Of a stretch of DNA of 64,000 nucleotides, positions 1 through 64,000 are shown piece by piece. The stretch comes from Rhabdaerophilum calidifontis (lineage in GTDB: Bacteria > Pseudomonadota > Alphaproteobacteria > Rhizobiales > Beijerinckiaceae): assembly GCF_008641065.1 (NCBI RefSeq), contig NZ_VTRS01000008.1, forward strand, positions 62,001 to 126,000. The letters are read 5' to 3'. The notes below the pieces were generated by a model. The model saw nothing but the letters and a program-made list of their open reading frames with translations. It did no database searches and was not told the origin of the DNA. The translations under genes and the position numbers were made by a program. The first letter of the stretch is position 1; the number at the start of each line of letters is the position of its first letter.

Positions 1-396
1 GCCGGTGATCTCCATGCCCGGCGTGTAGGCCGCCATGCCGGACATCGGCATCCGGCTGTCATCCGCGCCATAGGTCTCGATCTCGCCCTCGGGCAGGATT
101 CCGGCCTCGATCAGCGCCGCGTAGAGCGCGATCGCATAATGCCCGATCGAGAGCAGGAACCGGTCCCGCCCCTCCCATTCCGGCTCGTCCGGGCGATAAT
201 TCAGGGCGTGGAAATACGAGACCGCGAGCATGTCCGCCACGCCCAGGGCTTGCGCGATATAGCCCTGGCCCTGCACCTCGCCCATGCGCAATGCGTGGCG
301 GCGGATGCGGTAGGCGCGTTCCGCGAGGCTGAGATTGGCGCCGTGCGGGCGCCTCGCGCCCGGCATCGCAAGAGCGGGCATTGCGGGGGTCGGCAT
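1..396 (-). CDS. Transketolase, N-terminal subunit (partial, runs off window)
   Basis: This is the first 132 residues of a split transketolase; the rest lies beyond the window edge. The family transfers two-carbon ketol units with thiamine diphosphate. The visible part has the usual start of the N-terminal half: RRHALRMGEVQGQGYIAQ, then LGVADMLAVSYFHALNY, then the RDRFLLSIGHYAIALYAAL stretch containing the conserved G-H pair. Bacteria with split transketolase encode the C-terminal half as the next gene, which would lie off the left edge. The ATG at 396 is chosen because a GGAGG box lies just upstream. It is divergent from the transporter operon starting at 578. An E1 subunit of another TPP enzyme is less likely given the motif set. 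Confidence 0.85.
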   Translation of the reverse strand, partial: MPTPAMPALAMPGARRPHGANLSLAERAYRIRRHALRMGEVQGQGYIAQALGVADMLAVSYFHALNYRPDEPEWEGRDRFLLSIGHYAIALYAALIEAGILPEGEIETYGADDSRMPMSGMAAYTPGMEITG

Positions 397-577
397 GGGA
401 GTTCCTCCGGAGCGGCCGGATGTCCCGGCTCTGTGCGGCGAGCCTCGCCCAGGCAAGCCTTGGAAATCAAGCCTGATTCCGCCTTCGCGTGTCGCGACCG
501 ATTGCATCGGTTCGGGGAGTTGCTACTCTCCCCGCTGATCGGCCGGCGGCCGAGCCTTTCTTTCCCGGAGGATTCCC

Positions 578-1675
578 GTGCAGCGCTTCGCCACCCGAAT
601 TCTGCTCGCCGCGACGCTTGGGCTTCAGGCACTGACCGCCAATGCCCAGCAGGATCAGCTCAGGATCTTCAACTGGTCGGATTATGTCGACCCCGCCGTG
701 CTCGAAGCCTTTACCCGGGAGACGGGGATCAAGGTCGTCTACGACACGTTCGACCAGATGGAGACGGTCGAAACCAAGCTTCTCGCCGGCAAGACTGGCT
801 ATGATCTCGTCGTGGTCACGGCTTCCTTCCTGCCGCGGCACATTCCGCTGAAGCTCTATCAGCCGCTCGACAGGGCGAAGCTCGACAATCTGAAGCATAT
901 GTGGCCGGAGATCACCGGCCGGCTCGCGAAATACGATCCCGGCAATGTCTATGCGGTCAATTACATGTGGGGCACCACCGGCATCGGCTACAATGTCGCC
1001 AAGGTCCGGCAGCGGCTCGGCGCCGATGCGGTGATCGACAGCTGGTCGGTGCTGTTCGATCCCGCCAGGCTCGCGAAGCTGAAGGATTGCGGCGTGCATG
1101 TGCTCGATGCCACCGAGGAGATGTTTCCGGCGGCGCTGCGCTATCTCGGGCTCGATCCGGACTCGAAGAAGGAGGCTGATCTGCGCAAGGCGGCCGATCT
1201 GCTCGCGAAGATCCGGCCGCATATCCAGAAATTCCACTCCTCCGAATACATCAACGCGCTCGCCAACGGCGACATCTGCTTTGCCGTGGGCTATTCCGGC
1301 GACGTGCTCCAGGCGCGCAAGCGCGCGCGGGAAGCGAAGAACGGCGTCGAGATCGCCTATTCGATTCCGAAGGAGGGCGCGCTCATGTGGTTCGACAGCT
1401 TCGTCATCCCCGCCGATGCCGGCAACAAGGACGCGGCCTATCGCTTCATCGATTTCGTCAACCGGCCGGAGGTTGCGGCGAAGAACTCGAACTTCATCCA
1501 ATATGCCTCCGGCAATCTTGCGGCGCAGGCGCAGGTCGATCCCGAAATCCTGAAGGATCCCGGCATCTATCCGCCCCCGGCAGTGCTCGCGCGCCTCTAC
1601 ACGATCACGCCCTATGACGAGAAGACGCAGAAGGCGGTCAACCGCCTCTGGACCAGGGTGAAAACCGGGCGCTAG
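578..1675 (+). CDS. potF: Polyamine-type ABC transporter periplasmic binding protein
   Basis: This is the periplasmic solute receptor of a spermidine/putrescine-type ABC importer, 365 residues, normal for PotD/PotF. A GTG start follows a GGAGG box in the 10-15 bases upstream. Residues 1-23 form a signal peptide ending ANA before QQ. The mature protein begins LRIFNWSDYVDPAVLEAF, the family hallmark, and carries the later YAVNYMWGTTGIGYN segment typical of PotF. The three following genes are the ATPase and two permeases in the potFGHI order, so they form one operon. Exact substrate (putrescine, spermidine or another amine) cannot be read from sequence. Confidence 0.88.
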   Translation: MQRFATRILLAATLGLQALTANAQQDQLRIFNWSDYVDPAVLEAFTRETGIKVVYDTFDQMETVETKLLAGKTGYDLVVVTASFLPRHIPLKLYQPLDRAKLDNLKHMWPEITGRLAKYDPGNVYAVNYMWGTTGIGYNVAKVRQRLGADAVIDSWSVLFDPARLAKLKDCGVHVLDATEEMFPAALRYLGLDPDSKKEADLRKAADLLAKIRPHIQKFHSSEYINALANGDICFAVGYSGDVLQARKRAREAKNGVEIAYSIPKEGALMWFDSFVIPADAGNKDAAYRFIDFVNRPEVAAKNSNFIQYASGNLAAQAQVDPEILKDPGIYPPPAVLARLYTITPYDEKTQKAVNRLWTRVKTGR

Positions 1676-1693
1676 GCGCCCCTGGAGCCCGTC

Positions 1694-2872
1694 ATGGCCG
1701 GCCTCCCGCCTTCCGTGCCACCGCGCAAGTCGCTCGGCAATATCCGCCGTGCCTTCGCCCCCTGGGCGAATCCGGCCGCGCGGCCGCTCGTTACCTTCGA
1801 GGGCGTCACCAAGCGGTTCGGCGGCGTCACCGCCGTCGACGATTTGACACTCGCGATCTATCCCGGCGAGTTCTTCGCGCTGCTCGGGCCGTCGGGTTGC
1901 GGCAAGACGACGCTGATGCGCATGCTCGCCGGGTTCGAGACCCCGGATTCCGGGCGAATCGCCATCGATGGGCAGGATCTCGCCGGCATTCCGCCGTATC
2001 GCCGGCCGACGAACATGATGTTCCAGTCCTATGCGCTCTTTCCGCATATGAGCGTGGAGGACAACATCGCCTATGGCCTGCGCCAGGAGGGGCAGCCGCG
2101 GACCGAGATCGCGCGGCGCGTCGCGGAAATGCTGGCTCTGGTCAAGCTGGAAGGGCTCGGCCGGCGCCGACCGGACCAGCTTTCCGGCGGCCAGCGCCAG
2201 CGCGTCGCGCTCGCCCGGGCGCTCGCGAAGCGGCCCAAGGTGCTGCTGCTCGACGAACCGCTCGGCGCGCTCGACCGCAAGCTGCGCGAGGCGACACAAT
2301 ACGAATTGATGGATCTGCAATCCGAACTCGGGCTCACCTTCGTCATGGTCACGCATGACCAGGACGAGGCGATGGCGCTGGCCGACCGGATCGCGGTGAT
2401 GTCCGGCGGCCGGATCGCGCAGGTCGCGCCGCCGGAAGTGATCTACGAGAACCCGGCGACGCGGTTCGTCGCGGAATTCGTCGGCGACGTGAATCTCGTC
2501 GAGGGGACGATCACGGAAGCGTCGGAGGCCTTCGTCTCGATCCGGACGGCGCCGGAAGGGCTCGTCATCATCGCCGATCCGCCGCCGGGGCTGCATCCGG
2601 GGGCCGCGGTGACGGTGGCCCTGCGGCCCGAGAAGGTCGCGATCACCCATGCCGAGCCGCCGCAGGCCGTCAACAAGCTCGCCGGCGAGATCTGGGATAT
2701 CGGCTATCTGGGGGATTTCACGATGTTCCAGGTCAAGGTCGGCGGCGAGGGCGGGCCGCTCTTCAAGGTCGCGCTGGCGAACCGCACGCGGCGGGTCGAG
2801 CGGCCGCTCGCCTGGGACGATCGGGTCTGGCTGAGCTGGGATGCCGAGGCCGGCATCCTGCTGGCAGGCTAA
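1694..2872 (+). CDS. potG: Polyamine-type ABC transporter ATPase
   Basis: This is the nucleotide-binding subunit that powers the polyamine-type importer. Walker A GPSGCGKTT lies near residues 65-73, the signature LSGGQRQR at 163-170, Walker B LLLDEP at 184-189 and the switch His in VMVTHDQDEA. After residue about 270 there is a C-terminal beta-rich regulatory (TOBE) domain, including VALRPEKVAI. Length (392) fits PotG/PotA. It begins 18 bases after the binding-protein gene and ends 3 bases before the first permease gene, so all four genes are probably co-transcribed. Confidence 0.9.
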   Translation: MAGLPPSVPPRKSLGNIRRAFAPWANPAARPLVTFEGVTKRFGGVTAVDDLTLAIYPGEFFALLGPSGCGKTTLMRMLAGFETPDSGRIAIDGQDLAGIPPYRRPTNMMFQSYALFPHMSVEDNIAYGLRQEGQPRTEIARRVAEMLALVKLEGLGRRRPDQLSGGQRQRVALARALAKRPKVLLLDEPLGALDRKLREATQYELMDLQSELGLTFVMVTHDQDEAMALADRIAVMSGGRIAQVAPPEVIYENPATRFVAEFVGDVNLVEGTITEASEAFVSIRTAPEGLVIIADPPPGLHPGAAVTVALRPEKVAITHAEPPQAVNKLAGEIWDIGYLGDFTMFQVKVGGEGGPLFKVALANRTRRVERPLAWDDRVWLSWDAEAGILLAG

Positions 2873-2875
2873 GCC

Positions 2876-3766
2876 ATGGCCGTGCCGCGCCGCCTCCTCC
2901 GGCTCTTCGTTGTGGGGCCGCCGCTACTCTGGCTGGGGCTGTTCTTCCTCCTCCCCTTCGCCATCGTGCTTCGGATCGCCTTGTCCGATTCCGCGCCGGC
3001 GCTGCCGCCCTATGCGCCGCATTGGGAGGGCTGGTCGCGGCTCGGCGCTTTCCTCGCGGCGCTCGACGGCGAGACCTTCGCGGTGATCCTCGCGGATTCG
3101 CTCTATCTCGACGCTCTTCTCTCCTCGCTGCGGCTTGCGGCGCTGGCGACGCTGCTCGCGCTGCTCGTCGGCTTTCCGCTCGCCTATGCCATGGCTTCGG
3201 CGCCGCGCCGCTGGCAGACGGCGCTGGTGGTGCTGGTGATCCTGCCATTCTGGACCTCGTTCCTGATCCGCGTCTATGCCTGGATCGCGATCCTGCGGCC
3301 GGAGGGGGTGCTGAACCTGGTTCTGCTCAGGCTCGGGGTGATTTCAGAGCCGCTCCGCATCCTTAACACCGAGGCGGCGGTTCTGATCGGGCTCGTCTAT
3401 TCCTACCTGCCCTTCATGGTCCTGCCGGTCTACGCGGCGCTGGAGCGGCTCGACCGCAGCCTGATCGAGGCCGCCGCCGATCTCGGCGCGCCGCCGCTGC
3501 GCCGGCTCCTCACGGTAACGATCCCGCTCGCCAAGCCGGGGATCCTCGCCGGCGCCTTTCTGGTCTTCGTGCCGGCGGTCGGGGAATTCGTGGTGCCGGA
3601 TCTTCTCGGCGGTCCCGATACGCTGATGATCGGCAAGGTGCTCTGGACCGATTTCTTCTCGAACCGGGACTGGCCGCTGGCCTCGGCGGTGGCGGTGCTT
3701 CTGCTTCTGCTGCTCGTCGGACCGATCCTGTTCTTCCAGCGGCTGGCGAAGGGGGCGGCGGCGTGA
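2876..3766 (+). CDS. potH: Polyamine-type ABC transporter permease 1
   Basis: This is the first inner-membrane subunit of the importer, 296 residues with about six hydrophobic segments beginning at residues 15-37. The cytoplasmic EAA loop that contacts the ATPase reads EAAADLGAPPLRRLLTVTIPLAKPG, split here as EAAADLGAPP then LAKPGILAG. The motif PFWTSFLIRVYAW is characteristic of PotB/PotH. Its stop overlaps the GTG start of the next permease by 4 bases, a sign of translational coupling. Confidence 0.9.
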   Translation: MAVPRRLLRLFVVGPPLLWLGLFFLLPFAIVLRIALSDSAPALPPYAPHWEGWSRLGAFLAALDGETFAVILADSLYLDALLSSLRLAALATLLALLVGFPLAYAMASAPRRWQTALVVLVILPFWTSFLIRVYAWIAILRPEGVLNLVLLRLGVISEPLRILNTEAAVLIGLVYSYLPFMVLPVYAALERLDRSLIEAAADLGAPPLRRLLTVTIPLAKPGILAGAFLVFVPAVGEFVVPDLLGGPDTLMIGKVLWTDFFSNRDWPLASAVAVLLLLLLVGPILFFQRLAKGAAA

Positions 3767-4551
3767 ACGGGCTGCGCGCTCCCCATCTCGTTGCGCTCGT
3801 CGCGGGGCTCGGCTTCCTCTATCTGCCGATCCTGGTGCTTGTGCTCTATTCCTTCAACGCCTCGCGGCTGGTCACGGTCTGGGGCGGGTTCTCCCTGCAT
3901 TGGTACGGCGCCCTTCTGCGCAACGCGGCGCTCATCGACGCGTTCTGGCTCTCGCTGCGCGTCGCGGCGCTCTCGGCCAGCCTCGCCACGCTGCTCGGGA
4001 CGCTGGCGGCGATCGCGCTGGTGCGGTTCGGCCGCTTCACGGGGCGGGGGCTGCTCTCGGGCGCGGTGGCGGCACCGCTGGTGATGCCGGAGGTGATCAC
4101 CGGCCTGTCGCTGCTGCTGCTCTTCGTCGGCGCCGGTCTGGAACGCGGCTTCTGGACCGTGACCATCGCGCATGTGACGCTGACGACCTGTTTCGCGACG
4201 ATTGTCGTGCAGGCCCGGCTCGTCGGCATGGATCGCAGCCTGGAGGAGGCGGCGCAGGATCTCGGCGCGCCGCCCTGGCGCGTCTTTGCGAGCGTGACGC
4301 TGCCGCTGATCCTGCCCGGCCTCGCCGCCGCCTGGCTGCTCGCCTTCACGCTCTCGCTCGACGATCTCGTCATCGCCTCCTTCACCACCGGCCCCGGCGC
4401 GACCACGCTGCCGATGCGGATCTATTCCGCGATTCGGCTGGGCGTGACGCCGGAGATCAACGCCGCCTCGACGATCCTGATCGCGCTCGTGGCGCTGGTT
4501 CTCGTCGCCGCCTCGCTGATCGCCAAGCGCAACCTCCTGCCGCGCGGCTGA
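3763..4551 (+). CDS. potI: Polyamine-type ABC transporter permease 2
   Basis: This is the second inner-membrane subunit, 262 residues, PotC/PotI type. The start is a GTG sharing GTGA with the preceding stop. Six hydrophobic segments are seen, with the EAA loop EEAAQDLGAPPWRVF and the typical end segment LSLDDLVIASFTTGPG. It is the last gene of the four-gene operon. About 115 bases with no recognisable feature separate it from cobD on the same strand, so read-through into the cobalamin genes is possible but unproven. Confidence 0.9.
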   Translation: MNGLRAPHLVALVAGLGFLYLPILVLVLYSFNASRLVTVWGGFSLHWYGALLRNAALIDAFWLSLRVAALSASLATLLGTLAAIALVRFGRFTGRGLLSGAVAAPLVMPEVITGLSLLLLFVGAGLERGFWTVTIAHVTLTTCFATIVVQARLVGMDRSLEEAAQDLGAPPWRVFASVTLPLILPGLAAAWLLAFTLSLDDLVIASFTTGPGATTLPMRIYSAIRLGVTPEINAASTILIALVALVLVAASLIAKRNLLPRG

Positions 4552-4666
4552 CGGATCGCGCCGGAGCGGGCGCGTGCCGAACACTTGCCGGAAGACTTGC
4601 CACCGGTGCCGCGAATCCGCATGAGCGGGCCATGGCCGGAACGGAAACCGAGGCGGGAGGGGGAGC

Positions 4667-5617
4667 GTGAGCGCGGCGGCGGCCATGCTGGTGGCGCTTG
4701 CGGTCGATGCCGCGATCGGCTGGCCGCGCGCATTCTTCGCGCGGATCCGCCATCCGGTCGTCTGGATCGGCGCGCTGATCACGGCGCTGGAGCAGCGCCT
4801 CAACCGGGAGGGCGCCTCCGCGCGCCGCCGCCGGCTCGGCGGGATCGCGACGCTCCTCCTCGTCACCGCCGCCGCCGCCGGCCCGGCCCTCCTCGTCGAG
4901 GCGCTGCTGCCGGCGGGGCTCGCCGGGGTCCTCCTCGTCGGGCTCTTCGCCTGGCCGCTCGTCGCGGCGCGCGCGCTCGATGCGCATGTGGCGGCGGTGG
5001 CGCGGCCGCTGGCGGCGGGCGATCTCGCGGCGGCGCGTGCAGCGGTGGCGATGATCGTGGGGCGCGATCCGGAAGCGCTGGATGCGGCCGGGATCGCGCG
5101 CGCGGCGATCGAGAGCCTGGCCGAGAACGCCTCCGATGGGGTGGTCGCGCCGCTGTTCTGGGGGGCGCTGCTGGGGCTTCCGGGCATCGCCGCCTACAAG
5201 GCGGTCAACACGCTCGATTCGATGATCGGCCATCGTTCGGAGCGCTTCGCCGCCTTCGGTTGGGCTTCGGCGCGGTTCGATGATCTCGTCAACCTCGCTC
5301 CCGCGCGGCTGACCGGGCTTCTGCTTGCGCTCGCTGCCGGCCGGCCGCGGGCCGGCCTCGCCGCCATGCTGCGCGACGCGCCGCGCCATCGCTCGCCCAA
5401 TGCTGGCTGGCCGGAAGCCGCGATGGCCGATGCGCTCGGGGTGCGGCTCTCCGGCCCGCGGCGCTACGGTGCGCGGATCGCGGAAGAACCCTATGTCAAT
5501 GCCGGCGCGCGCGATCCCGGCGCGGCGGATATCGGCGCCGGGCTGCGGCTTTATCGCCGCGCGCTGGTGCTGCTTGCGGCGCCGGTTGCGCTGCTCGTGG
5601 CCTGGTGGGGGATGTGA
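4667..5617 (+). CDS. cobD: Adenosylcobinamide-phosphate synthase CobD/CbiB
   Basis: This integral membrane enzyme attaches the aminopropanol (phosphate) arm to adenosylcobyric acid during cobalamin synthesis. Family marks are DAAIGWPRAFFARIRHPVVW near the N-terminus, ESLAENASDGVVAPLFW at about residues 145-161, and YKAVNTLDSMIGHRS. Hydrophobic segments lie at both ends, and the length of 316 is normal. The start is GTG at 4667 after a purine-rich GGGAGGGGG run. Its stop overlaps the cobC start by one base (TGATG). No B12 riboswitch was recognised in the 115 bases upstream. Confidence 0.92.
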   Translation: MSAAAAMLVALAVDAAIGWPRAFFARIRHPVVWIGALITALEQRLNREGASARRRRLGGIATLLLVTAAAAGPALLVEALLPAGLAGVLLVGLFAWPLVAARALDAHVAAVARPLAAGDLAAARAAVAMIVGRDPEALDAAGIARAAIESLAENASDGVVAPLFWGALLGLPGIAAYKAVNTLDSMIGHRSERFAAFGWASARFDDLVNLAPARLTGLLLALAAGRPRAGLAAMLRDAPRHRSPNAGWPEAAMADALGVRLSGPRRYGARIAEEPYVNAGARDPGAADIGAGLRLYRRALVLLAAPVALLVAWWGM

Positions 5618-6573
5618 TGCGCGATCATGGCGGTGATCTTGGCGCGGCGCGCGCCCGCTTCGGCCCCGGCGAATGGCTCGACCTCTCCACCGGCATCAAC
5701 CGCCTCGCCTATCCGTTGCCGCCGCTGCCGGCCTCGTGCTGGACGGATCTCCCCGATGCCGCCGCGCTCGAAAGTCTGAAGGCCGCCGCGCGGCACGCCT
5801 ATGCCAGTGCGGCGCCGCTTGCGCCGCTGGCCGGGGCGCAAGCGGCGATCCAGCTGCTGCCGCGCCTGCGGGCGCCGGGATGCGCCCGTATCCTCGCCCC
5901 AACCTATAACGAGCACGCGGCGAGCCTCGCCGCCGCCGGCTGGCGCGTCGAGGAGGTTGGCCGGCCGGAGGATCTCGCCGGCGCCGACATCGCCGTGCTG
6001 GTCAACCCCAACAATCCGGACGGCGCCGCCCGCGCGCCGGAGGAATTGCTCGGCCTCTTGGGCCGGGTCGGGCTGCTCGTCGTTGACGAGAGCTTCGCCG
6101 ACGGCGACCCGGCTTTGTCCCTCGCGCCATGGGCCGGGCGCGCCGGGCTGCTGGTGCTGCGCTCCTTCGGCAAGTTCTACGGGCTCGCCGGGCTCAGGCT
6201 CGGCTTCGCGCTCGGGGAAGCGCAGGATATCGCACGGCTTGTGGCGATGGCGGGGCCCTGGCCGGTCTCGGGCGCGGCGATCGCGGTCGGGCGCGCCGCG
6301 CTTCTCGACGACCGCTGGCGCTCGGAGACGGCCGCGCGGCTCGTCCACGACGCGGCCAGACTCGACGCACTGATCCCCTTGCCCTGCATCGGCGGCACGA
6401 TGCTGTTCCGGCTCTATCGGAGCGAGGATGCGCCCCGCGCGCAGGCGATCCTCGCCGAGGCGCGGATCTGGAGCCGTATCTTTCCCTATTCGGCGCATTG
6501 GCTGCGCCTCGGCCTGCCGGGGGCGGAGCCGGAATGGCGGCGCCTTGCCATGGCGGCGGCGGCACTCGCATGA
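5617..6573 (+). CDS. cobC: Threonine-phosphate decarboxylase CobC
   Basis: This PLP enzyme of the class I aminotransferase fold makes (R)-1-amino-2-propanol phosphate, the arm used by CobD. The PLP lysine is K186 in RSFGKFYGLAGLRLGF. The NPNNPDG motif at 130-136 and VVDESFADG at 155-163 bind the cofactor. Length is 318. ATG at 5617 is preferred over an upstream ATG inside cobD because it begins MRDHGGDL, the usual family start, and couples to the cobD stop. Its end overlaps bluB by 4 bases (ATGA). Confidence 0.9.
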   Translation: MRDHGGDLGAARARFGPGEWLDLSTGINRLAYPLPPLPASCWTDLPDAAALESLKAAARHAYASAAPLAPLAGAQAAIQLLPRLRAPGCARILAPTYNEHAASLAAAGWRVEEVGRPEDLAGADIAVLVNPNNPDGAARAPEELLGLLGRVGLLVVDESFADGDPALSLAPWAGRAGLLVLRSFGKFYGLAGLRLGFALGEAQDIARLVAMAGPWPVSGAAIAVGRAALLDDRWRSETAARLVHDAARLDALIPLPCIGGTMLFRLYRSEDAPRAQAILAEARIWSRIFPYSAHWLRLGLPGAEPEWRRLAMAAAALA

Positions 6574-7199
6574 CCCGGTTCACGGCAGCGGATGCGGATA
6601 TCCTCCGCGAAATCCTGCGCTGGCGGCGCGATATCCGTCATTTCCGGCCCGATCCGCTGCCGGAATCGCTCATGGAGCGCCTGCGCGCGGCGATGGATCT
6701 TGCCCCGTCCGTGGGCAATTCCCGCCCCTGGCGGGTGCTGCGCGTCCGCTCGCCGGAGAAGCGCGCGGAAATGCGGGCGATCTTCGCGCGCGAGAACGCC
6801 GAGGCGGCGCGGGCCTATGCCGGAGAACGGGCCGAATGCTACGCGCGGCTCAAGCTCGAAGGGCTCGATTGCGCGCCGGAACAGCTCGCGGTCTTCACCG
6901 ATCTCGATCCCGAGGCCGGGCACGGGCTCGGCCGCCGGACCATGCCGGAGACGCTGGCGCAATCGACGGCGATGGCGATCCAGGTGCTCTGGCTGGCGGC
7001 GCGGGCGGAGAATATCGGCCTCGGCATGGTCTCGATCCTCGATCCGCGCGCGGTCGAGGCGCTGTTCGCCGTGCCGGCGCGCTGGCGCTTCACGGCCTAT
7101 CTCTGCCTCGGCCGGCCGGCGCTGGCGGATGACGATCTGCCGCTGATCCATCGCTGCGGCTGGCAGGAAAACAGCCCCACCCCCTGGTCCGAGGCGTGA
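6570..7199 (+). CDS. bluB: 5,6-dimethylbenzimidazole synthase BluB
   Basis: This flavin-destroying nitroreductase-fold enzyme turns reduced FMN and oxygen into the lower ligand of cobalamin. It has 209 residues. It shows the R-R-D-I-R-H-F start, DLAPSVGNSRPWR (FMN phosphate contact) and YAGERAECYARLKLEGL with TMPETLAQSTAMAIQVLWLAARAENIG later in the chain. It is coupled to cobC by an ATGA overlap, making a cobD-cobC-bluB unit for arm and lower-ligand supply. The gene converges on cobQ with 9 bases between the stops. BluB needs oxygen, which fits an organism that is at least partly aerobic. Confidence 0.93.
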   Translation: MTRFTAADADILREILRWRRDIRHFRPDPLPESLMERLRAAMDLAPSVGNSRPWRVLRVRSPEKRAEMRAIFARENAEAARAYAGERAECYARLKLEGLDCAPEQLAVFTDLDPEAGHGLGRRTMPETLAQSTAMAIQVLWLAARAENIGLGMVSILDPRAVEALFAVPARWRFTAYLCLGRPALADDDLPLIHRCGWQENSPTPWSEA

Positions 7200-7208
7200 G
7201 GGTGCCCG

Positions 7209-8654
7209 TCACGCCGCCAGCGCGAACAATCCGTCGAGATCGAGATGCCGCTCGCAATGCGCGGCGAGCGCGTCGAGCACGCGGGTGATCGTCTCCGGAT
7301 AATCATAGCGCCCGCCGGCATGGCCGAGCCCGTCGAGGAAGGCGGTCCGGAACGCATCCGCGGCGAAGATGCCGTGGAGATAGGTGCCGCAGACGCGCCC
7401 CTCCGCAGAGACGGCGCCTTCCGCCGCGCCGGCGACAAGGGCGAAGGGGCGTCGGCAATCCGCCCCCTCGGTGCGGCCGAGATGGATCTCGTAGCCCGAG
7501 AGCGCCGCCCCGGTCGCGGCATGGCTGGCCGAGACGCGCGTCAGCCGCTTTTCCGGCGTCATCACGGTCTCGACATCGAGCAGACCGAGCCCTTCGCTCG
7601 CCCCGGGCGGACCGTCGAGCCCCTCCGGATCGTGGATCGCCCTGCCGAGCATCTGGTAGCCGCCGCACAGGCCTAGCACCCGCCCGCCGCGCCGGACATG
7701 GGCGCGCAGGTCGATGTCCCAGCCCTCCGCGCGGAGGAAGGCAAGATCGCTCCGGGTCGACTTGCTGCCGGGCAGGATCACCAGCGCGCAATCGCCGGGG
7801 ATCGCCATGCCCGGCCGCACCAGGGTCAGGCGCACGCCCGGCGCCTGCACGAGCGGATCGAGATCGTCGAAATTGGCGATGCGGGGGAAGGCGAGGGCGG
7901 CGACATGCAGCCCGCCCGCACCGCGTGGGGGCGGCAGGTCGAGCGCATCCTCGGCCGGCAGGCGCGCGGCGTCCGGGAAGAAGGGCAGCACGCCGAAGCC
8001 GCGCCAGCCGGTGCGGTCGGCGATCATCCGGTAGCCATCCGCGAACAGCGCCGGGTCGCCGCGGAACTTGTTGACGAGGAAGCCCCGGATCAGGGCGGCA
8101 TCCTCCGGCGCCAGCACGGCGGCGGTGCCGACGATCTGCGCGATGATTCCGCCGCGATCGATGTCGCCCGCCAGCACCACCGGCACGCCGGCCGCGCGCG
8201 CGAAGCCCATATTGGCGATGTCATGGGCGCGCAGATTGATCTCGGCCGGGCTACCCGCGCCCTCGACAAGGACAAGATCGGCGCCCTGCCGCAGCCGGGA
8301 GAAGCTCTCCAGCACCGGCGCCAGCAGCGCGGGTTTCAACGCCGCGTAATCGCGTGCCTTGAGCGTCGCGTGGCGGCGGCCCTGGAGGATGACCTGCGCG
8401 CCGGTATCGGTCTCTGGCTTGAGCAGCACCGGATTCATGTCGGAATGCGGCTCGACCCCGCAGGCAAGCGCCTGCAACGCCTGGGCGCGGCCGATCTCGC
8501 CGCCATCGGCCGTGACGGCGGCGTTGTTCGACATGTTCTGCGGCTTGAACGGACGGACGATGAGCCCGCGGGCACGCGCCGCGCGGCACAGGCCCGTCAC
8601 CAGCAGCGATTTGCCGATATTCGAGCCGGTGCCCTGCACCATCAGGGCTCGCAT
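7209..8654 (-). CDS. cobQ: Cobyric acid synthase CobQ
   Basis: This enzyme amidates adenosylcobyrinic acid a,c-diamide at four positions using glutamine and ATP. The N-terminal dethiobiotin-synthetase-like domain shows [20 protein letters not shown] (P-loop) and [12 protein letters not shown]. The C-terminal glutamine amidotransferase domain has the nucleophile Cys in [10 protein letters not shown] and the His in GTYLHGIF. The length of 481 is standard. Its ATG overlaps the stop of cobO by one base, so the two are translationally coupled on the minus strand. Confidence 0.95.
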
Positions 8655-9277
8655 CAGAATTCGACGCCCTTCTGCGCCTTGATCCCGGCACGGAACGGGT
8701 GCTTCACCAGGCTCATCTCGGTGACGAGATCGGCGATCTCGATGAGCTCCGGCTTTGCGTTGCGCCCGGTCAGCACCACATGCGTCAGCGGCGGCTTCTC
8801 GGCCTGGAGGAAGGCCGTCACCTCGGCGATGTCGAGATAATCGTAGCGCAATGCGATGTTGATCTCGTCGAGCATCACCAGCTGGATTGCGGGGTCGCGG
8901 ATCAGCGCCTTGGCCACCTCCCAGCCGCTGCGGGCGGCGGCGATGTCGCGCGCGCGGTCCTGCGTCTCCCAGGTGAAGCCCTCGCCCATGGCATGGAACC
9001 GGCAGAGATGCGCGAAATGGCGCTCGATCAGCCGGCGCTCGCCGGTCTCCCAGCCGCCCTTGATGAACTGCACCACGGCGCAGGGCATCTCATGGGCGAT
9101 GCAGCGCATGATCATCCCGAACCCGGCCGAGGACTTGCCCTTGCCGGCGCCGGTATGGACGATGATCAGCCCCTTGGAATCGGTCTTGCCGGCCATGATC
9201 CTGTCCCGCGCCGCCTTGATCTTCGCCATTTTCTCGGCATGGCGGATATTCTCGGCGCTGGGTGTCGACGGGCTCAT
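8654..9277 (-). CDS. cobO: Cob(I)yrinic acid a,c-diamide adenosyltransferase CobO
   Basis: This enzyme transfers the adenosyl group of ATP to the corrinoid cobalt. It has 207 residues with the P-loop [15 protein letters not shown] at about 41-55, followed by [13 protein letters not shown] and [15 protein letters not shown]. The ATG at 9277 is preferred to an upstream ATG 12 codons earlier because a GGAAGGA box sits directly before it and the protein then begins [17 protein letters not shown], which fits the family. It is the promoter-proximal gene of cobO-cobQ. The 132 bases upstream are GC-rich with weak riboswitch-like pieces that I did not accept. Confidence 0.95.
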
Positions 9278-9409
9278 GGCGGATCCTTCCCGGGGAGCGT
9301 GGCCCCGGCGCATGCGGTGCGCTGCGGGGGCGCCCGGCCGAGTCGCCGGGCCCCGGGATCCTAGGTCAGCCGGGCCATGAAGGCGAGGGGCCCCAGGACC
9401 GGCCCCGCC

Positions 9410-9760
9410 TCAGCGCCGCGCATGATGGGCGAGGCTCAGCCCGACATAGCTCACGATCGCGGCGCCGGCAGCCCCTGCGATCCAGATCGCGGCCGCGAGC
9501 AGCCAGTCGATCGGGCCGCCGAGCAGGTCGCCGGGGCTCGACGCGGTGGCCCAGAGCATCAGCCCAACGCCGACGAAACCGCCCAGCAGCGCGACGAACT
9601 CGGCGCGGACCAGCCAATGGCTGTTGATGCCTCGATCGCGGATGATGACGGCGATGAAGGCCAGCGCGCCGAGCACGATGAAGACGACGAGCGGCCAGAA
9701 CAGCCCGCCCAGCATCTCCTGGAAAACGGCGATGAAAACCATCGGGTCCAGTTGCTTCAT
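9410..9760 (-). CDS. Small membrane protein, DUF5368-like
   Basis: This is a 116-residue protein with three hydrophobic segments at about 8-38, 52-72 and 83-108, predicted to lie in the inner membrane. The start at 9760 has a strong GGAGG box. I recognise it as resembling DUF5368, a family of unknown function that I recall next to sulfide:quinone oxidoreductase genes. It follows such a gene here by 12 bases on the same strand. Its role may be to assist a membrane sulfur or quinone reaction, which is inference from context only. Confidence 0.65.
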   Translation of the reverse strand: MKQLDPMVFIAVFQEMLGGLFWPLVVFIVLGALAFIAVIIRDRGINSHWLVRAEFVALLGGFVGVGLMLWATASSPGDLLGGPIDWLLAAAIWIAGAAGAAIVSYVGLSLAHHARR

Positions 9761-9772
9761 CTCCGCCTCCTC

Positions 9773-11092
9773 TCAGGCCTGTCCGCGCAGCATGGCGATA
9801 TAGGTCGGCTTCAGGGCGATCTCCTTCATCACCCAGGAGATCCAGAGTTCCTCCAGCGGCGCGATCACGCCGGGGAAGGACGGCACGAGGTTGTTGTTGT
9901 AGTCGAACTCGACCAGCATCGCGCGGCCGATCCGGGTGATGAGCGGACAGGATGTGTAGCCGGCATAAGTTTCAGTGGAGATGCGTCCCTCGATCGTGCC
10001 GATAAGATGATCGACCGCGACAGGCACCTGCCATTTCACGCTTGCCGCGGTCTTCCCCTTCGGCACGCCCGCGACATCGCCGATGCCGAACACGTTGGGG
10101 AAGCGCCGGTGGCGCAGCGTTGCCGGATCGACCTCGAGCCAGCCATCGGCGGCGAAGGGGCCGCTCTGCCAGCCGAGCCCGCTGCGGCGCACGGCCTCCG
10201 GCGCCCGCATCGGCGGGATGACATTGATGAAATCGTAGCCGATCTCCGCCGGGCCGTTCGGCGTCCGGAAGGTGGCGATGCGCCGCCCCGGATCGATCGC
10301 GGTCATGACATGGTCGTAAACCATCGCCACGTCGCGCTCCTCGAACAGCATCCTCACCTTCTCCGAAACGATCGGAACCGAGAACAGCGCCCGGTTCTGC
10401 GCGGCGTAGATCAGCTTGGACTTGGAACGCGTGCCGGCGCGGCGCAGCCTGTCATCGGTCAGGAAAGTGTATTTCAGCGGCGCACCGGCGCATTTCATCT
10501 CGGTCTCGGGGCGATGGAACAGCCCAATCCCGCCTTTCTCGGTGAAGCGCGCCATCTCGCGCCAGGTCGCTTCCGCCGCGTCCGGCCCGGCATAGACCGA
10601 GCCGATTCCCTCGCGACCGATCAGCCCGGTCTCCATGCCGGCGATTGCGCCGTAATCGAGCTGGAGCCCGGTCGCGACGATCAGGAAATCGTAATCGATC
10701 ACCGTGCCGGCGACGGTCCGGACCCGGTTCGCCTGGGGTTCGAAGACCGCAACGCTGTCCTCGATCAGCATGACCCCGGCCGGCAGATAATCGCGCGTTG
10801 CCGAGATCGCATAGGCTTTCGGCTTGAGCCCGGCGGCGATCAGCGTGAAGCCCGGCTGGTAGAAATGCGCCTTGCGCGCGTCGATCAGCGTGATGCTGGC
10901 GCCATCGAGCCGGGCGGCGAGCCGGGAGGCCGCGGCCAGCCCCGCGGCGCCCGCGCCGGCAATGACGATCCGTGCCCGGCTCGCGACCTTCGGCGCTGCA
11001 TGCGCAGGCCGGGCGGTGATTCCGGCCCCTGCCGCCGCAAGCAATCCAAGGATATTTCGGCGCGATGGTTCAGGATTGAGATATAGGCCCAT
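9773..11092 (-). CDS. Sulfide:quinone oxidoreductase-like flavoprotein, Tat-exported
   Basis: This FAD-dependent oxidoreductase (439 residues) is likely to oxidise sulfide and pass electrons to quinone. The N-terminus SRRNILGLLAAAGAG is a twin-arginine signal ending near RPAHA, so it acts in the periplasm. The FAD-binding GAGAAG lies at 46-51 and FGIGDVAGVPKGKTAA near 335-350 is the second FAD contact. Cys201 in MKCAGAP and Cys382 in YTSCPL are placed like the two redox cysteines of SQR. The ATG at 11092 is used because GGAGG lies 7 bases upstream; an earlier in-frame ATG would hide the Tat motif. A flavocytochrome-c sulfide dehydrogenase flavin subunit is the main alternative. Confidence 0.8.
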   Translation of the reverse strand: MGLYLNPEPSRRNILGLLAAAGAGITARPAHAAPKVASRARIVIAGAGAAGLAAASRLAARLDGASITLIDARKAHFYQPGFTLIAAGLKPKAYAISATRDYLPAGVMLIEDSVAVFEPQANRVRTVAGTVIDYDFLIVATGLQLDYGAIAGMETGLIGREGIGSVYAGPDAAEATWREMARFTEKGGIGLFHRPETEMKCAGAPLKYTFLTDDRLRRAGTRSKSKLIYAAQNRALFSVPIVSEKVRMLFEERDVAMVYDHVMTAIDPGRRIATFRTPNGPAEIGYDFINVIPPMRAPEAVRRSGLGWQSGPFAADGWLEVDPATLRHRRFPNVFGIGDVAGVPKGKTAASVKWQVPVAVDHLIGTIEGRISTETYAGYTSCPLITRIGRAMLVEFDYNNNLVPSFPGVIAPLEELWISWVMKEIALKPTYIAMLRGQA

Positions 11093-11170
11093 TGTTTCCT
11101 CCATGCGATGCGCAGAATGCCTGTTATATTCTCTACCTTGGCCCATTTTTTGTGCAATGTACTGTTATAA
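11093..11170. promoter_or_regulatory. AT-rich promoter region of the SQR gene
   Basis: This 78-base gap before the SQR gene (minus strand) is much richer in A and T than its surroundings. It holds a short inverted repeat, AGAAT and ATTCT separated by 9 bases, at 11114-11132. It could carry a promoter and the site of the SqrR-like repressor encoded at 15706, but the spacing does not match a consensus I can vouch for. Confidence 0.35.
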
Positions 11171-14100
11171 TTAAGACAATTCGCTTCGAGGCAGGATGGT
11201 TTCATTTCGTTGGCGCGTGTTCTGCTTCTCTCCGCGCAGGACGATATAGATCGCGGGGATCACGAGCACGGTGAGCAGCGTCGAGGAGGCGAGGCCGAAC
11301 AGGAGCGAGATCGCGAGCCCCTGGAAGATCGGATCGGTCAGGATCGTCACCGCGCCGATCATCGCCGCGAGCGCCGTGAGCAGGATCGGCTTGAAGCGAA
11401 TGGCGCCGGCCTCGAGCAGGGTCGCGCGGAGCGGCGTGTCGCTCCGTCGCGCATGGCGGATGAAATCGACAAGCAGGATCGAATTGCGCACGATGATTCC
11501 CGCCAGCGCGATGAAGCCGATCATCGATGTTGCGGAGAACGGGGCGGCGAATGCCCAGTGTCCGAGGAGGATGCCGATGAAGGTCAGCGGGATCGGCGTC
11601 AGGATGACGAGCGGCAGCTTGAAGGAGCCGAACTGCGCGACGACCAGGATGTAGATTCCGAGAAGCGCCACCGCGAAGGCCGCGCCCATGTCGCGGAAGG
11701 TTACCCAGGTCACCTCCCATTCCCCATCCCAGAGCAGGACCGGCCGCGAGACATCCTCGGGCTGGCCGTTGAGGCGGATCACCGGCTTCGGCAGGCCCTG
11801 CCAATCGGCTTGTTCGATCGCGCGCTGCACCGCCAGCATGCCGTAGAGCGGCGCCTCGAAAGCCCCGGCGAGTTCCGCCGTCACCATCTCCGCCGGGCGC
11901 CCGTTGCGGCGGAACACCGGGAAGGACGACGTCTCGCGGCGGATCCGCGTGACGTCGCCGAGCTCCACCGTCGAGCGGTCCCCCGGCAGCAGGTTGGCGG
12001 GAACGGGGATCGAGAGCGCGCGCTCGTCGATCACGCCGCCGGATTTGTCGAGCCCGAGCCGGATGGGGATCGGCGTCCGCCCGCCGCCGCGATGCGAATA
12101 ACCGACGATCGTGCCGCCATGAAACAGCCGGATCGTCTCGAACACATCGCGCTGCTCGACCTTGAAGAAATCGAGCTGGTCATCGGCGATCGCGAGCCGC
12201 AGCCTGTCGGCGCGGGTGCCGAAACTGTCGTCGATATCGACGATGAAGGGGATCTCCGCGAGGGTCTGGCGCAGTTTCTCCGCCACCCTGCGGCGGGTTT
12301 CGGCATCGGGACCGTAGATCTCCGCAAGGAGGGTTGCGAGCACCGGCGGCCCCGGCGGTGGTTCGACGATCTTGACCCGTGCCCCCTCCGGCAGCCGCGC
12401 CTGCCCGATGCGGGTGCGCAGGTCGAGCGCGATGGCATGGCTCGTCCGGTGCCGCGCGCCCTTCGGCCGCAGATTGACCTGGAGATCGCCGAGATGCGGC
12501 TCGGCGCGCAGATAGGAATGGCGGACAAGGCCGTTGAAATTGAATGGGGCAGCGGTTCCGGCATGGCTTTGCACATGCTCAACCTCGGCGACCGGCCGCA
12601 GCGCCTCGGCGATCTCCCGCAGCGCGCGGTCGGTCTCCTCGACGGCGGTTCCGCGCGGCAGATCGAGCATCACCGCGAGTTCCGGCTTGTCGTCGAACGG
12701 CAGGAGCTTGACGGTGACGTGGCGGGTGTAGAACAGGCCGAGCGAGCCCAGGGTCGCGGCCGCCACCAGCAGCAGGAACAGCCAGGCCCGCCGTCTCGAG
12801 GCCAGAACCGGCGCCGCGATGCGGACATAGAGTGCGCCGAGCCGCCCGCCTTGCCCGCCATCGGGCGCATGGCCGGGCCCGGCGGCGCCCGCCCGCACCA
12901 TCAGCCAGGGCGTGACCATCACCGCGACGAAGAAGGAGAAGATCATCGCGGCGGAGGCGTTCGCCGGAATCGGGCTCATGTAAGGCCCCATCATCCCGGA
13001 GACGAACAGCATCGGCAGCAGCGCCGCCACCACCGTCAGCGTCGCGACGATCGTCGGGTTGCCGACTTCGGCCACGGCGTCGATCGCGGCTTCGGTCCGG
13101 CTGCGATCGTCATGGAGGCCCCAGTGGCGCGCGATGTTCTCGATGACGACGATTGCATCATCGACCAGGATGCCGATCGAGAAGATCAGCGCGAACAGGC
13201 TGACACGGTTGAGCGTGTAGCCCATGAGATGGGCCGAGAACAGCGTCAGCAGGATGGTGACCGGAATGACGATCGCCACCACGAAAGCCTCGCGCCGGCC
13301 GATCGCGAACCAGACCAGCACCACGATCGAGACCGTGGCGAGCCCGAGATGGAACAGGAGTTCGTTGGTCTTCTCGCTGGCGGTTTCGCCGTAATCGCGG
13401 GTCACGTGCAGATCGAGATCGGCGGGGATGACGCCGCCCTCAAGCCGGCGCGCCGTTTCCTTCACCCGCTCCGCGATCGTCACGGCATTGGCGCCGGCGC
13501 GCTTGGCGATGGCGAGCGAGACCGCAGGCAGGCGCCGGAACGCGCCGTCCCCGTCGCGCGCGAGATGGAAGACGCGGTGCTCGCGCGTGTCGGTGGCGAG
13601 CCTGATCTCCGCCACATCGCGCAGATAGACAGCCCGCCCGTTGCGCGTCGTGACGAGGAGGTTGCCGATCTCCTCGGTGGTCGCGAGCGTCTGGCCCGCG
13701 ATGAGCGCGATCTGCTGCCCGCGCTCCCGGATGGTTCCGGCGGGGAAGGCCCGGTTCGCGCCCTCGATCCGGGCGGCAAGCGCCTGGAGCGTGAGCCCCG
13801 CCTTGGCGAGCCTGTCCGGCCGGGGGATGATCAGGATCTCCTCGGGCTGCTCTCCGACAAGATAGGTAAGGCCGACATCCTCCAGTTTCGCGATCTCGGT
13901 CCGCACCGCGCGCATCACGCGGGTCAGGTCGTTCGCGCTCCAGCGCCCGGCGGCTTCCGGCTTCGGCGCCAGCGTCAGCACGAGGATCGCCACGTCGTCG
14001 ATGCCGCGCCCGACGATCAGCGGCTCCGGGATGCCGACCGGGATCCGGTCGAGATTGGCCCGGATCTTTTCATGCACGCGCAGGATCGCGGCATCGGCCG

Positions 14101-14422
14101 AGGTGCCGACGCGGAAGCGCGCCGTCACCACCGCCGCGTCGTCGCGCGTCTGGGAATAGACGTGCTCGACGGCGGCGATCGACTTGACGATGGTTTCGAG
14201 CGGCTCGGTGACGAGCTTCACGGCATCCTCGGCCGCAAGCCCGTCGGCCCGGACATGGATATCGACCATCGGCACGGAAATCTGCGGTTCCTCCTCGCGC
14301 GGCAGCGCGAGGAGCGCGACGAAGCCAAGCGCGAGTGCCGCGATGAGGAACAGCGGCGTGAGGGGCGAGGCGATGAAGGCGCGCGCCAGGGCGCCGGCCA
14401 GGCCGGGTCTGGGCGCCGTCAC
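11171..14422 (-). CDS. RND-family efflux pump inner-membrane subunit
   Basis: This is a proton-driven resistance-nodulation-division transporter of 1083 residues with twelve predicted membrane segments and two large periplasmic loops. The proton-relay pair D421-D422 sits in SIGILVDDAIVVIENI in segment 4. The beginning PREEEPQISVPMVDI is typical of the HAE/AcrB-like branch; no metal-specific motif was recognised. The start is GTG, sharing GTGA with the stop of the adaptor gene. Location beside SQR and a thiol-sensing ArsR-type regulator suggests a role with sulfur compounds or thiol adducts, but the substrate is unknown. Confidence 0.9.
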   Translation of the reverse strand: MTAPRPGLAGALARAFIASPLTPLFLIAALALGFVALLALPREEEPQISVPMVDIHVRADGLAAEDAVKLVTEPLETIVKSIAAVEHVYSQTRDDAAVVTARFRVGTSADAAILRVHEKIRANLDRIPVGIPEPLIVGRGIDDVAILVLTLAPKPEAAGRWSANDLTRVMRAVRTEIAKLEDVGLTYLVGEQPEEILIIPRPDRLAKAGLTLQALAARIEGANRAFPAGTIRERGQQIALIAGQTLATTEEIGNLLVTTRNGRAVYLRDVAEIRLATDTREHRVFHLARDGDGAFRRLPAVSLAIAKRAGANAVTIAERVKETARRLEGGVIPADLDLHVTRDYGETASEKTNELLFHLGLATVSIVVLVWFAIGRREAFVVAIVIPVTILLTLFSAHLMGYTLNRVSLFALIFSIGILVDDAIVVIENIARHWGLHDDRSRTEAAIDAVAEVGNPTIVATLTVVAALLPMLFVSGMMGPYMSPIPANASAAMIFSFFVAVMVTPWLMVRAGAAGPGHAPDGGQGGRLGALYVRIAAPVLASRRRAWLFLLLVAAATLGSLGLFYTRHVTVKLLPFDDKPELAVMLDLPRGTAVEETDRALREIAEALRPVAEVEHVQSHAGTAAPFNFNGLVRHSYLRAEPHLGDLQVNLRPKGARHRTSHAIALDLRTRIGQARLPEGARVKIVEPPPGPPVLATLLAEIYGPDAETRRRVAEKLRQTLAEIPFIVDIDDSFGTRADRLRLAIADDQLDFFKVEQRDVFETIRLFHGGTIVGYSHRGGGRTPIPIRLGLDKSGGVIDERALSIPVPANLLPGDRSTVELGDVTRIRRETSSFPVFRRNGRPAEMVTAELAGAFEAPLYGMLAVQRAIEQADWQGLPKPVIRLNGQPEDVSRPVLLWDGEWEVTWVTFRDMGAAFAVALLGIYILVVAQFGSFKLPLVILTPIPLTFIGILLGHWAFAAPFSATSMIGFIALAGIIVRNSILLVDFIRHARRSDTPLRATLLEAGAIRFKPILLTALAAMIGAVTILTDPIFQGLAISLLFGLASSTLLTVLVIPAIYIVLRGEKQNTRQRNETILPRSELS

Positions 14423-15405
14423 GGGATCACCACGCGGTCTCCCGGCCGCAGGCCGGAGAGGATCTCGACGCCCGACGCACCGGCGAGGTCCAGCGGCCGG
14501 CCGAGAATGACCGTCACCTCGCGTGGCCCGGCGGGCGTCGCCAGCGTGAGGAAATCGATGCCGGATTCGGTCCGGACCGCGGCCCGCGGCACGGCCAGCA
14601 CCCGGCGCTCGCCGACCGGCACCTCCGCGAGCACCCGGGCGCCGACGAAGAAATCGCCGAGGCTCGCGATCTCCACATCCGCGATCACCCGGCCGTTCTC
14701 GATCTGCGGGTAGATTTTCGCGAGCCGGCCGGTGCGTGTCTCGCCGTTCTCGGCATGGAGCGGCACGGCGGCACCGGCCTTGAGCTGGCCTGCATGCCGT
14801 TCCGGCAGCGCAAGGCGCATGAAGAACCCGCCGCCGGCCACCAGCGCGATCTGCTCGCCCGGCATGACCACGGCTCCGCGGGTGACGGGAACCTTGAGCA
14901 CCCGGCCCGAGATCGGCGCCAGCACGGCGCCTTCCTCGGATTGCTGGCCGATCACCGCCTTCTCGGCCTCGGCGGCCGCGATCTGGTTGCGGATCACCGC
15001 GAGCTGGGTGCGGACCTGATCGACGCGCTGCTGGGTGCCGGCGCCGCGTTCGAGCAGCGTCCGGGCGCGATCGAGTTCCGCCTGGACATTGCCCTCCTCC
15101 GAAGCCAGCGCCCGGATCCGCGCCTCCGCGGCGCGGAACTGGAGCGCGAGCTTGTCGTCGATGACCGTGGCGATGGATTGTCCCTCGCGCACGGCGTCGC
15201 CCTCCGTCACCTCCAGCCGCACCAGCGTGCCGCCGATGCGCGGCCGGGCGGGGACGACATCACGCGTCTCCACCCGGCCGACCACCGCCTTGGTTTCGAT
15301 GACGCGAAGCGGCTGGATCTCGAATTCGCCGGCCGTCGCGGAGGATGCCGCGACGAGCAGTATTGCGAGGCCGAGGCGGAAGGGAGGACGGTTGGCGCGG
15401 GGCAT
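14419..15405 (-). CDS. RND pump periplasmic adaptor (membrane fusion protein)
   Basis: This is a HlyD/AcrA-type adaptor, 328 residues, linking the inner-membrane pump to an outer-membrane channel. Residues 1-27 form a signal peptide (LGLAILLVAASSATAGE). A lipoyl-like half-motif lies at LVRLEVTEGDAVREGQ, a helical hairpin at about 85-140, and the second lipoyl half at VLAPISGRVLKVPV. The ATG at 15405 is chosen because the upstream extension overlaps the DUF2892 gene and has no domain content. No outer-membrane channel gene is visible nearby. Confidence 0.85.
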   Translation of the reverse strand: MPRANRPPFRLGLAILLVAASSATAGEFEIQPLRVIETKAVVGRVETRDVVPARPRIGGTLVRLEVTEGDAVREGQSIATVIDDKLALQFRAAEARIRALASEEGNVQAELDRARTLLERGAGTQQRVDQVRTQLAVIRNQIAAAEAEKAVIGQQSEEGAVLAPISGRVLKVPVTRGAVVMPGEQIALVAGGGFFMRLALPERHAGQLKAGAAVPLHAENGETRTGRLAKIYPQIENGRVIADVEIASLGDFFVGARVLAEVPVGERRVLAVPRAAVRTESGIDFLTLATPAGPREVTVILGRPLDLAGASGVEILSGLRPGDRVVIP

Positions 15406-15425
15406 TGCGGAATCCGCCGCGGGGA

Positions 15426-15629
15426 TCAGCGGAAGGCGCAGCCGGCCTTGAGGCCGAGCTTGCGGAACAGGATCGCGACCGGGCAGAAGCCCGTGAACCC
15501 CGCCTGGATCAGGTTCAGCCCCACGAAGGCGGTGAGGGCCAGGAACCACGGCGAGACGAAATGCGCGAGGGCGAGGGAGACCAGCACCATCAGCCCGGCG
15601 AAGACGAGAACGGCGTTGTCGATCGACAT
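15426..15629 (-). CDS. DUF2892 (YgaP-like) inner-membrane protein
   Basis: This is a 67-residue protein with two hydrophobic segments and the DUF2892 pattern: SIDNAVLVFAGLMVL, then FVGLNLIQAGFTGFCPVAILFRKLG, ending CAF. The FCP cysteine and the late cysteine are typical of family members fused to or found beside rhodanese and sulfur-transfer proteins. The ATG at 15629 has GGAG upstream; earlier in-frame ATGs do not. It is the first gene of the minus-strand DUF2892-adaptor-RND block, divergent from the regulator at 15706. Confidence 0.85.
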   Translation of the reverse strand: MSIDNAVLVFAGLMVLVSLALAHFVSPWFLALTAFVGLNLIQAGFTGFCPVAILFRKLGLKAGCAFR

Positions 15630-15660
15630 GAGGAACTCCGGAAGCTGCCTTGACGACGAC

Positions 15661-15698
15661 ATACATATTCGTTATTTCTTACTTATGCAAATATGAAT
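15661..15698. promoter_or_regulatory. Divergent promoter and candidate operator of the thiol repressor
   Basis: The 76 bases between the DUF2892 gene and the ArsR-type gene are AT-rich. CATATTCG at 15664-15671 and CAAATATG at 15688-15695 are near-perfect inverted arms. Inside lies TATTTCTTA (15672-15680), whose complement TAAGAAATA recurs at two more promoters nearby. This is the natural place for autoregulation. The site assignment is inference. Confidence 0.45.
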
Positions 15699-15705
15699 TT
15701 CAGAG

Positions 15706-16020
15706 ATGGAGCCGACCTTGGATTTCGCCGCATCCGACGCGCTGGTGGTGGCCTCCGACGAGGCCGCCCGCCTCCTGCGCGCGATGGGGCACGGCCCGCG
15801 TCTGCGCATCCTGTGCCTGCTGCTCGAGGCGCCGTGTTCGTCCGGCGACATCGCGCGGGCGCTCGGCATGCGCGAGGCGGCTGCGAGCCAGCAACTGGCG
15901 CTTCTGCGCGGTGAAAGGCTGATCGAGGCGCGGCGCGAGGGCCAGCGCGTGATCTATGCCATCGCCAGCCCGGTCGTGGCGCATGTCGTCGGGGTGCTGC
16001 GCGACGCCTTCTGCGGCTGA
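15706..16020 (+). CDS. SqrR/BigR-like ArsR-family thiol-persulfide repressor
   Basis: This is a 104-residue winged-helix repressor. The DNA-recognition helix is in MREAAASQQLALLRGE. Cys37 in RLRILCLLLEAP and Cys103 at the end of LRDAFCG match in position the two cysteines (about 41 and 107) that form a tetrasulfide in SqrR/BigR. There is no ELCVC metal motif of ArsR or CadC. An extra Cys44 is present. Sulfane sulfur would release it from DNA. It is divergent from the DUF2892/RND operon and close to SQR, so it probably controls both. The start ATG has only a weak purine box. Confidence 0.78.
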   Translation: MEPTLDFAASDALVVASDEAARLLRAMGHGPRLRILCLLLEAPCSSGDIARALGMREAAASQQLALLRGERLIEARREGQRVIYAIASPVVAHVVGVLRDAFCG

Positions 16021-16029
16021 TCCGGGCGA

Positions 16030-16506
16030 TTAGCCGCGCCGCCGGCGGCGGCGATGGAGGATGCAGGCGAGCAGGTGCAGGCCGTCCAGCATGTCGAGCA
16101 CCTGGCGCGCGGCTTCCGGGGCCAGCAGCCGGTGTAGCAGCGCGTCTAGGAAGGGCCGCGCGATCTTGCCGGTGGTTCCGCGCTCCGCGCAGAAGATCTC
16201 GAGCAGGTTCTGCTGAAGCGGGGAGAGCAGCAGATATCCGCCATCGGGGAGCTGCGGACGCAGCAGGCCGAGCAACGCACGCTCGATCCGGATCCAATCG
16301 CCGCCGACATGCGTCAGCACATTGCCGAGATGGCCATGGCCGCGCAGCGCCACGGCCATGGTGAAGGCGAGGTCCTCCGCCGCCACCAGTGCGGCATCCG
16401 GGGCCAGAAAGGCCTGAGCCCGGGCGTTGCCGGGCGGAATGACCCGATCATGCGCGGGGCGAATGGCGGCGGGCGCGGCGAGATCGGACGGGCTTTCATC
16501 CAGCAT
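16030..16506 (-). CDS. Unknown protein, 158 residues
   Basis: I do not recognise this family. The start at 16506 is chosen because GGAGG lies 6 bases upstream; an ATG two codons earlier lies almost on top of that box. The protein is mostly helical, with LSPLQQNLLEIFCAERG in the middle and a strongly basic tail of seven arginines after LLACILH. One cysteine lies in the middle and one near the tail. It converges on the SqrR-like gene with 9 bases between the stops. Its own promoter region contains the TAAGAAATA motif shared with that regulator, so it may belong to the same response. Confidence 0.55.
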   Translation of the reverse strand: MLDESPSDLAAPAAIRPAHDRVIPPGNARAQAFLAPDAALVAAEDLAFTMAVALRGHGHLGNVLTHVGGDWIRIERALLGLLRPQLPDGGYLLLSPLQQNLLEIFCAERGTTGKIARPFLDALLHRLLAPEAARQVLDMLDGLHLLACILHRRRRRRG

Positions 16507-16536
16507 GGTCATCCTCCGCGCTGGCGGTTTGGGGGG

Positions 16537-16560
16537 AAATAAGAAATATAATCAATATAT
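16537..16560 (-). promoter_or_regulatory. AT-rich promoter motif (TAAGAAATA copy 2)
   Basis: This AT-rich patch about 30-55 bases before the minus-strand gene at 16506 contains TAAGAAATA at 16540-16548. The same nonamer occurs at 15672-15680 (reverse) and 17921-17929. Such runs stand out in this GC-rich sequence. Confidence 0.4.
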
Positions 16561-16725
16561 CTTTTCATGCATGGATTCTGTTGTCAATCCGCCGTCGTCT
16601 CCATCTGCGATGATCCGCACATTCCGTGCAGGGGCGCGGGTGCCGGTTCCTCACGGTGGGGTGTGGAGCAGGCGGGCGTAAATCAGGCGCCCAAAATAAA
16701 TCGCACGATAAACAATCGCGGCGTA

Positions 16726-16754
16726 TTGACAGGCGGACTGGGTCTCGCTATTAA
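16726..16754 (+). promoter_or_regulatory. Sigma-70 type promoter of the hydrolase gene
   Basis: TTGACA at 16726-16731 is a perfect -35 box. Seventeen bases later TATTAA at 16749-16754 is an acceptable -10 box. This puts the transcription start about 75 bases before the hydrolase gene at 16836. The rest of the 330-base gap (16507-16835) shows no gene. Confidence 0.65.
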
Positions 16755-16835
16755 ATCGCTTACTATCTAATCGCTGATGAACAGACGAGGCGATCGCCCG
16801 ATTTCCATCGGTCATCCCAGCAAAGGAATCTTTCC

Positions 16836-17834
16836 ATGTCCGACCGCATCGAAAACGACAGCCTTCCGGGTCGCCGCCAGGTTCTGACCGCGCTCGCGGG
16901 TGCCGCCGCCGTCTCGCCGGTGCTGCTGCCGGGCGGCGAGGCCGCCGCCCGGACGAAGCCGGCCGCGCCGGCCGTCTCCCGTGCCGGCAAGCCGGCGCTG
17001 AACGGCAACATCGTCACCACCCGCGACGGGGTGAGCCTCTATTTCAAGGATTGGGGCCCGAAGAACGGGCCGGTCGTCACGCTCAGCCATGGCTGGCCGC
17101 TCTCGTCCGACAGCTGGGAGAGCCAGGCTTTCTTCCTCGCCAGCCAGGGCTTCCGCGTCATCGCCCATGACCGTCGCGGCCATGGCCGTTCCAGCCAGCC
17201 CTGGGACGGCAACGACATGGACCATTACGCCGATGATCTCGCCGACGTGATCGCCGCGCTCGACCTGCGCGACATCTCAGCCTTCGGCTTCTCGACCGGT
17301 GGCGGCGAGGTCGCGCGCTATGTCGGCCGGCATGGCACCGGGCGGGTGAAGAAGCTCGGCCTCATCTCGGCAGTGCCGCCGGTGATGGTCAAGAAGGCGT
17401 CCAATCCCGGCGGTCTACTGATCGAGGTGTTCGACGGAATCCGCACCGCCGCGATCGCCGACCGCGCCCAGCTCTACCGGGACATCGCCTCCGGCCCGTT
17501 CTTCGGCTACAACCGCCCCGGCGCCAAGCCGAGCCAGGGCGTGATCGATGCCTGGTGGCTCCAGGGCATGCAGGGCGGGCACAAGAACACCTTCGATTCG
17601 ATCAAGGCGTTCTCGGAGACCGACTTCACCGAGGATCTGAAGAAGTTCGACCGGCCGACCCTGATCGTCCATGGCGATGACGATCAGATCGTCCCCATCG
17701 ATGCCTCGGCCCATGCGGCGAAGAAGCTCGTGCCGCACGCGGAACTCAAGGTCTATGCCGGTGCGCCGCATGGCCTTGCCGAGACGCATAAGGAACGCCT
17801 CAACCAGGACCTCCTGGCCTTCCTGCGCCGCTGA
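16836..17834 (+). CDS. Tat-exported alpha/beta hydrolase (chloroperoxidase/esterase type)
   Basis: This is a 332-residue alpha/beta hydrolase resembling cofactor-free chloroperoxidases (perhydrolases/esterases). [15 protein letters not shown] at 12-26 is a twin-arginine signal. The mature part has [13 protein letters not shown] (oxyanion region), the nucleophile Ser153 in GFSTGGGE, an acidic residue in the GDDDQIVP loop (281-283) and His312 in GAPHGL. It has a strong promoter of its own and a terminator 37 bases after the stop, so it is monocistronic. Physiological substrate is unknown; these enzymes often make peracids or cleave esters in vitro. Confidence 0.85.
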
Positions 17835-17870
17835 GCGACGGGATCCCGGTCCCCATGACCGGAAAGACAA

Positions 17871-17898
17871 GCGGGGCGGCCAAGGCCGCCCCGCTTTT
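17871..17898 (+). terminator. Rho-independent terminator after the hydrolase gene
   Basis: An 11-base perfect stem (17871-17881 with 17884-17894), almost all G-C, with a two-base (or four-base) loop is followed by TTTT at 17895-17898. It lies 37 bases after the hydrolase stop codon. Confidence 0.85.
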
Positions 17899-17919
17899 GC
17901 CGCTTCGCTCTTGTCGCGG

Positions 17920-17940
17920 AATAAGAAATATTTTAAATAG
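17920..17940 (+). promoter_or_regulatory. AT-rich promoter motif (TAAGAAATA copy 3)
   Basis: An AT-rich patch directly after the hydrolase terminator and about 65-85 bases before the globin-like gene contains TAAGAAATA. It is probably part of that gene's promoter and shares the nonamer with the SqrR-like gene and the gene at 16506. Confidence 0.4.
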
Positions 17941-18004
17941 ATGTATAGAGCGCGACCTGTCCGCGCGTCGGTTCGCGGCCTGCTTGCCGCTTCGGGGCGT
18001 TGCG

Positions 18005-18457
18005 ATGCCGTGCCTGCCGCATGATCCGTCGATCTTCCTGGAGGACGAGACGATCCCCGAACTGATCGAGGAATTCTCGCTGCGGCTGCGGCGCGATTCG
18101 GAGCTGCGCCCGCTGCTCGACAGGATGATCGGCAATCATTGGTTCGCGTTCGAGCAGGATCTGATTGCGTTCTGGCTCGGCATCCTGTTGCAGGAGCGCC
18201 CGCCGGAGGACGGGATCGAGCGCGCCTTCGCATCCCTGCCGCAGGTCGCTCCCGCGGAGATCCGTGCCTTCGCCCGGATCTTTCTCGAGGCAAGCCTCGC
18301 CTGCTTTCCGCTTCATGCGGCAGCCGCGGTGACGGAACTCGCCGGCCGCATTGAGGATCTGCTGCTGGATGCGTTCGCCGCCCCCGAACCCGGCCAGCGC
18401 GCGCTGCGGCTCGAACGGGCCATGGTGGAGATCAAGGCCGGCGCCATCTTCCGCTGA
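18005..18457 (+). CDS. Group III truncated-hemoglobin-like protein without proximal His
   Basis: This 150-residue protein follows the group III truncated hemoglobin pattern (compared from memory with Campylobacter Ctb). It has IPELIEEFSLRLRRDSELRPLL for helices A-B, HWFAFEQDLIAFWLGILL for helix E, and a SLPQVAPAEIRAFARIFLEASL segment for G. The position of the proximal heme His, in a KKHLDLP context in Ctb, reads ERAFASLP here (residues 72-79), and the distal B10 Tyr position is Ser. Heme binding is therefore doubtful. The ATG at 18005 is taken; upstream in-frame codons look non-coding. It converges on nnrS, which supports a link to nitric oxide. Confidence 0.6.
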   Translation: MPCLPHDPSIFLEDETIPELIEEFSLRLRRDSELRPLLDRMIGNHWFAFEQDLIAFWLGILLQERPPEDGIERAFASLPQVAPAEIRAFARIFLEASLACFPLHAAAAVTELAGRIEDLLLDAFAAPEPGQRALRLERAMVEIKAGAIFR

Positions 18458-18466
18458 TCGCGCGGC

Positions 18467-19666
18467 TCAGCACGGCTTGCGCTCGAGCGTCGCCGGATCG
18501 GAGAGCAGCGGCCAGTAGCGGCGCAGCCAGATCAGGAAGGCCGCCGGCCAGGTGAGCGCGGCGAGCAGATGCATCGGCCCCGGCACAGCGAAGCCGAAAT
18601 CCGGCGCCACCCGCAGCAGCACCGAGAGCACGAGCAGCAGCAGCGCGAGCCGCGTGCTCCGGTCGAGCCCGAGCGACTGGCCGGTATGCAGCAGCCCCGC
18701 CAGCGCGAAGACCGCCAGAACCCCGAGCCCCAGCCCGCCCATGAAGGCGAGATGCAGCCCGGCACCGGCGGGCCAGGGCGCCCCCAGCCGGCTCGCGCCG
18801 AGCGCGAGAAGGCCGAGCCCCGCGAGCAGGCTCGCGCCGGCCAGTGCCAGCAATTCCGCCCGCAGCCCCGCCCGCCCGACGAAACCCTCCGCCACCCGGT
18901 CGAGGAAGGCGGCGCCCGCGCCGATCGCGAGATAGCCGGTGACGGCGGGCGACAGGCCGGCGATCTCCCCGGCGATCAGCAGGGCGAGCAGCCCCGGCGC
19001 GAGATTGAGCCGGCCGGGATGCGGCCGGAACGGCGCCGTCTCCTCGCTCGGATCGAGCACCAGATTGGTGATCGGCGTCGTGATCCGCGCGAGCGCAAGG
19101 CCGAGCAGCCCGAGAAAGACGAGCCCGGCGATCCGCAGCGCGTCCTGCGCCATCGCGATATCGCCGGTGAGGAAGGCGGCCCGGATCGCGATCTCGCAGG
19201 CGAGCAGCGCGGCGAGCCAGCCGATGAAGGCGAGAAGCCTTTCCGTGCGCCGTGCGAGCGAGACGCGGATGGCGAACACGATCAGCCAGCCGAGCCAGGC
19301 AATGTCGGCCAGGGCGGCCACCATGCCGAGCGCATCCGCGCCCGGCAGCCCGATCAGGCGCGCGAGGCCCCAGATGGCGGCGAGCACGAACAGCGTCCGG
19401 CCGCGCGGCCGGGCTGTATCCGTCCATTCGGGGATCGCGGTCGTCAGGAAGCCGATCAGCGCGCCGCCGAACGCGCCGAGGATCATCTCGTGCGCATGCC
19501 AGAGCGCGGGCGGCACGCTGCGGGCGAGCGGCAGGTCGAAGCCGAGCAGCGCCGCCCACAGGAAGGGCCAGAGCGCCGCGTGCAGCGCCGCGAGCGGGAA
19601 GAACAGCCGCAATCCTTCGTCGCCGAGCACGGCGGCCAGTCCCGGCGGGCGGGTGGGCGGCTTCAC
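18467..19666 (-). CDS. nnrS: NnrS family heme-copper membrane protein
   Basis: This is a 399-residue integral membrane protein with about twelve hydrophobic segments. The family mark LWHAHEMILGAFGGALIGFLTTAIPEWT is present near residues 56-82, including the H-A-H-E metal or heme ligands. NnrS proteins help cells tolerate nitric oxide and are often FNR/NNR controlled. It starts with GTG sharing GTGA with the stop of the ABC ATPase gene, so it is the last gene of the SBP-permease-ATPase-nnrS unit on the minus strand. Confidence 0.88.
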   Translation of the reverse strand: MKPPTRPPGLAAVLGDEGLRLFFPLAALHAALWPFLWAALLGFDLPLARSVPPALWHAHEMILGAFGGALIGFLTTAIPEWTDTARPRGRTLFVLAAIWGLARLIGLPGADALGMVAALADIAWLGWLIVFAIRVSLARRTERLLAFIGWLAALLACEIAIRAAFLTGDIAMAQDALRIAGLVFLGLLGLALARITTPITNLVLDPSEETAPFRPHPGRLNLAPGLLALLIAGEIAGLSPAVTGYLAIGAGAAFLDRVAEGFVGRAGLRAELLALAGASLLAGLGLLALGASRLGAPWPAGAGLHLAFMGGLGLGVLAVFALAGLLHTGQSLGLDRSTRLALLLLVLSVLLRVAPDFGFAVPGPMHLLAALTWPAAFLIWLRRYWPLLSDPATLERKPC

Positions 19667-20412
19667 GCGATCCTCCGCTCATCGACATCGTGGATATGGC
19701 GGAACAGCGCGTCCGCGTGCTCGAAATGCTGAACGAGGTCGAAGAGCAGGCGGGCATCGCGCTCGCCCGGCGCCCCCGGCAGCGCGCGAAACCCGGCGAT
19801 ACCCCGGCCGCCGGCATCGAGCACCGCGATGCGATGCGCGATCCGCGCCGCTTCCGCAAGGTCATGCGTCACGAACAGCGCCGCGAATCGCGCCTTGCGC
19901 GCTGCCTCGATCACCAGATCCTGCATCCGGCGCTTGAGCGCGACGTCGAGCGCGGTGAAGGGCTCGTCGAAATAGAGAAAGTCGGGCTCCCCGACCAGCG
20001 CGCGTGCGATCGCCACGCGCTGGCGCATCCCGCCCGAGAGTTCCGCGGGGTATTTGTCGAGATCCTCGGCCGCGAAGGCGACACGCTCGGCCGCAGCCTC
20101 CGCCAGGCGCCGGCGTTCCGCCCGCCGCGGCCCGGAGATCCGGAGCGGATAGGCGATGTTGTCGCGCGCCTTGGCCCAGGGCAGCAGGCGCGGCTCCTGG
20201 AACACCATGCCGTGCTGGCGGTAGCCGCGCGCGACCTGCCCCCGCGACGGCTCGACGAGCCCGGCCGCGATATGGACGAGGGTCGATTTCCCGCAGCCCG
20301 AGGGGCCGACCAGCGCCACGATCTCCCCCGTCGCCACCGCGAGATCGATGCCGTCGAGCACGGTGCGGCCGAAGAAGGCATGGCCGACCGCACGGAGCGT
20401 CAGTGCGTTCAC
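19663..20412 (-). CDS. ABC transporter ATPase (nitrate/sulfonate/taurine type)
   Basis: This is the ATPase of a NrtD/SsuB/TauB-type importer, 249 residues. Walker A GPSGCGKST lies near 36-44, the Q-loop MVFQEPRLLPW near 69-79, the signature LSGGMRQR near 124-131 and Walker B FLYFDEPFTALD following. The GTG start overlaps the permease stop by 4 bases and the stop overlaps the nnrS start by 4. The overlaps suggest the four proteins are produced together. Substrate is not evident from sequence. Confidence 0.88.
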   Translation of the reverse strand: MNALTLRAVGHAFFGRTVLDGIDLAVATGEIVALVGPSGCGKSTLVHIAAGLVEPSRGQVARGYRQHGMVFQEPRLLPWAKARDNIAYPLRISGPRRAERRRLAEAAAERVAFAAEDLDKYPAELSGGMRQRVAIARALVGEPDFLYFDEPFTALDVALKRRMQDLVIEAARKARFAALFVTHDLAEAARIAHRIAVLDAGGRGIAGFRALPGAPGERDARLLFDLVQHFEHADALFRHIHDVDERRIA

Positions 20413-21221
20413 CGCTTAACCCCCCATGGCCGCGCGGCCTCGCGCCAGCGTTCGAATTCGGCGCGGATCGGGTGCAGGACGCCGTATTCGAGCATGATCA
20501 GCGCGCCGACCGCGAGCAGAACCCAGGCGAGCGCGGCGGCGATGTCGAGATTGGCGCGGGCCGAGGCCAGCGCGCCGCCGATGCCGCCGGTATTGGCGAG
20601 CAGTTCCGCCATCACCGCCACCTTGATCGCCGAGCCCAGCGCCAGCGCCAGCGCCGGGAAGAGATGCGCGGCGACATGCCGGAGCCCGATCGAGCGCAGC
20701 CGGAACAGCGCCGAGGCGCCGAAGACGCGCGCCATGTCGTCGAGGCTGCGGTCCCGCGTCGCCGCGCCCTCCGCCGCGCCGACGAACACCACCGGGGCCG
20801 CCGCGACGACGACCGTGGTGGCGATGGTGCCGTCCGTCGAACCGAACCAGATCATCGCCAGCACGATCCAGGCGATCGGCGGCACGCCGATCAGGATCGT
20901 CAGCAGCGGCCTTGCGATGCGCATCGTCGCCGGTGAATAGCCCGCCGCGAGCCCGGTGGCGGTGCCGAGCGCGGCGGCGAGGGCGAAACCCTGCATGGCG
21001 CGCCGGATTGTCGCCAGCGCGATGTCCCAGTGCTTCGGCTCGGCGAGCAGATCCCAGGCGGCCCGCAGCGTCGCTGCCGGCGCCGGCAGGATGAAATCGC
21101 CATAGGCCTCGTGCCCGGCCTGCCACAGCGCGGCCAGAAGCGAGAGCCCGGCAAGCCCCGCCCAGCCGGACCAGAAAAACCGGCCCAGCCTGCCGAGCCT
21201 GTCCAGGATCGCTTCTGTCAT
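20409..21221 (-). CDS. ABC transporter permease (SsuC/TauC-like)
   Basis: This is a 270-residue membrane subunit with about six hydrophobic segments and the binding-protein-dependent transport domain. The EAA-like loop reads DDMARVFGASALFRLRSIGLRHVAAHLFPALA. It starts 6 bases after the binding-protein stop and is coupled to the ATPase gene by a 4-base overlap. The closest families move nitrate, sulfonates or aromatic amines. Confidence 0.87.
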   Translation of the reverse strand: MTEAILDRLGRLGRFFWSGWAGLAGLSLLAALWQAGHEAYGDFILPAPAATLRAAWDLLAEPKHWDIALATIRRAMQGFALAAALGTATGLAAGYSPATMRIARPLLTILIGVPPIAWIVLAMIWFGSTDGTIATTVVVAAAPVVFVGAAEGAATRDRSLDDMARVFGASALFRLRSIGLRHVAAHLFPALALALGSAIKVAVMAELLANTGGIGGALASARANLDIAAALAWVLLAVGALIMLEYGVLHPIRAEFERWREAARPWGVKR

Positions 21222-21227
21222 CGCGCC

Positions 21228-22223
21228 CTACAGGTAAAATTCCGCCGGTGGCATCTTACCACCGATCAGCGCCGGGTCAGCCTCCGCGTTGAGCGCGAAC
21301 ATTGCTTCGAGCTGCGGCCGCGCCTCGCGGGCGGGAATCGTGACGAGATTCGAGACGGGGATCGATTTCTCGATCACCGGCCAGGGCAGGTCCAGCGCCG
21401 AGGCGGCGTTGCCCGCAGCTCTGGCCGGTGCCGCCAGCACTTCGGCATTCGCCTTTGTCAGCGCGGCCTGAATGGCGGGCAGCAGGTCGGCATGCCTTTC
21501 GAGGAAGCCCCGGCTTGCGGCGAGCCCGGCCTGCGGCAGCGTGGCGGCTGGCCCCGCGAGGCGGCGCCATTCGGCCTGGATGTCGATGACGCGCTCGATC
21601 GTCTTGCCCGCGACCGCGCCGCGCAGCATCGCCGCCGTGCCGGCCGGTTCCGGCGCCAGCGCCGCATCGATCCGCCCGGCGAGCAGGAGCTGCACCGCCT
21701 CGATCGGCGTGCCGGTGGTCTCGAGCGTGAGGTCGCGGCCCGCGACGAAGCCGTGCTCACGCATCAGCCGGTTGAAGACGAATTCCGGCGTATCATTGCG
21801 GAAGGGCAGCGCGACCCGCTTGCCCTTCAGAGCCGCAAAGCTGCGGATCGCCGGGTCCGCCGCGACGATATAGAGCAGCCCGTTGGTCATCACGTTGACG
21901 AGCCGCACCCCGAGCCCGCGATTGAACAGGTTCGCGGCGCTGAGCGTCGGCATCACCACGAGCTGCATCGTGCCGGAGGTGAGCCCGGCCCGCATCTCGT
22001 CCGGGTTGCGCCACGGCTTGAAGCTTACCTTGTCGGCGATGCCAGCAAGCGCGCCGGTGGCGGCGGCATGGGCGAGTGTGATCGAGGCGCCGGCCGGCGG
22101 GCCGTGCAGCACCAGTTCGGCCAGCGGCGCCGCCCGCGCGGGGCGGGCGAGGGCCGGCATCGCGAGGGCGGTGAGGGCGGCGAGCGTGTCGCGGCGGGAG
22201 GGGCGGGATATCCGCGCATTCAT
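21228..22223 (-). CDS. ABC transporter substrate-binding protein (NMT1/THI5-like), Tat signal
   Basis: This is the periplasmic receptor of the uptake system, 331 residues. SRRDTLAALTALAMPALARPARA near the N-terminus is a twin-arginine signal peptide (RR at 10-11). The body is of the NMT1/THI5 or SsuA fold, with MQLVVMPTLSAANLFNRG and GTPIEAVQLLLAGRIDAALAPEPAG. It lies 30 bases downstream of the outer-membrane barrel gene on the same strand. Together the five genes would form an envelope-spanning uptake route plus NnrS. The ligand is unknown; a metal complex or nitrogen/sulfur compound is conceivable. Confidence 0.85.
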   Translation of the reverse strand: MNARISRPSRRDTLAALTALAMPALARPARAAPLAELVLHGPPAGASITLAHAAATGALAGIADKVSFKPWRNPDEMRAGLTSGTMQLVVMPTLSAANLFNRGLGVRLVNVMTNGLLYIVAADPAIRSFAALKGKRVALPFRNDTPEFVFNRLMREHGFVAGRDLTLETTGTPIEAVQLLLAGRIDAALAPEPAGTAAMLRGAVAGKTIERVIDIQAEWRRLAGPAATLPQAGLAASRGFLERHADLLPAIQAALTKANAEVLAAPARAAGNAASALDLPWPVIEKSIPVSNLVTIPAREARPQLEAMFALNAEADPALIGGKMPPAEFYL

Positions 22224-22253
22224 GGGCAGAGCCTTTCCGGAATTATTGCGGGG

Positions 22254-24215
22254 TCAGAAACGGCCGACGGCGCGGGCATAGACGGAGCGCCCGGGCGCGG
22301 TGGGGTTGAAGGTGAAGGGATCGTCGATATCCGTGCGCTCGATATGCTCGCGATAGCGCCGGTCGAAAATGTTCTCGACGCCGAGCGTCACCTTGAGGTT
22401 CGGCAGCGGCTTCCAGCCCAGCGCGGCGTCGAGCGTCGCGAAGCCCGGCGCCCGCGCCGGGGCGCCGGCGAGGCCTGTCCCGTCGGTGCCGGAGCCGGTG
22501 CGGAAGAAGGAATCGACGCGATCCTGCGTCGCCACCAGCCGCCAGCGCGCCTCGATATCGAACTGACCCTGCGCCCAGCCAGCGCGCAGATGCGCCTCCG
22601 CGGCGGGGATCTGGGCGATGGCGCTGCGGTCGGTGAGGTTCTCGCCATAGGTCAGCCAGCCATCCGCCCCGAGCCAGAAGCCATGTGCCAGGCGGTAGCG
22701 CAGCTTGCCCTCAAGGCCGGCGATCAGCGCATCGACATTGCGGAACACGTTCACGAGATCGGCGCGCGTGACGCCGGATTGCCCGCGCGCCCGATCCCAG
22801 AGGATGAAATCCGTGACACGGTCGCCATAGGCGCGCCCGGCGATCTCCCAGCCGCCGCCGGACCAGCCGAACCCGAGCTCGGCGATGTGGTGCTGCTCGG
22901 GCTCAAGGCCGGGATTGCCGATCCAGGTGCGGTGGATCGGGCCGGGATTGAGGGCCCCGCCGCTCGGCGGCGTGAAGCTGACGAAATAGCGCTCGCGCGG
23001 ATCGGCGGTGCGCACCACCCGCTTCAGCCCCGCGAACCAGCGGCCCCGCACGGCATCGAAATCCTGCTCGTAGCGCAGGGTGGCGCCGAGATTGAGTTCG
23101 ATCTCCGCGCCGCTGCCGCCATAACCATAGGTCGCGGCGAAGAGCGCGCGCGGGGTTGGCGTCGCGCCGAAACCGGGCGTGACGAGGCCGGCGCGGTCCA
23201 TGCCGTCGAGCGTTGCCGAGACGATATCGAGCTTCGCCTGGACGATGACGCGGTTTCCGGCCGAGAGCGCGTATTTGCCATCGGCGACAAGGCCGTAGAT
23301 CGAGACCGTGCCGTCCGCGACCACGGGGGATTGTGCCGCAAGCGCCGGGCCCTGGTAGCGCGTCGCGTCGCGATGATCCTGCCGGAACGCGAAGCCGAGG
23401 CTCCAGTCCAGCGCCCCACTCCGCCCATCGGCGGCGGCGTCCAGCGTCGTGACCTGGCGGTGGAAGCGTGCGCGCGTCGCGGCGCCCACCAGCGGACGAT
23501 AGGAGAAATTGTCGTTCTCGCGGTCGAAATCGGTCCAGCTCGCGTTGAAGCGCAGCGCCCGGACCTGCCCCATATCCACTGCGAGCCGGCTCCGCAGCAT
23601 CAGGGTCGTCGCGTCGAAATAGCGGGTGTCGAGCGGCGCGCCGGCATAGCGGATGTCGTGCTTCTCGGCGCGGGTGGCGTCGAGCGCGAGGAAGGAGCCG
23701 TCCGGCCGCGCGAAGCCGAAGCCGCCGGAATAGACCGAGCGCTCATGCCCATAGGGCACGTTGGCGCCGCCGGGTGCGGTGTAGCTGCTGGCCTTCTCGC
23801 GGTAATGCATCGCGCGCAGGAACGCGCCGTCCTTGAAGATCGAGGCTTGGCCGAGCGCCTCCCAGCGCCCGCAGGCGCTGCTGCCGCCGGACGCCACCAT
23901 GCCGTGGATCCCGGGCATCGGCACCGCCGGCGGCTGGGCACCTGCCGGCGTCAGCGTGCCCGCCGGACCACCATACCATTGCGAGCATTGGGCGATGTCG
24001 GTCCGGAACGGGTTGCGCTGGTCGGGGCCCCCGGTCGGGTTGTAGAGCGGCTCGGTCGTCGGGATCGCCGGTGCGGGCGTCGCGGCCGGCGCGGCCGGCT
24101 TGCGTGCCGCATCCGCCGCCAGCGCCGTTCCCGCCAGCAGGATTCCCGTCAAGGCGAGGCCGATCCCGACCCCGGCCACCCTTATCTCGGTCCTTGCCCC
24201 ACAACCCACACGCAT
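22254..24215 (-). CDS. OprC/NosA-like outer-membrane barrel without recognisable plug
   Basis: This 653-residue protein has a signal peptide (LALTGILLAGTALAADA) and an outer-membrane beta-barrel resembling copper-linked TonB receptors OprC/NosA. An early strand block (YSGGFGFARPDGSFLALDATRAEKHD, then RYAGAPLDTRYF) and the C-terminal signature VTLGVENIFDRRYREH plus YARAVGRF ending in aromatic Phe are clear. The usual plug of about 130 residues, with a TonB box and LRG/PGV motifs, is not visible. Instead about 75 Pro/Gly/Ala-rich residues with two cysteines lie there (QCSQWYGGP, SSACGRW). It is first in the line of genes leading to nnrS. Confidence 0.8.
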   Translation of the reverse strand: MRVGCGARTEIRVAGVGIGLALTGILLAGTALAADAARKPAAPAATPAPAIPTTEPLYNPTGGPDQRNPFRTDIAQCSQWYGGPAGTLTPAGAQPPAVPMPGIHGMVASGGSSACGRWEALGQASIFKDGAFLRAMHYREKASSYTAPGGANVPYGHERSVYSGGFGFARPDGSFLALDATRAEKHDIRYAGAPLDTRYFDATTLMLRSRLAVDMGQVRALRFNASWTDFDRENDNFSYRPLVGAATRARFHRQVTTLDAAADGRSGALDWSLGFAFRQDHRDATRYQGPALAAQSPVVADGTVSIYGLVADGKYALSAGNRVIVQAKLDIVSATLDGMDRAGLVTPGFGATPTPRALFAATYGYGGSGAEIELNLGATLRYEQDFDAVRGRWFAGLKRVVRTADPRERYFVSFTPPSGGALNPGPIHRTWIGNPGLEPEQHHIAELGFGWSGGGWEIAGRAYGDRVTDFILWDRARGQSGVTRADLVNVFRNVDALIAGLEGKLRYRLAHGFWLGADGWLTYGENLTDRSAIAQIPAAEAHLRAGWAQGQFDIEARWRLVATQDRVDSFFRTGSGTDGTGLAGAPARAPGFATLDAALGWKPLPNLKVTLGVENIFDRRYREHIERTDIDDPFTFNPTAPGRSVYARAVGRF

Positions 24216-24241
24216 GCCCGCCTCACTTTAGAGTGATTTTA

Positions 24242-24264
24242 AAATAGACTTTAATAGTCTATTT
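24242..24264. promoter_or_regulatory. Perfect 9-bp inverted repeat upstream of the barrel gene
   Basis: AAATAGACT (24242-24250) and AGTCTATTT (24256-24264) are perfect inverted arms separated by TTAAT. The element lies 27-49 bases before the barrel gene start on the minus strand, in a strongly AT-rich patch. It looks like an operator overlapping a promoter; as a terminator it lacks a GC stem. The protein that binds it is unknown. Confidence 0.6.
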
Positions 24265-24287
24265 AATAGAGATCCGTAGTCGCGGAT

Positions 24288-24301
24288 TTGATCTGGCGCA
24301 A
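24288..24301. promoter_or_regulatory. Weak FNR/DNR-like site upstream of the barrel gene
   Basis: TTGATCTGGCGCAA fits the FNR/DNR pattern TTGA-N6-TCAA with one mismatch. It lies 73-86 bases before the barrel gene start. Control of an nnrS-linked unit by an FNR/NNR-type regulator would be typical, but a single degenerate site is weak evidence. Confidence 0.35.
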
Positions 24302-24321
24302 GGTCTGCTTGGAAAGATGCG

Positions 24322-25209
24322 TCAGGCCGCGCCGCGATCGCCGAACAGGAAGCCGCGTGAGAGCGGCATCGGCGGGATCAGGCAGGAGAGGCGGGCTTCG
24401 GCCTCCGGGGCCGTGATTCGGCCCTCGGCGGCCGCGCGGAAGACGCGCGTCACGCCGACGAAATCCCCGCTATGCGGCGAGAGGCGCAGCGCGGTGACGC
24501 CCGCCTCCGCGAGCCGGGGAAGATCGCCGGCGAGGTTCGTGCAATTATGGGAGAGGGTCTGGACGCCGTTCACGGTGAGGAAGGATTGAGCGTCGAGCGT
24601 CTTGACATCGAGGCCGTCGGGGTCGCGGTCGCAGACGAACTGGCAGGAATCCTTCGTCAGGCCGTGGATCCGCGCATGGTAGCACCGGGCCGAAATCGCG
24701 AGCGGCACGCGGCCGAAGGCCCAGATCTCGAGTCCGATCCCGGCCGCGCCCGCGGCCTTGCCGAGGATCTCGACCGAAGCGAAGGGCAGTTCCGGCGGCA
24801 GACAGATCGCGCGCGCGCCCTGCCCGGCGAGATAGCGCAGCGTGCTTTCGTTATAGACATTGACGAGCGGGCCGATCGAGAACCGCCGGCCGGGCTCGAC
24901 CCAGCGCATCAGGGTGAGGTCGTTGATCTCGACCTCGATGCCGTCGGGCGCGAGCAGGGCGGCGGCGGCCCGGCGCTCGCGCGGCAGCGTCACCAGCGCC
25001 AGCGAGGTGAGAACCACCTGCTTGCCGCCGCGTTCGAGCCGCTCGATCGCCTGCGGGATGCGGTCGGCATAGAAGGGGAGCCGCTTCGAGCAGACCAATT
25101 CGCCGAGGATCACCCGGTCGACCGGCGCCTCGTCGGCGACCCGGGCGTAGAAATCCGACCAGGCATCCGCCGGCCAGTTGAAGAGCAGCGGTCCGACATT
25201 GAGTTCCAT
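24322..25209 (-). CDS. ubiV: Ubiquinone biosynthesis protein UbiV (U32 family)
   Basis: UbiV works with UbiU and UbiT in oxygen-independent hydroxylation of the ubiquinone ring. It has 295 residues of the U32 peptidase-like fold. The four cysteines that hold the [4Fe-4S] cluster are C40 (ELVCSKR), C176 (ARCYHAR), C189 (DSCQ) and C193 (FVCDRDPDG), matching the family. It follows ubiU by 10 bases in the minus-strand operon ubiT-ubiU-ubiV. It allows quinone synthesis when no oxygen is available for the classical monooxygenases. Confidence 0.93.
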   Translation of the reverse strand: MELNVGPLLFNWPADAWSDFYARVADEAPVDRVILGELVCSKRLPFYADRIPQAIERLERGGKQVVLTSLALVTLPRERRAAAALLAPDGIEVEINDLTLMRWVEPGRRFSIGPLVNVYNESTLRYLAGQGARAICLPPELPFASVEILGKAAGAAGIGLEIWAFGRVPLAISARCYHARIHGLTKDSCQFVCDRDPDGLDVKTLDAQSFLTVNGVQTLSHNCTNLAGDLPRLAEAGVTALRLSPHSGDFVGVTRVFRAAAEGRITAPEAEARLSCLIPPMPLSRGFLFGDRGAA

Positions 25210-25219
25210 GCCGCGCTCC

Positions 25220-26212
25220 TCAGCGCCAGGTCTTGCGATAGGCGCCGGCGGTCGATTGCTGGCCTTCCGTCAGGCGCCGCAGGTCGCTCGCCGGAATGGC
25301 CAGCCCCGCTGCCTCGGCCTCGACCGCCTGCCGGAACGTCCGCACCACCTCGGCGACATAGGCGCGCGAACGCTGCCGCCCTTCGATCTTCAGCGCCCGG
25401 ACGCCGGCTTTCGCGAGCTGCGGGATCAGCGCCGCCGCGTCGAGGCTCACCGGATCCTCGAAGACATGGCCGGCATAATCCCCGGCGGTGAAATGGCCCT
25501 TGCACAGGGTGGGATAGGGCGCCGCGACCGCCTTGGGCACGCGATGGATCGTGAACCCGCCGAGCCGCGAGACGAGATCCGCCCCCTCCTCGCTATAGGC
25601 AACATGGCTCGCGGGCGAGCAGACGCCGTGCATGTTGGGCGAGCGGCCGGTTGCGTAGGAGGAGAGCGCGCAGCGCCCCTCCGCCATCACGCAGAGCCCG
25701 CCGAAGATGAACACCTCGGTCTCGACCGAGATCTCGCGGTTGATCGCGGCGATCTCCTGCACGCTCAGCACGCGCGGCAGCACCACGCGCTTCACCCCGA
25801 AGGCGGCGGCGTAGAAATTGATCGCGTCGGCATTCGCCGCCGCGGCCTGCACGGAAAGATGGATCCGTCGGCCCGGATGCCGTTCTGCCGTATGGGCGAG
25901 CAGCCCGAGATCGGCGAGGATGACGGCATGCGCGCCGGCGGCATAGGCATCGGCGACGGCGCCGTGCCACAGGGCCTCGGCGCCGGCGCGCGGAAAGGTG
26001 TTGATCGCGACGAGAACCTTCGCGCCGCGCGCATCGGCATAGGCGATGCCCTCGGCCATCTCGGCGCGCGAGAAATTGAGGCCGGGGAAATTGCGGGCAT
26101 TGGTTTCGTCCGCGAAGCCGCAATAGACGGTGTCTGCCCCGGCATCGATGGCGGTCCGCAGCGCGGCCGGGGTGCCCGCGGGGCAGACGAGTTCGAGTCG
26201 CGCCTGGGTCAT
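25220..26212 (-). CDS. ubiU: Ubiquinone biosynthesis protein UbiU (U32 family)
   Basis: This is the partner of UbiV in anaerobic ubiquinone synthesis, 330 residues. Cysteines C174 (GGLCVMAEGRC), C181, C198 (MHGVCSPA) and C237 (PTLCKGHF) are the expected [4Fe-4S] ligands. The opening ELVCPAGTPAALRTAIDAGADTVYCG is typical of U32 proteins. Its ATG overlaps the ubiT stop by 4 bases. The order ubiT-ubiU-ubiV and the divergent ubiD-ubiX make this a dedicated ubiquinone locus. Confidence 0.94.
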   Translation of the reverse strand: MTQARLELVCPAGTPAALRTAIDAGADTVYCGFADETNARNFPGLNFSRAEMAEGIAYADARGAKVLVAINTFPRAGAEALWHGAVADAYAAGAHAVILADLGLLAHTAERHPGRRIHLSVQAAAANADAINFYAAAFGVKRVVLPRVLSVQEIAAINREISVETEVFIFGGLCVMAEGRCALSSYATGRSPNMHGVCSPASHVAYSEEGADLVSRLGGFTIHRVPKAVAAPYPTLCKGHFTAGDYAGHVFEDPVSLDAAALIPQLAKAGVRALKIEGRQRSRAYVAEVVRTFRQAVEAEAAGLAIPASDLRRLTEGQQSTAGAYRKTWR

Positions 26213-26769
26213 CGCCAGCCCCTTTCCGGCGTGATCCGCGTCAGCGCGACGCCGCTCAGCCGCTCGGCCAGCGGTAGCAGGCGCCGGAAGGGCGGTTCCG
26301 CCAGCCGGCGCAGCGGGCCGGCCAGCGCCAGCACTTCCTCGGCAAGGTCGATCTCGGCATCGTCGATCGCGTTGCGCAATGCGAGCACCGCTTCGGTATC
26401 GCCCTCGACGACGAGGTCGCGCGAGAAGAACAGCGCATCCCCGTCATAGGCGCCGTGGACGAGGCCGAGCAGCGCGGCGAGCGGGCCGGCGATGCGCGCG
26501 TCCCAGCCGGAGGCACGCCGGCGATCCAGCGCCTCGACGCGGAGATCGGATGGGTCCGGCCGCAGCATGATGGCGAAGGGCAGGTCGGTCGGGTCGATCA
26601 GGAAGATTGCCCGCGCCTTGTCGCCGAGCCGGGCGAAGAGTGCATCGTGCCGTCGCGCCGTGCCGGCCGTGAGGCGCCCGAGCACGTGGTCGACAAGTGC
26701 GAATGGCACGCCTCCCGCCAGCAGGGCGGCGAGCGGCGGCAGCCGGGGGATCGGCATGGTCTCGGACAT
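26209..26769 (-). CDS. ubiT: Ubiquinone biosynthesis accessory factor UbiT (SCP2 domain)
   Basis: UbiT is an SCP2-type lipid carrier thought to hold prenylated quinone intermediates for UbiU-UbiV. It has 186 residues. The N-terminus PFALVDHVLGRL leads into the domain, with FLIDPTDLPFAIMLRPDPSDLRV and VHGAYDGDALFFSRDLVVEGDTEAVLALRNAIDDAEIDL, the last being the family signature region. The ATG at 26769 has an AAGG box; an upstream ATG would intrude into the regulatory gap. A clear FNR-type palindrome lies 36 bases upstream. Confidence 0.88.
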   Translation of the reverse strand: MSETMPIPRLPPLAALLAGGVPFALVDHVLGRLTAGTARRHDALFARLGDKARAIFLIDPTDLPFAIMLRPDPSDLRVEALDRRRASGWDARIAGPLAALLGLVHGAYDGDALFFSRDLVVEGDTEAVLALRNAIDDAEIDLAEEVLALAGPLRRLAEPPFRRLLPLAERLSGVALTRITPERGWR

Positions 26770-26804
26770 GGGCAAGCCCTTAGGCGCGCCGATCCGGCGC
26801 ATCC

Positions 26805-26818
26805 TTGAGCTAGCTCAA
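26805..26818. promoter_or_regulatory. FNR-type binding site between ubiTUV and ubiDX
   Basis: TTGAGCTAGCTCAA is a perfect 14-base palindrome that matches TTGA-N6-TCAA, the FNR/FixK/DNR pattern. It lies in the 112-base divergent gap, 36 bases from the ubiT start and 64 bases from the ubiD start, so it could activate both under low oxygen. Confidence 0.75.
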
Positions 26819-26881
26819 CGCGGAATGCGATTTCGCGGCGCAGGCAGGCCGGCGTGTCTGAGGCGGCGAGAGGAGAAGCCG

Positions 26882-28405
26882 GTGAGGGAGCTTCCGGCAT
26901 TCCAGGATCTGCGCGCCTTCTTGCGCTTCCTGCGCGGGCGCGGCGAGAGCGCGCGGATCGCGAGCCCGGTCAACCTCGTTCACGAGATGACCGAGCTGCA
27001 CCGGCGCGTGCTGGCGCAAGGCGGCCCGGCGCTGGAATTCGCGGCGGCGCATGTCGATGGCGCGCCGGCATCGATGCCGGTGGTGACCAATCTGTTCGGC
27101 ACCGAGGAGCGCGTGGCCGCCGGGCTCGGGCTTTCCCGCGGGCGGATCGGCGAACTCGGCGCCTTCCTCGCCGATCTCCGCGCTCCGGCGCCGATCGACG
27201 GCATGCGCGATGCGGTCTCGCGCTGGCCGCAGCTCCGCGCCGCGCTGGCGACACGTCCCAGCCTCGTCGCCGCTCCGCGCTGCCAGGCGCGCCGCTTCCT
27301 GGGGGCGGATGTGGATCTGGCGCGGCTGCCGGTCCAGACCTGCTGGCCGGGCGAACCCGCGCCGCTGATCACCTGGCCGCTCGTCATCACCCGCCCGCCG
27401 GAGGTCGCCCCGGACGCCAGCGCGCATTACAATACCGGAATCTACCGCATGCAGGTGCTGGGACGGGACCGCGCGATCCTGCGCTGGCTCGCGCATCGCG
27501 GCGGCGCGAAGCACCACCGCGTCTGGCAGGCACACGGCGAGCCGATGCCGGTGGCGGTGGCGATCGGCACCGATCCGGCGACGCTGCTCGCTGCGGCGCT
27601 GCCCCTGCCCGAGACGGTTTCGGAACTGCGTTTCTCCGGTGTGCTGCGCGGCGAGAGGCCGCGGCTCGCGCCGGCGCTGAGCGTGCCGCTGCTGGTGCCG
27701 GCGGATGCTGAAATCGTGCTCGAAGGCTGGGTTGCGCCGGCGGAAACAGCGCCCGAGGGGCCTTACGGCGATCATACCGGCTATTACAACAGCGTGGAAT
27801 CCTTCCCGGTCCTGCGGATCTCGGCGATCACCATGGCGGCCGAGCCGGTCTATCTCACCACCTTCACCGGACGCCCGCCGGACGAACCCTCGGTGATCGG
27901 CGCGGTGTTCAACGATCTCGCGCTGCCGACCATCCGCCAGCAGATCCCCGAAATCCGCGATCTCTGGCTGCCGCCCGAGGCCTGTTCCTACCGCATGGCC
28001 TTCGTCGCGATCGACAAGCGCTATCCCGGCCAGGCGCGGCGGGTGATGACGGCGCTCTGGGGCCTGCTCCCGCAATTCAGCTACACCAAGCTGATCATCG
28101 TCGTGGACGACGATATCGATGTCCGCGACTGGCGCGACATCGCCTGGGCGCTCGCGACGCGGATGGACCCCGCGCGCGACCTGATGTCCCTCGATCACAC
28201 GCCGATCGATTACCTCGATTTCGCCTCGCCCGAGCCGGGGCTCGGGGGCAAGCTCGGGATCGATGCAACGACGAAGATCGGCGCCGAGACGACGCGCGAA
28301 TGGGGCCGCGTGCTCGCCATGTCCGACGCGGTGACGCGGCGGGTCGATACGCTCTGGCCCGCGATCCTGCGCGAGATCGGCGGCAGGGCGCCGGAGGTGT
28401 CATGA
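26882..28405 (+). CDS. ubiD: 4-hydroxy-3-polyprenylbenzoate decarboxylase UbiD
   Basis: UbiD removes the ring carboxyl during ubiquinone synthesis using the prenylated flavin made by UbiX. It has 507 residues. Marks include NTGIYRMQVLGRDRAILRW for metal and phosphate binding, the catalytic segment with Glu in AETAPEGPYGDHTGYYN, and DATTKIGAE near the C-terminus. The GTG at 26882 is chosen because AGGAGAA lies directly upstream and the protein then begins RELPAFQDLRAFLRFL, as in homologues. Its end overlaps ubiX by 4 bases. Confidence 0.92.
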   Translation: MRELPAFQDLRAFLRFLRGRGESARIASPVNLVHEMTELHRRVLAQGGPALEFAAAHVDGAPASMPVVTNLFGTEERVAAGLGLSRGRIGELGAFLADLRAPAPIDGMRDAVSRWPQLRAALATRPSLVAAPRCQARRFLGADVDLARLPVQTCWPGEPAPLITWPLVITRPPEVAPDASAHYNTGIYRMQVLGRDRAILRWLAHRGGAKHHRVWQAHGEPMPVAVAIGTDPATLLAAALPLPETVSELRFSGVLRGERPRLAPALSVPLLVPADAEIVLEGWVAPAETAPEGPYGDHTGYYNSVESFPVLRISAITMAAEPVYLTTFTGRPPDEPSVIGAVFNDLALPTIRQQIPEIRDLWLPPEACSYRMAFVAIDKRYPGQARRVMTALWGLLPQFSYTKLIIVVDDDIDVRDWRDIAWALATRMDPARDLMSLDHTPIDYLDFASPEPGLGGKLGIDATTKIGAETTREWGRVLAMSDAVTRRVDTLWPAILREIGGRAPEVS

Positions 28406-29010
28406 ACGGAGGGGGCATGCGCGGGGGCGGCGCGCCCCGCATCGTCGTCGGCATCAGCGGCGCGTCTGGCGCGGCGATCGGTTGCCGGGTCGTCGAGCGG
28501 CTGGCCGATTGCGGCGCGGAGGTCGATCTCGTTGTTTCCGATGCCGGGCGGCGCACGCTCGCGGCCGAGATCGGGCCCGGCGCGCTGGCCGCCCTGGCGG
28601 CGCGGGCCGCGCGCCGGCACGGCATCCGCGAGATCGGCGCCGGGATCGCCTCCGGCTCGGTTCCGGTGGCGGGGATGATCGTGGCGCCCTGTTCGATGCG
28701 CACGCTCGCCGCGATCGCGCATTCGCTCGCCGACAACCTGCTCGTCCGCGCGGCGGATGTCCGGCTCAAGGAGCGCCAGCCGCTCGTTCTCGTCGCCCGC
28801 GAGGCGCCGCTGCATCTTGGGCATCTCCGCGCGATGGCGGCGGTCACGGAGATGGGGGCCATCGTCATGCCGCCGGTTCCGGCCTTCTACCTGCGGCCGG
28901 CGAGCGTTGCCGAGATCGTCGATCAGATCGCCGCCCGCGCGATCGACCTGCTGCGGGTCTTCCCTGCCGCTGCGCGGGCCTGGGAGCCGGAGGCATCGGC
29001 GCGGCCCTGA
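28402..29010 (+). CDS. ubiX: Flavin prenyltransferase UbiX
   Basis: UbiX joins dimethylallyl phosphate to FMN to make the cofactor of UbiD. It has 202 residues. VVGISGASGAAIGCRVVERL holds the FMN-binding turn; VAPCSMRTLAAIAHSLADNLLVRAADVRLKERQPLVLV and MPPVPAFYLRP are the family core. It is coupled to ubiD by an ATGA overlap. The region after its stop (to 29115) contains a strong hairpin shared with the converging aioA gene. Confidence 0.93.
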   Translation: MNGGGMRGGGAPRIVVGISGASGAAIGCRVVERLADCGAEVDLVVSDAGRRTLAAEIGPGALAALAARAARRHGIREIGAGIASGSVPVAGMIVAPCSMRTLAAIAHSLADNLLVRAADVRLKERQPLVLVAREAPLHLGHLRAMAAVTEMGAIVMPPVPAFYLRPASVAEIVDQIAARAIDLLRVFPAAARAWEPEASARP

Positions 29011-29070
29011 TCCGCCGGCGACTGATTGGCGACCGCGATCGCCCTGATGGCGAGGTCCGGAACAGGCGAG

Positions 29071-29105
29071 GCAAGGGCCCGCGCGGTCCATGCCCGGGCC
29101 CTTGC
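29071..29105. terminator. Hairpin between converging ubiX and aioA
   Basis: GCAAGGGCCCG (29071-29081) pairs perfectly with CGGGCCCTTGC (29095-29105) around a 13-base loop. It sits in the 105-base gap between two converging genes and may stop transcription from either side. There is no good T-run, so it is a weak terminator or a Rho-dependent pause site. Confidence 0.55.
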
Positions 29106-29115
29106 GGAGGCTGGT

Positions 29116-31581
29116 TTAGCCCGCGGTATATTCCTGGGATTTCCAGGTGATGCCCTTCGTCCCTTCCGGTGCATCCGCAAGCTTGCGGATATTGGCCCAG
29201 GTCTGCTTGTAGTTCGGCAGGATCAGCTCATTGGTTCCGGAATTGACGACGTTGCCCACAGCGCCGGTCGGGTATCCGAATTTCATGAAGGCCTGCTTCT
29301 TCTTCGCCGAGGGCGTGGGATAGACGGTCGCCTGCGTCGCGCCGTCATCGTTGAACACCTCGACGAGATCGCCCTGCTTGAGGCCGAGTTCGGCCATGTC
29401 CGCCGGGTTGATCTCGATCAGCGGATAAGGGAAGCGATCCATCACGAAATCGTTGTGCTGGTCCAGATAGGCCGATTGCCAGACGAGGTTCGCCCGCCCG
29501 TTATTGATGAGGAAGGCGAACTTGTTCTTCTGCGTCTGCTTGCCAGGCGCCTGAAGACCGCGCCATTTGGCCTCCATGAAGATCGCCTTGCCGTCCTTGG
29601 TGCCGAACTTGCCATCCGAATAGAGGCGCTTGGTGCCGATGATCTTGCCGTCCTTGAAGTCGATCGCCGGCTCCTGGAAGCCGTTGGTGCCCATCGCCCT
29701 GAGCCGGGCATAGGTCACGTGCGTGCCGCCCTTCTCGTGCTTGTGGTAGCCGTCCATGAAGGCGTCTTCCTCGGTCTTCCAGTCGAAGCCCTTGAACTTG
29801 TCGGCATAGGCGGCATCGCCCATTTCGCGCAGTACGCGCTCCATATGGTTGGCGATTCGTGCGGCAATCAGGCAATCGGGCATGGAATCGCCGGGCGGGT
29901 CCATGTAGCGCTCGACAAGCCGCATGCGCCGCTCGCCGTTCATCGAGGTAAGGTTCATCTCACCCGAGGTCGCCGCCGGCAGCCAGACATGCGCGGCCTG
30001 GCCGATCTGCGACGGCACGATGTCGACATCCACCACGAACAGCCCGCCCTGCTTGATCGCCGCAACGATGGCGTCGACGAGCCCCTTGCGGTCCGAGGCC
30101 GGCACGGTGGACATCGCGTCCTTCACCATGTCGGTGCGCTTCTTGTAGACCTGCTTGAACAGGGTGGCGTTGAGCGTCGTCTTGTAATGGTCGCAGCCCC
30201 AGATGTGATGCACCCCACCCTTGCCGTTGATCAGCAGCTGGTCGACATAGGCCGCTGGCCGGCCGACATGTGCATCCGAGGGCCGCGAATAGCCTTCCTG
30301 GTGGCCGCCGAGGCGGACCACACCGCCGCCGGGCCGGCCGACATTGCCGGTCGCCAGCGCCACGTTCACGATCGCGGCGTTGGTGCGGTAATTGTCATTG
30401 CCCCAGATGATGCCCTTCTCGTAGGCGAACATCGCGCGCCGGCGCTTGCCGCCGTCCTTCGGTTCGGCGATCCAGGTCGCGGCCTTGATGATATCCGCTG
30501 GAACGAGCCCGGTGATGCGCGCCGCCTCCTCGATAGAGGTGCGATTGGCGGCGATCATCTTGTCGTAATCCTTGGTCGAGGCGGCGATGAACGCCTTATC
30601 CGTCCACCCCTTGTCGTGGATATAGGTCATCAGCGCGTTGAACAGCACCATGTCGGTGCCGCTTTCGAGCGCGAGATGCAGCACGCGGTCCTTGCCGGCC
30701 TCGACCTCGCAGGCATTGACCGTCACCGTCCGGCGCGGATCGATGATGATGATCCGGCCCGGCGCATGGGCTTCGCCGGGGATCTCGCGGCGCTTCAGCT
30801 CCAGCGAGGCGCCGCGCAGGTTCGGCACCCAATGGTTGAGGAAGTAGTTCGTCTGCGTCTCAAGCGGATTTGCGCCGATGCAGACGATCGTATCCGCGAG
30901 CTGCGCGTCTTCGTAGCAATTGTTGAGTTCGCCCACGCCCATGTCGCGGGTGGCATGCACTTCGGAATTGTAGGCCGGGCGATTGTGGATGCGGATATTC
31001 TTGACCTTCATCGCCTCGAAATAGAGCTTGCCCGTGCCCCAGGTGTTCTCGTAGCCGCCGCCGGCGCCGCCATGGTCGAAGGCCGAGACGAAGAGCCCGT
31101 CCTCGCCCTGCTCCTTGATCACCGTGGCGGTGACGCGCGCGACGAGATCGAGCGCGTCGTTCCAGGAGGTCGGCTGCATCTGGCCATAGCGCCAGACCAT
31201 CGGCGAGGTAAGCCGATGCAATTGCGTGCCGCGCGGCTTTGAATAGGAGGTTTCCGCCATGCGCGCGCCGCGCACCGAGCCGAGGCCCGAATTCACCGAG
31301 CAGGCCTTGTCCGGCATGATGACGAGGTTCACGTCACGCCCGTTCTGGCGCACGACATTGAACATCGAGGGCGAATACCAGGCGGCATCCTGCCCGGCCT
31401 GTGCCTTGGCAAGATCCACGCCGAACTTGTTGTTGGCCGGTTCCGGGCCGCCCTGCTTGTTCACATCCCAAGTATAGGCCTTGTAGCCGCAGCCGACGAT
31501 GCAGAAATGACAGGTGACGTTGTGCTCCTTGGCATCCTTCGGGATGATGGGGAGACGATCGATCTGACGCTTGTAAGCCAT
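29116..31581 (-). CDS. aioA: Arsenite oxidase large subunit AioA
   Basis: This is the molybdenum subunit of arsenite oxidase, which oxidises As(III) to As(V) in the periplasm with AioB. It has 821 residues. The [3Fe-4S] cluster motif C24-x2-C27-x3-C31 (VTCHFCIVGCGYKAYTW) is the AioA form. Next are NVVRQNGRDVNLVIMPDKACSVNSGLGSVRGAR (in several blocks) and HNRPAYNSEVHATRDMGVGELNNCYEDA for the bis-molybdopterin site. The second ATG (31581) has GGAGG 7 bases upstream; the first is too close to that box. It has no signal peptide, as expected for co-export with AioB. It ends in ITWKSQEYTAG. Confidence 0.97.
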   Translation of the reverse strand: MAYKRQIDRLPIIPKDAKEHNVTCHFCIVGCGYKAYTWDVNKQGGPEPANNKFGVDLAKAQAGQDAAWYSPSMFNVVRQNGRDVNLVIMPDKACSVNSGLGSVRGARMAETSYSKPRGTQLHRLTSPMVWRYGQMQPTSWNDALDLVARVTATVIKEQGEDGLFVSAFDHGGAGGGYENTWGTGKLYFEAMKVKNIRIHNRPAYNSEVHATRDMGVGELNNCYEDAQLADTIVCIGANPLETQTNYFLNHWVPNLRGASLELKRREIPGEAHAPGRIIIIDPRRTVTVNACEVEAGKDRVLHLALESGTDMVLFNALMTYIHDKGWTDKAFIAASTKDYDKMIAANRTSIEEAARITGLVPADIIKAATWIAEPKDGGKRRRAMFAYEKGIIWGNDNYRTNAAIVNVALATGNVGRPGGGVVRLGGHQEGYSRPSDAHVGRPAAYVDQLLINGKGGVHHIWGCDHYKTTLNATLFKQVYKKRTDMVKDAMSTVPASDRKGLVDAIVAAIKQGGLFVVDVDIVPSQIGQAAHVWLPAATSGEMNLTSMNGERRMRLVERYMDPPGDSMPDCLIAARIANHMERVLREMGDAAYADKFKGFDWKTEEDAFMDGYHKHEKGGTHVTYARLRAMGTNGFQEPAIDFKDGKIIGTKRLYSDGKFGTKDGKAIFMEAKWRGLQAPGKQTQKNKFAFLINNGRANLVWQSAYLDQHNDFVMDRFPYPLIEINPADMAELGLKQGDLVEVFNDDGATQATVYPTPSAKKKQAFMKFGYPTGAVGNVVNSGTNELILPNYKQTWANIRKLADAPEGTKGITWKSQEYTAG

Positions 31582-31596
31582 GGTCATGCCTCCCGA

Positions 31597-32121
31597 TCAA
31601 AGAACGTTGCTCAGCCGCCCGTAGAGCAGCTCGTCGATACCCTCGGCGGTGATGTCGCCATTGGCGGCGACCCGCAGCACATATTGCGGCAGGTTCTGGG
31701 TCGCCTGACCCCAGATCTGCTGCCCGCCGGCCTCGCAATCGAAGCGGGAATAATGGCCGGGGCAGTTCAGCGTGCGGTCGGACTTGTTGTAGGCGAGCGG
31801 GAAGCCCTTGTGCGGGCAGATCGTCGAGAAGCCGACAATGTCGCCATCCGGCCCGACCCCGCCTTCCACGCGCTTGCCGAGCTTGAGCAGCACGCCCGGC
31901 GCATCCGCATCCGGATAGGCGACATCGAACGGTTCGTTGGGCTTGAGTTGGGAGACGTTGGCGAGCTTCCTCGCCGGGTAGTCAACCAGCGCCGGCAGCG
32001 GCTTCGCTTCTGCCAGCCCCTGGCCGGCAACCGTGGCCGCGGCGCCGGCGGCCACGGCGGCGCCGCCGCGCAGAAAGAGCCGCCGCCCCATATCGATTTT
32101 CAGGTCGCATCTCTTCGACAT
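31597..32121 (-). CDS. aioB: Arsenite oxidase small Rieske subunit AioB
   Basis: This is the [2Fe-2S] Rieske subunit that passes electrons from AioA to a cytochrome or azurin. It has 174 residues. GRRLFLRGGAAVAAG at 12-26 is a twin-arginine signal that exports the AioAB complex. Cluster ligands are C102 and H104 in CPHKGF and C120 and H123 in CPGHYS. The extra disulfide cysteines of common Rieske proteins are replaced by Phe107 and Gly122. ATG at 32121 has GGAGG 6 bases upstream. It is the first gene of aioBA behind a sigma-54 promoter. Confidence 0.97.
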   Translation of the reverse strand: MSKRCDLKIDMGRRLFLRGGAAVAAGAAATVAGQGLAEAKPLPALVDYPARKLANVSQLKPNEPFDVAYPDADAPGVLLKLGKRVEGGVGPDGDIVGFSTICPHKGFPLAYNKSDRTLNCPGHYSRFDCEAGGQQIWGQATQNLPQYVLRVAANGDITAEGIDELLYGRLSNVL

Positions 32122-32130
32122 CGCTTCCTC

Positions 32131-32150
32131 CCAAGACGTCTTTGTCTTGG
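32131..32150 (-). promoter_or_regulatory. Hairpin in the aioB 5' leader
   Basis: CCAAGAC and GTCTTGG arms around a 6-base loop form a perfect 7-bp stem just upstream of, and slightly overlapping, the ribosome binding site of aioB. It may affect mRNA stability or translation. Confidence 0.45.
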
Positions 32151-32159
32151 CGAAGGCTG

Positions 32160-32175
32160 TCCAAGGAATGTGCCA
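32160..32175 (-). promoter_or_regulatory. Sigma-54 (-24/-12) promoter of aioBA
   Basis: Read on the minus strand, TGGCAC at 32175-32170, five bases, then TTGGA at 32164-32160 matches the sigma-54 consensus TGGCAC-N5-TTGCA with one mismatch. It lies 39 bases before aioB. The neighbouring regulator AioR is a sigma-54 activator, which makes the assignment strong. Confidence 0.85.
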
Positions 32176-32258
32176 GCGGGGCAATGGCGGCAATCATCAG
32201 TATGATCAACAGGTTATAACCTTAGGGGCGTACGCGGTCATGCGCGCTGTCCGCTTGC

Positions 32259-32302
32259 CCGGACATGATGCGCCGCATCATGTCCGGAAATCCGGACATC
32301 AT
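32259..32302. promoter_or_regulatory. Three-half-site palindromic array, probable AioR enhancer
   Basis: CCGGACATGATG (32259-32270) and CATCATGTCCGG (32276-32287) are perfect inverted arms 5 bases apart. A third half-site TCCGGACATCAT follows at 32291-32302, making a second palindrome TGTCCGGAAATCCGGACA at 32281-32298. The array begins 84 bases upstream of the -24 box, the usual distance for activators of sigma-54 promoters, and slightly overlaps the aioR stop codon. There is no T-run, so a terminator is unlikely. Confidence 0.6.
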
Positions 32303-33639
32303 TGCGCGGCGTGGATGCCGAGCCGCCGCATGCGCTCCCAGAGCGTGGTGCGCGAGATGCCGAGCAGGCGTGCCGTTGCGCCGACATGCCCCCCCGTTTC
32401 CCGCAGGGCGCTTTCGATCCGCCGCCGCTCGGCGGCATCGCGGGCGGCGCTCAGCGTGCCGGCATCGGCTTGCGCCGACGCGTCGCCGCGGCGTTGGGGA
32501 AACAGGTCCGCCGGCATGATCCACTCGCCAGGAGCGAGCGCCACCGCCCGTTCGACCCGGTTGCGCAACTCGCGGATATTGCCCGGCCAGTCATGCGCCA
32601 GCGCCGCCTCGATCGCCAGCGAGGAGAAGCCCCGCAGGATATTGCGGTCGCGATCGAGGCTGGCGTCGAAGAATTGCCCGGCGAGCCAGGGGATGTCGTC
32701 GCGCCGCTCGCGGAGCGGCGGCAGATCGACCGAGACCACCGCCAGCCGGTAATAGAGATCGGCGCGAAATCGTCCTTCCCGCGCGGCCTGTTCCAGATCC
32801 CGGTTGGTCGCGGCCAGCAGCCGCGCGCGCAGGGGCAGGATCGCCTCGCCGCCGAGTCGCGAGAAGCTCCGCTCCTCGATCAGCCGCAGCAGCTTGGCCT
32901 GAAGCCGATCGGGCAACTCCCCGATCTCGTCGAGAAACAACACGCCGTCCTGCGCGCGCTCGGCATAGCCGAGATGCCGCCGGTCGGCGCCGGTGAAAGC
33001 GCCGCGTTCGTGCCCGAAGATCTCGCTTTCGAGCAGATCATTCGGGATGGCAGCGCAATTGACCGCGATGAACGGTTTACGCGCCTGAGGCGAGACGGCG
33101 TGGAGGAAGCGCGCGGCGACTTCCTTTCCGGTGCCGGTTTCGCCCGTAAGCAGCACCGTGGCGGGCGAAGAGGCAAGCCGGCGCAGCATGGCCTCGATAC
33201 GCAGCATTTCCGGTGTGCCGCCGAGGACGGGCGCCCCGGTTTCATCTGCGCGCGAGCGGATCAGGCTCTTCACCCTGCCAAGGAACGTATCCATCTGGAA
33301 TGGCTTCGCCATGTAATCGCCGGCGCCGGCCCGCGTCAGGCGCACGGCCTGGTCGATATCGCCGAACGCGGTGATGAACAGGAAGGGCGCGCTGGCGCCG
33401 CCATCGGCCAGCTTGCGGAAGACCTCTTCACCCGACATGTCCGGAAGGCGGATATCGCAGATCACCAGTTCCGGCGCGGCATGGGAGAAGTGGCGCAGCG
33501 CTTCCGAACCATTGCTCAGCCAGCGCACCTTGGCGCCCTCGATGGCGAGCCGCTGCGCCAGCGATTCGCCCATGATCGGATCGTCCTCCACGAGCAGGAT
33601 CCGGCGACCATCCAGGAAGTGCTGCGGCTCAGGCGACAT
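32299..33639 (-). CDS. aioR: Sigma-54-dependent response regulator AioR
   Basis: This is an NtrC-type response regulator, 446 residues. The receiver domain has the phosphoacceptor D62 (ICDIRLPDMSG) and K112. The AAA+ domain follows, with Walker A GETGTGKE at 166-173 and the sigma-54 contact loop GAFTGA at 213-218. A Fis-type helix-turn-helix lies at the end (GATARLLGISRTTLWERMRRL). ATG at 33639 gives the receiver a proper start and overlaps the aioS stop by 11 bases. It would activate aioBA from the sigma-54 promoter at 32160-32175. Confidence 0.95.
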   Translation of the reverse strand: MSPEPQHFLDGRRILLVEDDPIMGESLAQRLAIEGAKVRWLSNGSEALRHFSHAAPELVICDIRLPDMSGEEVFRKLADGGASAPFLFITAFGDIDQAVRLTRAGAGDYMAKPFQMDTFLGRVKSLIRSRADETGAPVLGGTPEMLRIEAMLRRLASSPATVLLTGETGTGKEVAARFLHAVSPQARKPFIAVNCAAIPNDLLESEIFGHERGAFTGADRRHLGYAERAQDGVLFLDEIGELPDRLQAKLLRLIEERSFSRLGGEAILPLRARLLAATNRDLEQAAREGRFRADLYYRLAVVSVDLPPLRERRDDIPWLAGQFFDASLDRDRNILRGFSSLAIEAALAHDWPGNIRELRNRVERAVALAPGEWIMPADLFPQRRGDASAQADAGTLSAARDAAERRRIESALRETGGHVGATARLLGISRTTLWERMRRLGIHAAQ

Positions 33640-35098
33640 GCTTGATCTCCGCTTTTGGGGTGTCTGCCATGACGATTTCGATGCGTGTGCCGCCAACACC
33701 GTTGCGTGGCACGGTGATCCGCCCGGCCAGATCGCTGACAAGTCGCGCGACCACCCAGACGCCAAGGCCGCTGCCGACCCCAGGCACCAGAGACGGCCGC
33801 CCGGCCACGAGGATCTGGCGCACGGGCTCCGGCAGACCGGAACCGCCATCCTCGACGGTCATGCGCAGCAGGTTGTCGTGATGAGCCACCTCGACCGTCA
33901 CCGTTCCCGAAGCGGGGGTCGCCTGGATGGCGTTCAGCGCGAGGTTGAGCAGGATCTGCCGCAACGGGCCGGCCGGAATCCCGCTCCCGTCCTCGAGCCT
34001 GTTCCGCCAGATCAGGCTGACATGGCGGCGCAAGGCGGCGCCCTCGACGAGCAGGCGCAGATCGTCGATATCCTTCCTGCGCACGGGGCGCGGATCGCGG
34101 TCCGGGCGATAGATGGCGAGCGTCATGCCGACGACATCGCGGATATTGTTGAGCCCCCGTTCCAGCAATCCGACCGCGTTCTCGCGGACGGCTGGCCGGT
34201 GGCCATGCGTTCTCAGCGTATCCACCGCGTTCAGCAAGCCACCGAGCGGGTTGTTGATCTCGTGCGCGACAATGCTCGAGAGGCGTCCGAGGCTCGCCAG
34301 CCGCTCCTCCTCGGCGATCCGCGCCTTGAGCAGCTCGCGTTCCTCCATGGCCTGCGCCATGGCGTTGAATCGCCGGAAGAGGCGGTCGAACTCGCTGCCA
34401 GGCCTGTCCTGACGATCGATGGTGATCGGCACCAGCGCGCCGGCAGCATCCAGTTCCATGTGCCGCGCCAGGACACGAAGCGGCGAGAGCATGCGCCGGA
34501 CCAGCCACCAGCCCAGGAACGCGAACAGCAGCGTGAGCGCGAGATTGGTGGCGACGAGCACGCCGAGCACCTTCCGCCGTTCGGCGCGCAGATGGGTGAG
34601 ATCGACCTCGACATGGATCGTGCCGATGGTTCGGCCCTGAAAGGCCAGGGCGCGCGTGAGCCATGTCCGGGGCGCGAGATCGAGCGAGATCTGGCTCACG
34701 CTGCCTGCATTCTCCGGGCTGCCCAGTGCATCGGGCACGATTGCCTCGGTGGCGAAGCGTATGGGATCGGTCGAGGCAAGGATGGTCCGGTCTGGCCGGA
34801 CGACGATTACCGTCGTGACCCGCATGCCCTGATAGAGCGCGCGTGAGCGCTCGAGACTGTCGAAGACCTCCCAGTTGTCGTCCCGTTGCACATGCGGCAG
34901 CAGCGAGGAGGACAAGCCATCGAGATAGGCTTCCGTGAGGTCGGCAAGGGTCCGTTCCTGCGTCTCGACGAGGCGGGCGAAGACCTGGAATGTCACTGCC
35001 ACGCTCACAGCGATCATGAGCGTGGCGACGATGAGCGGAACCTTGATGACGAGCGGCATCGCAGGGGGGGCGCGGTGCGGGATGCTTCCGGAGGTCAT
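33629..35098 (-). CDS. aioS: Arsenite-responsive sensor histidine kinase AioS
   Basis: This is a membrane histidine kinase of 489 residues. Membrane segments at about 17-39 and 178-200 enclose a periplasmic sensor domain, followed by a HAMP-like linker. H279 in SIVAHEINNPLGGLLNA is the phosphorylated His. The ATP-binding boxes are LLNLALNAIQATP and VEDGGSGLP with GVGSGLGVWV. The ATG at 35098 shares ATGA with the aioX stop. With AioX as periplasmic arsenite receptor it would phosphorylate AioR. Confidence 0.93.
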   Translation of the reverse strand: MTSGSIPHRAPPAMPLVIKVPLIVATLMIAVSVAVTFQVFARLVETQERTLADLTEAYLDGLSSSLLPHVQRDDNWEVFDSLERSRALYQGMRVTTVIVVRPDRTILASTDPIRFATEAIVPDALGSPENAGSVSQISLDLAPRTWLTRALAFQGRTIGTIHVEVDLTHLRAERRKVLGVLVATNLALTLLFAFLGWWLVRRMLSPLRVLARHMELDAAGALVPITIDRQDRPGSEFDRLFRRFNAMAQAMEERELLKARIAEEERLASLGRLSSIVAHEINNPLGGLLNAVDTLRTHGHRPAVRENAVGLLERGLNNIRDVVGMTLAIYRPDRDPRPVRRKDIDDLRLLVEGAALRRHVSLIWRNRLEDGSGIPAGPLRQILLNLALNAIQATPASGTVTVEVAHHDNLLRMTVEDGGSGLPEPVRQILVAGRPSLVPGVGSGLGVWVVARLVSDLAGRITVPRNGVGGTRIEIVMADTPKAEIKHVA

Positions 35099-36027
35099 GG
35101 CACAGCCCCCTTGGCAAGCATCGCGATCTTGCGGCCGATCCCGTCGAACAGCGCCGGATTTCCGGCATTGAACCCGTCGAGCTGGAGCAGGCTGAGCACG
35201 GCGCGCCCGGTATCTGCGCGGTCCATTCGTTCGAGCGCCCGCCGCAGCATCGCCGTGCGCCCCGGCACCGGTTCGCGGACCGGTGCGGCGATCGGCGGAA
35301 AGCCGAGCCATTCGGATCGGCGCAGCACCCGCAGGCCGGCGGTTAGCGCTGGCTCAAGGCGGGCGACGACCTCGTAGACATAGCCGTCGACGCTGCCCGA
35401 TTGTGCAAGGCCCGAGGCCACCGCACGGATCACGTTGCGGTGGCCATAGGTGAAGAAGCTCCTGCGGAAGAAAGTCGACGGTTCGAAACGCGCCTCGACG
35501 AGTGCCGCCGCGGTCACAAGATAGCCCGAATTGGAATCGGGATCCGAATAGGCATGGACATCGCCCTGCAGATCGCCGATCGCGGCGAAATGCCGGTCGG
35601 CGCGGCCGATCAGATAGCTCTGATATTCCTGCCGGCCTTGCCAGACCGGAACGGCGACCAGTTCGAGTTCCTTGCGGAACACGACGAACGGGTAGCCGCA
35701 TATCCAGGCCGCATCCAGCTGGCCCGAGACCAGGAGCGCCGTGATCTCCTGATAGGTCCGCCGGGTCACGAGTTGCAACGGTGCTTCGCAGGCCGTGGCG
35801 AGGTAATCGCGCAGGCGGCCGAGCAGTTCGAGATCATTGTTGAGGAAAACCGGGGTCAGCCCGAAGCGCAGCGGCCGGGCATCGGCTCGCGCCAGACCTG
35901 CAGATAGGCCGCCGGCGATGAGCCCGCCGCATTGAGCCAGAAACCGTCGGCGTCCGATGCCGGACGTTGACATGGCATCAGGTGCGTATGCCGTTGCGCG
36001 CCGCGCCACGGGATGCGCTGCTTCCAC
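35095..36027 (-). CDS. aioX: Periplasmic arsenite-binding protein AioX
   Basis: This PhnD-like periplasmic protein binds arsenite and signals to AioS. It has 310 residues. GIGRRRFLAQCGGLIAGGLSAG at 23-44 is a twin-arginine signal. C110 in AAWICGYPF corresponds to the single conserved cysteine required for arsenite binding in AioX, and SDPDSNSGYLV is the PhnD-type loop. The GTG at 36027 has GGAGG 8 bases upstream; the later ATG (35973) lacks a good box, so I keep the longer form. The gene leads aioX-aioS-aioR. Confidence 0.94.
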   Translation of the reverse strand: MEAAHPVARRATAYAPDAMSTSGIGRRRFLAQCGGLIAGGLSAGLARADARPLRFGLTPVFLNNDLELLGRLRDYLATACEAPLQLVTRRTYQEITALLVSGQLDAAWICGYPFVVFRKELELVAVPVWQGRQEYQSYLIGRADRHFAAIGDLQGDVHAYSDPDSNSGYLVTAAALVEARFEPSTFFRRSFFTYGHRNVIRAVASGLAQSGSVDGYVYEVVARLEPALTAGLRVLRRSEWLGFPPIAAPVREPVPGRTAMLRRALERMDRADTGRAVLSLLQLDGFNAGNPALFDGIGRKIAMLAKGAVP

Positions 36028-36817
36028 TGGTCGCTCCTCCGCCCGGCCTGGCCTCGTATCTTTTATTGCCGGCCGCGAGCTTAATTGAGCATGGCCGAAT
36101 GTGGAACGCCTTTAGTTTGCGACAGGACGGAGCCTCCGGCTCGGCGCCCAAGCGCGACAGGATTTATTCCCGTCGGAGACATCGCATCTGAATGTCCAGA
36201 AAATCGCGGCGCGCGGCAGCCAAGTCCACGCGTTTCCACGCGTTCTTTCAATTCGGAATTGTTGGAAGACAATGGCGCGCCCGAAAGGATGAAAGCGATA
36301 ACACTTATATCATTGATTTATTGTCATAATTTTCAAAGACCAATACCGTTGGCTTACCGAAGGTGTTGATCTGCACGGTCACGCCACCGGTTCGGGCGGC
36401 ATCGCCACGCCGAGCTTTCCCGTAAATCGCCGCAAGCGACAGGAGCCGACTCGCTTGCACCTCATCCTTCGATCACTTCGCTACGACCCGACAGGCGTCA
36501 GCGGCAAATCCGTCATCAAGGCAAACTGCACTGCAAATATTGCCCCGTTTGCCATCCATAATTCACATCGCGGCCGCTTCAGGTAATCCGTGGAGCCACA
36601 TTTCATGAGATCTGGTATCATGGGGACTGGATCAGCAATCGCCCAAACATACTGCTTTCCAGAGGCGTCTCTGTGGGTCAAAATCTGCAGCAGTGGATGC
36701 AATGGCGACCTGTGCCGCGCATGGCGTCTCGATCCATCACTGTTCTTGCAGCGCGACCGTCAGGCTCCTCCGGGGCCGGCATTCTGTGCGGCCGGGCCGG
36801 TTTCCTGGTCGAACCGA
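36028..36817. other. 790-base stretch without a convincing gene
   Basis: Base composition here is more mixed and AT-rich than in the aio locus. I see a short direct repeat CCACGCGTT at about 36227-36246 and an AT-rich patch at 36298-36345, but no protein with recognisable domains. A 73-codon minus-strand reading frame at 36481-36702 has no clear ribosome site. The left end should contain the aioXSR promoter, which I could not define. It probably marks the edge of the insertion zone. Confidence 0.5.
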
Positions 36818-38305
36818 TCAGAGCGAGCGCGAGCTAGACAAGAAATTCGTGACCTCGACATTCAGTCGGTCGGACTGGCCATCAAGGGATTTCGCGACTT
36901 CCCTGACCTCGCCGGCGGATTGGCCGGCATGCTGCGCGGCTTCCGAAACGCCGGCCATGTTGGCGTTGATCTCGCTGATCGATGCGGTCTGCTCCTCTAC
37001 CGCGGCGGCGATCTGGATCGTGATCTTGTTCAACTCGGCAATGTCGCGGGCGATTTCCTGGATCGCATTGACGGTTGCGCCGGTCGAACCCTGGATGGCC
37101 TCGATTCGTGCCTTGATCTCGCTTGTCGAGCGCGCCGTCTGCTGCGCGAGGGCCTTGACCTCCGCGGCAACCACTGCGAAGCCCCTGCCAGCTTCGCCAG
37201 CACGCGCCGCCTCGATCGTGGCGTTCAGCGCGAGAAGGTTGGTCTGCGCGGCGATGTTCTCGATAACCCCGAGGATCGAGCCAATCTGGGCCGCGTCATC
37301 GGCTAGCGTCTTCACGGTTCCGTCGGTCCGGTTGGCCCGCTCGGCGGTGGCCTGAGTCATCTGCGAAGCGTTCTGGACATTGAGCGCGATCTCGTTGATT
37401 GCAGACGCCATTTCATTTGTAGCGAACGAAACGGTGGCTGCCATATCCTGCGCGCGTTCGGCAATTGCCGTCATACTCTCAGCGGACCGGGCCATGGCGC
37501 CGGAGGTCTGGTTGAGCTCGCTCACCACCGTGGTCACGCCTTCCGCCATCCGGACATTCTCCGTGATGATGGCCCAGGTCAGCATCGGACCGAGATAGGT
37601 GCCGTCCTTTGAGCGGATGGCGGATACTTTCAGGTTCAGCGTTTCTGGCCCGACGCGGATATTCGCCGTATGCGGCAAGCGTGACGTGTCCGCGAGCATC
37701 CGGTGCTGGTGGCTAGGGTTCTTGTGGAAGACATCAATCGTCGAGCCTATGAGCTCATGCGCTTTGATCGGGATATGTTTCTCGATCCTTTCGAGCGTCT
37801 GGATACTGGTCTTGTTAGCATAGTTGATCTTGAATTCGACCGGATCGCACGTCATCACGTTAATCGGCATATCATCGATCATCTGTAACAGGCGCTCGGT
37901 ATCGGCTTCCTTCTGCTTTGCCGCGGTCACAACATTCCATGTCAGGATGGCGTAAGAGTATTTTCTGCTCTGGTTGACCAACGGAACAATGTGCAGATCC
38001 AGGAATTCCTTGCCAAGCCGGATTGTCGTCCGGTGCGGCAGGTTCTTGAAGCTCGATAGCATTGATCGCTGGTGATTTGCGTTCTTGTGGAAAACATCGA
38101 TCGAGCAGCCGACGATATTTGATGGGTCGATCCGCAATTCGCTCTTGATCGTTTCAAGCAGTTCGATCGACTTCGGATTTGCGTAGACGATATTGAAATC
38201 GCTGATATCGCAAATCATGATTGCTGTTGGCACCGCCTCAAGGACCAGCCGAAATTCCTGGAATTGATTGGCGAAACCAGTTTTCCGTTTGAAGTTGAGC
38301 AGCAT
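36818..38305 (-). CDS. Soluble chemoreceptor with two tandem PAS domains
   Basis: This is a methyl-accepting chemotaxis protein of 495 residues with no membrane segment. Two related PAS domains lie at about 18-128 and 138-248; each contains IDVFHKN followed by xxHQ (residues 69-79 and 190-200) and ends in a TW motif. The signalling domain has the hairpin tip [33 protein letters not shown]. The ATG at 38305 has GGAG-like bases 7 upstream; ATG at 38317 is an alternative. The repeated His-containing motif may bind heme or another ligand. Its 5' flank meets an IS3 fragment at 38371. Confidence 0.85.
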
Positions 38306-38370
38306 GGACCTCTCCATTATTCCATGCTTTAATTTTGTATATTTATCCAAAAAAATGATTAAAATTGTGG

Positions 38371-38571
38371 TGGAGTGCACCCCATTTTCCCGGACAGGGA
38401 GCGGGTTGAGGTTACGCACATTCGGCCCTTTGCCTGAACTCTCGTGGCGAGAGGAAGCGCAGGCCTGAGTGCGGGTGGCTTTCGTTGTAGTCTTCGATCC
38501 ATTCCGGGATCAACCGGAAGGGTCGTTTCTGCCTCGGGAAGGATGGTGCAGCGGGCATAATCACGCTTTAG
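38371..38571 (-). mobile_element. IS3-family right-end fragment
   Basis: From 38371 the sequence begins with the IS end TGGAGTGCACCCCATTTT. On the minus strand 38412-38571 encodes the last part of an IS3 transposase OrfB ([20 protein letters not shown] and onward, stop TAA at 38412). It shares about 90 bases with the copy at 48446 but has one extra base near 38519-38523 (CCCTTCC versus CCCTCC), so it is a separate, frameshifted copy. It is cut at 38571 by the IS1380 element. Confidence 0.85.
38412..38571 (-). pseudogene. IS3 OrfB C-terminal remnant
   Basis: This is the C-terminal end of an integrase-type transposase; only about 50 codons remain. See the enclosing fragment. It cannot be functional. 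Confidence 0.85.
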
Positions 38572-38626
38572 CCCGTCTTATTCACGACGAGGCTGATTTT
38601 GGGTTGGCGGATGTAGCGTAACGGTA

Positions 38627-39923
38627 AGAACTATCAGAAATTTTGTGCTCGGGGCGGGTTGAGCCTCATGCGATTTTGAACCGCTCCTCGAACAGGATCG
38701 CGAATTGGGACTTTGCTTCGGTCCATTCGCGAGCCGGCATTTTCCAATCTTTGGCGACATCGCGCAAGACGAGAAAAATCAACTTCATCGCGGCCTCGTC
38801 GGTTGGGAAATGGCCGCGGATTTTCACGGCGCGACGCAGTGATGAATTCAGCGCCTCGATGGCGTTCGTGGTGTAAATGATTTTCCGGACGGCCTCCGGG
38901 AAGGCAAAAAACGGGATGACCCGATCCCAATTCCGGCGCCATGCCCCCGTGATGGCGGGGTATTTCTTGCCCCAATCGCCGGCTTCAAAGGCTTCCAGGG
39001 CCTTCAATCCGGCATCGGCATCCTTCGCGCGGTAGATCTCGCGCAGAGCCGGCACGAGCGGCTTCCGGTCCTTCCACGAGACAAATTCGAGGCTGTGCCG
39101 GATCAAATGCACAATGCAGGTTTGCACCAGCGCCTGCGGAAACACCGCATTGATGGCTTCCGGGAAGCCCTTGAGGCCATCGACGACCGTGATCAGGATA
39201 TCCTCGACACCGCGGTTCTTGAGCTCATTCATCACCCGGAGCCAGAACTTCGCGCCCTCCGTCGTCTCGATCCAGATGCCGAGAATGTCTTTGGTGCCAT
39301 CGGCTTGCACGCCCAAAGCGAGATAAACTGCCTTGTTGCGTACGAGGCCTTCGTCGCGGATCTTGACGCGCATGGCGTCAAAGAAAACAAGCGGATAGCT
39401 CGTCTCCAGTGGTCGGTTCTGCCATTCGGCAACGGTCTCCATCACCGCGTCGGTCACCGTGGAAATGAGGTCCGGCGAGACGTCGAGGCCATAAAGTTCC
39501 ATCAGGTGGCCCTGGATCTCGCGCACCGTCATCCCCCGGGCATACATCGAGATGATCTTCGTATCGAAGCCCGGAAACCGGCGTTGATACCGTGCGATCA
39601 GCTTCGGATCGAAACTGCCCTCGCGGTCCCTCGGGATCCGCAGGTCGAGCTTCGACGTCTCGGTCAGAACTGTCTTCTTCGAAAAGCCATTGCGACGGTT
39701 CGGTTTGCCCGCCGCGGCCTCGCCCTCGAGATGATCATCCAGCTCGGCGTTCAACGCCCGCTCCGCCAGCGCCTTCTTCAGATCGTCGAGCAAGCCGTCC
39801 TTGGCAAAAACGTCTTTCGGATCACGCCCTGCCAGAAGCTGATCCAGTATGTCCTTCTTGATTGCCATATGCGCCCTCCATCGGCAGCAGTATGGCCCCA
39901 AGCACAAGATTCACGACAGTCCC
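38627..39923 (-). mobile_element. IS256-family element 1 with 8-bp target duplication
   Basis: The element of 1297 bp has imperfect terminal inverted repeats of about 29 bp (AGAACTATCAG... on the left and GGGACTGTCGT... on the right end read inwards). TAACGGTA occurs directly outside both ends (38619-38626 and 39924-39931), the 8-bp duplication expected for IS256. It lies in the left non-coding end of the IS1380 element, so it came later. Confidence 0.9.
38666..39868 (-). CDS. IS256-family transposase
   Basis: This is a Mutator/IS256-type DDE transposase, 400 residues. The family run HLMELYGLDVSPDLISTVTDAV, FFDAMRVKIRDEGLVRNKAVYLALG (first catalytic Asp), ITVVDGLKGFPEAINAVFP (second Asp) and CIVHLIRHSLEFV (C-x2-H) is intact. 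IYTTNAIEALNSSLRRAVKIRGHFP includes the final Glu. ATG at 39868 is preferred because GGAGG precedes it. It looks fully functional. Confidence 0.93.
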   Translation of the reverse strand: MAIKKDILDQLLAGRDPKDVFAKDGLLDDLKKALAERALNAELDDHLEGEAAAGKPNRRNGFSKKTVLTETSKLDLRIPRDREGSFDPKLIARYQRRFPGFDTKIISMYARGMTVREIQGHLMELYGLDVSPDLISTVTDAVMETVAEWQNRPLETSYPLVFFDAMRVKIRDEGLVRNKAVYLALGVQADGTKDILGIWIETTEGAKFWLRVMNELKNRGVEDILITVVDGLKGFPEAINAVFPQALVQTCIVHLIRHSLEFVSWKDRKPLVPALREIYRAKDADAGLKALEAFEAGDWGKKYPAITGAWRRNWDRVIPFFAFPEAVRKIIYTTNAIEALNSSLRRAVKIRGHFPTDEAAMKLIFLVLRDVAKDWKMPAREWTEAKSQFAILFEERFKIA

Positions 39924-39999
39924 TAACGGTATGATATCGCGTAGGATTTAGCTGCTTAGACCGATCCGATCCGCGCCATCTCCGCAAACGACATCCGCC

Positions 40000-41343
40000 A
40001 TGACCGATGATACGAGTCTTTCCTTCGCTTTTCCAGCCGTCGCCGGGCGGAAGATCACAGCCGCATTCGATGGCGGCCGACTTTCCTCGGACGGGGGTGT
40101 GATGCTTCTGGCTGCCGCCGCGCGTCGGATCGGCATTGCCGAGCGGCTTGCCGCCGCGATCCCCGATCGGCGCGATCCGACGCGCATCACGCACCCGCTC
40201 TCCCGGATCCTTCTGGCGCGCATCCTCGCCATCGCCTGTGGTTATGAGGATGCCGATGATCTCGATACACTCAGGACCGATCCCGCCCTGAAGCTCGCCT
40301 GCGGGCACCTGCCGGAGAGCGGCGCGGCGCTGGCGAGCCAGCCGACCGTATCCCGGCTCGAGAACACGCCGGCCCTTCGCGATCTCATTCGGCTTGGCCG
40401 GGTCATGGTCGATCTTTACTGTGCGAGCTATCCCGCCCCGCCCGAAGCGATCGTGCTGGATATCGACGACACGGTCGATGTCGTCCATGGCCACCAGCAA
40501 CTCTCGTTGTTCAACGCCCACCATGACGAGCGCTGCTTCCTGCCGATCCATGTCTATGATACCGCGACGTCCCGCCCCGTCGCTGTGATCCTGCGGCCGG
40601 GCAAGACACCCTCAGGCCGCGAGGGGCGCGGCCATATCCGCCGGCTGGTTCGTGCCATCCGCCGCCATTGGCCAAAGACCCGCATCACGATACGCGGGGA
40701 TGGCCATTATGGCCGGCCGGAGGTCATGGACTGGTGCGAGGCAAACGGCGCCGATTATGTCTTCGGCCTCACCGGGACAAAGGCGCTTGCCGCCAAGGTC
40801 GAGACAATCGCCGATGATATCCGCGTGACCCGCGCAACCGGCAACCAGGACACCGTGCGCGGCTTCACCGAGACGACCCATGCTGCTCGATCCTGGAGCC
40901 ACGAGCGGCGTGTCGCCGCCCGGATCGAGGCAACACCACTCGGTCTCGATATCCGATATATCGTCACCAGCATCACCCATGGCACGCCCGAATGGCTCTA
41001 TGCCGATCTCTACTGCGCGCGCGGGCAGGCCGAGAACCTGATCAAGCTCCACAAGAGCCAGTTGGCGTCCGATCGCACCTCCTGCCGCGCGGCCAACGCC
41101 AACCAGATGCGGCTCATCCTCCATACCGCCGCCTACTGGCTGATCCTCGCCGTCCGCGAGGCCATCCCGAAGGCTCAGCCCCTCGCAACAGCCGAGTTCA
41201 ACACCATCCGCCTCAGGCTCATCAAGATCGCCGCCCGCATCACCGAAAAGGCAACCTGCATCCGCATCGCCTTTGCCAGCGCCTGCCCGGATGCTGGCCT
41301 CTTCCGTCACATCGCGGGTGCACTCAAGGCCGCACCCTCATGA
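40000..41343 (+). CDS. IS1380-family transposase
   Basis: This is a DDE transposase of 447 residues. The catalytic regions are IVLDIDDTVDVVHGHQ (first Asp), ITIRGDGHYGRPEVMDWCE (second Asp) and YCARGQAENLIKLHKSQL (Glu). The opening SSDGGVMLLAAAARRIGI is typical of IS1380. The frame is intact. The IS256 insertion 77 bases before its start may have separated it from, or supplied, its promoter. Confidence 0.93.
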   Translation: MTDDTSLSFAFPAVAGRKITAAFDGGRLSSDGGVMLLAAAARRIGIAERLAAAIPDRRDPTRITHPLSRILLARILAIACGYEDADDLDTLRTDPALKLACGHLPESGAALASQPTVSRLENTPALRDLIRLGRVMVDLYCASYPAPPEAIVLDIDDTVDVVHGHQQLSLFNAHHDERCFLPIHVYDTATSRPVAVILRPGKTPSGREGRGHIRRLVRAIRRHWPKTRITIRGDGHYGRPEVMDWCEANGADYVFGLTGTKALAAKVETIADDIRVTRATGNQDTVRGFTETTHAARSWSHERRVAARIEATPLGLDIRYIVTSITHGTPEWLYADLYCARGQAENLIKLHKSQLASDRTSCRAANANQMRLILHTAAYWLILAVREAIPKAQPLATAEFNTIRLRLIKIAARITEKATCIRIAFASACPDAGLFRHIAGALKAAPS

Positions 41344-41513
41344 CCGAAGGGGCACGACGCCCCTCCTGAACCCGGTCCATCCCTCCAGCGCGTTCCCCCA
41401 TGTTCCAGTCCCTGAAGCGGTGAAAAACACGCAACGGAAACCCGCGTCCTACGCAAGCCGGAGATCGGCGAAGACCGGAACGAACCACAATGGTGAATAA
41501 GACAGGATAGTGG

Positions 41514-41539
41514 GGCGCCCAACAGAAAATCTGGGCGCC
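41514..41539 (-). terminator. Hairpin after the membrane chemoreceptor gene
   Basis: GGCGCCCA (41514-41521) and TGGGCGCC (41532-41539) form a perfect 8-bp stem 30 bases after the stop of the minus-strand chemoreceptor gene. No T-run follows, so termination strength is uncertain. Confidence 0.5.
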
Positions 41540-41568
41540 GTATCGATCGACACAATCGGACGCCGGCG

Positions 41569-43314
41569 TTACGCTGCGCGCACCTCGGCGAGGAACTTCG
41601 ACACATTCTCGCGCATGCTCTCGGCCTGCTGCGAGAGTTCCGTCGCGGCGCTCAGGACCTGGCTGGAGGCGGCTGCGGTGTTGCCGGCAGCACTCGAGAC
41701 ATGGGCGATCGAGCGGGAGACATCCTCCGTGCCTTGCGCGGCCTCACGCACATTGGAGGCAATCTCGAGGGTTGCGGTCTGCTGCTGCGCCACGGTGCCG
41801 GAGATCTCGGTGCTGACCCGGTCAATGGTTTGCAGGTTGCCATCGATGGCCTGGATCGAGTCGATCGTCGAGTTGGTGACACTCCGGATCTCGCTCACGA
41901 TCGTGGCGATGTCGGTGGTCGCCTTGGAGGTTTGCGCCGCGAGGTTCTTGACCTCGGATGCAACCACCGCGAAGCCACGGCCGGCTTCGCCAGCACGGGC
42001 GGCCTCGATCGTGGCGTTCAGGGCAAGAAGGTTGGTCTGCGCGGCGAGGTTGTTGATGAGCTCGACCACCGAGCCGATCTTGTCGGCTGCGATGGCGAGA
42101 GCCTGAACCTCGGTATCGGTTGCGCGCATCCGCTCCACCGCCGTGCGGATCGATTGGGTAGCGGCGCCCAGCTGCCGGGCGATTTCGCCAGCAGTGGCAT
42201 TGAGTTCCTCGCCCGCGGCGGCGACGCCGTTGACATTGGCGCTGGCCTGATGGGATGCGGCGGCGACGCTGGCCGCTTCCATCGTCGATTCCTGGGCCGA
42301 GTTCGAAAGGTCGTTGGCGGCTGCGGCGAGTTCGGTTGACGCGGACGAGATGGTCAACATGACGCTCTCGGCCGTTCGCTCGAAGTCGGCGATCGCGCTT
42401 TCGATGGCGCGCGCACGTTGCTCTTGCTGTTCGCGGCGGCGGGCCTCTTCTTCCTCCATCCGGTCATTGGCGATCAGGCCGTCCCGGAACGTCGCAAGAG
42501 CATGGGCCATATCGCCCAGCTCATCGCGCTGGCCTTCGGCGGGGATAGTGGTGGCGTAGTCCTTCGCCGCCACAGCCCGCATCGCAGCGGTCATCGCAAC
42601 GATGGGCCGGGCGATCGTCCTGAAGATCAGGAACACGACCGCGACAGCGATGAGCAAGGAAACACCGCCGAGGATCTCGTTCGCGATTTCCATATGGTCG
42701 ATGACGGCTTTTGCTTCCTTGGTTTCACCAACAAGAGTTGCAACCTGCCGCTTTGTGAGCCCCTCATCGCCCTTGCCGTCGCCCTCGATGATCTCGATAG
42801 CGCGGCGGGCCTTGGGCCCCAGCGTCTGCGTCAAAAGTTTGACCTGCTCGTCGCTGGCGCGGGTCCCGGGAGGGATCGAGGCCTCCAGCTTGTCCTGAAT
42901 GGAACGGATCTCAGACAGCAACGGGTCGAGTTCGGCCCAGCGCTGGCGATTGACCGGGTTCGTGAATGTCTTTGCCTCTTCGCGATAGGCGGCTCTGTGT
43001 TGTTCAAGCGATGTCCAAGACGACGCCCGTGACTCCCGGAAAGATTGTTCCCCCGAGAGCATATATCCGCGCATCGCGCCAAAAGAATCGGCCAACTCAA
43101 ACGCCATCGTTGCAAGATGCAGGACGGTTGGAAGGCGCTGGTCAATGACGTGATCGAGCTTCTGATCCGCCGATGCCACCTGCCGCATCGAGTAGACGAT
43201 CGAGGCGGCCATGGGTGTCAGCAACACCGCGAGCACCAGCATGATCTTGTAGGTCAACTTCAGGTTCGAGAACCAGTTCCCCCGGCCCCCGACATGCGAA
43301 ACAGCTTGTTTCAT
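41569..43314 (-). CDS. Membrane methyl-accepting chemotaxis protein
   Basis: This is a chemoreceptor of 581 residues. Membrane segments lie at about 24-44 and 214-236. Between them is a four-helix-bundle sensor. A HAMP domain follows ([18 protein letters not shown]) and then the signalling domain with [36 protein letters not shown]. The C-terminus has no obvious CheR/CheB docking pentapeptide. ATG at 43314 has a GGGGG box. The upstream DNA was hit by IS256 element 2 at 43400, leaving about 85 bases of original promoter region. Confidence 0.9.
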
Positions 43315-43407
43315 CGGTCATCCCCCAGCCAATAACCAGAGGTTGAGCGCAAATAGTGAATAGTTCCCTATGAATTTTGGCTCGCTCCGCGGATTTTTTG
43401 GGCCCTC

Positions 43408-44812
43408 GGTCACGTCCGTCAATGTGGTGTAATTTTCGGGTTTAGCGGAGGTGGCCATTTTCAGGCTGCCTTGGGTGTAATCTGAAGTGTAGGGAACGGG
43501 GCTGCGACGGCGGTCTGGTCGGCGAAGCCCTCGATCTGCATGTATCGGTTTTGTGTTTGCCATTCGTCGTTCTGCTCCATGAGGACCGCGCCGATCAGGC
43601 GGATTATGCTGTCCTCGTTGGGGAAGATTCCGACGACATCGGCGCGGCGCTTGACCTCCTTGTTCAGCCGTTCGAGCGGATTGGTACTGTGGAGCTTGGT
43701 GCGATGCTGGGCGGCGCATCCCATGTAGGCGAGGACATCATGCTCAGCCTCATCCATGAGCCGCGCCAGCTTTTCGAAGCGTGGCCGGAGCTGATCGGCG
43801 ACATGCCGCCAGACCTGGCCAGCGGCCTCACGATCAGGCTGGATGAAGGCCTGGCGGATGGCGGCGGCGACCATGGTGTGCTGGCCCTTCGGAACATGAG
43901 CAAGGGCATTGCGCATGAAGTGAACGCGGCAGCGCTGCCATGTCGCGCCGATCACGCGCTGGATGGCGGCTTTCAGGCCCTCATGGGCGTCCGAGATGAC
44001 GAGCTTGAGCCCCCGCAGGCCGCGCTTCATTAGCCCCTTCAGGAAGGTGGCCCAGAAGGTTTCGGCTTCCGAGGGACCAATGCCGAGCCCGACGATCTCG
44101 CGCCGGCCATCGGTGTTGGCGGCAACGGCGATTATCGCAGCGACCGAGACGATGCGTCCACCCTCGCGCACCTTGAGGTACGTAGCATCCAGCCACAGAT
44201 AGGGCCAGTCGCCTTCAAGCGGGCGGTCGAGGAAGGCTTTCACCCGCTCATCGATCTCCTTGCACAATTTGGAGACCTGGCTTTTCGAGATGCCGGACAG
44301 GCCCATCGCCTGCGCCAGTTCATCGACGCGGCGGGTCGAGACGCCGCCGATCCACGCCTCCTGGATGACCGCCACCAAAGCCTTCTCCGTCGTCTTGCGC
44401 GCCTCCAGGAACGGCGGGAAGTAGCTGCCGGCGCGCAACTTCGGGATTTTGAGGTTCAACGATCCCAGCCGCGTATCCAGCGTCCGGTCGCGATAGCCGT
44501 TACGCCAGGTCATGCGCTCGGCATTGCGCTCGTGCCGCCCGGCGCCAATCAGGCCATCGACATCGGCCTCCATCAGCAACTGCAACACGCTCTCGGCGAC
44601 AGTGCGGAGGAAATCCCCGTCGCCGGCCTTTTCCAGAAGATCATTCAGTGCAAGTCTCTCGTTGGTCATCGTGGCTCTCCGGTGAAGATGTGAAGTCGGA
44701 CAACTCCACCCTAAACCGCCTGTCGCGATGACCACCCCCGCTACACCGATCAGAGCGCGATTTTTGCGCCCCAAAATCCACCGGAAATTACACCACGTTC
44801 GGGGACGCTACC
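43408..44812 (-). mobile_element. IS256-family element 2 with 8-bp target duplication
   Basis: The element of 1405 bp has terminal inverted repeats that match over about 30 bp (GGTCACGTCC... and GGTAGCGTCC..., both leading to GTGGTGTAATTT). GGGCCCTC directly flanks both ends (43400-43407 and 44813-44820). It is unrelated in sequence to element 1 apart from family membership. It separates the chemoreceptor gene from the RsbQ-like gene. Confidence 0.92.
43461..44669 (-). CDS. IS256-family transposase
   Basis: This is an intact Mutator-type transposase of 402 residues, a different branch from the one at 38666. Catalytic regions are YLWLDATYLKVREGGR (Asp), LKLVISDAHEGLKAAI (Asp), CRVHFMRNALAHV (C-x2-H) and HSTNPLERLNKEVKRRADVVGIFP (Glu). 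The ATG at 44669 has an adequate GGAG box, and the upstream extension is not family sequence. Confidence 0.93.
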   Translation of the reverse strand: MTNERLALNDLLEKAGDGDFLRTVAESVLQLLMEADVDGLIGAGRHERNAERMTWRNGYRDRTLDTRLGSLNLKIPKLRAGSYFPPFLEARKTTEKALVAVIQEAWIGGVSTRRVDELAQAMGLSGISKSQVSKLCKEIDERVKAFLDRPLEGDWPYLWLDATYLKVREGGRIVSVAAIIAVAANTDGRREIVGLGIGPSEAETFWATFLKGLMKRGLRGLKLVISDAHEGLKAAIQRVIGATWQRCRVHFMRNALAHVPKGQHTMVAAAIRQAFIQPDREAAGQVWRHVADQLRPRFEKLARLMDEAEHDVLAYMGCAAQHRTKLHSTNPLERLNKEVKRRADVVGIFPNEDSIIRLIGAVLMEQNDEWQTQNRYMQIEGFADQTAVAAPFPTLQITPKAA

Positions 44813-44820
44813 GGGCCCTC

Positions 44821-45105
44821 CGATCTTCTTCTTCTTGCCCCTAAAGCAGTCGTTCGGTGTTGCGCGGGGGCTGCGCTGGAGCAGGAATTTTGACGACCAA
44901 GTGGATCGCGCGGCGCTTGTGACCGACCCTGAGACGTTTACAGTACGTTAACTTCAATTTTTGTCAGCGGTCGATCAGACGCCAATGGGACGCTAACTTT
45001 GGCACCTGACGGTCGGGTATCCCGCGCCCCGTCGGAATGATTTTTAAGGATTATAGTCCAGACATCAAGACACGGATCTGAGTTTGAGAGTGCCGAGACC
45101 CTTGA
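44821..45105. other. 285-base gap before the RsbQ-like gene
   Basis: There is no gene here. The right half is AT-richer and should contain the promoter of the RsbQ-like gene, but no clear -35/-10 pair was found. The left half follows the IS256 target duplication and is original flanking DNA. Confidence 0.5.
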
Positions 45106-45927
45106 ATGAACGCGCAAGGCCTGGTCAAGAAATTTGCAATCAAAACACTTGGCGCCGTCAGTGATCCCATGGTGTTTGCCCATGGAATGGGCTGCGATCA
45201 AACCATGTGGAAAGACGTTGCGCCCGCGTTTGTAAGCTCGAATAAGGTAATTCTCTTCGACTTAATGGGTTTTGGTAATTCTGATCGCGCAGGCTTCAGC
45301 TACGAACGTTACCAAACGCTCAACAATTATGCCGACGATTTCGTCGAAATCGCAGAACAGATAGGTCTTGAACCAGTTACATTCGTTGGACATTCCGTGA
45401 GCGCTATCATCGGTGTGCTCGCCGCCAAAAAACGTCCAGATCTCTTCAAACGCCTTGTCTTGATCGGACCTTCACCGCGTTACATCAATGACGGAGAAGA
45501 TTATTATGGCGGCTTTGAAGCAACAGATATTGAAGCCTTGATCGATGCGATGCGCTCAAACTACTTGGGATGGGCTCAGGATTTTGCGCCTCTTGTCATG
45601 GGCAATCCCGATCGTCCGGAATTCTCAGGGACTTTAGAAGCGAGTTTCTGCCGGACAAACCCGGTTTTTGCAGAATTTTTTGCGGCATTGACCTTCTGGG
45701 GCGACAACCGGGCAGATCTCGCTGATGTCATCACACCGTCGCTGATCATTCAATGTTCCGACGACCTGATCGCACCCAGAAACGTGGGGCGATACATCGA
45801 CGCAAAAATGCAAAATGCGACACTTGTCGAGCTCATTGCCGCGGGACACTGCCCCCATATGAGCCACCCGACCGACGTCATCAGAGAGATCAGAAATTAT
45901 GTTGGGTCGTCCGCAACCATCAATTGA
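45106..45927 (+). CDS. RsbQ-like alpha/beta hydrolase (ligand enzyme for a PAS partner)
   Basis: This is a 273-residue alpha/beta hydrolase closest in pattern to Bacillus RsbQ and the plant D14/KAI2 receptors. The triad is S97 in VGHSVSAI, an Asp at 219/220 in QCSDDLIAPRNVG, and H248 in AAGHCPHMSHP, almost the same numbers as RsbQ (96, 219, 247). MVFAHGMGCDQTMW is the oxyanion region. In Bacillus, RsbQ is needed to activate the PAS protein RsbP. Here the next gene, overlapping by 29 bases, starts with an RsbP-type PAS domain, so the pairing is conserved with a different output. Codon use is less GC-rich than in the left part of the window. Confidence 0.88.
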   Translation: MNAQGLVKKFAIKTLGAVSDPMVFAHGMGCDQTMWKDVAPAFVSSNKVILFDLMGFGNSDRAGFSYERYQTLNNYADDFVEIAEQIGLEPVTFVGHSVSAIIGVLAAKKRPDLFKRLVLIGPSPRYINDGEDYYGGFEATDIEALIDAMRSNYLGWAQDFAPLVMGNPDRPEFSGTLEASFCRTNPVFAEFFAALTFWGDNRADLADVITPSLIIQCSDDLIAPRNVGRYIDAKMQNATLVELIAAGHCPHMSHPTDVIREIRNYVGSSATIN

Positions 45928-48010
45928 TCGTGTTCAAAGTGCGGATGATTGGCATTGCGCGCCCTGCGCGCTTGCCGTTGTCGATAGCTCGTTTTCAATC
46001 GTAAGAGCCAATAAGGTCTTCCATCAACTTTCCGAATTGACTGAGAAAAATGTTGAAGGATGCCGTCTCTCACAAATTTTCTCTAAACCCAGTCAGATCT
46101 ATTTTGAGAGCATCTTGCTGCCGCTTCTGCACATCAAGGGATCGTGTCAGGAAATCGCGCTGACTATCCTAACCGAGCAGGAGCCAGCACCTGTTCTCGT
46201 TAACATAGCGGCTCGGCCAAATACGACGACGAGACTTTACGACATTATCATTTTCCCTGCGACTGAGCGACGTTCTTACGAAGAGCAACTATCAATTTTG
46301 AAAAGGGATGCCGAAAGACGGGCATCATGGCTTGCGCAACTCGAGACTCTTTCCGGTCTCGGTGCCTGGACCTATGAGATCAAAACGAAACGGATGCTGT
46401 GGTCTGACAGGATCTATGAGTTATACGGCATCGCCAAAGATGCCGAGGTCAGCCTCGAAGTGGCACTTCGTCCGCTTGCGCCTGAATTACGAAGGGCGAT
46501 CATGGCGTTCATTGACCGACCAGATGGCACCAGGGAACCGATGGTTCAAGAAGCCGACTTTGGCGCCCCGCCCGATCAAGTTCGTCGATTTAAAATTGTA
46601 GCGCAACACCGTCTGAACCATCTGGGAGAGCCCGTGATCCAGGGCTTCCTCCAGGATGTCACCGAAGCTCATCATCGTCAGATCGAACTATGGCGTGCAG
46701 CCCATATTGATCAGATGACGGGCTTGGCAAACCGGGCCTACTTCCAGAGCGAACTCGCTCGTCAGACCGAGACCAATGCGAACGATGTAACCATTGCTTA
46801 TCTCGATCTCGATCTCTTTAAGGACGTCAACGATCAATACGGGCATAGTGCTGGCGATGACTGTTTAGTGGAAATCGGCAAGCGGTTGCGGGCGCAATGC
46901 TCGGAAACCCAGGCCTTTGTTGCACGACTGGGCGGTGACGAGTTTGCCATCCTGTTCTTCGACAAAAAAGCAGACGAGATCGAGGATCTTGTTGGTTCGA
47001 TTATCGAATCGATCCGGCAACCCATCTGCCTGTCCAACGGGAACGAAGTGATCCTTGGTGTCTCCGTCGGGTTGGCTCGTTATGATAGCGACGACCTTAC
47101 CGCTTCCAGCGAAGTCCTACGACGAGCAGATCTTGCCATGTATGCAGCCAAGACGGCAGGGAGAAATGCTTTCGCCTGGTTTGATCTACGGCTGGATGTT
47201 GATCGGAAGAATACCAAGCAACTCGATCGCGACTTAAAACTGGCGCTCGAACAGGACGAGTTTTTCCTGGTCTTTCAACCTCAGTACAATCTTCACGATG
47301 GATCCCTTGTTGGGTTTGAGGCTCTTCTTCGTTGGCATCATCCGACCAAAGGGCTTGTTCCACCGCTTGAATTCATCCCGATTGCCGAAGCGAATGGGCT
47401 CATCCGCCCAATCGGGCGCTGGGTCATGGCGCGCGCTTGCGAATTTGCAAAGCGAATGCATGGCAACACGAAAGTTGCTGTCAATGTTTCAGCTCTGCAA
47501 TTCAGAGATCCTGACTTTGTCCCTTTCGTTCTTGAAGGGGTGAAATCACTTGATCTCGCGCATGGAGCGCTCGAGATAGAACTGACAGAAAGTGTGCTCT
47601 TGGAGCTTAATCCGACCTTCCAGGCCATGATTGAACGCCTACGTGCACATGGAATTACTATTGCCATTGATGATTTCGGCACCGGCTATTCATCTCTCGG
47701 TTACCTCTCCAAATTCCCATTCGATGTGATCAAAATCGACCGCAGCTTTATATCCGATCTCAAATCGAAAAACTCCCTTCGTATCCTCAGATCAATTATT
47801 GGCATGGGGAGTAGTATCAATAAGAAAATTGTCGTTGAGGGGATTGAAACTCTTGAACAGGTCGAATTTTTGAAATCATTCCAATCGCTTATTGCCCAGG
47901 GATATTTTTTTGGAAAGCCAGTCAAGCTCGATCAGGCGGTCGACATTGCAAGACAATCCGATCTGATGCGCTTTGGACTGCACCCTGTTTTGACCGGACA
48001 GTGGGCATAG
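45899..48010 (+). CDS. PAS-PAS-GGDEF-EAL c-di-GMP enzyme, 3' end replaced by IS sequence
   Basis: This is a 703-residue cyclic-di-GMP protein. An RsbP-type PAS (about 22-118, with KPSQIYFESILLPLLHIKGSCQEIAL) is followed by a PAS_3-like domain (about 150-258). The cyclase domain has an intact GGDEF at 345-349, but the RxxD inhibitory site before it is absent. The EAL domain has EALLRW at 474-479 and DDFGTGYSSLGYL, KIDRSFI and EGIE, so it may be active. The last residues (from about 692, HPVLTGQWA) are encoded by the left end of the IS3 element, so the natural C-terminus is lost, though after the EAL core. No membrane segment is seen. Confidence 0.88.
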   Translation: MLGRPQPSIDRVQSADDWHCAPCALAVVDSSFSIVRANKVFHQLSELTEKNVEGCRLSQIFSKPSQIYFESILLPLLHIKGSCQEIALTILTEQEPAPVLVNIAARPNTTTRLYDIIIFPATERRSYEEQLSILKRDAERRASWLAQLETLSGLGAWTYEIKTKRMLWSDRIYELYGIAKDAEVSLEVALRPLAPELRRAIMAFIDRPDGTREPMVQEADFGAPPDQVRRFKIVAQHRLNHLGEPVIQGFLQDVTEAHHRQIELWRAAHIDQMTGLANRAYFQSELARQTETNANDVTIAYLDLDLFKDVNDQYGHSAGDDCLVEIGKRLRAQCSETQAFVARLGGDEFAILFFDKKADEIEDLVGSIIESIRQPICLSNGNEVILGVSVGLARYDSDDLTASSEVLRRADLAMYAAKTAGRNAFAWFDLRLDVDRKNTKQLDRDLKLALEQDEFFLVFQPQYNLHDGSLVGFEALLRWHHPTKGLVPPLEFIPIAEANGLIRPIGRWVMARACEFAKRMHGNTKVAVNVSALQFRDPDFVPFVLEGVKSLDLAHGALEIELTESVLLELNPTFQAMIERLRAHGITIAIDDFGTGYSSLGYLSKFPFDVIKIDRSFISDLKSKNSLRILRSIIGMGSSINKKIVVEGIETLEQVEFLKSFQSLIAQGYFFGKPVKLDQAVDIARQSDLMRFGLHPVLTGQWA

Positions 48011-49240
48011 CTCGATAAGGCATAGGCATACGCCTATGATTATGACTATGAGTTCTGATCCGAATTTCTCGAAACCCCGCGTTGAGGTCATCACCTCGGT
48101 TCAGCGACGGCGCCGTTGGTCGGTTGCCGAGAAGGTCCGGCTTGTCGAAGAGACAATGCAGCCCGGCCATTCTGTCTCGCTGGTTGCGCGACGCGCGGGC
48201 ATCGCACCAAGCCAACTCTTCGCCTGGAAGCGGCGCATGCTGGAGGGCGGCACGGTCGCCGTCCAGGCCGATGAGGACGTTGTCGCGGCCTCGCGCATTC
48301 GCGAGCTCGAGAAGCGCGTTCGTGACCTTGAGCGCATGCTCGGCAAGAAAACGATGGAGGCTGAAATCCTCAAGGAGGCGCTGGCCATCGCGAACCCAAA
48401 AAAACAGGCCTTGCGGCTGAGCTCGTTCGACGAGGAGGGTTCGCCATGAAGACCGTCGCGGATGTCATGGGCGTCGCACGCTCCAATCTGGCCGAGAAGG
48501 CGAGACGGGACCAGCAGGCGCCTTCCCCGGAAAGCCCCTTTCCACGCGGCCCCTATGCGAAGCCGGAGGATATCGCGCTGTTGCCGGCGATCAGAGAGCT
48601 GGTGAGCGCGCGTCAGACCTATGGCTATCGCCGGATCGCGGCGCTGTTGAACCGGAAAAGGCGCAAGGAAGGCCTCGAGCCGGTCAATCGCAAGCGGGTT
48701 CTCCGCATCATGCAGGCCCACGCGATGGTGTTGACCCGGCATACCGCTTTGCGCCCGGCGCGAACCCATGAGGGTGTGGTCATTGCCCTGCGGTCAAATA
48801 TCCGCTGGTGCTCTGATCATCTCGAACTCACATGCCGCAACGGCGATATCGTCCGCGTGCTCTTCGTCATCGATGCCTGCGACCGGGAAATCATCGCCCA
48901 TTCGGCGGTCGCGCATGCTGGCAAATCCGGCGAAATGGTGCGCGATCTGATGGTGGAAGCCGTCGAGCGGCGCTTCGGAAATACGAAAACGCCGCATCCG
49001 ATTGAATGGCTCTCGGACAATGGCAGTGCCTACATCGCAAAGGAAACGGCCACAACGGCCACCGCGTTGGGCCTGACGCTTGCCTTCACCCCGGTGCGTT
49101 CGCCAGAAAGCAACGGCATCTCGGAAGCCTTCGTCAAAACCCTAAAGCGCGATTATGCCCGCTGCACCATCCTTCCCGAGGCAGAAACGACCCTCCGGTT
49201 GATCCCGGAATGGATCGAAGACTTGGCCTGCTGCCGGTTT
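47975..49240 (+). mobile_element. IS3-family (IS2-like) element, truncated at its right end
   Basis: The left end near 47975 (GGACTGCACCCTGTTTTGAC) matches the right end at 38371 read inwards. OrfA and OrfB follow. Homology stops near 49227, where about 25 foreign bases lead into another IS; the right inverted repeat is missing. A palindrome CATAGGC/GCCTATG at 48021-48038 lies just before OrfA, possibly near its promoter. Confidence 0.82.
48036..48449 (+). CDS. IS3-family OrfA
   Basis: This is the DNA-binding part of the IS3 transposase, 137 residues, with a helix-turn-helix (RRRRWSVAEKVRLVEETMQPGHSVSL across two blocks, then GIAPSQLFAWKRRML) and a leucine-zipper-like end (ELEKRVRDLERMLGKKTMEAEILKE). 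A run of seven A at 48398-48404 precedes the stop; slipping back one base there enters the OrfB frame with no stop in between, so an OrfAB fusion can be made. The ATGA overlap with OrfB is the other coupling route. Confidence 0.88.
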   Translation: MIMTMSSDPNFSKPRVEVITSVQRRRRWSVAEKVRLVEETMQPGHSVSLVARRAGIAPSQLFAWKRRMLEGGTVAVQADEDVVAASRIRELEKRVRDLERMLGKKTMEAEILKEALAIANPKKQALRLSSFDEEGSP

Positions 49241-49336
49241 TGTGGACACCGAGATTGGGTGTTTCATGAAGCCGGAGGTGGCATATGCAGCGAAGACGGT
49301 TTGGGCGTGAGTTCAAGGTCGAGGCGGTTCGCCTGA
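48446..49336 (+). pseudogene. IS3-family OrfB, C-terminus lost
   Basis: This is an integrase-type transposase subunit. The DDE core is visible (IRWCSDHLELTCRNGDIVRVLFVIDACDRE in blocks, IEWLSDNGSAYIAKE, and ESNGISEAFVKTLKRDY with Glu). Homology ends at EWIED; the copy at 38412 continues there with [12 protein letters not shown]. From about 49227 the frame reads into unrelated DNA and the next element, ending at 49336. The missing tail probably inactivates it. Confidence 0.82.
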
Positions 49337-49576
49337 TCAGGGAACGCGGTGTGAGCGTCGCCCAGGCGGCGCGCGATCTGGATGTTCACGAGAATGTCCT
49401 TCGCAAATGGGTGAAGGAATTGGCCGCCGATCCAGGGCAGGCATTTCCCGGACATGGCCAGATGAAGCCCGAGCAGCTCGAGATCGAGAAGCTGCGGCGG
49501 GAAGTCGCCAAGCTCAAGGCGGAGCGCGACATCCTAAAAAAGGCCGCAGCCTACTTCGCGAGGGACGTGACATGAG
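49241..49576 (+). mobile_element. Second IS3-family remnant (left end and OrfA only)
   Basis: It begins near TGTGGACACC at 49241 and contains an intact OrfA. OrfB is missing because IS66-type sequence starts at 49577. It belongs to a different IS3 branch from the element at 47975. Confidence 0.7.
49285..49575 (+). CDS. IS3-family OrfA (orphan)
   Basis: This is a 96-residue DNA-binding subunit with a helix-turn-helix (RRRFGREFKVEAVRLIRERG, then SVAQAARDLDVHENVLRKWV) and a coiled coil (EQLEIEKLRREVAKLKAERDILKKAAAYF in blocks). It ends in YFARDVT, typical for this group where OrfB normally overlaps. Since OrfB is absent it cannot transpose by itself. Confidence 0.85.
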   Translation: MQRRRFGREFKVEAVRLIRERGVSVAQAARDLDVHENVLRKWVKELAADPGQAFPGHGQMKPEQLEIEKLRREVAKLKAERDILKKAAAYFARDVT

Positions 49577-49714
49577 GTGTAACCATCCGGCGTGGGCCGC
49601 GGCTACGCTGCTTTCGACTCGGTTCGGATGGCTTTCCAGTTCCAAGGGAGCAACTCGGACAGGCGTTTCTGGGGCATGTCGGCGATGCGCGCCAGCGCAT
49701 CCGCAAGCCATACC
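49577..49714 (-). mobile_element. IS66-family right-end remnant
   Basis: An IS66-type end (GTGTAACC) at 49577 is followed on the minus strand by the last 37 codons of a TnpC transposase (WLADALARIADMPQKRL, then ELLPWNWKA, stop at 49603). The complete IS66 element begins directly at 49715 and cuts it off. Confidence 0.8.
49603..49714 (-). pseudogene. IS66 TnpC C-terminal remnant
   Basis: Only the C-terminal 37 codons of an IS66 TnpC remain, with the typical P-W-N-W close. The residues differ from those of the intact TnpC at 49727 (ADMPQKRLSELLPW versus [14 protein letters not shown]), so this is a different IS66 element. Confidence 0.8.
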
Positions 49715-49726
49715 GTAAGCGTCCGG

Positions 49727-51298
49727 TCACGCTTCTGACGGCATTGGCTTAATGTTCCAGGGGAGAAGATCGTCGATCCTGTTGATGGGGTGGTCGGCGA
49801 TGCGGCTGAGGACGTTTCGCAGATAGGCCTCCGGATCGAGGCCGTTGAGCTTCGCGGTTTCGATCAGTGACAGGATGCCGGCGGCACGCTCCCCGCCTTT
49901 GTCGGATCCCGCGAAGAGCCAGTTCTTGCGGCCGAGCGCGATCGGCCGGATGCTCCGTTCGGCCGCGTTGTTATCGATCTCGATGGTGCCATCGTCGATA
50001 AAGCGTCCGAGGGCTTCCCATCGGGTGATAGCATAGCGGATCGCCTCCGCCGTCCCGGACTTGCGCGGCAGTTGCTTCAACACCCCGTCCAGCCAGAGCC
50101 GCCAGGCCTCGAAGCGTGGCCTGATCTCCTGTTGCCGAACCTCCCGTCGTCGGTCAGGCGGGGCTCCGCGGATCGTGGCCTCGATATCGTAGAAGGCGCC
50201 GATATGCTGGAGGGCTTCCTCGGCAACGGGCGCGGGCCCGGCAACCGTCAGATCGAAGAACTTGCGCCGCACATGCGCCATGCACGCCGCTTCCCGGATC
50301 AATGCCGGCTCGCCATGCTTGCGCGGTTCGTAGAGTTCCCTGAAGCCGGCATAACCGTCGGCGTGAAGCACACCCCGGAAGGTCGCAAGATGGCCCCGGG
50401 GATGTTCGCCTTTGCGATCGGGTGAGTAGAAGTAACAGACAGCGGGCGGCACAGGATCGGCCCATGGCCGCCCGTCGCGCAGATAGGTCCAGAGACGACC
50501 GGTCTTGGTCGAGCCCTTGCCCGGCTCGAGAACCGGAACGGGCGTATCGTCCCCATGCAGCCGCTCTGCCGCGAACACATGATCCCGCAAGGCTCCGATC
50601 AGGGGGGTGAGCAACCCATTCGCCTTTCCGACCCAATCGGCCATCGTCGAGCGGGCAAGATCGACACCTTCGCGGGCATAGATCCCGGACTGGCGATAGA
50701 GCGGAAGGTGATCGCAGTATTTGCTGATCAGAACATGCGCGATGAGCCCCGGACCGGGCTTGCCGCGTTCGATCGGCGGCGCCGGCATCTTCGCGGTGAC
50801 CGTCGTATCGCACCCCTTGCAGACAAAGCGGTGCTGATGATGACGGACAACCCGGAACGAGGCCGGCACATAATCCAGTACTTCGCTGATCGTGGAGCCT
50901 GCCTTCAGGAAGTTCCTGCCGCCACAGGCCGGACAGGCGCAATCCGCCAGCTCGTGCACCACATCGTGACGCGGCAAGTGTTCCGGCAAGGGTTGACGCG
51001 ACGGCTTTGATCGGAGGGCTTCTCGTTCCCCGGCGGGGATGGGCGCGGCCCCTTCAGATGCCGAAGCCTCGATCTCTTCAAGCGCCAGTTCCAGCTGCTC
51101 GATGGCGCGATCGACCTTCTCAGAAGAAGCCCCGAAGCGTGAGCGCCGCAGTAACGCCAGTTGCGCCTTCAAGGTCTCGATCAGGCTGTCCCGCGCCTGC
51201 AATCGCCGGGTCTGTTCGGCCAGTTCGCGTGCTTGCGTCACGATGATGGCCCGGAGGGCATCGACGTCATCAGGCAGGTTGGAGGCAGCCGGGATCAT
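49727..51298 (-). CDS. tnpC: IS66 transposase TnpC
   Basis: This is the main transposase of 523 residues. An N-terminal leucine-zipper-like helix ([30 protein letters not shown] in blocks) is followed by a zinc-finger region ([21 protein letters not shown]) and the DDE domain with [20 protein letters not shown] and [22 protein letters not shown]. The frame is intact. It is the last gene of the element. Confidence 0.94.
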
Positions 51299-51360
51299 CA
51301 GCGAAGCATAGCTGATTTGCCCGGGCGGCGATACTCATATCACGCTGGAATCACTCGTTT

Positions 51361-51708
51361 TTATGCCGATCTTGCGGGCGGCGCCGACCAGGATGGTCGT
51401 CGCCAGTCGATCCCCTCCCACAGCATCGCCAGCTGAGCTGCCGTCAGCCTTGCCGTCCCATCTGCCGCCGAAGGCCAGGGGAAGCGGCCTCTGTCCAGAA
51501 CCTTGTAATAGAGGCAGAAGCCCTGACCGTCCCAGAACAGAAGCTTGATCCTGTCCCCCCGCCGGCCGCGGAAGGCGAACACCGCGCCCGAGGACGGCTT
51601 TTGCCGCAAGTCCGCCTGAACCAGCGCGGCGAGACCGTCGATCCCCTTACGCATATCGATCGTCCCGCAGGCCAGATAGACGCGGGCACCAGATCCTGGC
51701 CCGATCAT
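51361..51708 (-). CDS. tnpB: IS66 accessory protein TnpB
   Basis: This is a 115-residue IS66 Orf2 protein needed for transposition. Its markers are VYLACGTIDMRKGIDGLAALV, FAFRGRRGDRIKLLFWDGQGFCLYYKVLDRGRF (in blocks) and LTAAQLAMLWEGIDWRRP. Its ATG overlaps the tnpA stop by 4 bases. Confidence 0.93.
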   Translation of the reverse strand: MIGPGSGARVYLACGTIDMRKGIDGLAALVQADLRQKPSSGAVFAFRGRRGDRIKLLFWDGQGFCLYYKVLDRGRFPWPSAADGTARLTAAQLAMLWEGIDWRRPSWSAPPARSA

Positions 51709-52106
51709 GCCTCTTCTGCCGCGCGGATAAGAGCCCGCAAGGTCGCAGCATCGAGCGAATGGTCGAACTTCAGGACACGACCACCCTTGCAGCGGATCTC
51801 GACCTTCCCGCCACGGATGGCTCTGCCGGTCTTCTCACACTCTCCTGACCGGTCAGATCGCGGAGGTTCTTCCGACGCTGGGACGATCGTCACCGGCAGG
51901 AACGACGGGGTAACCTGGTCCCCCGCTGCCGCAAGGCGAAACGCACGGCGCCAGGCGTAAATCTGTTGCGGCAGGATATCGTGCTGTCGCGCAACGGCGG
52001 AAACACCCAGACCGCTCGTCGCGACCTCGAGCAGGATCGCGCGCTTTTGTTCTTCCGACCAGCCACGACGGCGCTCGACACCCGTCAATATCTCCAACCG
52101 TCCCAC
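51705..52106 (-). CDS. tnpA: IS66 accessory protein TnpA
   Basis: This is a 133-residue protein with an N-terminal helix-turn-helix (RRRGWSEEQKRAILLEVATS, then VSAVARQHDILPQQIYAWRRAF) typical of IS66 Orf1. It is the first gene of the element and is coupled to tnpB by a 4-base overlap. Confidence 0.9.
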   Translation of the reverse strand: MGRLEILTGVERRRGWSEEQKRAILLEVATSGLGVSAVARQHDILPQQIYAWRRAFRLAAAGDQVTPSFLPVTIVPASEEPPRSDRSGECEKTGRAIRGGKVEIRCKGGRVLKFDHSLDAATLRALIRAAEEA

Positions 52107-52198
52107 CCGAACCCTCGTGACGTCGCTAAATACGGATTTAGTGACGTAACTTCAGCTGTTCGCCCGAAATCGGAAAGGTGCACTCACCGGACGCTTAC

Positions 52199-52313
52199 CT
52201 TCGAGAACGATGCGGATCTTCTCCTCCGCCGAAAACTGCCGGCGCGTCGCCCGCCGGATATCCTTCACCACTTGTTCTGCCGGCGCTTTATCCGGCCCGG
52301 ATTTTTGTCTCAT
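52199..52313 (-). pseudogene. IS3-family OrfA N-terminal remnant
   Basis: On the minus strand from the ATG at 52313 the frame reads MRQKSGPDKAPAEQVVKDIR and then RRQFSAEEKIRIVLEG, the start of an IS3-type OrfA. It is cut by the IS66 end at 52198. Confidence 0.75.
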
Positions 52314-52330
52314 CTTCGCTCCTTGATTAG

Positions 52331-52765
52331 CTACGATGAGCCAGAAATCCTCCCTTCACAAATCACCCGATCCTGTCCCGCCAGTGCTGACGGGGGACAG
52401 GCCATCCCTTCAGCAATCAATGCCTCGATCTCGGGGGCCTCTGGCAAATCGGTGGAAAGGGCAGCGTCCAGAATGGCCAGCCGGGTGACCAGCGTCAGAT
52501 CATCGCTCATCAGCGCCGCACCGCCCTCGGCTGTGCTTTCCGCTGTGGTCAGACGCAGGTGGACGCGCGCCATTGGGATCTCGCCCAGATGGAACGCGAC
52601 GCCCGCGACGCTGTCGCGCGCCTGCATCAGCATCAGCCCTTCTCGGGGTGGGGCAAGCGGCTCCACCACCGTGGCGCGGGCGCGGATGCGGTCGGCCAGT
52701 GCCGCCACCTTGGCGATGTCAGCGGCGGCAAGGGCGATGGCCCAGTCTTCTCTTTCCGGTCTCAT
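52331..52765 (-). pseudogene. phnG: C-P lyase subunit PhnG, C-terminus lost
   Basis: PhnG is a subunit of the complex that couples methylphosphonate to ATP. The first 110-120 residues fit (LMLMQARDSVAGVAFHLGEIPMARVHLRL in blocks, then ALMSDDLTLVTRLAILDAAL). The normal end, RVDFFTMVRG or similar, is missing; after about EALIAEG the reading frame goes into unrelated sequence and stops at 52331. The following phnHIJKLM genes are absent and an IS3 remnant lies next to it, so the operon was cut here. It starts 10 bases after phnE. Confidence 0.7.
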
Positions 52766-52775
52766 TTCAGTGTCC

Positions 52776-53813
52776 TTATCCGATCAGCCGCGCACGCAGG
52801 CGGGCCGAGATCTGGTCAAGCACGAAAACGGTGAGGAAGATCACCAGAAGGATCGTGCCGACATGGCCGTATTCAAAAAGGTCGTAACGGCCCTTCAGCT
52901 CTTGCCCGATACCGCCTGCACCCACCAAACCGATCACAGCGGCCATGCGCACGTTGCGGTCAAGGATGTAGAGCGTGTAGGCCACGTAAGCGGGCGCCAC
53001 CTGCGGCAGCACAGCCGCGCGCAGCACGCGCAGCTTGCCGGCCCCCAACGCCGTCAGCGCCTCTTGCGGTTTGCGGTCAGCGGCTTCGATATCCTCGGCG
53101 TAGAATTTGCCCAGAAACCCCGCACCATGCAGCCCCAGCGCCAGATACCCGGCGATCGAGCCAAAGCCGAAGCCCAGAACCAGAAACATCGCAATGATGA
53201 GTTCCGGCATGGCGCGCAGAAAACTGACCAGAGAGCGCGACGCGGTGTAAAGCACCGGATGCGGCGTGTAGTTGCGGGCACCCATGATGGCGAGCGGGAT
53301 CGACAGCAGGACGGAAATGATCGTTGCCCAGGCCGCAATCTCGAAGGTCTCCAACATCTTGTCGGCCACCTTGAACAGATAGCCGTAGGGGTGGACCAGA
53401 TATTCCTTGGCCTCGACCACCGGTTCGGCCTGCAGGGTCGTGGTGTTCATCTTATAGCGCGTGTTCTCGATCACCTCGATTCGGGTGAACATCGGCAGGT
53501 TGTCGCGGTCGAGGTTCGGCAGGCGCGCGATCTCTTGCCGGTCCTCGATCACGAACGGAAACAGCGAACCGAACATGCGACCCAGACCGCGCCCGACCTG
53601 ACTTTCATCCTGCAGCCCGACTTGGGCCAGCACGGCCTCGCCGGTCAGGCGCAGCATCTTGTCAATCTCGACCCGTTGCGCCGACCAGATCAACGCAACG
53701 CCGATCAGCAGCACGGCCAGCGCGGCACGCCAGTCATAGGGTGCGGGCAGGTGCCAGTGTTCGGGGGATTTGACGGGGGCGGCGGGGCTGGTTTCAAAGC
53801 GGGGTGCACCCAT
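52776..53813 (-). CDS. phnE: Phosphonate ABC transporter permease PhnE
   Basis: This is the membrane subunit of the phosphonate importer, 345 residues. After a long N-terminal region with one membrane segment (AALAVLLIGVALIWSAQ), the transport domain runs from about residue 145. The EAA loop is EAADRKPQEALTALGAGKLRVLRAAVLPQVAPAY in blocks, and the end region shows IGLVGAGGIGQEL. ATG at 53813 is used; it lies 20 bases inside the end of phnC, so the two are coupled. Confidence 0.92.
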   Translation of the reverse strand: MGAPRFETSPAAPVKSPEHWHLPAPYDWRAALAVLLIGVALIWSAQRVEIDKMLRLTGEAVLAQVGLQDESQVGRGLGRMFGSLFPFVIEDRQEIARLPNLDRDNLPMFTRIEVIENTRYKMNTTTLQAEPVVEAKEYLVHPYGYLFKVADKMLETFEIAAWATIISVLLSIPLAIMGARNYTPHPVLYTASRSLVSFLRAMPELIIAMFLVLGFGFGSIAGYLALGLHGAGFLGKFYAEDIEAADRKPQEALTALGAGKLRVLRAAVLPQVAPAYVAYTLYILDRNVRMAAVIGLVGAGGIGQELKGRYDLFEYGHVGTILLVIFLTVFVLDQISARLRARLIG

Positions 53814-54633
53814 AGGATCGCTCCAGTGTTGCCGGGGCCTTCGGGGAAACAACGGCAGGGGTATTCTCGTAAAGGGCTGCTTCTGCGGCGGCGTCAAAGC
53901 GGGCAGATGGCCCGTCAAACACCACGCGACCGCTGCGCATGCCCACGATCCGGTCGGCAAACTCACGCGCCAGATCGGTCTGGTGCAGGCTGCACAGCAC
54001 CGTGGCACCGCGTTCGCGCGCCACATCGCGCAGCAGGGTCAGGATCTCGCGGCTGATCGCCGGGTCAAGGCTGGCAACCGGTTCATCGGCCAGGATCACC
54101 TCGGGGTTCAGAAGCAGCGCGCGCGCAATGCCGACCCGCTGTTGCTGTCCGCCCGAAAGTGCGGCGGCGCGCCGGTTCAGGTGGATCTCATCCAGACCCA
54201 CGCGGTGCAGCGCGGCACAGGCCCGGGCGCGCAGGGTCTCGGGATACCAGCCCAGGTGCACGCGCCAGCCCGAAACTTCCGCGACCGCGCCCGACAGCAC
54301 ATTGGCGGCGACGCTGGCGCGCTCCACCAGATTGAACTGCTGATGCACCATGGCGACCCTGCGTCGGATGGCCCGCAGGGTGCCGCGCGCCATCTCCGTG
54401 TCGTTCAGCCGGACCGTTCCGCCGTCCAACTCGGTCAGGCCGTTGACGCTGCGCAACAGCGTTGTCTTGCCAGACCCCGAGCGGCCCAACACCACACAGA
54501 ACTGCCCCTTTGGGACGTCAAAGCTGACATCATCAAGGGCGCGCACCCCATCCGGAAACTGCCGAACGAGACCAGCGAAGGAGAGGTGCGGCTGCACCCC
54601 TCCCCCGGATTGCGTCAAGGTGGCGCGGGCCAT
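53794..54633 (-). CDS. phnC: Phosphonate ABC transporter ATPase PhnC
   Basis: This is the ATPase of the phosphonate importer, 279 residues. Walker A GRSGSGKTTLLRSVNGL lies near 50-66, the signature LSGGQQQRVGIAR follows, and Walker B reads VILADEPVASLDP. VALVHQQFNLVERASVAANVL, split here as MVHQQFNLVERAS and VAANVL, is a PhnC hallmark. Its start overlaps the phnD stop by one base. Confidence 0.92.
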   Translation of the reverse strand: MARATLTQSGGGVQPHLSFAGLVRQFPDGVRALDDVSFDVPKGQFCVVLGRSGSGKTTLLRSVNGLTELDGGTVRLNDTEMARGTLRAIRRRVAMVHQQFNLVERASVAANVLSGAVAEVSGWRVHLGWYPETLRARACAALHRVGLDEIHLNRRAAALSGGQQQRVGIARALLLNPEVILADEPVASLDPAISREILTLLRDVARERGATVLCSLHQTDLAREFADRIVGMRSGRVVFDGPSARFDAAAEAALYENTPAVVSPKAPATLERSYGCTPL

Positions 54634-55559
54634 TATTGCGCGGCCTTGGCGAGGATCGCGGTGCGCAGATCGCCCGACACGCCTGACAGCGTCACCAGTG
54701 CCGGCGCCATCATGTCTTCGGAAATTGACGCATCGTAGCGGTCAACCTGTTTGCCGCCGTATCCACGGATCATTTCCGGGCTGACACCGGGGGCCTCGTG
54801 CACTGTGTTGAAAGCACCGCGCAGCGCGGCCTTCACCTTGGCCGACAGTTTGGTGGACATCGCCAGCGGTGGGTTCGGGATCGGGTCCGACTTGGCGACG
54901 GCCACGAATTTCGACGGGTCCAGCACGCCCTGGTTCATTGCCTTCTCGAAACTGTCGAACGACGCGGCGGCAGCGGCCACCTGACCTTCGGACAGCGCCT
55001 TGAGGCTGTTGGCATGGCTGCCCGTCATCCGGATCGCGCCCAGATCGTTGACCGGGTCCAACCCCGCCGCGACGATCATTGCCACCGGATAGACAAAGGA
55101 CGAGGTGGAATTTGCGTCGCCGAAGGCCACGTCCTTGCCTTTCAGATCGGCAAGTACGGCGATGCCGCTGTCCTTGGCGGCAAAGATGCCTGAATAATAA
55201 ACTGAAGCGCCGTGATGCACGTCCACCGCCAGCAGTTCCGCGCAGCCACGCTGTTTGGCCGGCAGATACGAGGCCGGACCGAACCAGGCGATTTCAACGA
55301 TATCGCTGCAGATCGCCTCGATCACGTTGCCATAGGACTGACCGACCTTGATGTCGAAATGCAGACCGGTTGTCTGGGTGACAGCATCGAACACCGGCTT
55401 GAAATCGGCCTTTGTGCCGTCTTCGGTGCCGCCATCGGCGGGCACCAGCATGACGCGGTAGGGGTTGGCTGCAGTGCCGTCCGCTTGTTGCGCAAGGGCA
55501 CCGGTGATAACAATGAATGTCGCGGCTGTGGCCACAACGAAAGTCTTGAGGATGGACAT
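54633..55559 (-). CDS. phnD: Phosphonate-binding protein PhnD
   Basis: This is the periplasmic receptor for phosphonates, 308 residues. Residues 1-24 form a signal peptide (KTFVVATAATFIVITGALAQQ). RVMLVPADGG, VEIAWFGPASYL and FGDANSTSSFVYPVAMIV are PhnD family regions that bind the phosphonate group. The ATG at 55559 has a GAAGGA box; an upstream frame extension is not signal-like. It follows the regulator phnF by 56 bases. Confidence 0.92.
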   Translation of the reverse strand: MSILKTFVVATAATFIVITGALAQQADGTAANPYRVMLVPADGGTEDGTKADFKPVFDAVTQTTGLHFDIKVGQSYGNVIEAICSDIVEIAWFGPASYLPAKQRGCAELLAVDVHHGASVYYSGIFAAKDSGIAVLADLKGKDVAFGDANSTSSFVYPVAMIVAAGLDPVNDLGAIRMTGSHANSLKALSEGQVAAAAASFDSFEKAMNQGVLDPSKFVAVAKSDPIPNPPLAMSTKLSAKVKAALRGAFNTVHEAPGVSPEMIRGYGGKQVDRYDASISEDMMAPALVTLSGVSGDLRTAILAKAAQ

Positions 55560-55615
55560 CGTTCTTCCTTCGGGTTCAAGTTGATTGACTGGGGAGTCAG
55601 GGTTGCAGTCGCACC

Positions 55616-56392
55616 TCAATCCGGTGCCGGGACTTCAGTGGCCCACGCAGGGTCATCCACTGAAAGCTGGATGCGGTCGCCACGGAACTGGCTGATAGCA
55701 TATTCTTGCACCACGCCGCAGTCGCGGCAGGCGTTCACACCCTTGACGCGCAGCACCGGCTGGGTGCGCGGCATCCGCAGCGCCAGCGCATCCTCGAGCA
55801 GCGGCAATCGGGTAGAAATCAGGCTTTCGACGCGGTCAAGCGTGATGCCCGCGACATCGCTCAGATGTCGGGTCAGCGATCCCCCGGCGTAGCTGCGCGC
55901 GGCATCGGCGGCGGCCCCAGTCAGGAAATGCAGCGTCACCGCATAGGGCAGATCGCGTTCGCCGCGCAGCGTGCGCAAGCGCAGCACCGGCGCCCCCTCC
56001 TTCACACGCAACCGACGCGCAACGCCGCCCTCGGCAGTGATTTCCGCCCGGTCAAGCAGCGTGACCTGCGCCTTGCGCCCACTCGCCGCGAGCCGCTCGG
56101 TAAATTTGGTGTCGCGTCCGATTCCATAGACCAGCCCGCGCGCGAGCACCCTCGTGCCCCGGCCATGCACGCGCTCGACCAGCCCTTCGGCCATCAACTC
56201 TTCCACCGCGCGCCGCAGGGTGTGTCGGTTCACGCCGAAACGTGCTGCCTGTTCCGACTCGGACGGCAGCCAGTCGCCCTCGTCGAGGCCCTGTTCGATC
56301 TCGGCGCGCAAGGCGGCCGCGATCTGCGCCCAGACGGCGATCCCGGATTGTCTAACAAGCTGCGGCAAGGGGCGTCTCCCTATTCTCCACAT
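55616..56392 (-). CDS. phnF: GntR/HutC-family regulator PhnF
   Basis: This is a transcriptional regulator of 258 residues. The N-terminal winged helix shows WLPSESEQAARFGVNRHTLRRAVEELMAEGLVERVHGRGTRV in blocks, and the C-terminal UTRA domain binds the effector. Location directly before phnDCE and the HutC type identify it as PhnF. The ATG at 56392 lacks a ribosome site; a TTG at 56368 with GGGAG 7 bases upstream is a real alternative start. A palindromic operator lies immediately upstream. Confidence 0.87.
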   Translation of the reverse strand: MWRIGRRPLPQLVRQSGIAVWAQIAAALRAEIEQGLDEGDWLPSESEQAARFGVNRHTLRRAVEELMAEGLVERVHGRGTRVLARGLVYGIGRDTKFTERLAASGRKAQVTLLDRAEITAEGGVARRLRVKEGAPVLRLRTLRGERDLPYAVTLHFLTGAAADAARSYAGGSLTRHLSDVAGITLDRVESLISTRLPLLEDALALRMPRTQPVLRVKGVNACRDCGVVQEYAISQFRGDRIQLSVDDPAWATEVPAPD

Positions 56393-56393
56393 T

Positions 56394-56403
56394 TAGACGT
56401 CTA
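56394..56403. promoter_or_regulatory. Probable PhnF operator
   Basis: TAGACGTCTA is a perfect 10-base palindrome touching the phnF start, within TTTAGACGTCTAGAT. HutC-type regulators bind such TAGAC-type palindromes at their own promoter, so autoregulation is likely. Confidence 0.55.
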
Positions 56404-56579
56404 GATGAGTTGAGTGACATGCGTATGACAGACAGCGTTCTGTCAGCGAATGTCGCGGTCGGAACGGGCGCTATGAGAATTGAGACTGTTTGGACATCGA
56501 TTCGTCATATTGCGCAGCCGAAAGTTCTGATGATTTACGCCAAAAACCAAATCACATTCGCCCTGTCGCAGCTTGCCGT

Positions 56580-56906
56580 TTAGTTTCGCGCGGGCGACTG
56601 GCGGACGGCGCGCGAACCCAGACGAACAATCCCCGGAGCCGCTCGTCTCAAAAAACCGCCGTCGCGCAGCCGCTCAACAAGCTCGTGGTGATCGCGAGGA
56701 CGGCGAGCCGCCGCTTCCAGCATCCGGCGTTTGACGTCATTGGCCTTCTCCGTGGTTTCAAGGCGTTCAGCGAGGCGTCCCGCTCGCTCGCCAGTGCGCC
56801 GAAGCGCAAGCAGAAACAGGAGCACGGCGAGGACGATGGCGCCGAAGCGCAGCGCCGCCCGCATCCACGGGCTCGCCGCGATCCGGCCGAGCAAGGTGCC
56901 GATCAC
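56580..56906 (-). CDS. Small membrane-anchored coiled-coil protein, phage-accessory-like
   Basis: This is a protein of 108 residues if it starts at the GTG at 56906, which follows a GGGGG run. One membrane segment (ALRFGAIVLAVLLFLLALRR) is followed by a charged coiled coil (AGRLAERLETTEKANDVKRRMLEAAARRPRDHHELVERLRDGGF in blocks). This pattern resembles lysis-accessory or hypothetical proteins of alphaproteobacterial prophages. The part after DGGF looks like an extended tail. It is possibly a remnant of a phage or gene-transfer region. Confidence 0.5.
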   Translation of the reverse strand: MIGTLLGRIAASPWMRAALRFGAIVLAVLLFLLALRRTGERAGRLAERLETTEKANDVKRRMLEAAARRPRDHHELVERLRDGGFLRRAAPGIVRLGSRAVRQSPARN

Positions 56907-57020
56907 CGCCGCCCCCGGCGCCAATTGTCGCGCCGCAGGCCACCTCAACAGCCGAATCGATGAGCTCACGCCCTGGAGATGGAAGGCCATAAACCAAGCC
57001 GCAGCCGTGTGAAGAAACAA

Positions 57021-57339
57021 CGCTTACCTTTCAACAAGAGATTCGCCTAACTGGAGCCGACTGGTAACGGCTCTCGCCAAGGTTGGAGGCCTTTGCTTCG
57101 ACGCAGGCAAAAGGTCACTATCGGGGCAGGAATCGCTACTTCAGTCGGTATGAGGTCGTTGACGATTGGCGATAAGTGAGCAACCGATGACTTCGCTCAT
57201 TCAAGAGGCTTGTCTTGTAAATCCGATCTGGGACACTCCTCGGGCCTCCTGCAAGGGTCGTGACTCCCAATTTGCCGCCGCTCAGCCGCTCCTGGCCCCT
57301 AAGCGGGCATTCTGAAGGTCAATTGCTCGTGCGCTCCCA
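57021..57339. other. 320-base gap without a recognised feature
   Basis: I see no gene, strong promoter or repeat. It separates the phn/IS side from the plasmid-like operon and may contain a recombination junction. Confidence 0.5.
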
Positions 57340-58638
57340 CTAGACAAACCCGTAGCGCTGCGTCGGGCTGGCGCCAGAAAGCTGAATGGCGTGGCGGATG
57401 TCATCAGGGTCGACCGCATGTCGGTATTGAGCAACCGCATGCGTCATGGCAAGGTCTAGGATCTTGCGGGCCTGCCGCGGCGAGCAAGTGCCAAGGACAG
57501 TGAGGCTTTCGTGCGAGAGCTCGACACCGAACCAGTCGCCCCACTTGGCGATCAGATCGCGGTAGATCGACCGAAGGATCGCCATGATCTGGGCTGCGGA
57601 GGGTGTCGGGATCTCGATAATGAAGGCCCGATCAAGAAGCGGCTTTGCGATCGCCTGACGATTGTTTGCAGTTGCAAACCATATAACTCTGTCGGCGGCA
57701 AAGCACAGTTTGAGATAATCATCCTCGAATGATTTGGCTGTTTGTTTTTCCCAGAGGTCATAGAGCGGCCCGAGAACATCGCCATAGTCTCCGCTACGCA
57801 TAGCCTTGTCGATTTCATCAAGTATAAAAATCGGTGATGCTGTGGCATCCATGATCAAAGCTTGAGCGATCTGGCCGATCTTGGCATTGCGCCAGCTGGG
57901 GTCGAGCCCGGAAAATACCCCGGTCGATGATTGGTTGGGCAAGGAGACGACCTTCGGCACGATGTTCAGGCGCCTTGCGATCTCATGCGCAAGATAGGTC
58001 TTTCCGAGGCCGGGCTCGCCGATCATCAGCACGGGCGGGAGATCCACTGGCCGGTCTGCTGCCAGCGCCGCTCGAAGCGCCGGTAACAGAAGGGTAAAGA
58101 GCTTGCCAGCATGGCCGGCTTCGCCCGCAAGGTTTTCGAGCGAGGCCAACCGCTCTTCGGTTGGCTGGCATAGATCGCGCCATCCCGCATGTTCATCCTC
58201 AGCAATTCGTGTGTACCAAGCGCTACGTTGTTCTCGCCCGTTTCCAAACTCGGGATCGTTTTCGTCAGCAAGGCGCTGTGCAGCTTGTGGATTGCAGACC
58301 CGCTTGCGCCATGCCTTTGCGCCATGGTTTGTCAGTTTTTCTTCAGTGCCGACCGGAGAGAGAGGGAGCTCAAGGGGATCGGGTGCCTCCGCGTGCGTTT
58401 CGAGGGCGGCTGTCACGGGTGCTTGAGACAATGATCTTGCCCAGATCCGCCGGTAGATGGCTCGGCGCGCTTCTACCTCTCCGTCAGCAGCTTGCGCATC
58501 ATCGTTGTTGAAAGTCTCGGGTTGCTTGTCTCCAGCGCTCATTCTGGTCATATCCCGAAGGGGTCTGATATCCGCAGGAAGACCAGCCGTTTCGGTGTGA
58601 TCGCTCCCTCGAGGACCGCATTCATGATGCTTAGCCAT
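57340..58638 (-). CDS. Lon-like AAA+ ATPase without protease domain
   Basis: This is a 432-residue AAA+ protein. Walker A GEPGLGKTYLAHEIARRL and Walker B PIFILDEIDKAM are intact. LDPSWRNAKIGQIAQALI and the sensor-1 TANNRQAIAKPLLDRA follow, and the order resembles the Lon ATPase core. There is no Ser-Lys protease domain. The first 170 residues are not recognised. ATG at 58638 has a GGGGG box and overlaps the previous gene by 8 bases. It is the last gene of an unknown operon downstream of the relaxase gene. It may remodel a protein or DNA complex of the mobile element. Confidence 0.75.
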   Translation of the reverse strand: MAKHHECGPRGSDHTETAGLPADIRPLRDMTRMSAGDKQPETFNNDDAQAADGEVEARRAIYRRIWARSLSQAPVTAALETHAEAPDPLELPLSPVGTEEKLTNHGAKAWRKRVCNPQAAQRLADENDPEFGNGREQRSAWYTRIAEDEHAGWRDLCQPTEERLASLENLAGEAGHAGKLFTLLLPALRAALAADRPVDLPPVLMIGEPGLGKTYLAHEIARRLNIVPKVVSLPNQSSTGVFSGLDPSWRNAKIGQIAQALIMDATASPIFILDEIDKAMRSGDYGDVLGPLYDLWEKQTAKSFEDDYLKLCFAADRVIWFATANNRQAIAKPLLDRAFIIEIPTPSAAQIMAILRSIYRDLIAKWGDWFGVELSHESLTVLGTCSPRQARKILDLAMTHAVAQYRHAVDPDDIRHAIQLSGASPTQRYGFV

Positions 58639-59347
58639 CGTTGTTACCCCCCGTATAATGCCGGACAAGTTCGCCGAGGCCTTGCGCCAGGAGGGCGACG
58701 TCTGATTTTAGATTGATGACGTAGAGCTCGCGGGCCTCAGCGAGTTGATCCGGCGCATCGCGATTTCGGTAATGGGTGTAGAACCAGCCGTGCTGGTCAA
58801 CGCCGCCGTTGCGCAAGCGCTGCTGACCGGCTTCGGTGGACAATGCACTGCGGAGGCTCAGGTTTGTGAGCAGGCTATCGACGAGGCCGTCAACCGTTTC
58901 GGGATGAAGGCACGCGGGCAGGCTGATGCGGATCCCGTCCTCCTGAAACTCGACGAGGTCGCAAATTGACGGCCCAAGCGCATCCGGTCTCGCCAGCCGG
59001 ATCAGGGTCCAGGCATTGGCCCCCGGCAGCGGGGTCATAGCCGCGATATCGTCACCGGGCCGGCCCCAATACCCGGCATAGTGATGGCGAGAGAGGCCTG
59101 CAATCCGGTTGAGAGCACCGTAGCGCGCGACCCCGATCTTGTAGGTTGCGATGCCAGTGAGCCGTGCGAACTGCGCGAGATGGGGGGCGCCGGCACAATA
59201 GATTGTGTAATCGATCATCGCCTTTGCCGGGTTTGCTGGCGCGATCTTGTCGAGCCGAGGTGGTGTGAACAGGTGGCTCGCATCAAACGAGGTGCCGCGA
59301 TCACGCGCGGCAAATGGGTTCGCGGTCATAGGGTGGTATCCTGACAT
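58631..59347 (-). CDS. Unknown protein, 238 residues, in operon with the AAA+ ATPase
   Basis: I do not recognise this protein with confidence. The segment IATYKIGVARYGALNRIAGLSR has a faint likeness to GIY-YIG/T5orf172 domains (Y-K-I-G-V), but the rest of that motif is not clear. The C-terminus contains a helical region (QLAEARELYVINLKSDVALLAQGL in blocks). It starts at ATG 59347, overlapping the stop of the previous gene by one base, and overlaps the ATPase start by 8 bases, so the proteins are probably made together. Confidence 0.6.
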   Translation of the reverse strand: MSGYHPMTANPFAARDRGTSFDASHLFTPPRLDKIAPANPAKAMIDYTIYCAGAPHLAQFARLTGIATYKIGVARYGALNRIAGLSRHHYAGYWGRPGDDIAAMTPLPGANAWTLIRLARPDALGPSICDLVEFQEDGIRISLPACLHPETVDGLVDSLLTNLSLRSALSTEAGQQRLRNGGVDQHGWFYTHYRNRDAPDQLAEARELYVINLKSDVALLAQGLGELVRHYTGGNNDG

Positions 59348-59754
59348 TAGTGAGTTTGATCGGGGATGTGTTCGACGTGGACCTCGATACCCAAACGGAC
59401 AGCCTCGAGGCGCATCGCAAACGCAGCGAGCGAGTACAGAAACCCTGACGATTTTGGGTAAGGTCCGGCGAATAGCGCGGCGTACTTGCGCTGGAATTCG
59501 TCATAACTATCCACCTCGAGGGCGAGGAGGCGAAGGGCGAGATCGGCGGCACGCCGCTCGATCTGGCCCTTCAGAAGGTCGTCGGCATGATCAGAATTGC
59601 GGGCATCCTCGGTTGTGGTGACAAGTGCGTCGGCGGCCTCGATCAAGCTGAGCTCGATTCGCTGGCGGTCGAATTCCGAGTATTTTTCACGGACGGTTGG
59701 AGCGATGGGGCCGGTCGGGGGCTCGGATGCATTCTTGGGATTGTGGTTCGACAT
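59347..59754 (-). CDS. Unknown small helical protein, 135 residues
   Basis: This is a mostly helical protein beginning with a disordered, Pro-rich region (residues 1-22), followed by REKYSEFDRQRIELSLIEAADALV and a second helical half. No known domain is recognised. It is translationally coupled to the next gene through a TAATG overlap. Confidence 0.6.
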   Translation of the reverse strand: MSNHNPKNASEPPTGPIAPTVREKYSEFDRQRIELSLIEAADALVTTTEDARNSDHADDLLKGQIERRAADLALRLLALEVDSYDEFQRKYAALFAGPYPKSSGFLYSLAAFAMRLEAVRLGIEVHVEHIPDQTH

Positions 59755-59783
59755 GATGGGTGGTCCTTAGGGTCCAGAGAAAC

Positions 59784-59811
59784 AAAAACGCCGCCCCGGA
59801 ATGGGACGGCG
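59784..59811 (-). terminator. Rho-independent terminator after the 272-residue gene
   Basis: On the minus strand CGCCGTCCC pairs with GGGGCGGCG (one mismatch) around a 5-base loop, followed by TTTTT. It lies 85-112 bases after the stop at 59896 and before the three-gene unit starting at 59754, so that unit needs its own promoter or read-through. Confidence 0.75.
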
Positions 59812-59895
59812 ACGGGAGGGGGATCGGAGAAAACGACGCTCAGGAAAACGATCGTCGTCAGGGAAGAGAAGACACTTTCACGGGATTTTACCCCA

Positions 59896-60714
59896 CTAGC
59901 CTTCTGACTCCTTTGACTTTTTTCTGATCATTCGGCTCTCGAAATGCGTCACCGCGGGATCGTCCACCGCAAGGTTCAAGCGCCCGATATCGGCACGAAG
60001 GACCGCCTCGCAGACGAGCTCGAAATGGCCATGCTCGGGCCGATCGGCTTGAGAATCGGCGAGCATCATCACCCTGGCCATGAACTCATCGCGTGACTGC
60101 GCTGGCTTCAGCGCCTGCTCGATCAGCAACAGGTCCAATGTCCATTGGGCTGCAAAAACGAGCCTTGGATCCAGGAACGGCAGCGCGCCGATGAGCCAAG
60201 ATTCGAGATCGAAGATCTCGACATAACGATCGAGCAAGGCGACGGGCTGACCGGGGGCGGCAGCCAGAAACCGCTGGAGCGACGCGGGGAGGACATCGAT
60301 ATCGGTTGCGCCAACAACCTCTTCAACCTCAAGCGGATCGAGAATCGGGTCGATATCCATCGGCTCATCAAGGGTTTGCGGGCAACTCAGTGGCTCGGCA
60401 TGCATCGGTTCCGCTTGCATTGGTTCCGCTTGCATCGGCTGGACCGGCATCTGTTCTTCGGACAACGGCTCTTCTGCATTTGGCTCTTGGTTCGCGAACT
60501 CGACCGTCGAAGGGTCGATGGCCGCAGGATCAGTGGCCGAGGAAGCGATGGCCAGTGAGGAAGAGGGATGAGCACCCTCTTGATGGTCGCCCAAAGCGTT
60601 GGGGCCCGGGAGGCCGAATTGTGTGCCCTCAATTTTTGGGGTTTCAGGATGGCTCAGGGCAGCAGATGCCGCCGCCAGCGCCGCGTCGCGGCGTGCGTCT
60701 TCATTCATCGACAT
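59896..60714 (-). CDS. Unknown acidic protein with EPMQA repeats, 272 residues
   Basis: The family is not recognised. The first 130 residues are acidic and Pro/Ala-rich, with the tandem repeat MQAEPMQAEPMHAEP around residues 93-107. From about residue 140 a folded helical part begins (LPASLQRFLAAAPGQPVALLDRYVEIFD in blocks, then WLIGALPFLDPRLVF), and the tail is basic (RMIRKKSKE). The layout (acidic linker plus helical domain) suggests a binding or scaffold protein of the mobile element. It is followed by its own terminator. Confidence 0.6.
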   Translation of the reverse strand: MSMNEDARRDAALAAASAALSHPETPKIEGTQFGLPGPNALGDHQEGAHPSSSLAIASSATDPAAIDPSTVEFANQEPNAEEPLSEEQMPVQPMQAEPMQAEPMHAEPLSCPQTLDEPMDIDPILDPLEVEEVVGATDIDVLPASLQRFLAAAPGQPVALLDRYVEIFDLESWLIGALPFLDPRLVFAAQWTLDLLLIEQALKPAQSRDEFMARVMMLADSQADRPEHGHFELVCEAVLRADIGRLNLAVDDPAVTHFESRMIRKKSKESEG

Positions 60715-61106
60715 GGTCGTGGTCTCACTTGTTGTGGAGGGTGGGTGAGCCTCTAGGGATCAGAAAGCCAATCCATGGGAATTGACAAAAAACAGGCTCA
60801 AAAGACTGAATCACATAATTAAATGACGCTGCTCGTTGCGATCAGTCAGCGCATCCTGGGGATTGGTTGTCTGAGGGATTCTGGGGTCAAAGCCTGACCG
60901 CACGAGCAAAGCGCAGCGCAACAATGCTGAACCCATATTGCGGGGAGCCAGATCAAGGCGCGCCGACAAGGAAGCTCGGGGATGGCATGGCGCGATGGGT
61001 CGAGGTGCTTGAACGCTCTCAGGCACATAAGATCGGCAATCACCGGATCTGTCGAGGAACGGATGTCGGACCGAAAGATCAGAAAGAGGAGAGATCGGCA
61101 GACGGA
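60715..61106. other. 390-base gap between the relaxase gene and the acidic-protein gene
   Basis: Short reading frames occur on both strands but none has a ribosome site or recognisable domain. It presumably holds the promoter of the 60714 gene on the minus strand; I could not pick a clear -35/-10 pair. Confidence 0.45.
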
Positions 61107-63119
61107 TTACCGTTCCATCCCGCCTTTCCCCCTTTGCCGGGCAATCATGACCCGCTTCCGCTCGCCCGCCTTCTGGGGTTTCGCGGGCCGGCTATCAGGC
61201 CTTTGCTCGGTCTCCTGCGGAGCCGTGGGATTCGATGCTTTCAGGGCTGCAAGAACAGCAATGGCTTCATCCGAGGAAGGCAGCGACTGGGTTGGCGGGA
61301 TCCTCGTTCTTGGCGGGTTGCCGCCGGTTTTCTGGCTTGTCGCACCATGCGCCTGCCCATCGACGACTGACGGGCCGCGCTGCTTGTCTCGGGGCTTTTT
61401 CTCACGCGCCGGTATCTTGATTTTTCCGGCCTGCTGCTCGAAGTTCCGCCTCGTCAAACGCTCGAATTCTGCGCCAATTTCGCGATCAAGGGCCTCCGAA
61501 AGCTGTTCAGCGGCACGCTCTTCCAACGATTCGTCGTCCGACGATCGCAGCCGGAACCGGCTCGTGATCCGCAAAGCGACATGCGAGAGGGCATGGAGGT
61601 AGGCGATGTCGGCACCATCGGCGGTGGGAACAACATCACTTTCCTTTGCCGCCTTTGCTTTGGCGGACCGTGTCGAACGCGCATTGCACTGGATCGTGCG
61701 CGCAATCGAGTGGACGTCATCCTCCCATTGCTGGTTCGCAAGCTTTACGCCGCGCGGCGTCGTCAGCCCGCGACGCTCGCGGCCATAATCTGCCTTCGAC
61801 AAGTGCGGCCATGGTGGCGGCAGACCCATGGCCTTGTGGGTGCGCGGGTCGAGGCGTTTGTCATACTCGCCGCGTTCGAGATGCTTGTTTGCAATCCGCG
61901 CAAAGCGGGACCGCTCCGTGGGAATCCATTTGCGGGCGTTCATCTCCCGTATTTTCTCTTGGGTGAACGGCCGGATGACGCGCTTGGTGTCATTGGCGTA
62001 GGTCTTCACCGCCTCGATGGAAAAATCCCAGACCAGCTCTCCGGAAACTGGATGGGGGATTTTCTTCGCCGGCCGCGTCGCCAGATTGATGTGGAGGTGG
62101 TAGTTCCGTGGATCGTTGCTCGGACCGGGCGCGTGAATCACCGCCCAGTACGGGATTCCAAGGCTCTCGAACTCGGCCGTGTACTCCTTGGCGAGGGCGA
62201 GCCGCTCGCGGGCCGTCATCTCATGCGGCAGGCTGACAATCATTCTGGTCTGCACATTGCCGCCACGCCCGAGAGCGAAGCGAACCGGCGCAGGCTTTGC
62301 GGGATCCCGCTTGGCCGAGGCAACAAAGCCGGCACGCGCGAAAGCGCGGAAGACCATGAGTGCTTCATTGTCAGACACGGCAACAGATCGGGATCCCGCA
62401 ACAATCTCGGCGAAAACCCGCTCCGGAAAATCTCGCGATCGTATCGCCTTGGACCAGATTTCGGGGTCAGCGTCCGGGTCGAAGGCCAGAACCGTTGGGC
62501 GCGGCTTGTTCTCGACTTCCTCAAGTTGTCGCCAGAATTCCAACCGCTCCTGCGGATCGGACGAGATCGTGCCCCAGGAGGATCGTTCGCGCTCATCGGT
62601 TTCAGTCGCACCATCGCGCTCGATATAGCCCTGATGATTGGCCGCATCCCCGGGATCGAGGGTCTCCACCCCGTCCTCGCGCTCGATGTATTTTTGATGC
62701 GCGACACTCCCGAGGTCCTTGAACTTGCCAATCGCGCGCCAGGGCACCCGCCCCACCAGTAGATCGACGATCAGGCCGCCGGTGGTGACATGGCGGACGT
62801 CGAAGTGAAACGACACCCGTCCCTCAGAGGAAGTCGGTCGGCTTGTGGCAATGATCGGAGATGCCATCATGCCTGCCACGGTCATGAGGCCAGGCGAAGT
62901 CCACCATGCGCGAAACAGCACTTGAGCCCGCTCAGATCCGACCCTGGCATTCAGGATTTTTAGCGCACGCCGCTCGGCCGCGGCGATCGCCGCATGCGTG
63001 ACCCGCATGGCCTCCTCAATCTCCCGATCGAGCTCCGCCTGCTTTGCGCGCGCCAACCGGGCGGCGGCGCGTTCCTGGCGCTGGTTGAAAAGCTTAAGGG
63101 CATTATCATAGCTGTCCAT
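61107..63119 (-). CDS. MobA/MobL-type relaxase
   Basis: This protein would nick and lead DNA for conjugative mobilisation. It has 670 residues. The metal-binding H-x-H of the relaxase (H341, H343 in NYHLHIN) follows LAKEYTAEFESLGIPYWAVIHA. Earlier there is a repeated motif HQKYIERE/HQGYIERD at about 141-148 and 162-169. The C-terminal third is Pro/Lys-rich and disordered. The ATG at 63119 has an AAGGAG box. The preceding upstream frame is discarded. No coupling protein or secretion genes are visible, so the element is mobilisable rather than self-transmissible in this window. Confidence 0.85.
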   Translation of the reverse strand: MDSYDNALKLFNQRQERAAARLARAKQAELDREIEEAMRVTHAAIAAAERRALKILNARVGSERAQVLFRAWWTSPGLMTVAGMMASPIIATSRPTSSEGRVSFHFDVRHVTTGGLIVDLLVGRVPWRAIGKFKDLGSVAHQKYIEREDGVETLDPGDAANHQGYIERDGATETDERERSSWGTISSDPQERLEFWRQLEEVENKPRPTVLAFDPDADPEIWSKAIRSRDFPERVFAEIVAGSRSVAVSDNEALMVFRAFARAGFVASAKRDPAKPAPVRFALGRGGNVQTRMIVSLPHEMTARERLALAKEYTAEFESLGIPYWAVIHAPGPSNDPRNYHLHINLATRPAKKIPHPVSGELVWDFSIEAVKTYANDTKRVIRPFTQEKIREMNARKWIPTERSRFARIANKHLERGEYDKRLDPRTHKAMGLPPPWPHLSKADYGRERRGLTTPRGVKLANQQWEDDVHSIARTIQCNARSTRSAKAKAAKESDVVPTADGADIAYLHALSHVALRITSRFRLRSSDDESLEERAAEQLSEALDREIGAEFERLTRRNFEQQAGKIKIPAREKKPRDKQRGPSVVDGQAHGATSQKTGGNPPRTRIPPTQSLPSSDEAIAVLAALKASNPTAPQETEQRPDSRPAKPQKAGERKRVMIARQRGKGGMER

Positions 63120-63480
63120 GACGGGTTCTCTCCTTTGAAAAAAGACAAGAACGACAGCTGATATTTGAATGTCACCGCCCGATCGCGGCAACAATGAGGC
63201 CTCAATCGACGTCAATCAAAATATATCCTGATCAACGGCACGAAAATTCATGCAATTTACAAAGCAATGCGATGGGAACGCTGAGTGAAGCTATCAAAAA
63301 TACAAATCTTGGATGGCGTTGAGACATCGACCGTACTTAAAATTAATCATTTGTTAACTAGGAACACGAGAACCGCTTGACCCAATGTAAAAGGCCGCTA
63401 CCTTGAGCCCGGTATCCTGTCGCACTTGGGCAGGTTAATCAGTTCGATCCACGGGAATTCCTTTATTGGAAGTGAGCTTG
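63120..63480. other. AT-rich 360-base region upstream of the relaxase gene
   Basis: There is no gene here. The patches at 63220-63365 are clearly AT-rich in an otherwise GC-rich context. A nick site (oriT) commonly lies next to a relaxase gene, so this is the place to look, but I found no convincing inverted repeat. Confidence 0.4.
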
Positions 63481-63492
63481 GTTGAACTGCAC

Positions 63493-63780
63493 TCACCCGC
63501 TTCGGTGGGTGATGTTGAAACAAAACGTGATGCTTCAATCGGCTTCGGCCGCGATAGGCGGTCTGAGCGCGTCAGTCTGTTCACCCGCTTCGGCGGGTGA
63601 GGTTGAAACAAAACGCGATGCTTCAATCGGCCTCGGCCGGGATAGGCAGTCTGAGCGCTTCATTTTGTTCACCCGCTTCGGCGGGTGAGGTTGAAAAGAG
63701 AAAGTTGGGCGGCCTACCGCACCGACAACTAAGGCCATTCATGGTCTTTTGATCACCCGTTTTAGCGGGTGAGTTGAGAA
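63493..63780 (+). repeat. Array of four UUCG-type hairpins spaced 84-88 bp
   Basis: The hairpin TCACCCGCTTCGGCGGGTGA (8-bp stem, UUCG loop) occurs at 63581-63600 and 63669-63688, with variants at 63493-63512 (one G-U pair) and 63753-63772 (TTTA loop). Each is followed by GTTGA-type bases (GGTTGAAA in copies 2 and 3). Start-to-start spacing is 88, 88 and 84. The DNA between copies 1-2 and 2-3 is also similar (AAAACGYGATGCTTCAATCG, then a GGCC-rich patch, then GTCTGAGCGC), so it is a tandem 88-bp repeat and not a CRISPR array. A structured RNA is possible. Confidence 0.85.
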
Positions 63781-63784
63781 TGAT

Positions 63785-63845
63785 CCAAGAGCATCTTTGC
63801 TCTTTTGGACCATCAAGGGAAGTCGGCGGTAAGCCGGCTTTCTTG
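63785..63845 (+). terminator. Two successive terminator-like hairpins after the repeat array
   Basis: CCAAGAGCA pairs with TGCTCTTTTGG at 63785-63808. A second hairpin, AAGTCGGC with GCCGGCTT (63820-63827 and 63833-63840), is followed by TCTTG. Both fit transcription from left to right through the array. The remaining 155 bases to the window end show no gene. Confidence 0.6.
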
Positions 63846-64000
63846 TGTTTGAGAGCGATTCACGGCCGTTCCGAGCCCGGCGACGTTCTCATCCTGATTG
63901 TCGCGCTGCGATCCTCGGTGATGAACATCGCTTGGCGCGCGCGTGCATTTAAGGCCCGTAACAGCCGTGCAGGAATTTCTCTTCCGGCGGGACACTCTCT

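Follow-up and report, generated by a model that had tools for sequence, protein, structure and literature searches.

Immediately upstream of a gene for a PAS-PAS-GGDEF-EAL protein, the window (the whole stretch of 64,000 nucleotides of Rhabdaerophilum calidifontis that was analysed) carries a gene for an RsbQ-family alpha/beta hydrolase, which raises the question whether the two genes form a switch that sets c-di-GMP and whether such a switch is new. Work on Bacillus subtilis showed that RsbQ is bound by the PAS domain on its own and that an intact hydrolase triad is necessary, triad changes being null (PMC3183031). The signal of the RsbQ-PAS module was called mysterious, and two models were proposed: the hydrolase passes a ligand to the PAS domain (Model 1), or the hydrolase is itself the sensor (Model 2) (PMC3183031). 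A 2025 paper reports an AlphaFold2 model that places RsbQ at the PAS-linker interface. The literature was searched for a later answer on this signal and for experiments on such a c-di-GMP pair, and neither was found. From the evidence summarized below, the window pair is probably a diverged member of the bipartite RsbQ-PAS sensing modules, with c-di-GMP as its output.

The Gene Pair and Its Surroundings

The hydrolase gene (45106..45927, + strand; 273 aa) was assigned from the open reading frame list, phmmer and triad alignment, and the PAS-PAS-GGDEF-EAL gene (45899..48010, +; 703 aa) from the same list, Pfam matches to GGDEF and EAL, and two PAS folds. The 29-base overlap (45899..45927, +) reported in the earlier note was confirmed, and both frames are intact. 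A divergent gene for a methyl-accepting chemotaxis protein (41569..43314, -) lies upstream, and its counterpart also adjoins the pair in G016, the nearest chromosomal copy. Chemoreceptor genes adjoin the pair in three of the four loci of the window's clade.

Between the chemotaxis gene and the hydrolase gene stands an IS256-family (Mutator) transposase gene (43461..44774, -) with imperfect inverted arms (43407-43439/44781-44813); G016 has no such transposase at the corresponding place. Homology to G016 ends at 47973, and the roughly 12 codons and the stop that close the EAL gene (47973..48010, +) probably derive from the terminus of an IS3-like insertion. When the other end of that element was sought with the 14-base pattern of this end, the pattern matched exactly only at itself and with 3 mismatches at three places, roughly as often as chance predicts. 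Expression of the pair may be altered, because IS elements flank it on both sides, which counts against our reading. In a plasmid search with positions 38500-62000, IS elements were found in the matches listed (15 of 79 records).

The Hydrolase

RsbQ (1wom) is the best match of the hydrolase among solved structures (phmmer, E 6.2e-85). The triad proposed earlier (S97, D219/220, H248) holds for S97 (45394-45396, +) and H248 (45847-45849, +), which align with the Ser and His of RsbQ; the acidic member is D220 (45763-45765, +) and not D219, because D220 aligns with the RsbQ Asp. The S97 column contains S in 105/105 aligned hydrolase rows, and the D220 and H248 columns contain D and H in 104, the remaining row being a gap. 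Between G000 and G016, dN is well below dS in the hydrolase (0.026 and 0.224) and in every domain of the partner.

The PAS Domains and the Linker

With the whole 703-aa protein, Pfam gave no PAS match at E 0.001; residues 1-133 searched alone gave PAS matches below Pfam's cut-offs (PAS_4, E 2e-4), and residues 134-265 searched alone gave none. The strand and helix order of the AlphaFold2 model (mean pLDDT 84.6, pTM 0.59) corresponds to two PAS folds connected by a long helix at residues 121-152. In the PDB the model is most similar to tandem PAS sensors, first LOV-HK (E 6.6e-17) and then DosP, NifL and FixL; the overall TM-scores are low, about 0.4, because the inter-domain angle differs or is unsure. 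PAS1, of RsbP type, covers residues 15-120 (45941..46258, +), the helical linker residues 121-152 (46259..46354, +; starting near RRSYEEQL, by model secondary structure and alignment), and PAS2 residues about 153-256 (46355..46666, +).

The description of the first domain as an RsbP-type PAS stands as far as PAS1 starts the partner, but the stretch cited for it, SQIYFESILLPLL, diverges from the family consensus R/K-I-F/Y-x-x-T-H. The end of PAS1 reads FPATERRSYEEQ, and the DIT motif is absent there and from the linker; the DVT motif lies at the end of PAS2 and does not belong to the RsbP-type PAS. In the model, PAS2 intervenes between PAS1 and GGDEF, where the module typically has a coiled coil from the PAS to a single output. 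The extra PAS does not exclude membership of the module, because multi-PAS and EAL proteins are listed as member exceptions (PMC3183031).

Nine residues are diagnostic of the RsbP-PAS: C10, Q53, E72 and P86 are kept, positions F55 and C56 are aromatic here (Y and F), and L13, L48 and Y59 are changed to A, F and I. The numbering follows what we take to be the RsbP sequence, and this register was checked by eye against locus L106. Four RsbP residues are null as alanine, and two of these, L48 and Y59, are not kept, which counts against our reading. Residue 59, necessary for RsbQ contact in Bacillus, corresponds to I72 in the F-alpha helix of PAS1 (residues 63-80; 46085-46138, +). Position 59 is H or Y in 122/136 pairs and aliphatic in four, all within the window's clade.

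The Output Domains

The GGDEF domain (residues 268-423; 46700..47167, +; Pfam) has an intact motif at residues 345-349, preceded at -9 to -6 by ETQA, not RxxD. It thus carries the GG(D/E)EF motif predictive of an active cyclase, for which the RxxD I-site is optional. The EAL domain (residues 444-674; 47228..47920, +; Pfam) contains E474 plus the N, E, DD, K, E and Q motifs, which we assume to be the catalytic set, and by these motifs is a predicted active phosphodiesterase. The partner protein looks able to make and break c-di-GMP. The absence of product feedback had been thought probable from an intact GGDEF without RxxD; both motif observations are correct, but with its EAL intact this protein could itself still degrade c-di-GMP. 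This EAL was gained independently of the EALs in the other RsbQ-linked proteins that were compared (AU p 1.4e-5).

Recurrence and Co-divergence of the Pair

The survey of adjacent RsbQ-like hydrolase and RsbP-type PAS genes suggested in the earlier note was run, and the pairing recurs across phyla. An RsbP-type PAS gene directly adjoins the hydrolase gene at 79/80 of the closest scan loci, 19/19 order loci (whole hydrolase, at least 45% identity), 16/19 wider-Proteobacteria loci and all 20 plasmid loci fetched. Hydrolases lacking a PAS neighbour are those at L160 and L161 (35-36% identity), at L205, L209 and L213 (34-40%), and at scan locus L042. These rates disfavour the hydrolase as a metabolic enzyme. 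Over 100 pairs, hydrolase and PAS1 distances correlate (Mantel r 0.78, 0/2000 permutations), which shows that the partners co-diverge. In one genome (G660; L208/L241), hydrolase, RsbP-type PAS and GGDEF are read in a single 585-aa frame, and its paralogue and two relatives are two genes instead; this fusion speaks for our reading, but with limited weight, being one gene in one genome and in another branch of the family. "TGA inside" flags at L118 and L129 were just the normal stop at the gene's end.

The Window's Clade

The pair is sporadic, being present in 2/17 genomes of the window's genus and missing from 15, which counts against our reading, as does an in-frame stop within the EAL domain of G016. 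The nearest relatives retain the hydrolase and PAS-PAS-GGDEF with the 29-base overlap: this is the overlap in G330 if its ATG is the start, and in the annotated pair of an R. rosettiformans plasmid (L214) at 6770-6798. In both, GGDEF is the sole output. The clade comprises the window, G016, G330 and the R. rosettiformans plasmid; in it, an aliphatic residue takes the place of the contact residue Y/H59, and the hydrolases are altered at otherwise almost fixed positions, e.g. F28 to M/L and G74 to N/D. A change of E176 to T/V was dropped as a clade mark: E was found in 98/99 other hydrolases at first, then T or A in 4/16 new loci. It is conceivable, though we would not favour it, that the clade has a rebuilt hydrolase-PAS interface and forms a private, orthogonal pair dedicated to c-di-GMP, possibly with a new ligand.

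Covariation between the partners was also analysed. In the first 100 pairs, F28 is missing in 5/8 pairs that are odd at PAS position 59 versus 0/92 others; the proportions in 36 new pairs are 2/6 versus 4/30 (one of the four a gap; Fisher p 0.26). The pooled result (7/14 versus 4/122, Fisher p 6e-6) leans on rows that are related and on the set in which the signal was first seen, and by APC-corrected mutual information the two columns rank 854 of 29,719 column pairs. No contact between these positions is claimed. Eight of the top 100 column pairs by mutual information join the PAS F-alpha helix to the hydrolase lid, whose bounds we assumed, where 3.8 were expected; 328/3219 circular shifts equal or exceed that count.

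Proposed Mode of Action and Alternatives

In the proposed mechanism, the hydrolase would bind and probably cleave a small ligand, and would contact PAS1 directly through the F-alpha helix and the following linker, altering the PAS1 dimer. The change may then travel along the 121-152 helix to PAS2 and reach the GGDEF dimer by way of the DVT helix. The hydrolase-engaged state would be the one that switches the cyclase on, because the partners in G330 and on the R. rosettiformans plasmid have GGDEF only. In the window lineage, the separately acquired EAL would then lower or reset c-di-GMP.

A less probable working, that of the earlier note and of Model 1, is that the hydrolase hands a hydrophobic product to the PAS1 cavity, PAS1 being the true sensor. 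The intact triad, the null triad changes of B. subtilis and a PAS1 modelled as a standard PAS fold are consistent with it, but no ligand had been found on the RsbP-PAS (PMC3183031). We likewise regard as doubtful that the phosphodiesterase dominates, so that the module lowers c-di-GMP and GGDEF is mainly a GTP-binding regulator. The EAL motifs are intact, among the four domains dN is smallest relative to dS in the EAL codons (0.012/0.233, G000 vs. G016), the closest solved match of GGDEF-EAL is the PDB entry "Motility regulator", and the five top-scoring NCBIfam models are phosphodiesterases, all far under their cut-offs; against this stand the intact GGDEF motif, the GGDEF-only relatives and the loss of the EAL end in G016. 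An imported pair decaying after signalling ceased in this genome is improbable: the rarity of the pair in the genus, the flanking IS elements, the G016 stop codon and the altered C-terminal tail suit it, but both window frames are intact, dN/dS is low in hydrolase and EAL, and the tail change falls beyond the EAL domain.

For a small pair of this kind, which appears to serve c-di-GMP turnover alone, the cyclic dinucleotide level is a direct read-out for a ligand search, and it bears on whether the hydrolase is an enzyme or a receptor. Which residues determine the choice of partner can be tested on the contact residues altered in the window's clade and on the hydrolase-PAS-GGDEF that occurs naturally as one chain in another genome.

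Comparison with Known Systems

Plant D14/KAI2 receptors belong to the same hydrolase branch, and the window hydrolase matches many of their solved structures, with E values of about 1e-50 to 1e-55; their partners are F-box proteins, whereas the partner here is a PAS protein. The RsbQ-RsbP pair of Bacillus subtilis has a same-family hydrolase upstream with an aligned triad, and its next gene starts with the RsbP-type PAS. RsbP, however, has a PPM phosphatase output in the sigma B pathway, whereas the window protein has a second PAS, GGDEF and EAL, with F and I at the positions equivalent to L48 and Y59.

Rhizobium rosettiformans plasmid p2 (NZ_CP032407.1; L214) resembles the window in its PAS-PAS-GGDEF partner, its 63% identical hydrolase, the aliphatic position 59 and the 29-base overlap. 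It differs in the partner's lack of EAL and in its location on a plasmid typed conjugative, beside other signalling genes including those for GGDEF-EAL and HD-domain proteins.

Nadezhdin et al. (2011; PMC3183031) described pairs of RsbQ and RsbP-PAS genes lying side by side, the output being a phosphatase, a kinase or a diguanylate cyclase; they included a PAS-PAS-GGDEF-EAL case, so that EAL and extra-PAS versions are known. By its described architecture, Psychromonas ingrahamii A1SX34 likewise has an RsbP-PAS, a heterologous PAS, GGDEF, EAL and an upstream hydrolase (PMC3183031). The window differs from the 2011 modules in its separately gained EAL, among the proteins compared (A1SX34 not included), and through GGDEF it has one of their outputs (PPM phosphatase, histidine kinase or diguanylate cyclase). 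The two-gene hydrolase-PAS switch setting c-di-GMP that had been proposed for this locus thus gains from recurrent pairing and co-divergence but loses its novelty. Because the pairing with diguanylate cyclase outputs was published in 2011, the window pair is not a new kind of system; it adds a new and somewhat divergent instance of a switch already known.

Gene Pair and Domain Architecture

The pair is encoded in a 131-kb contig of a 3.09-Mb genome, and consists of an alpha/beta hydrolase of 273 aa (ORF at 45106-45927, + strand) and a PAS-PAS-GGDEF-EAL protein of 703 aa (ORF at 45899-48010, + strand), the two genes overlapping by 29 bases. The best solved-structure match of the hydrolase was RsbQ of Bacillus subtilis (1wom, E 6.2e-85), followed by Olei00960 (3qvm), another alpha/beta-hydrolase entry (7ukb) and the plant KAI2/D14 receptors. 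The RsbQ triad aligns with S97, D220 and H248; the serine is conserved in 105/105 rows of the alignment, and the aspartate and histidine in 104 each, the remaining row being a gap.

The Pfam search of the whole 703-aa protein reported GGDEF (residues 268-423) and EAL (444-674) and no PAS; residues 1-133 searched alone gave PAS matches, all sub-threshold, and the next 132 residues gave none. An AlphaFold2 model of residues 1-265, built from 34 sequences, has the layout of a PAS tandem, with a helix at 121-152 connecting the two folds (mean pLDDT 84.6, pTM 0.59), and its best PDB matches were tandem PAS sensors (LOV-HK, DosP, NifL, FixL). Together, the ORFs, the 1wom match, the triad alignment, Pfam and this model confirm the earlier note's reading of two overlapping genes for an RsbQ-type hydrolase and a PAS-PAS-GGDEF-EAL protein. 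The GGDEF motif is intact at 345 and the EAL motif residues are present. The I-site tetrad is ETQA and not the inhibitory-site motif, so that the absence of the inhibitory site, also claimed in that note, is borne out.

Recurrence of the Pair and Outputs of the Partner Proteins

Adjacency of the hydrolase and an RsbP-type PAS gene was found to recur in every collection surveyed. Species genomes were scanned with an alignment of six hydrolases, and the best 80 of at least 584 relatives were kept. A PAS profile built from three seeds (the window, L031 and L032) detected the same domain in 79/80 of these loci, the weakest being L109 (E 8e-4). With the profile iterated on the same 80 loci, after the seed-only round had already reached 79, the PAS gene adjoins the hydrolase on the same strand in 78, 77 downstream and one upstream (L085); it is divergent from the hydrolase in L077, and no such gene was found in the stretch examined around the L042 hydrolase.

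At the level of the order, the hydrolase was detected (E up to 1e-30) in 25/397 genomes including the window's own, and a PAS neighbour was present in 19/19 other genomes with a whole hydrolase (45-66% identity). The loci of G150 and G051, cut short by the ends of their contigs, stand outside this count; a PAS neighbour also accompanies the split hydrolase of G404 (L162, two frames or annotated genes), and none was found beside the hydrolases of 35-36% identity in G080 and G085. Phylum and class searches gave a PAS neighbour within the 1.5-kb flank in 16/19 further loci, the three without one in that flank having hydrolases 34-40% identical. On plasmids the neighbour was present in 20/20 loci examined, drawn from 66 records with the hydrolase. 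In all 36 new pairs (16 phylum/class and 20 plasmid) the PAS domain starts 26-120 bases past the hydrolase domain.

The 66 plasmid records, each with a match to this hydrolase branch at a cut-off of E 1e-40, come from bacteria as varied as Streptomyces, Rhizobium and Phaeobacter, and 24 of them were typed conjugative. In L219, an NT-25 plasmid, the hydrolase and the PAS kinase are each broken into two frames or annotated genes.

Based on Pfam, the outputs of 102 partner proteins include HATPase_c (61), HisKA (52), SpoIIE phosphatase (23), GGDEF (9), EAL (6), class III nucleotide cyclase (1) and protein kinase domain (1); one GGDEF-EAL partner was counted twice (L111 = L144), leaving 8 distinct GGDEF and 5 distinct EAL proteins. 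The last two output types fall outside the three reported in 2011 (PMC3183031). The cyclase belongs to Planktothrix paucivesiculata, where the gene for an RsbP-type PAS fused to a class III adenylate/guanylate cyclase domain lies upstream of the RsbQ-like hydrolase (L085:3961-4935 and 5001-5795), a gene order also outside the three 2011 classes. In a Myxococcales MAG (L089:3774-4949) the start of a protein kinase domain comes after an RsbP-type PAS, perhaps as a Ser/Thr kinase output.

A Natural Fusion and the Divergence of the Window's Clade

In G660, a single-contig genome (100% complete) of the same phylum, one copy forms a single frame of 585 aa comprising hydrolase, RsbP-type PAS and GGDEF (L208:586-2340, - strand; also L241). 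Its paralogue and two relatives in the genus have the identical order with a stop between two genes, and the fusion occurs in 1/13 genomes of that genus. The fusion argues for a direct link between hydrolase, PAS and c-di-GMP output, and the single-chain protein is a natural template for modelling the hydrolase-PAS contact.

Pairwise identities of the hydrolase and the first PAS domain (PAS1) are correlated (r 0.78 over 100 pairs, shared ancestry included), with 0/2000 permutations as high and the largest at 0.15. Residue covariation between the partners was tempting at first and failed on new data.

It was reported that replacement of RsbP Y59 by alanine gives a null phenotype and disrupts the RsbQ interaction (PMC3183031). 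The equivalent PAS position is H or Y in 94/102 domains, and is I only in the window, in the same-genus genome with the closest copy (G016), and in G330 of the same order. Over 136 pairs (omitting the duplicate L144, the split L162 and the cut L141), H/Y accounts for 122 and the other 14 are I (3), V (1, the Rhizobium rosettiformans plasmid locus L214), Q (5), S (2), and N, K and R (1 each); all four aliphatic residues thus lie in the window's clade. The RsbP L48 equivalent is F in the window's PAS1. Hydrolase positions that are otherwise nearly fixed have likewise diverged, for example 28 and 74, being F in 97/99 and G in 96/99 elsewhere vs M/L and N/D in the clade, with Y28 commoner among later loci (4/36 pairs). 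In the hydrolase tree (duplicates L034 and L144, split L162 and cut L141 omitted), the window's hydrolase groups with those of G016 and G330 (SH-aLRT 100), and the branch leading to the three is long (1.01 changes per site); the placement of this clade beside the remaining c-di-GMP-linked hydrolases of Alphaproteobacteria has modest support (86).

Origin of the EAL Domain

Two near relatives, G330 (hydrolase 66%) and an R. rosettiformans plasmid typed conjugative (63%), both encode a PAS-PAS-GGDEF partner without EAL; the overlap is 29 bases between the annotated plasmid genes, and likewise in G330 if ATG is the start. The two PAS domains of the window are clearly nearest to these proteins (51-63% vs at most 32% for Phreatobacter/G029), its GGDEF only slightly (43-44% vs 37-42%). 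Its EAL is 40-45% identical to five of seven EALs examined elsewhere in its own genome (the sixth 28%, the seventh no match), vs 33-36% to the RsbQ-linked EALs of Phreatobacter/G029. A tree with RsbQ-linked EALs constrained together was rejected (AU p 1.4e-5), and the same constraint on GGDEF was not (p 0.195); the window's GGDEF and the Rhizobiaceae-type GGDEF group at 88/92. Based on these relatives, identities and AU tests, the core of the module in this lineage looks like a cyclase, and the phosphodiesterase domain was gained separately.

On the R. rosettiformans plasmid (p2, L214), the pair lies in a same-strand run of multi-PAS GGDEF-EAL, GGDEF-EAL, hydrolase, PAS-PAS-GGDEF and molybdopterin-binding protein genes, followed by a hybrid kinase with Hpt and a response regulator with an HD domain; the 396-aa GGDEF-EAL protein has an EAL that clusters with those of other RsbQ-linked proteins.

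Genomic Context

The pair is present in 2/17 genomes of the genus (two of the 17 being less than 90% complete). In G016 it is flanked by an MCP gene on one side and a protoglobin-MCP (HemAT-like) gene (L031:12016-13377) on the other, and the window's upstream insertion is absent; in the window that same MCP gene is set apart from the pair by an IS256 element. The pair of G330 also adjoins an MCP gene, there with a Cache domain. These three loci, two of them close kin, make a link to motility or chemotaxis plausible. Protoglobin-MCP homologues (E up to 1e-60) occur in 15/17 genomes of the genus, mostly without the pair.

Downstream of the EAL domain, the final 12 or so codons of the window's gene seem to have been replaced through insertion of an IS3-like element near 47973; a search for its other end found none. 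Four IS families (IS1380, IS256, IS3-like and IS66) occur within 12 kb around the pair (40000-51298). The G016 PAS-PAS-GGDEF-EAL gene (L031:13707-15668) is interrupted within the EAL by an in-frame stop (codon 654). Between the window and G016 copies, which are 95% identical, dN and dS are, respectively, 0.026, 0.224 (hydrolase); 0.104, 0.449 (PAS1); 0.007, 0.035 (PAS2); 0.021, 0.110 (GGDEF); and 0.012, 0.233 (EAL up to the G016 stop). The uneven dS, PAS1 vs PAS2, hints at recombination.

Comparison With Known Systems

A set of 45 adjacent RsbQ/RsbP-PAS pairs was described by Nadezhdin, Brody and Price in 2011, with PPM phosphatase, histidine kinase and diguanylate cyclase as the output classes (PMC3183031). 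In three of the cyclases a phosphodiesterase domain follows at the C-terminus, and the arrangement in P. ingrahamii A1SX34 is RsbP-PAS, another PAS, cyclase and phosphodiesterase. Two proposals were made there, ligand delivery to the PAS domain (Model 1) or the hydrolase itself as sensor (Model 2). An AlphaFold2 model in a 2025 eLife paper places RsbQ between PAS domains and linkers (PMC12143880). Titles and abstract openings in the open literature yielded no later experimental study of an RsbQ-type c-di-GMP pair, and the passages of PMC3183031 on "fused" or "fusion" mention no hydrolase-PAS-GGDEF single frame.

The hydrolase-PAS switch setting c-di-GMP that the earlier note proposed is plausible for the window's pair, but not new, having been in print since 2011 (PMC3183031). 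As an experimental handle the pair is of fair value, and as a novelty of moderate to low value. It is a known kind of system, the diguanylate cyclase and phosphodiesterase version of which was already described (PMC3183031); the additions to the published picture are a sub-branch that is plasmid-linked and diverged, in which a contact residue has changed and an EAL was gained independently, and the natural single-chain version in another branch than the window's.
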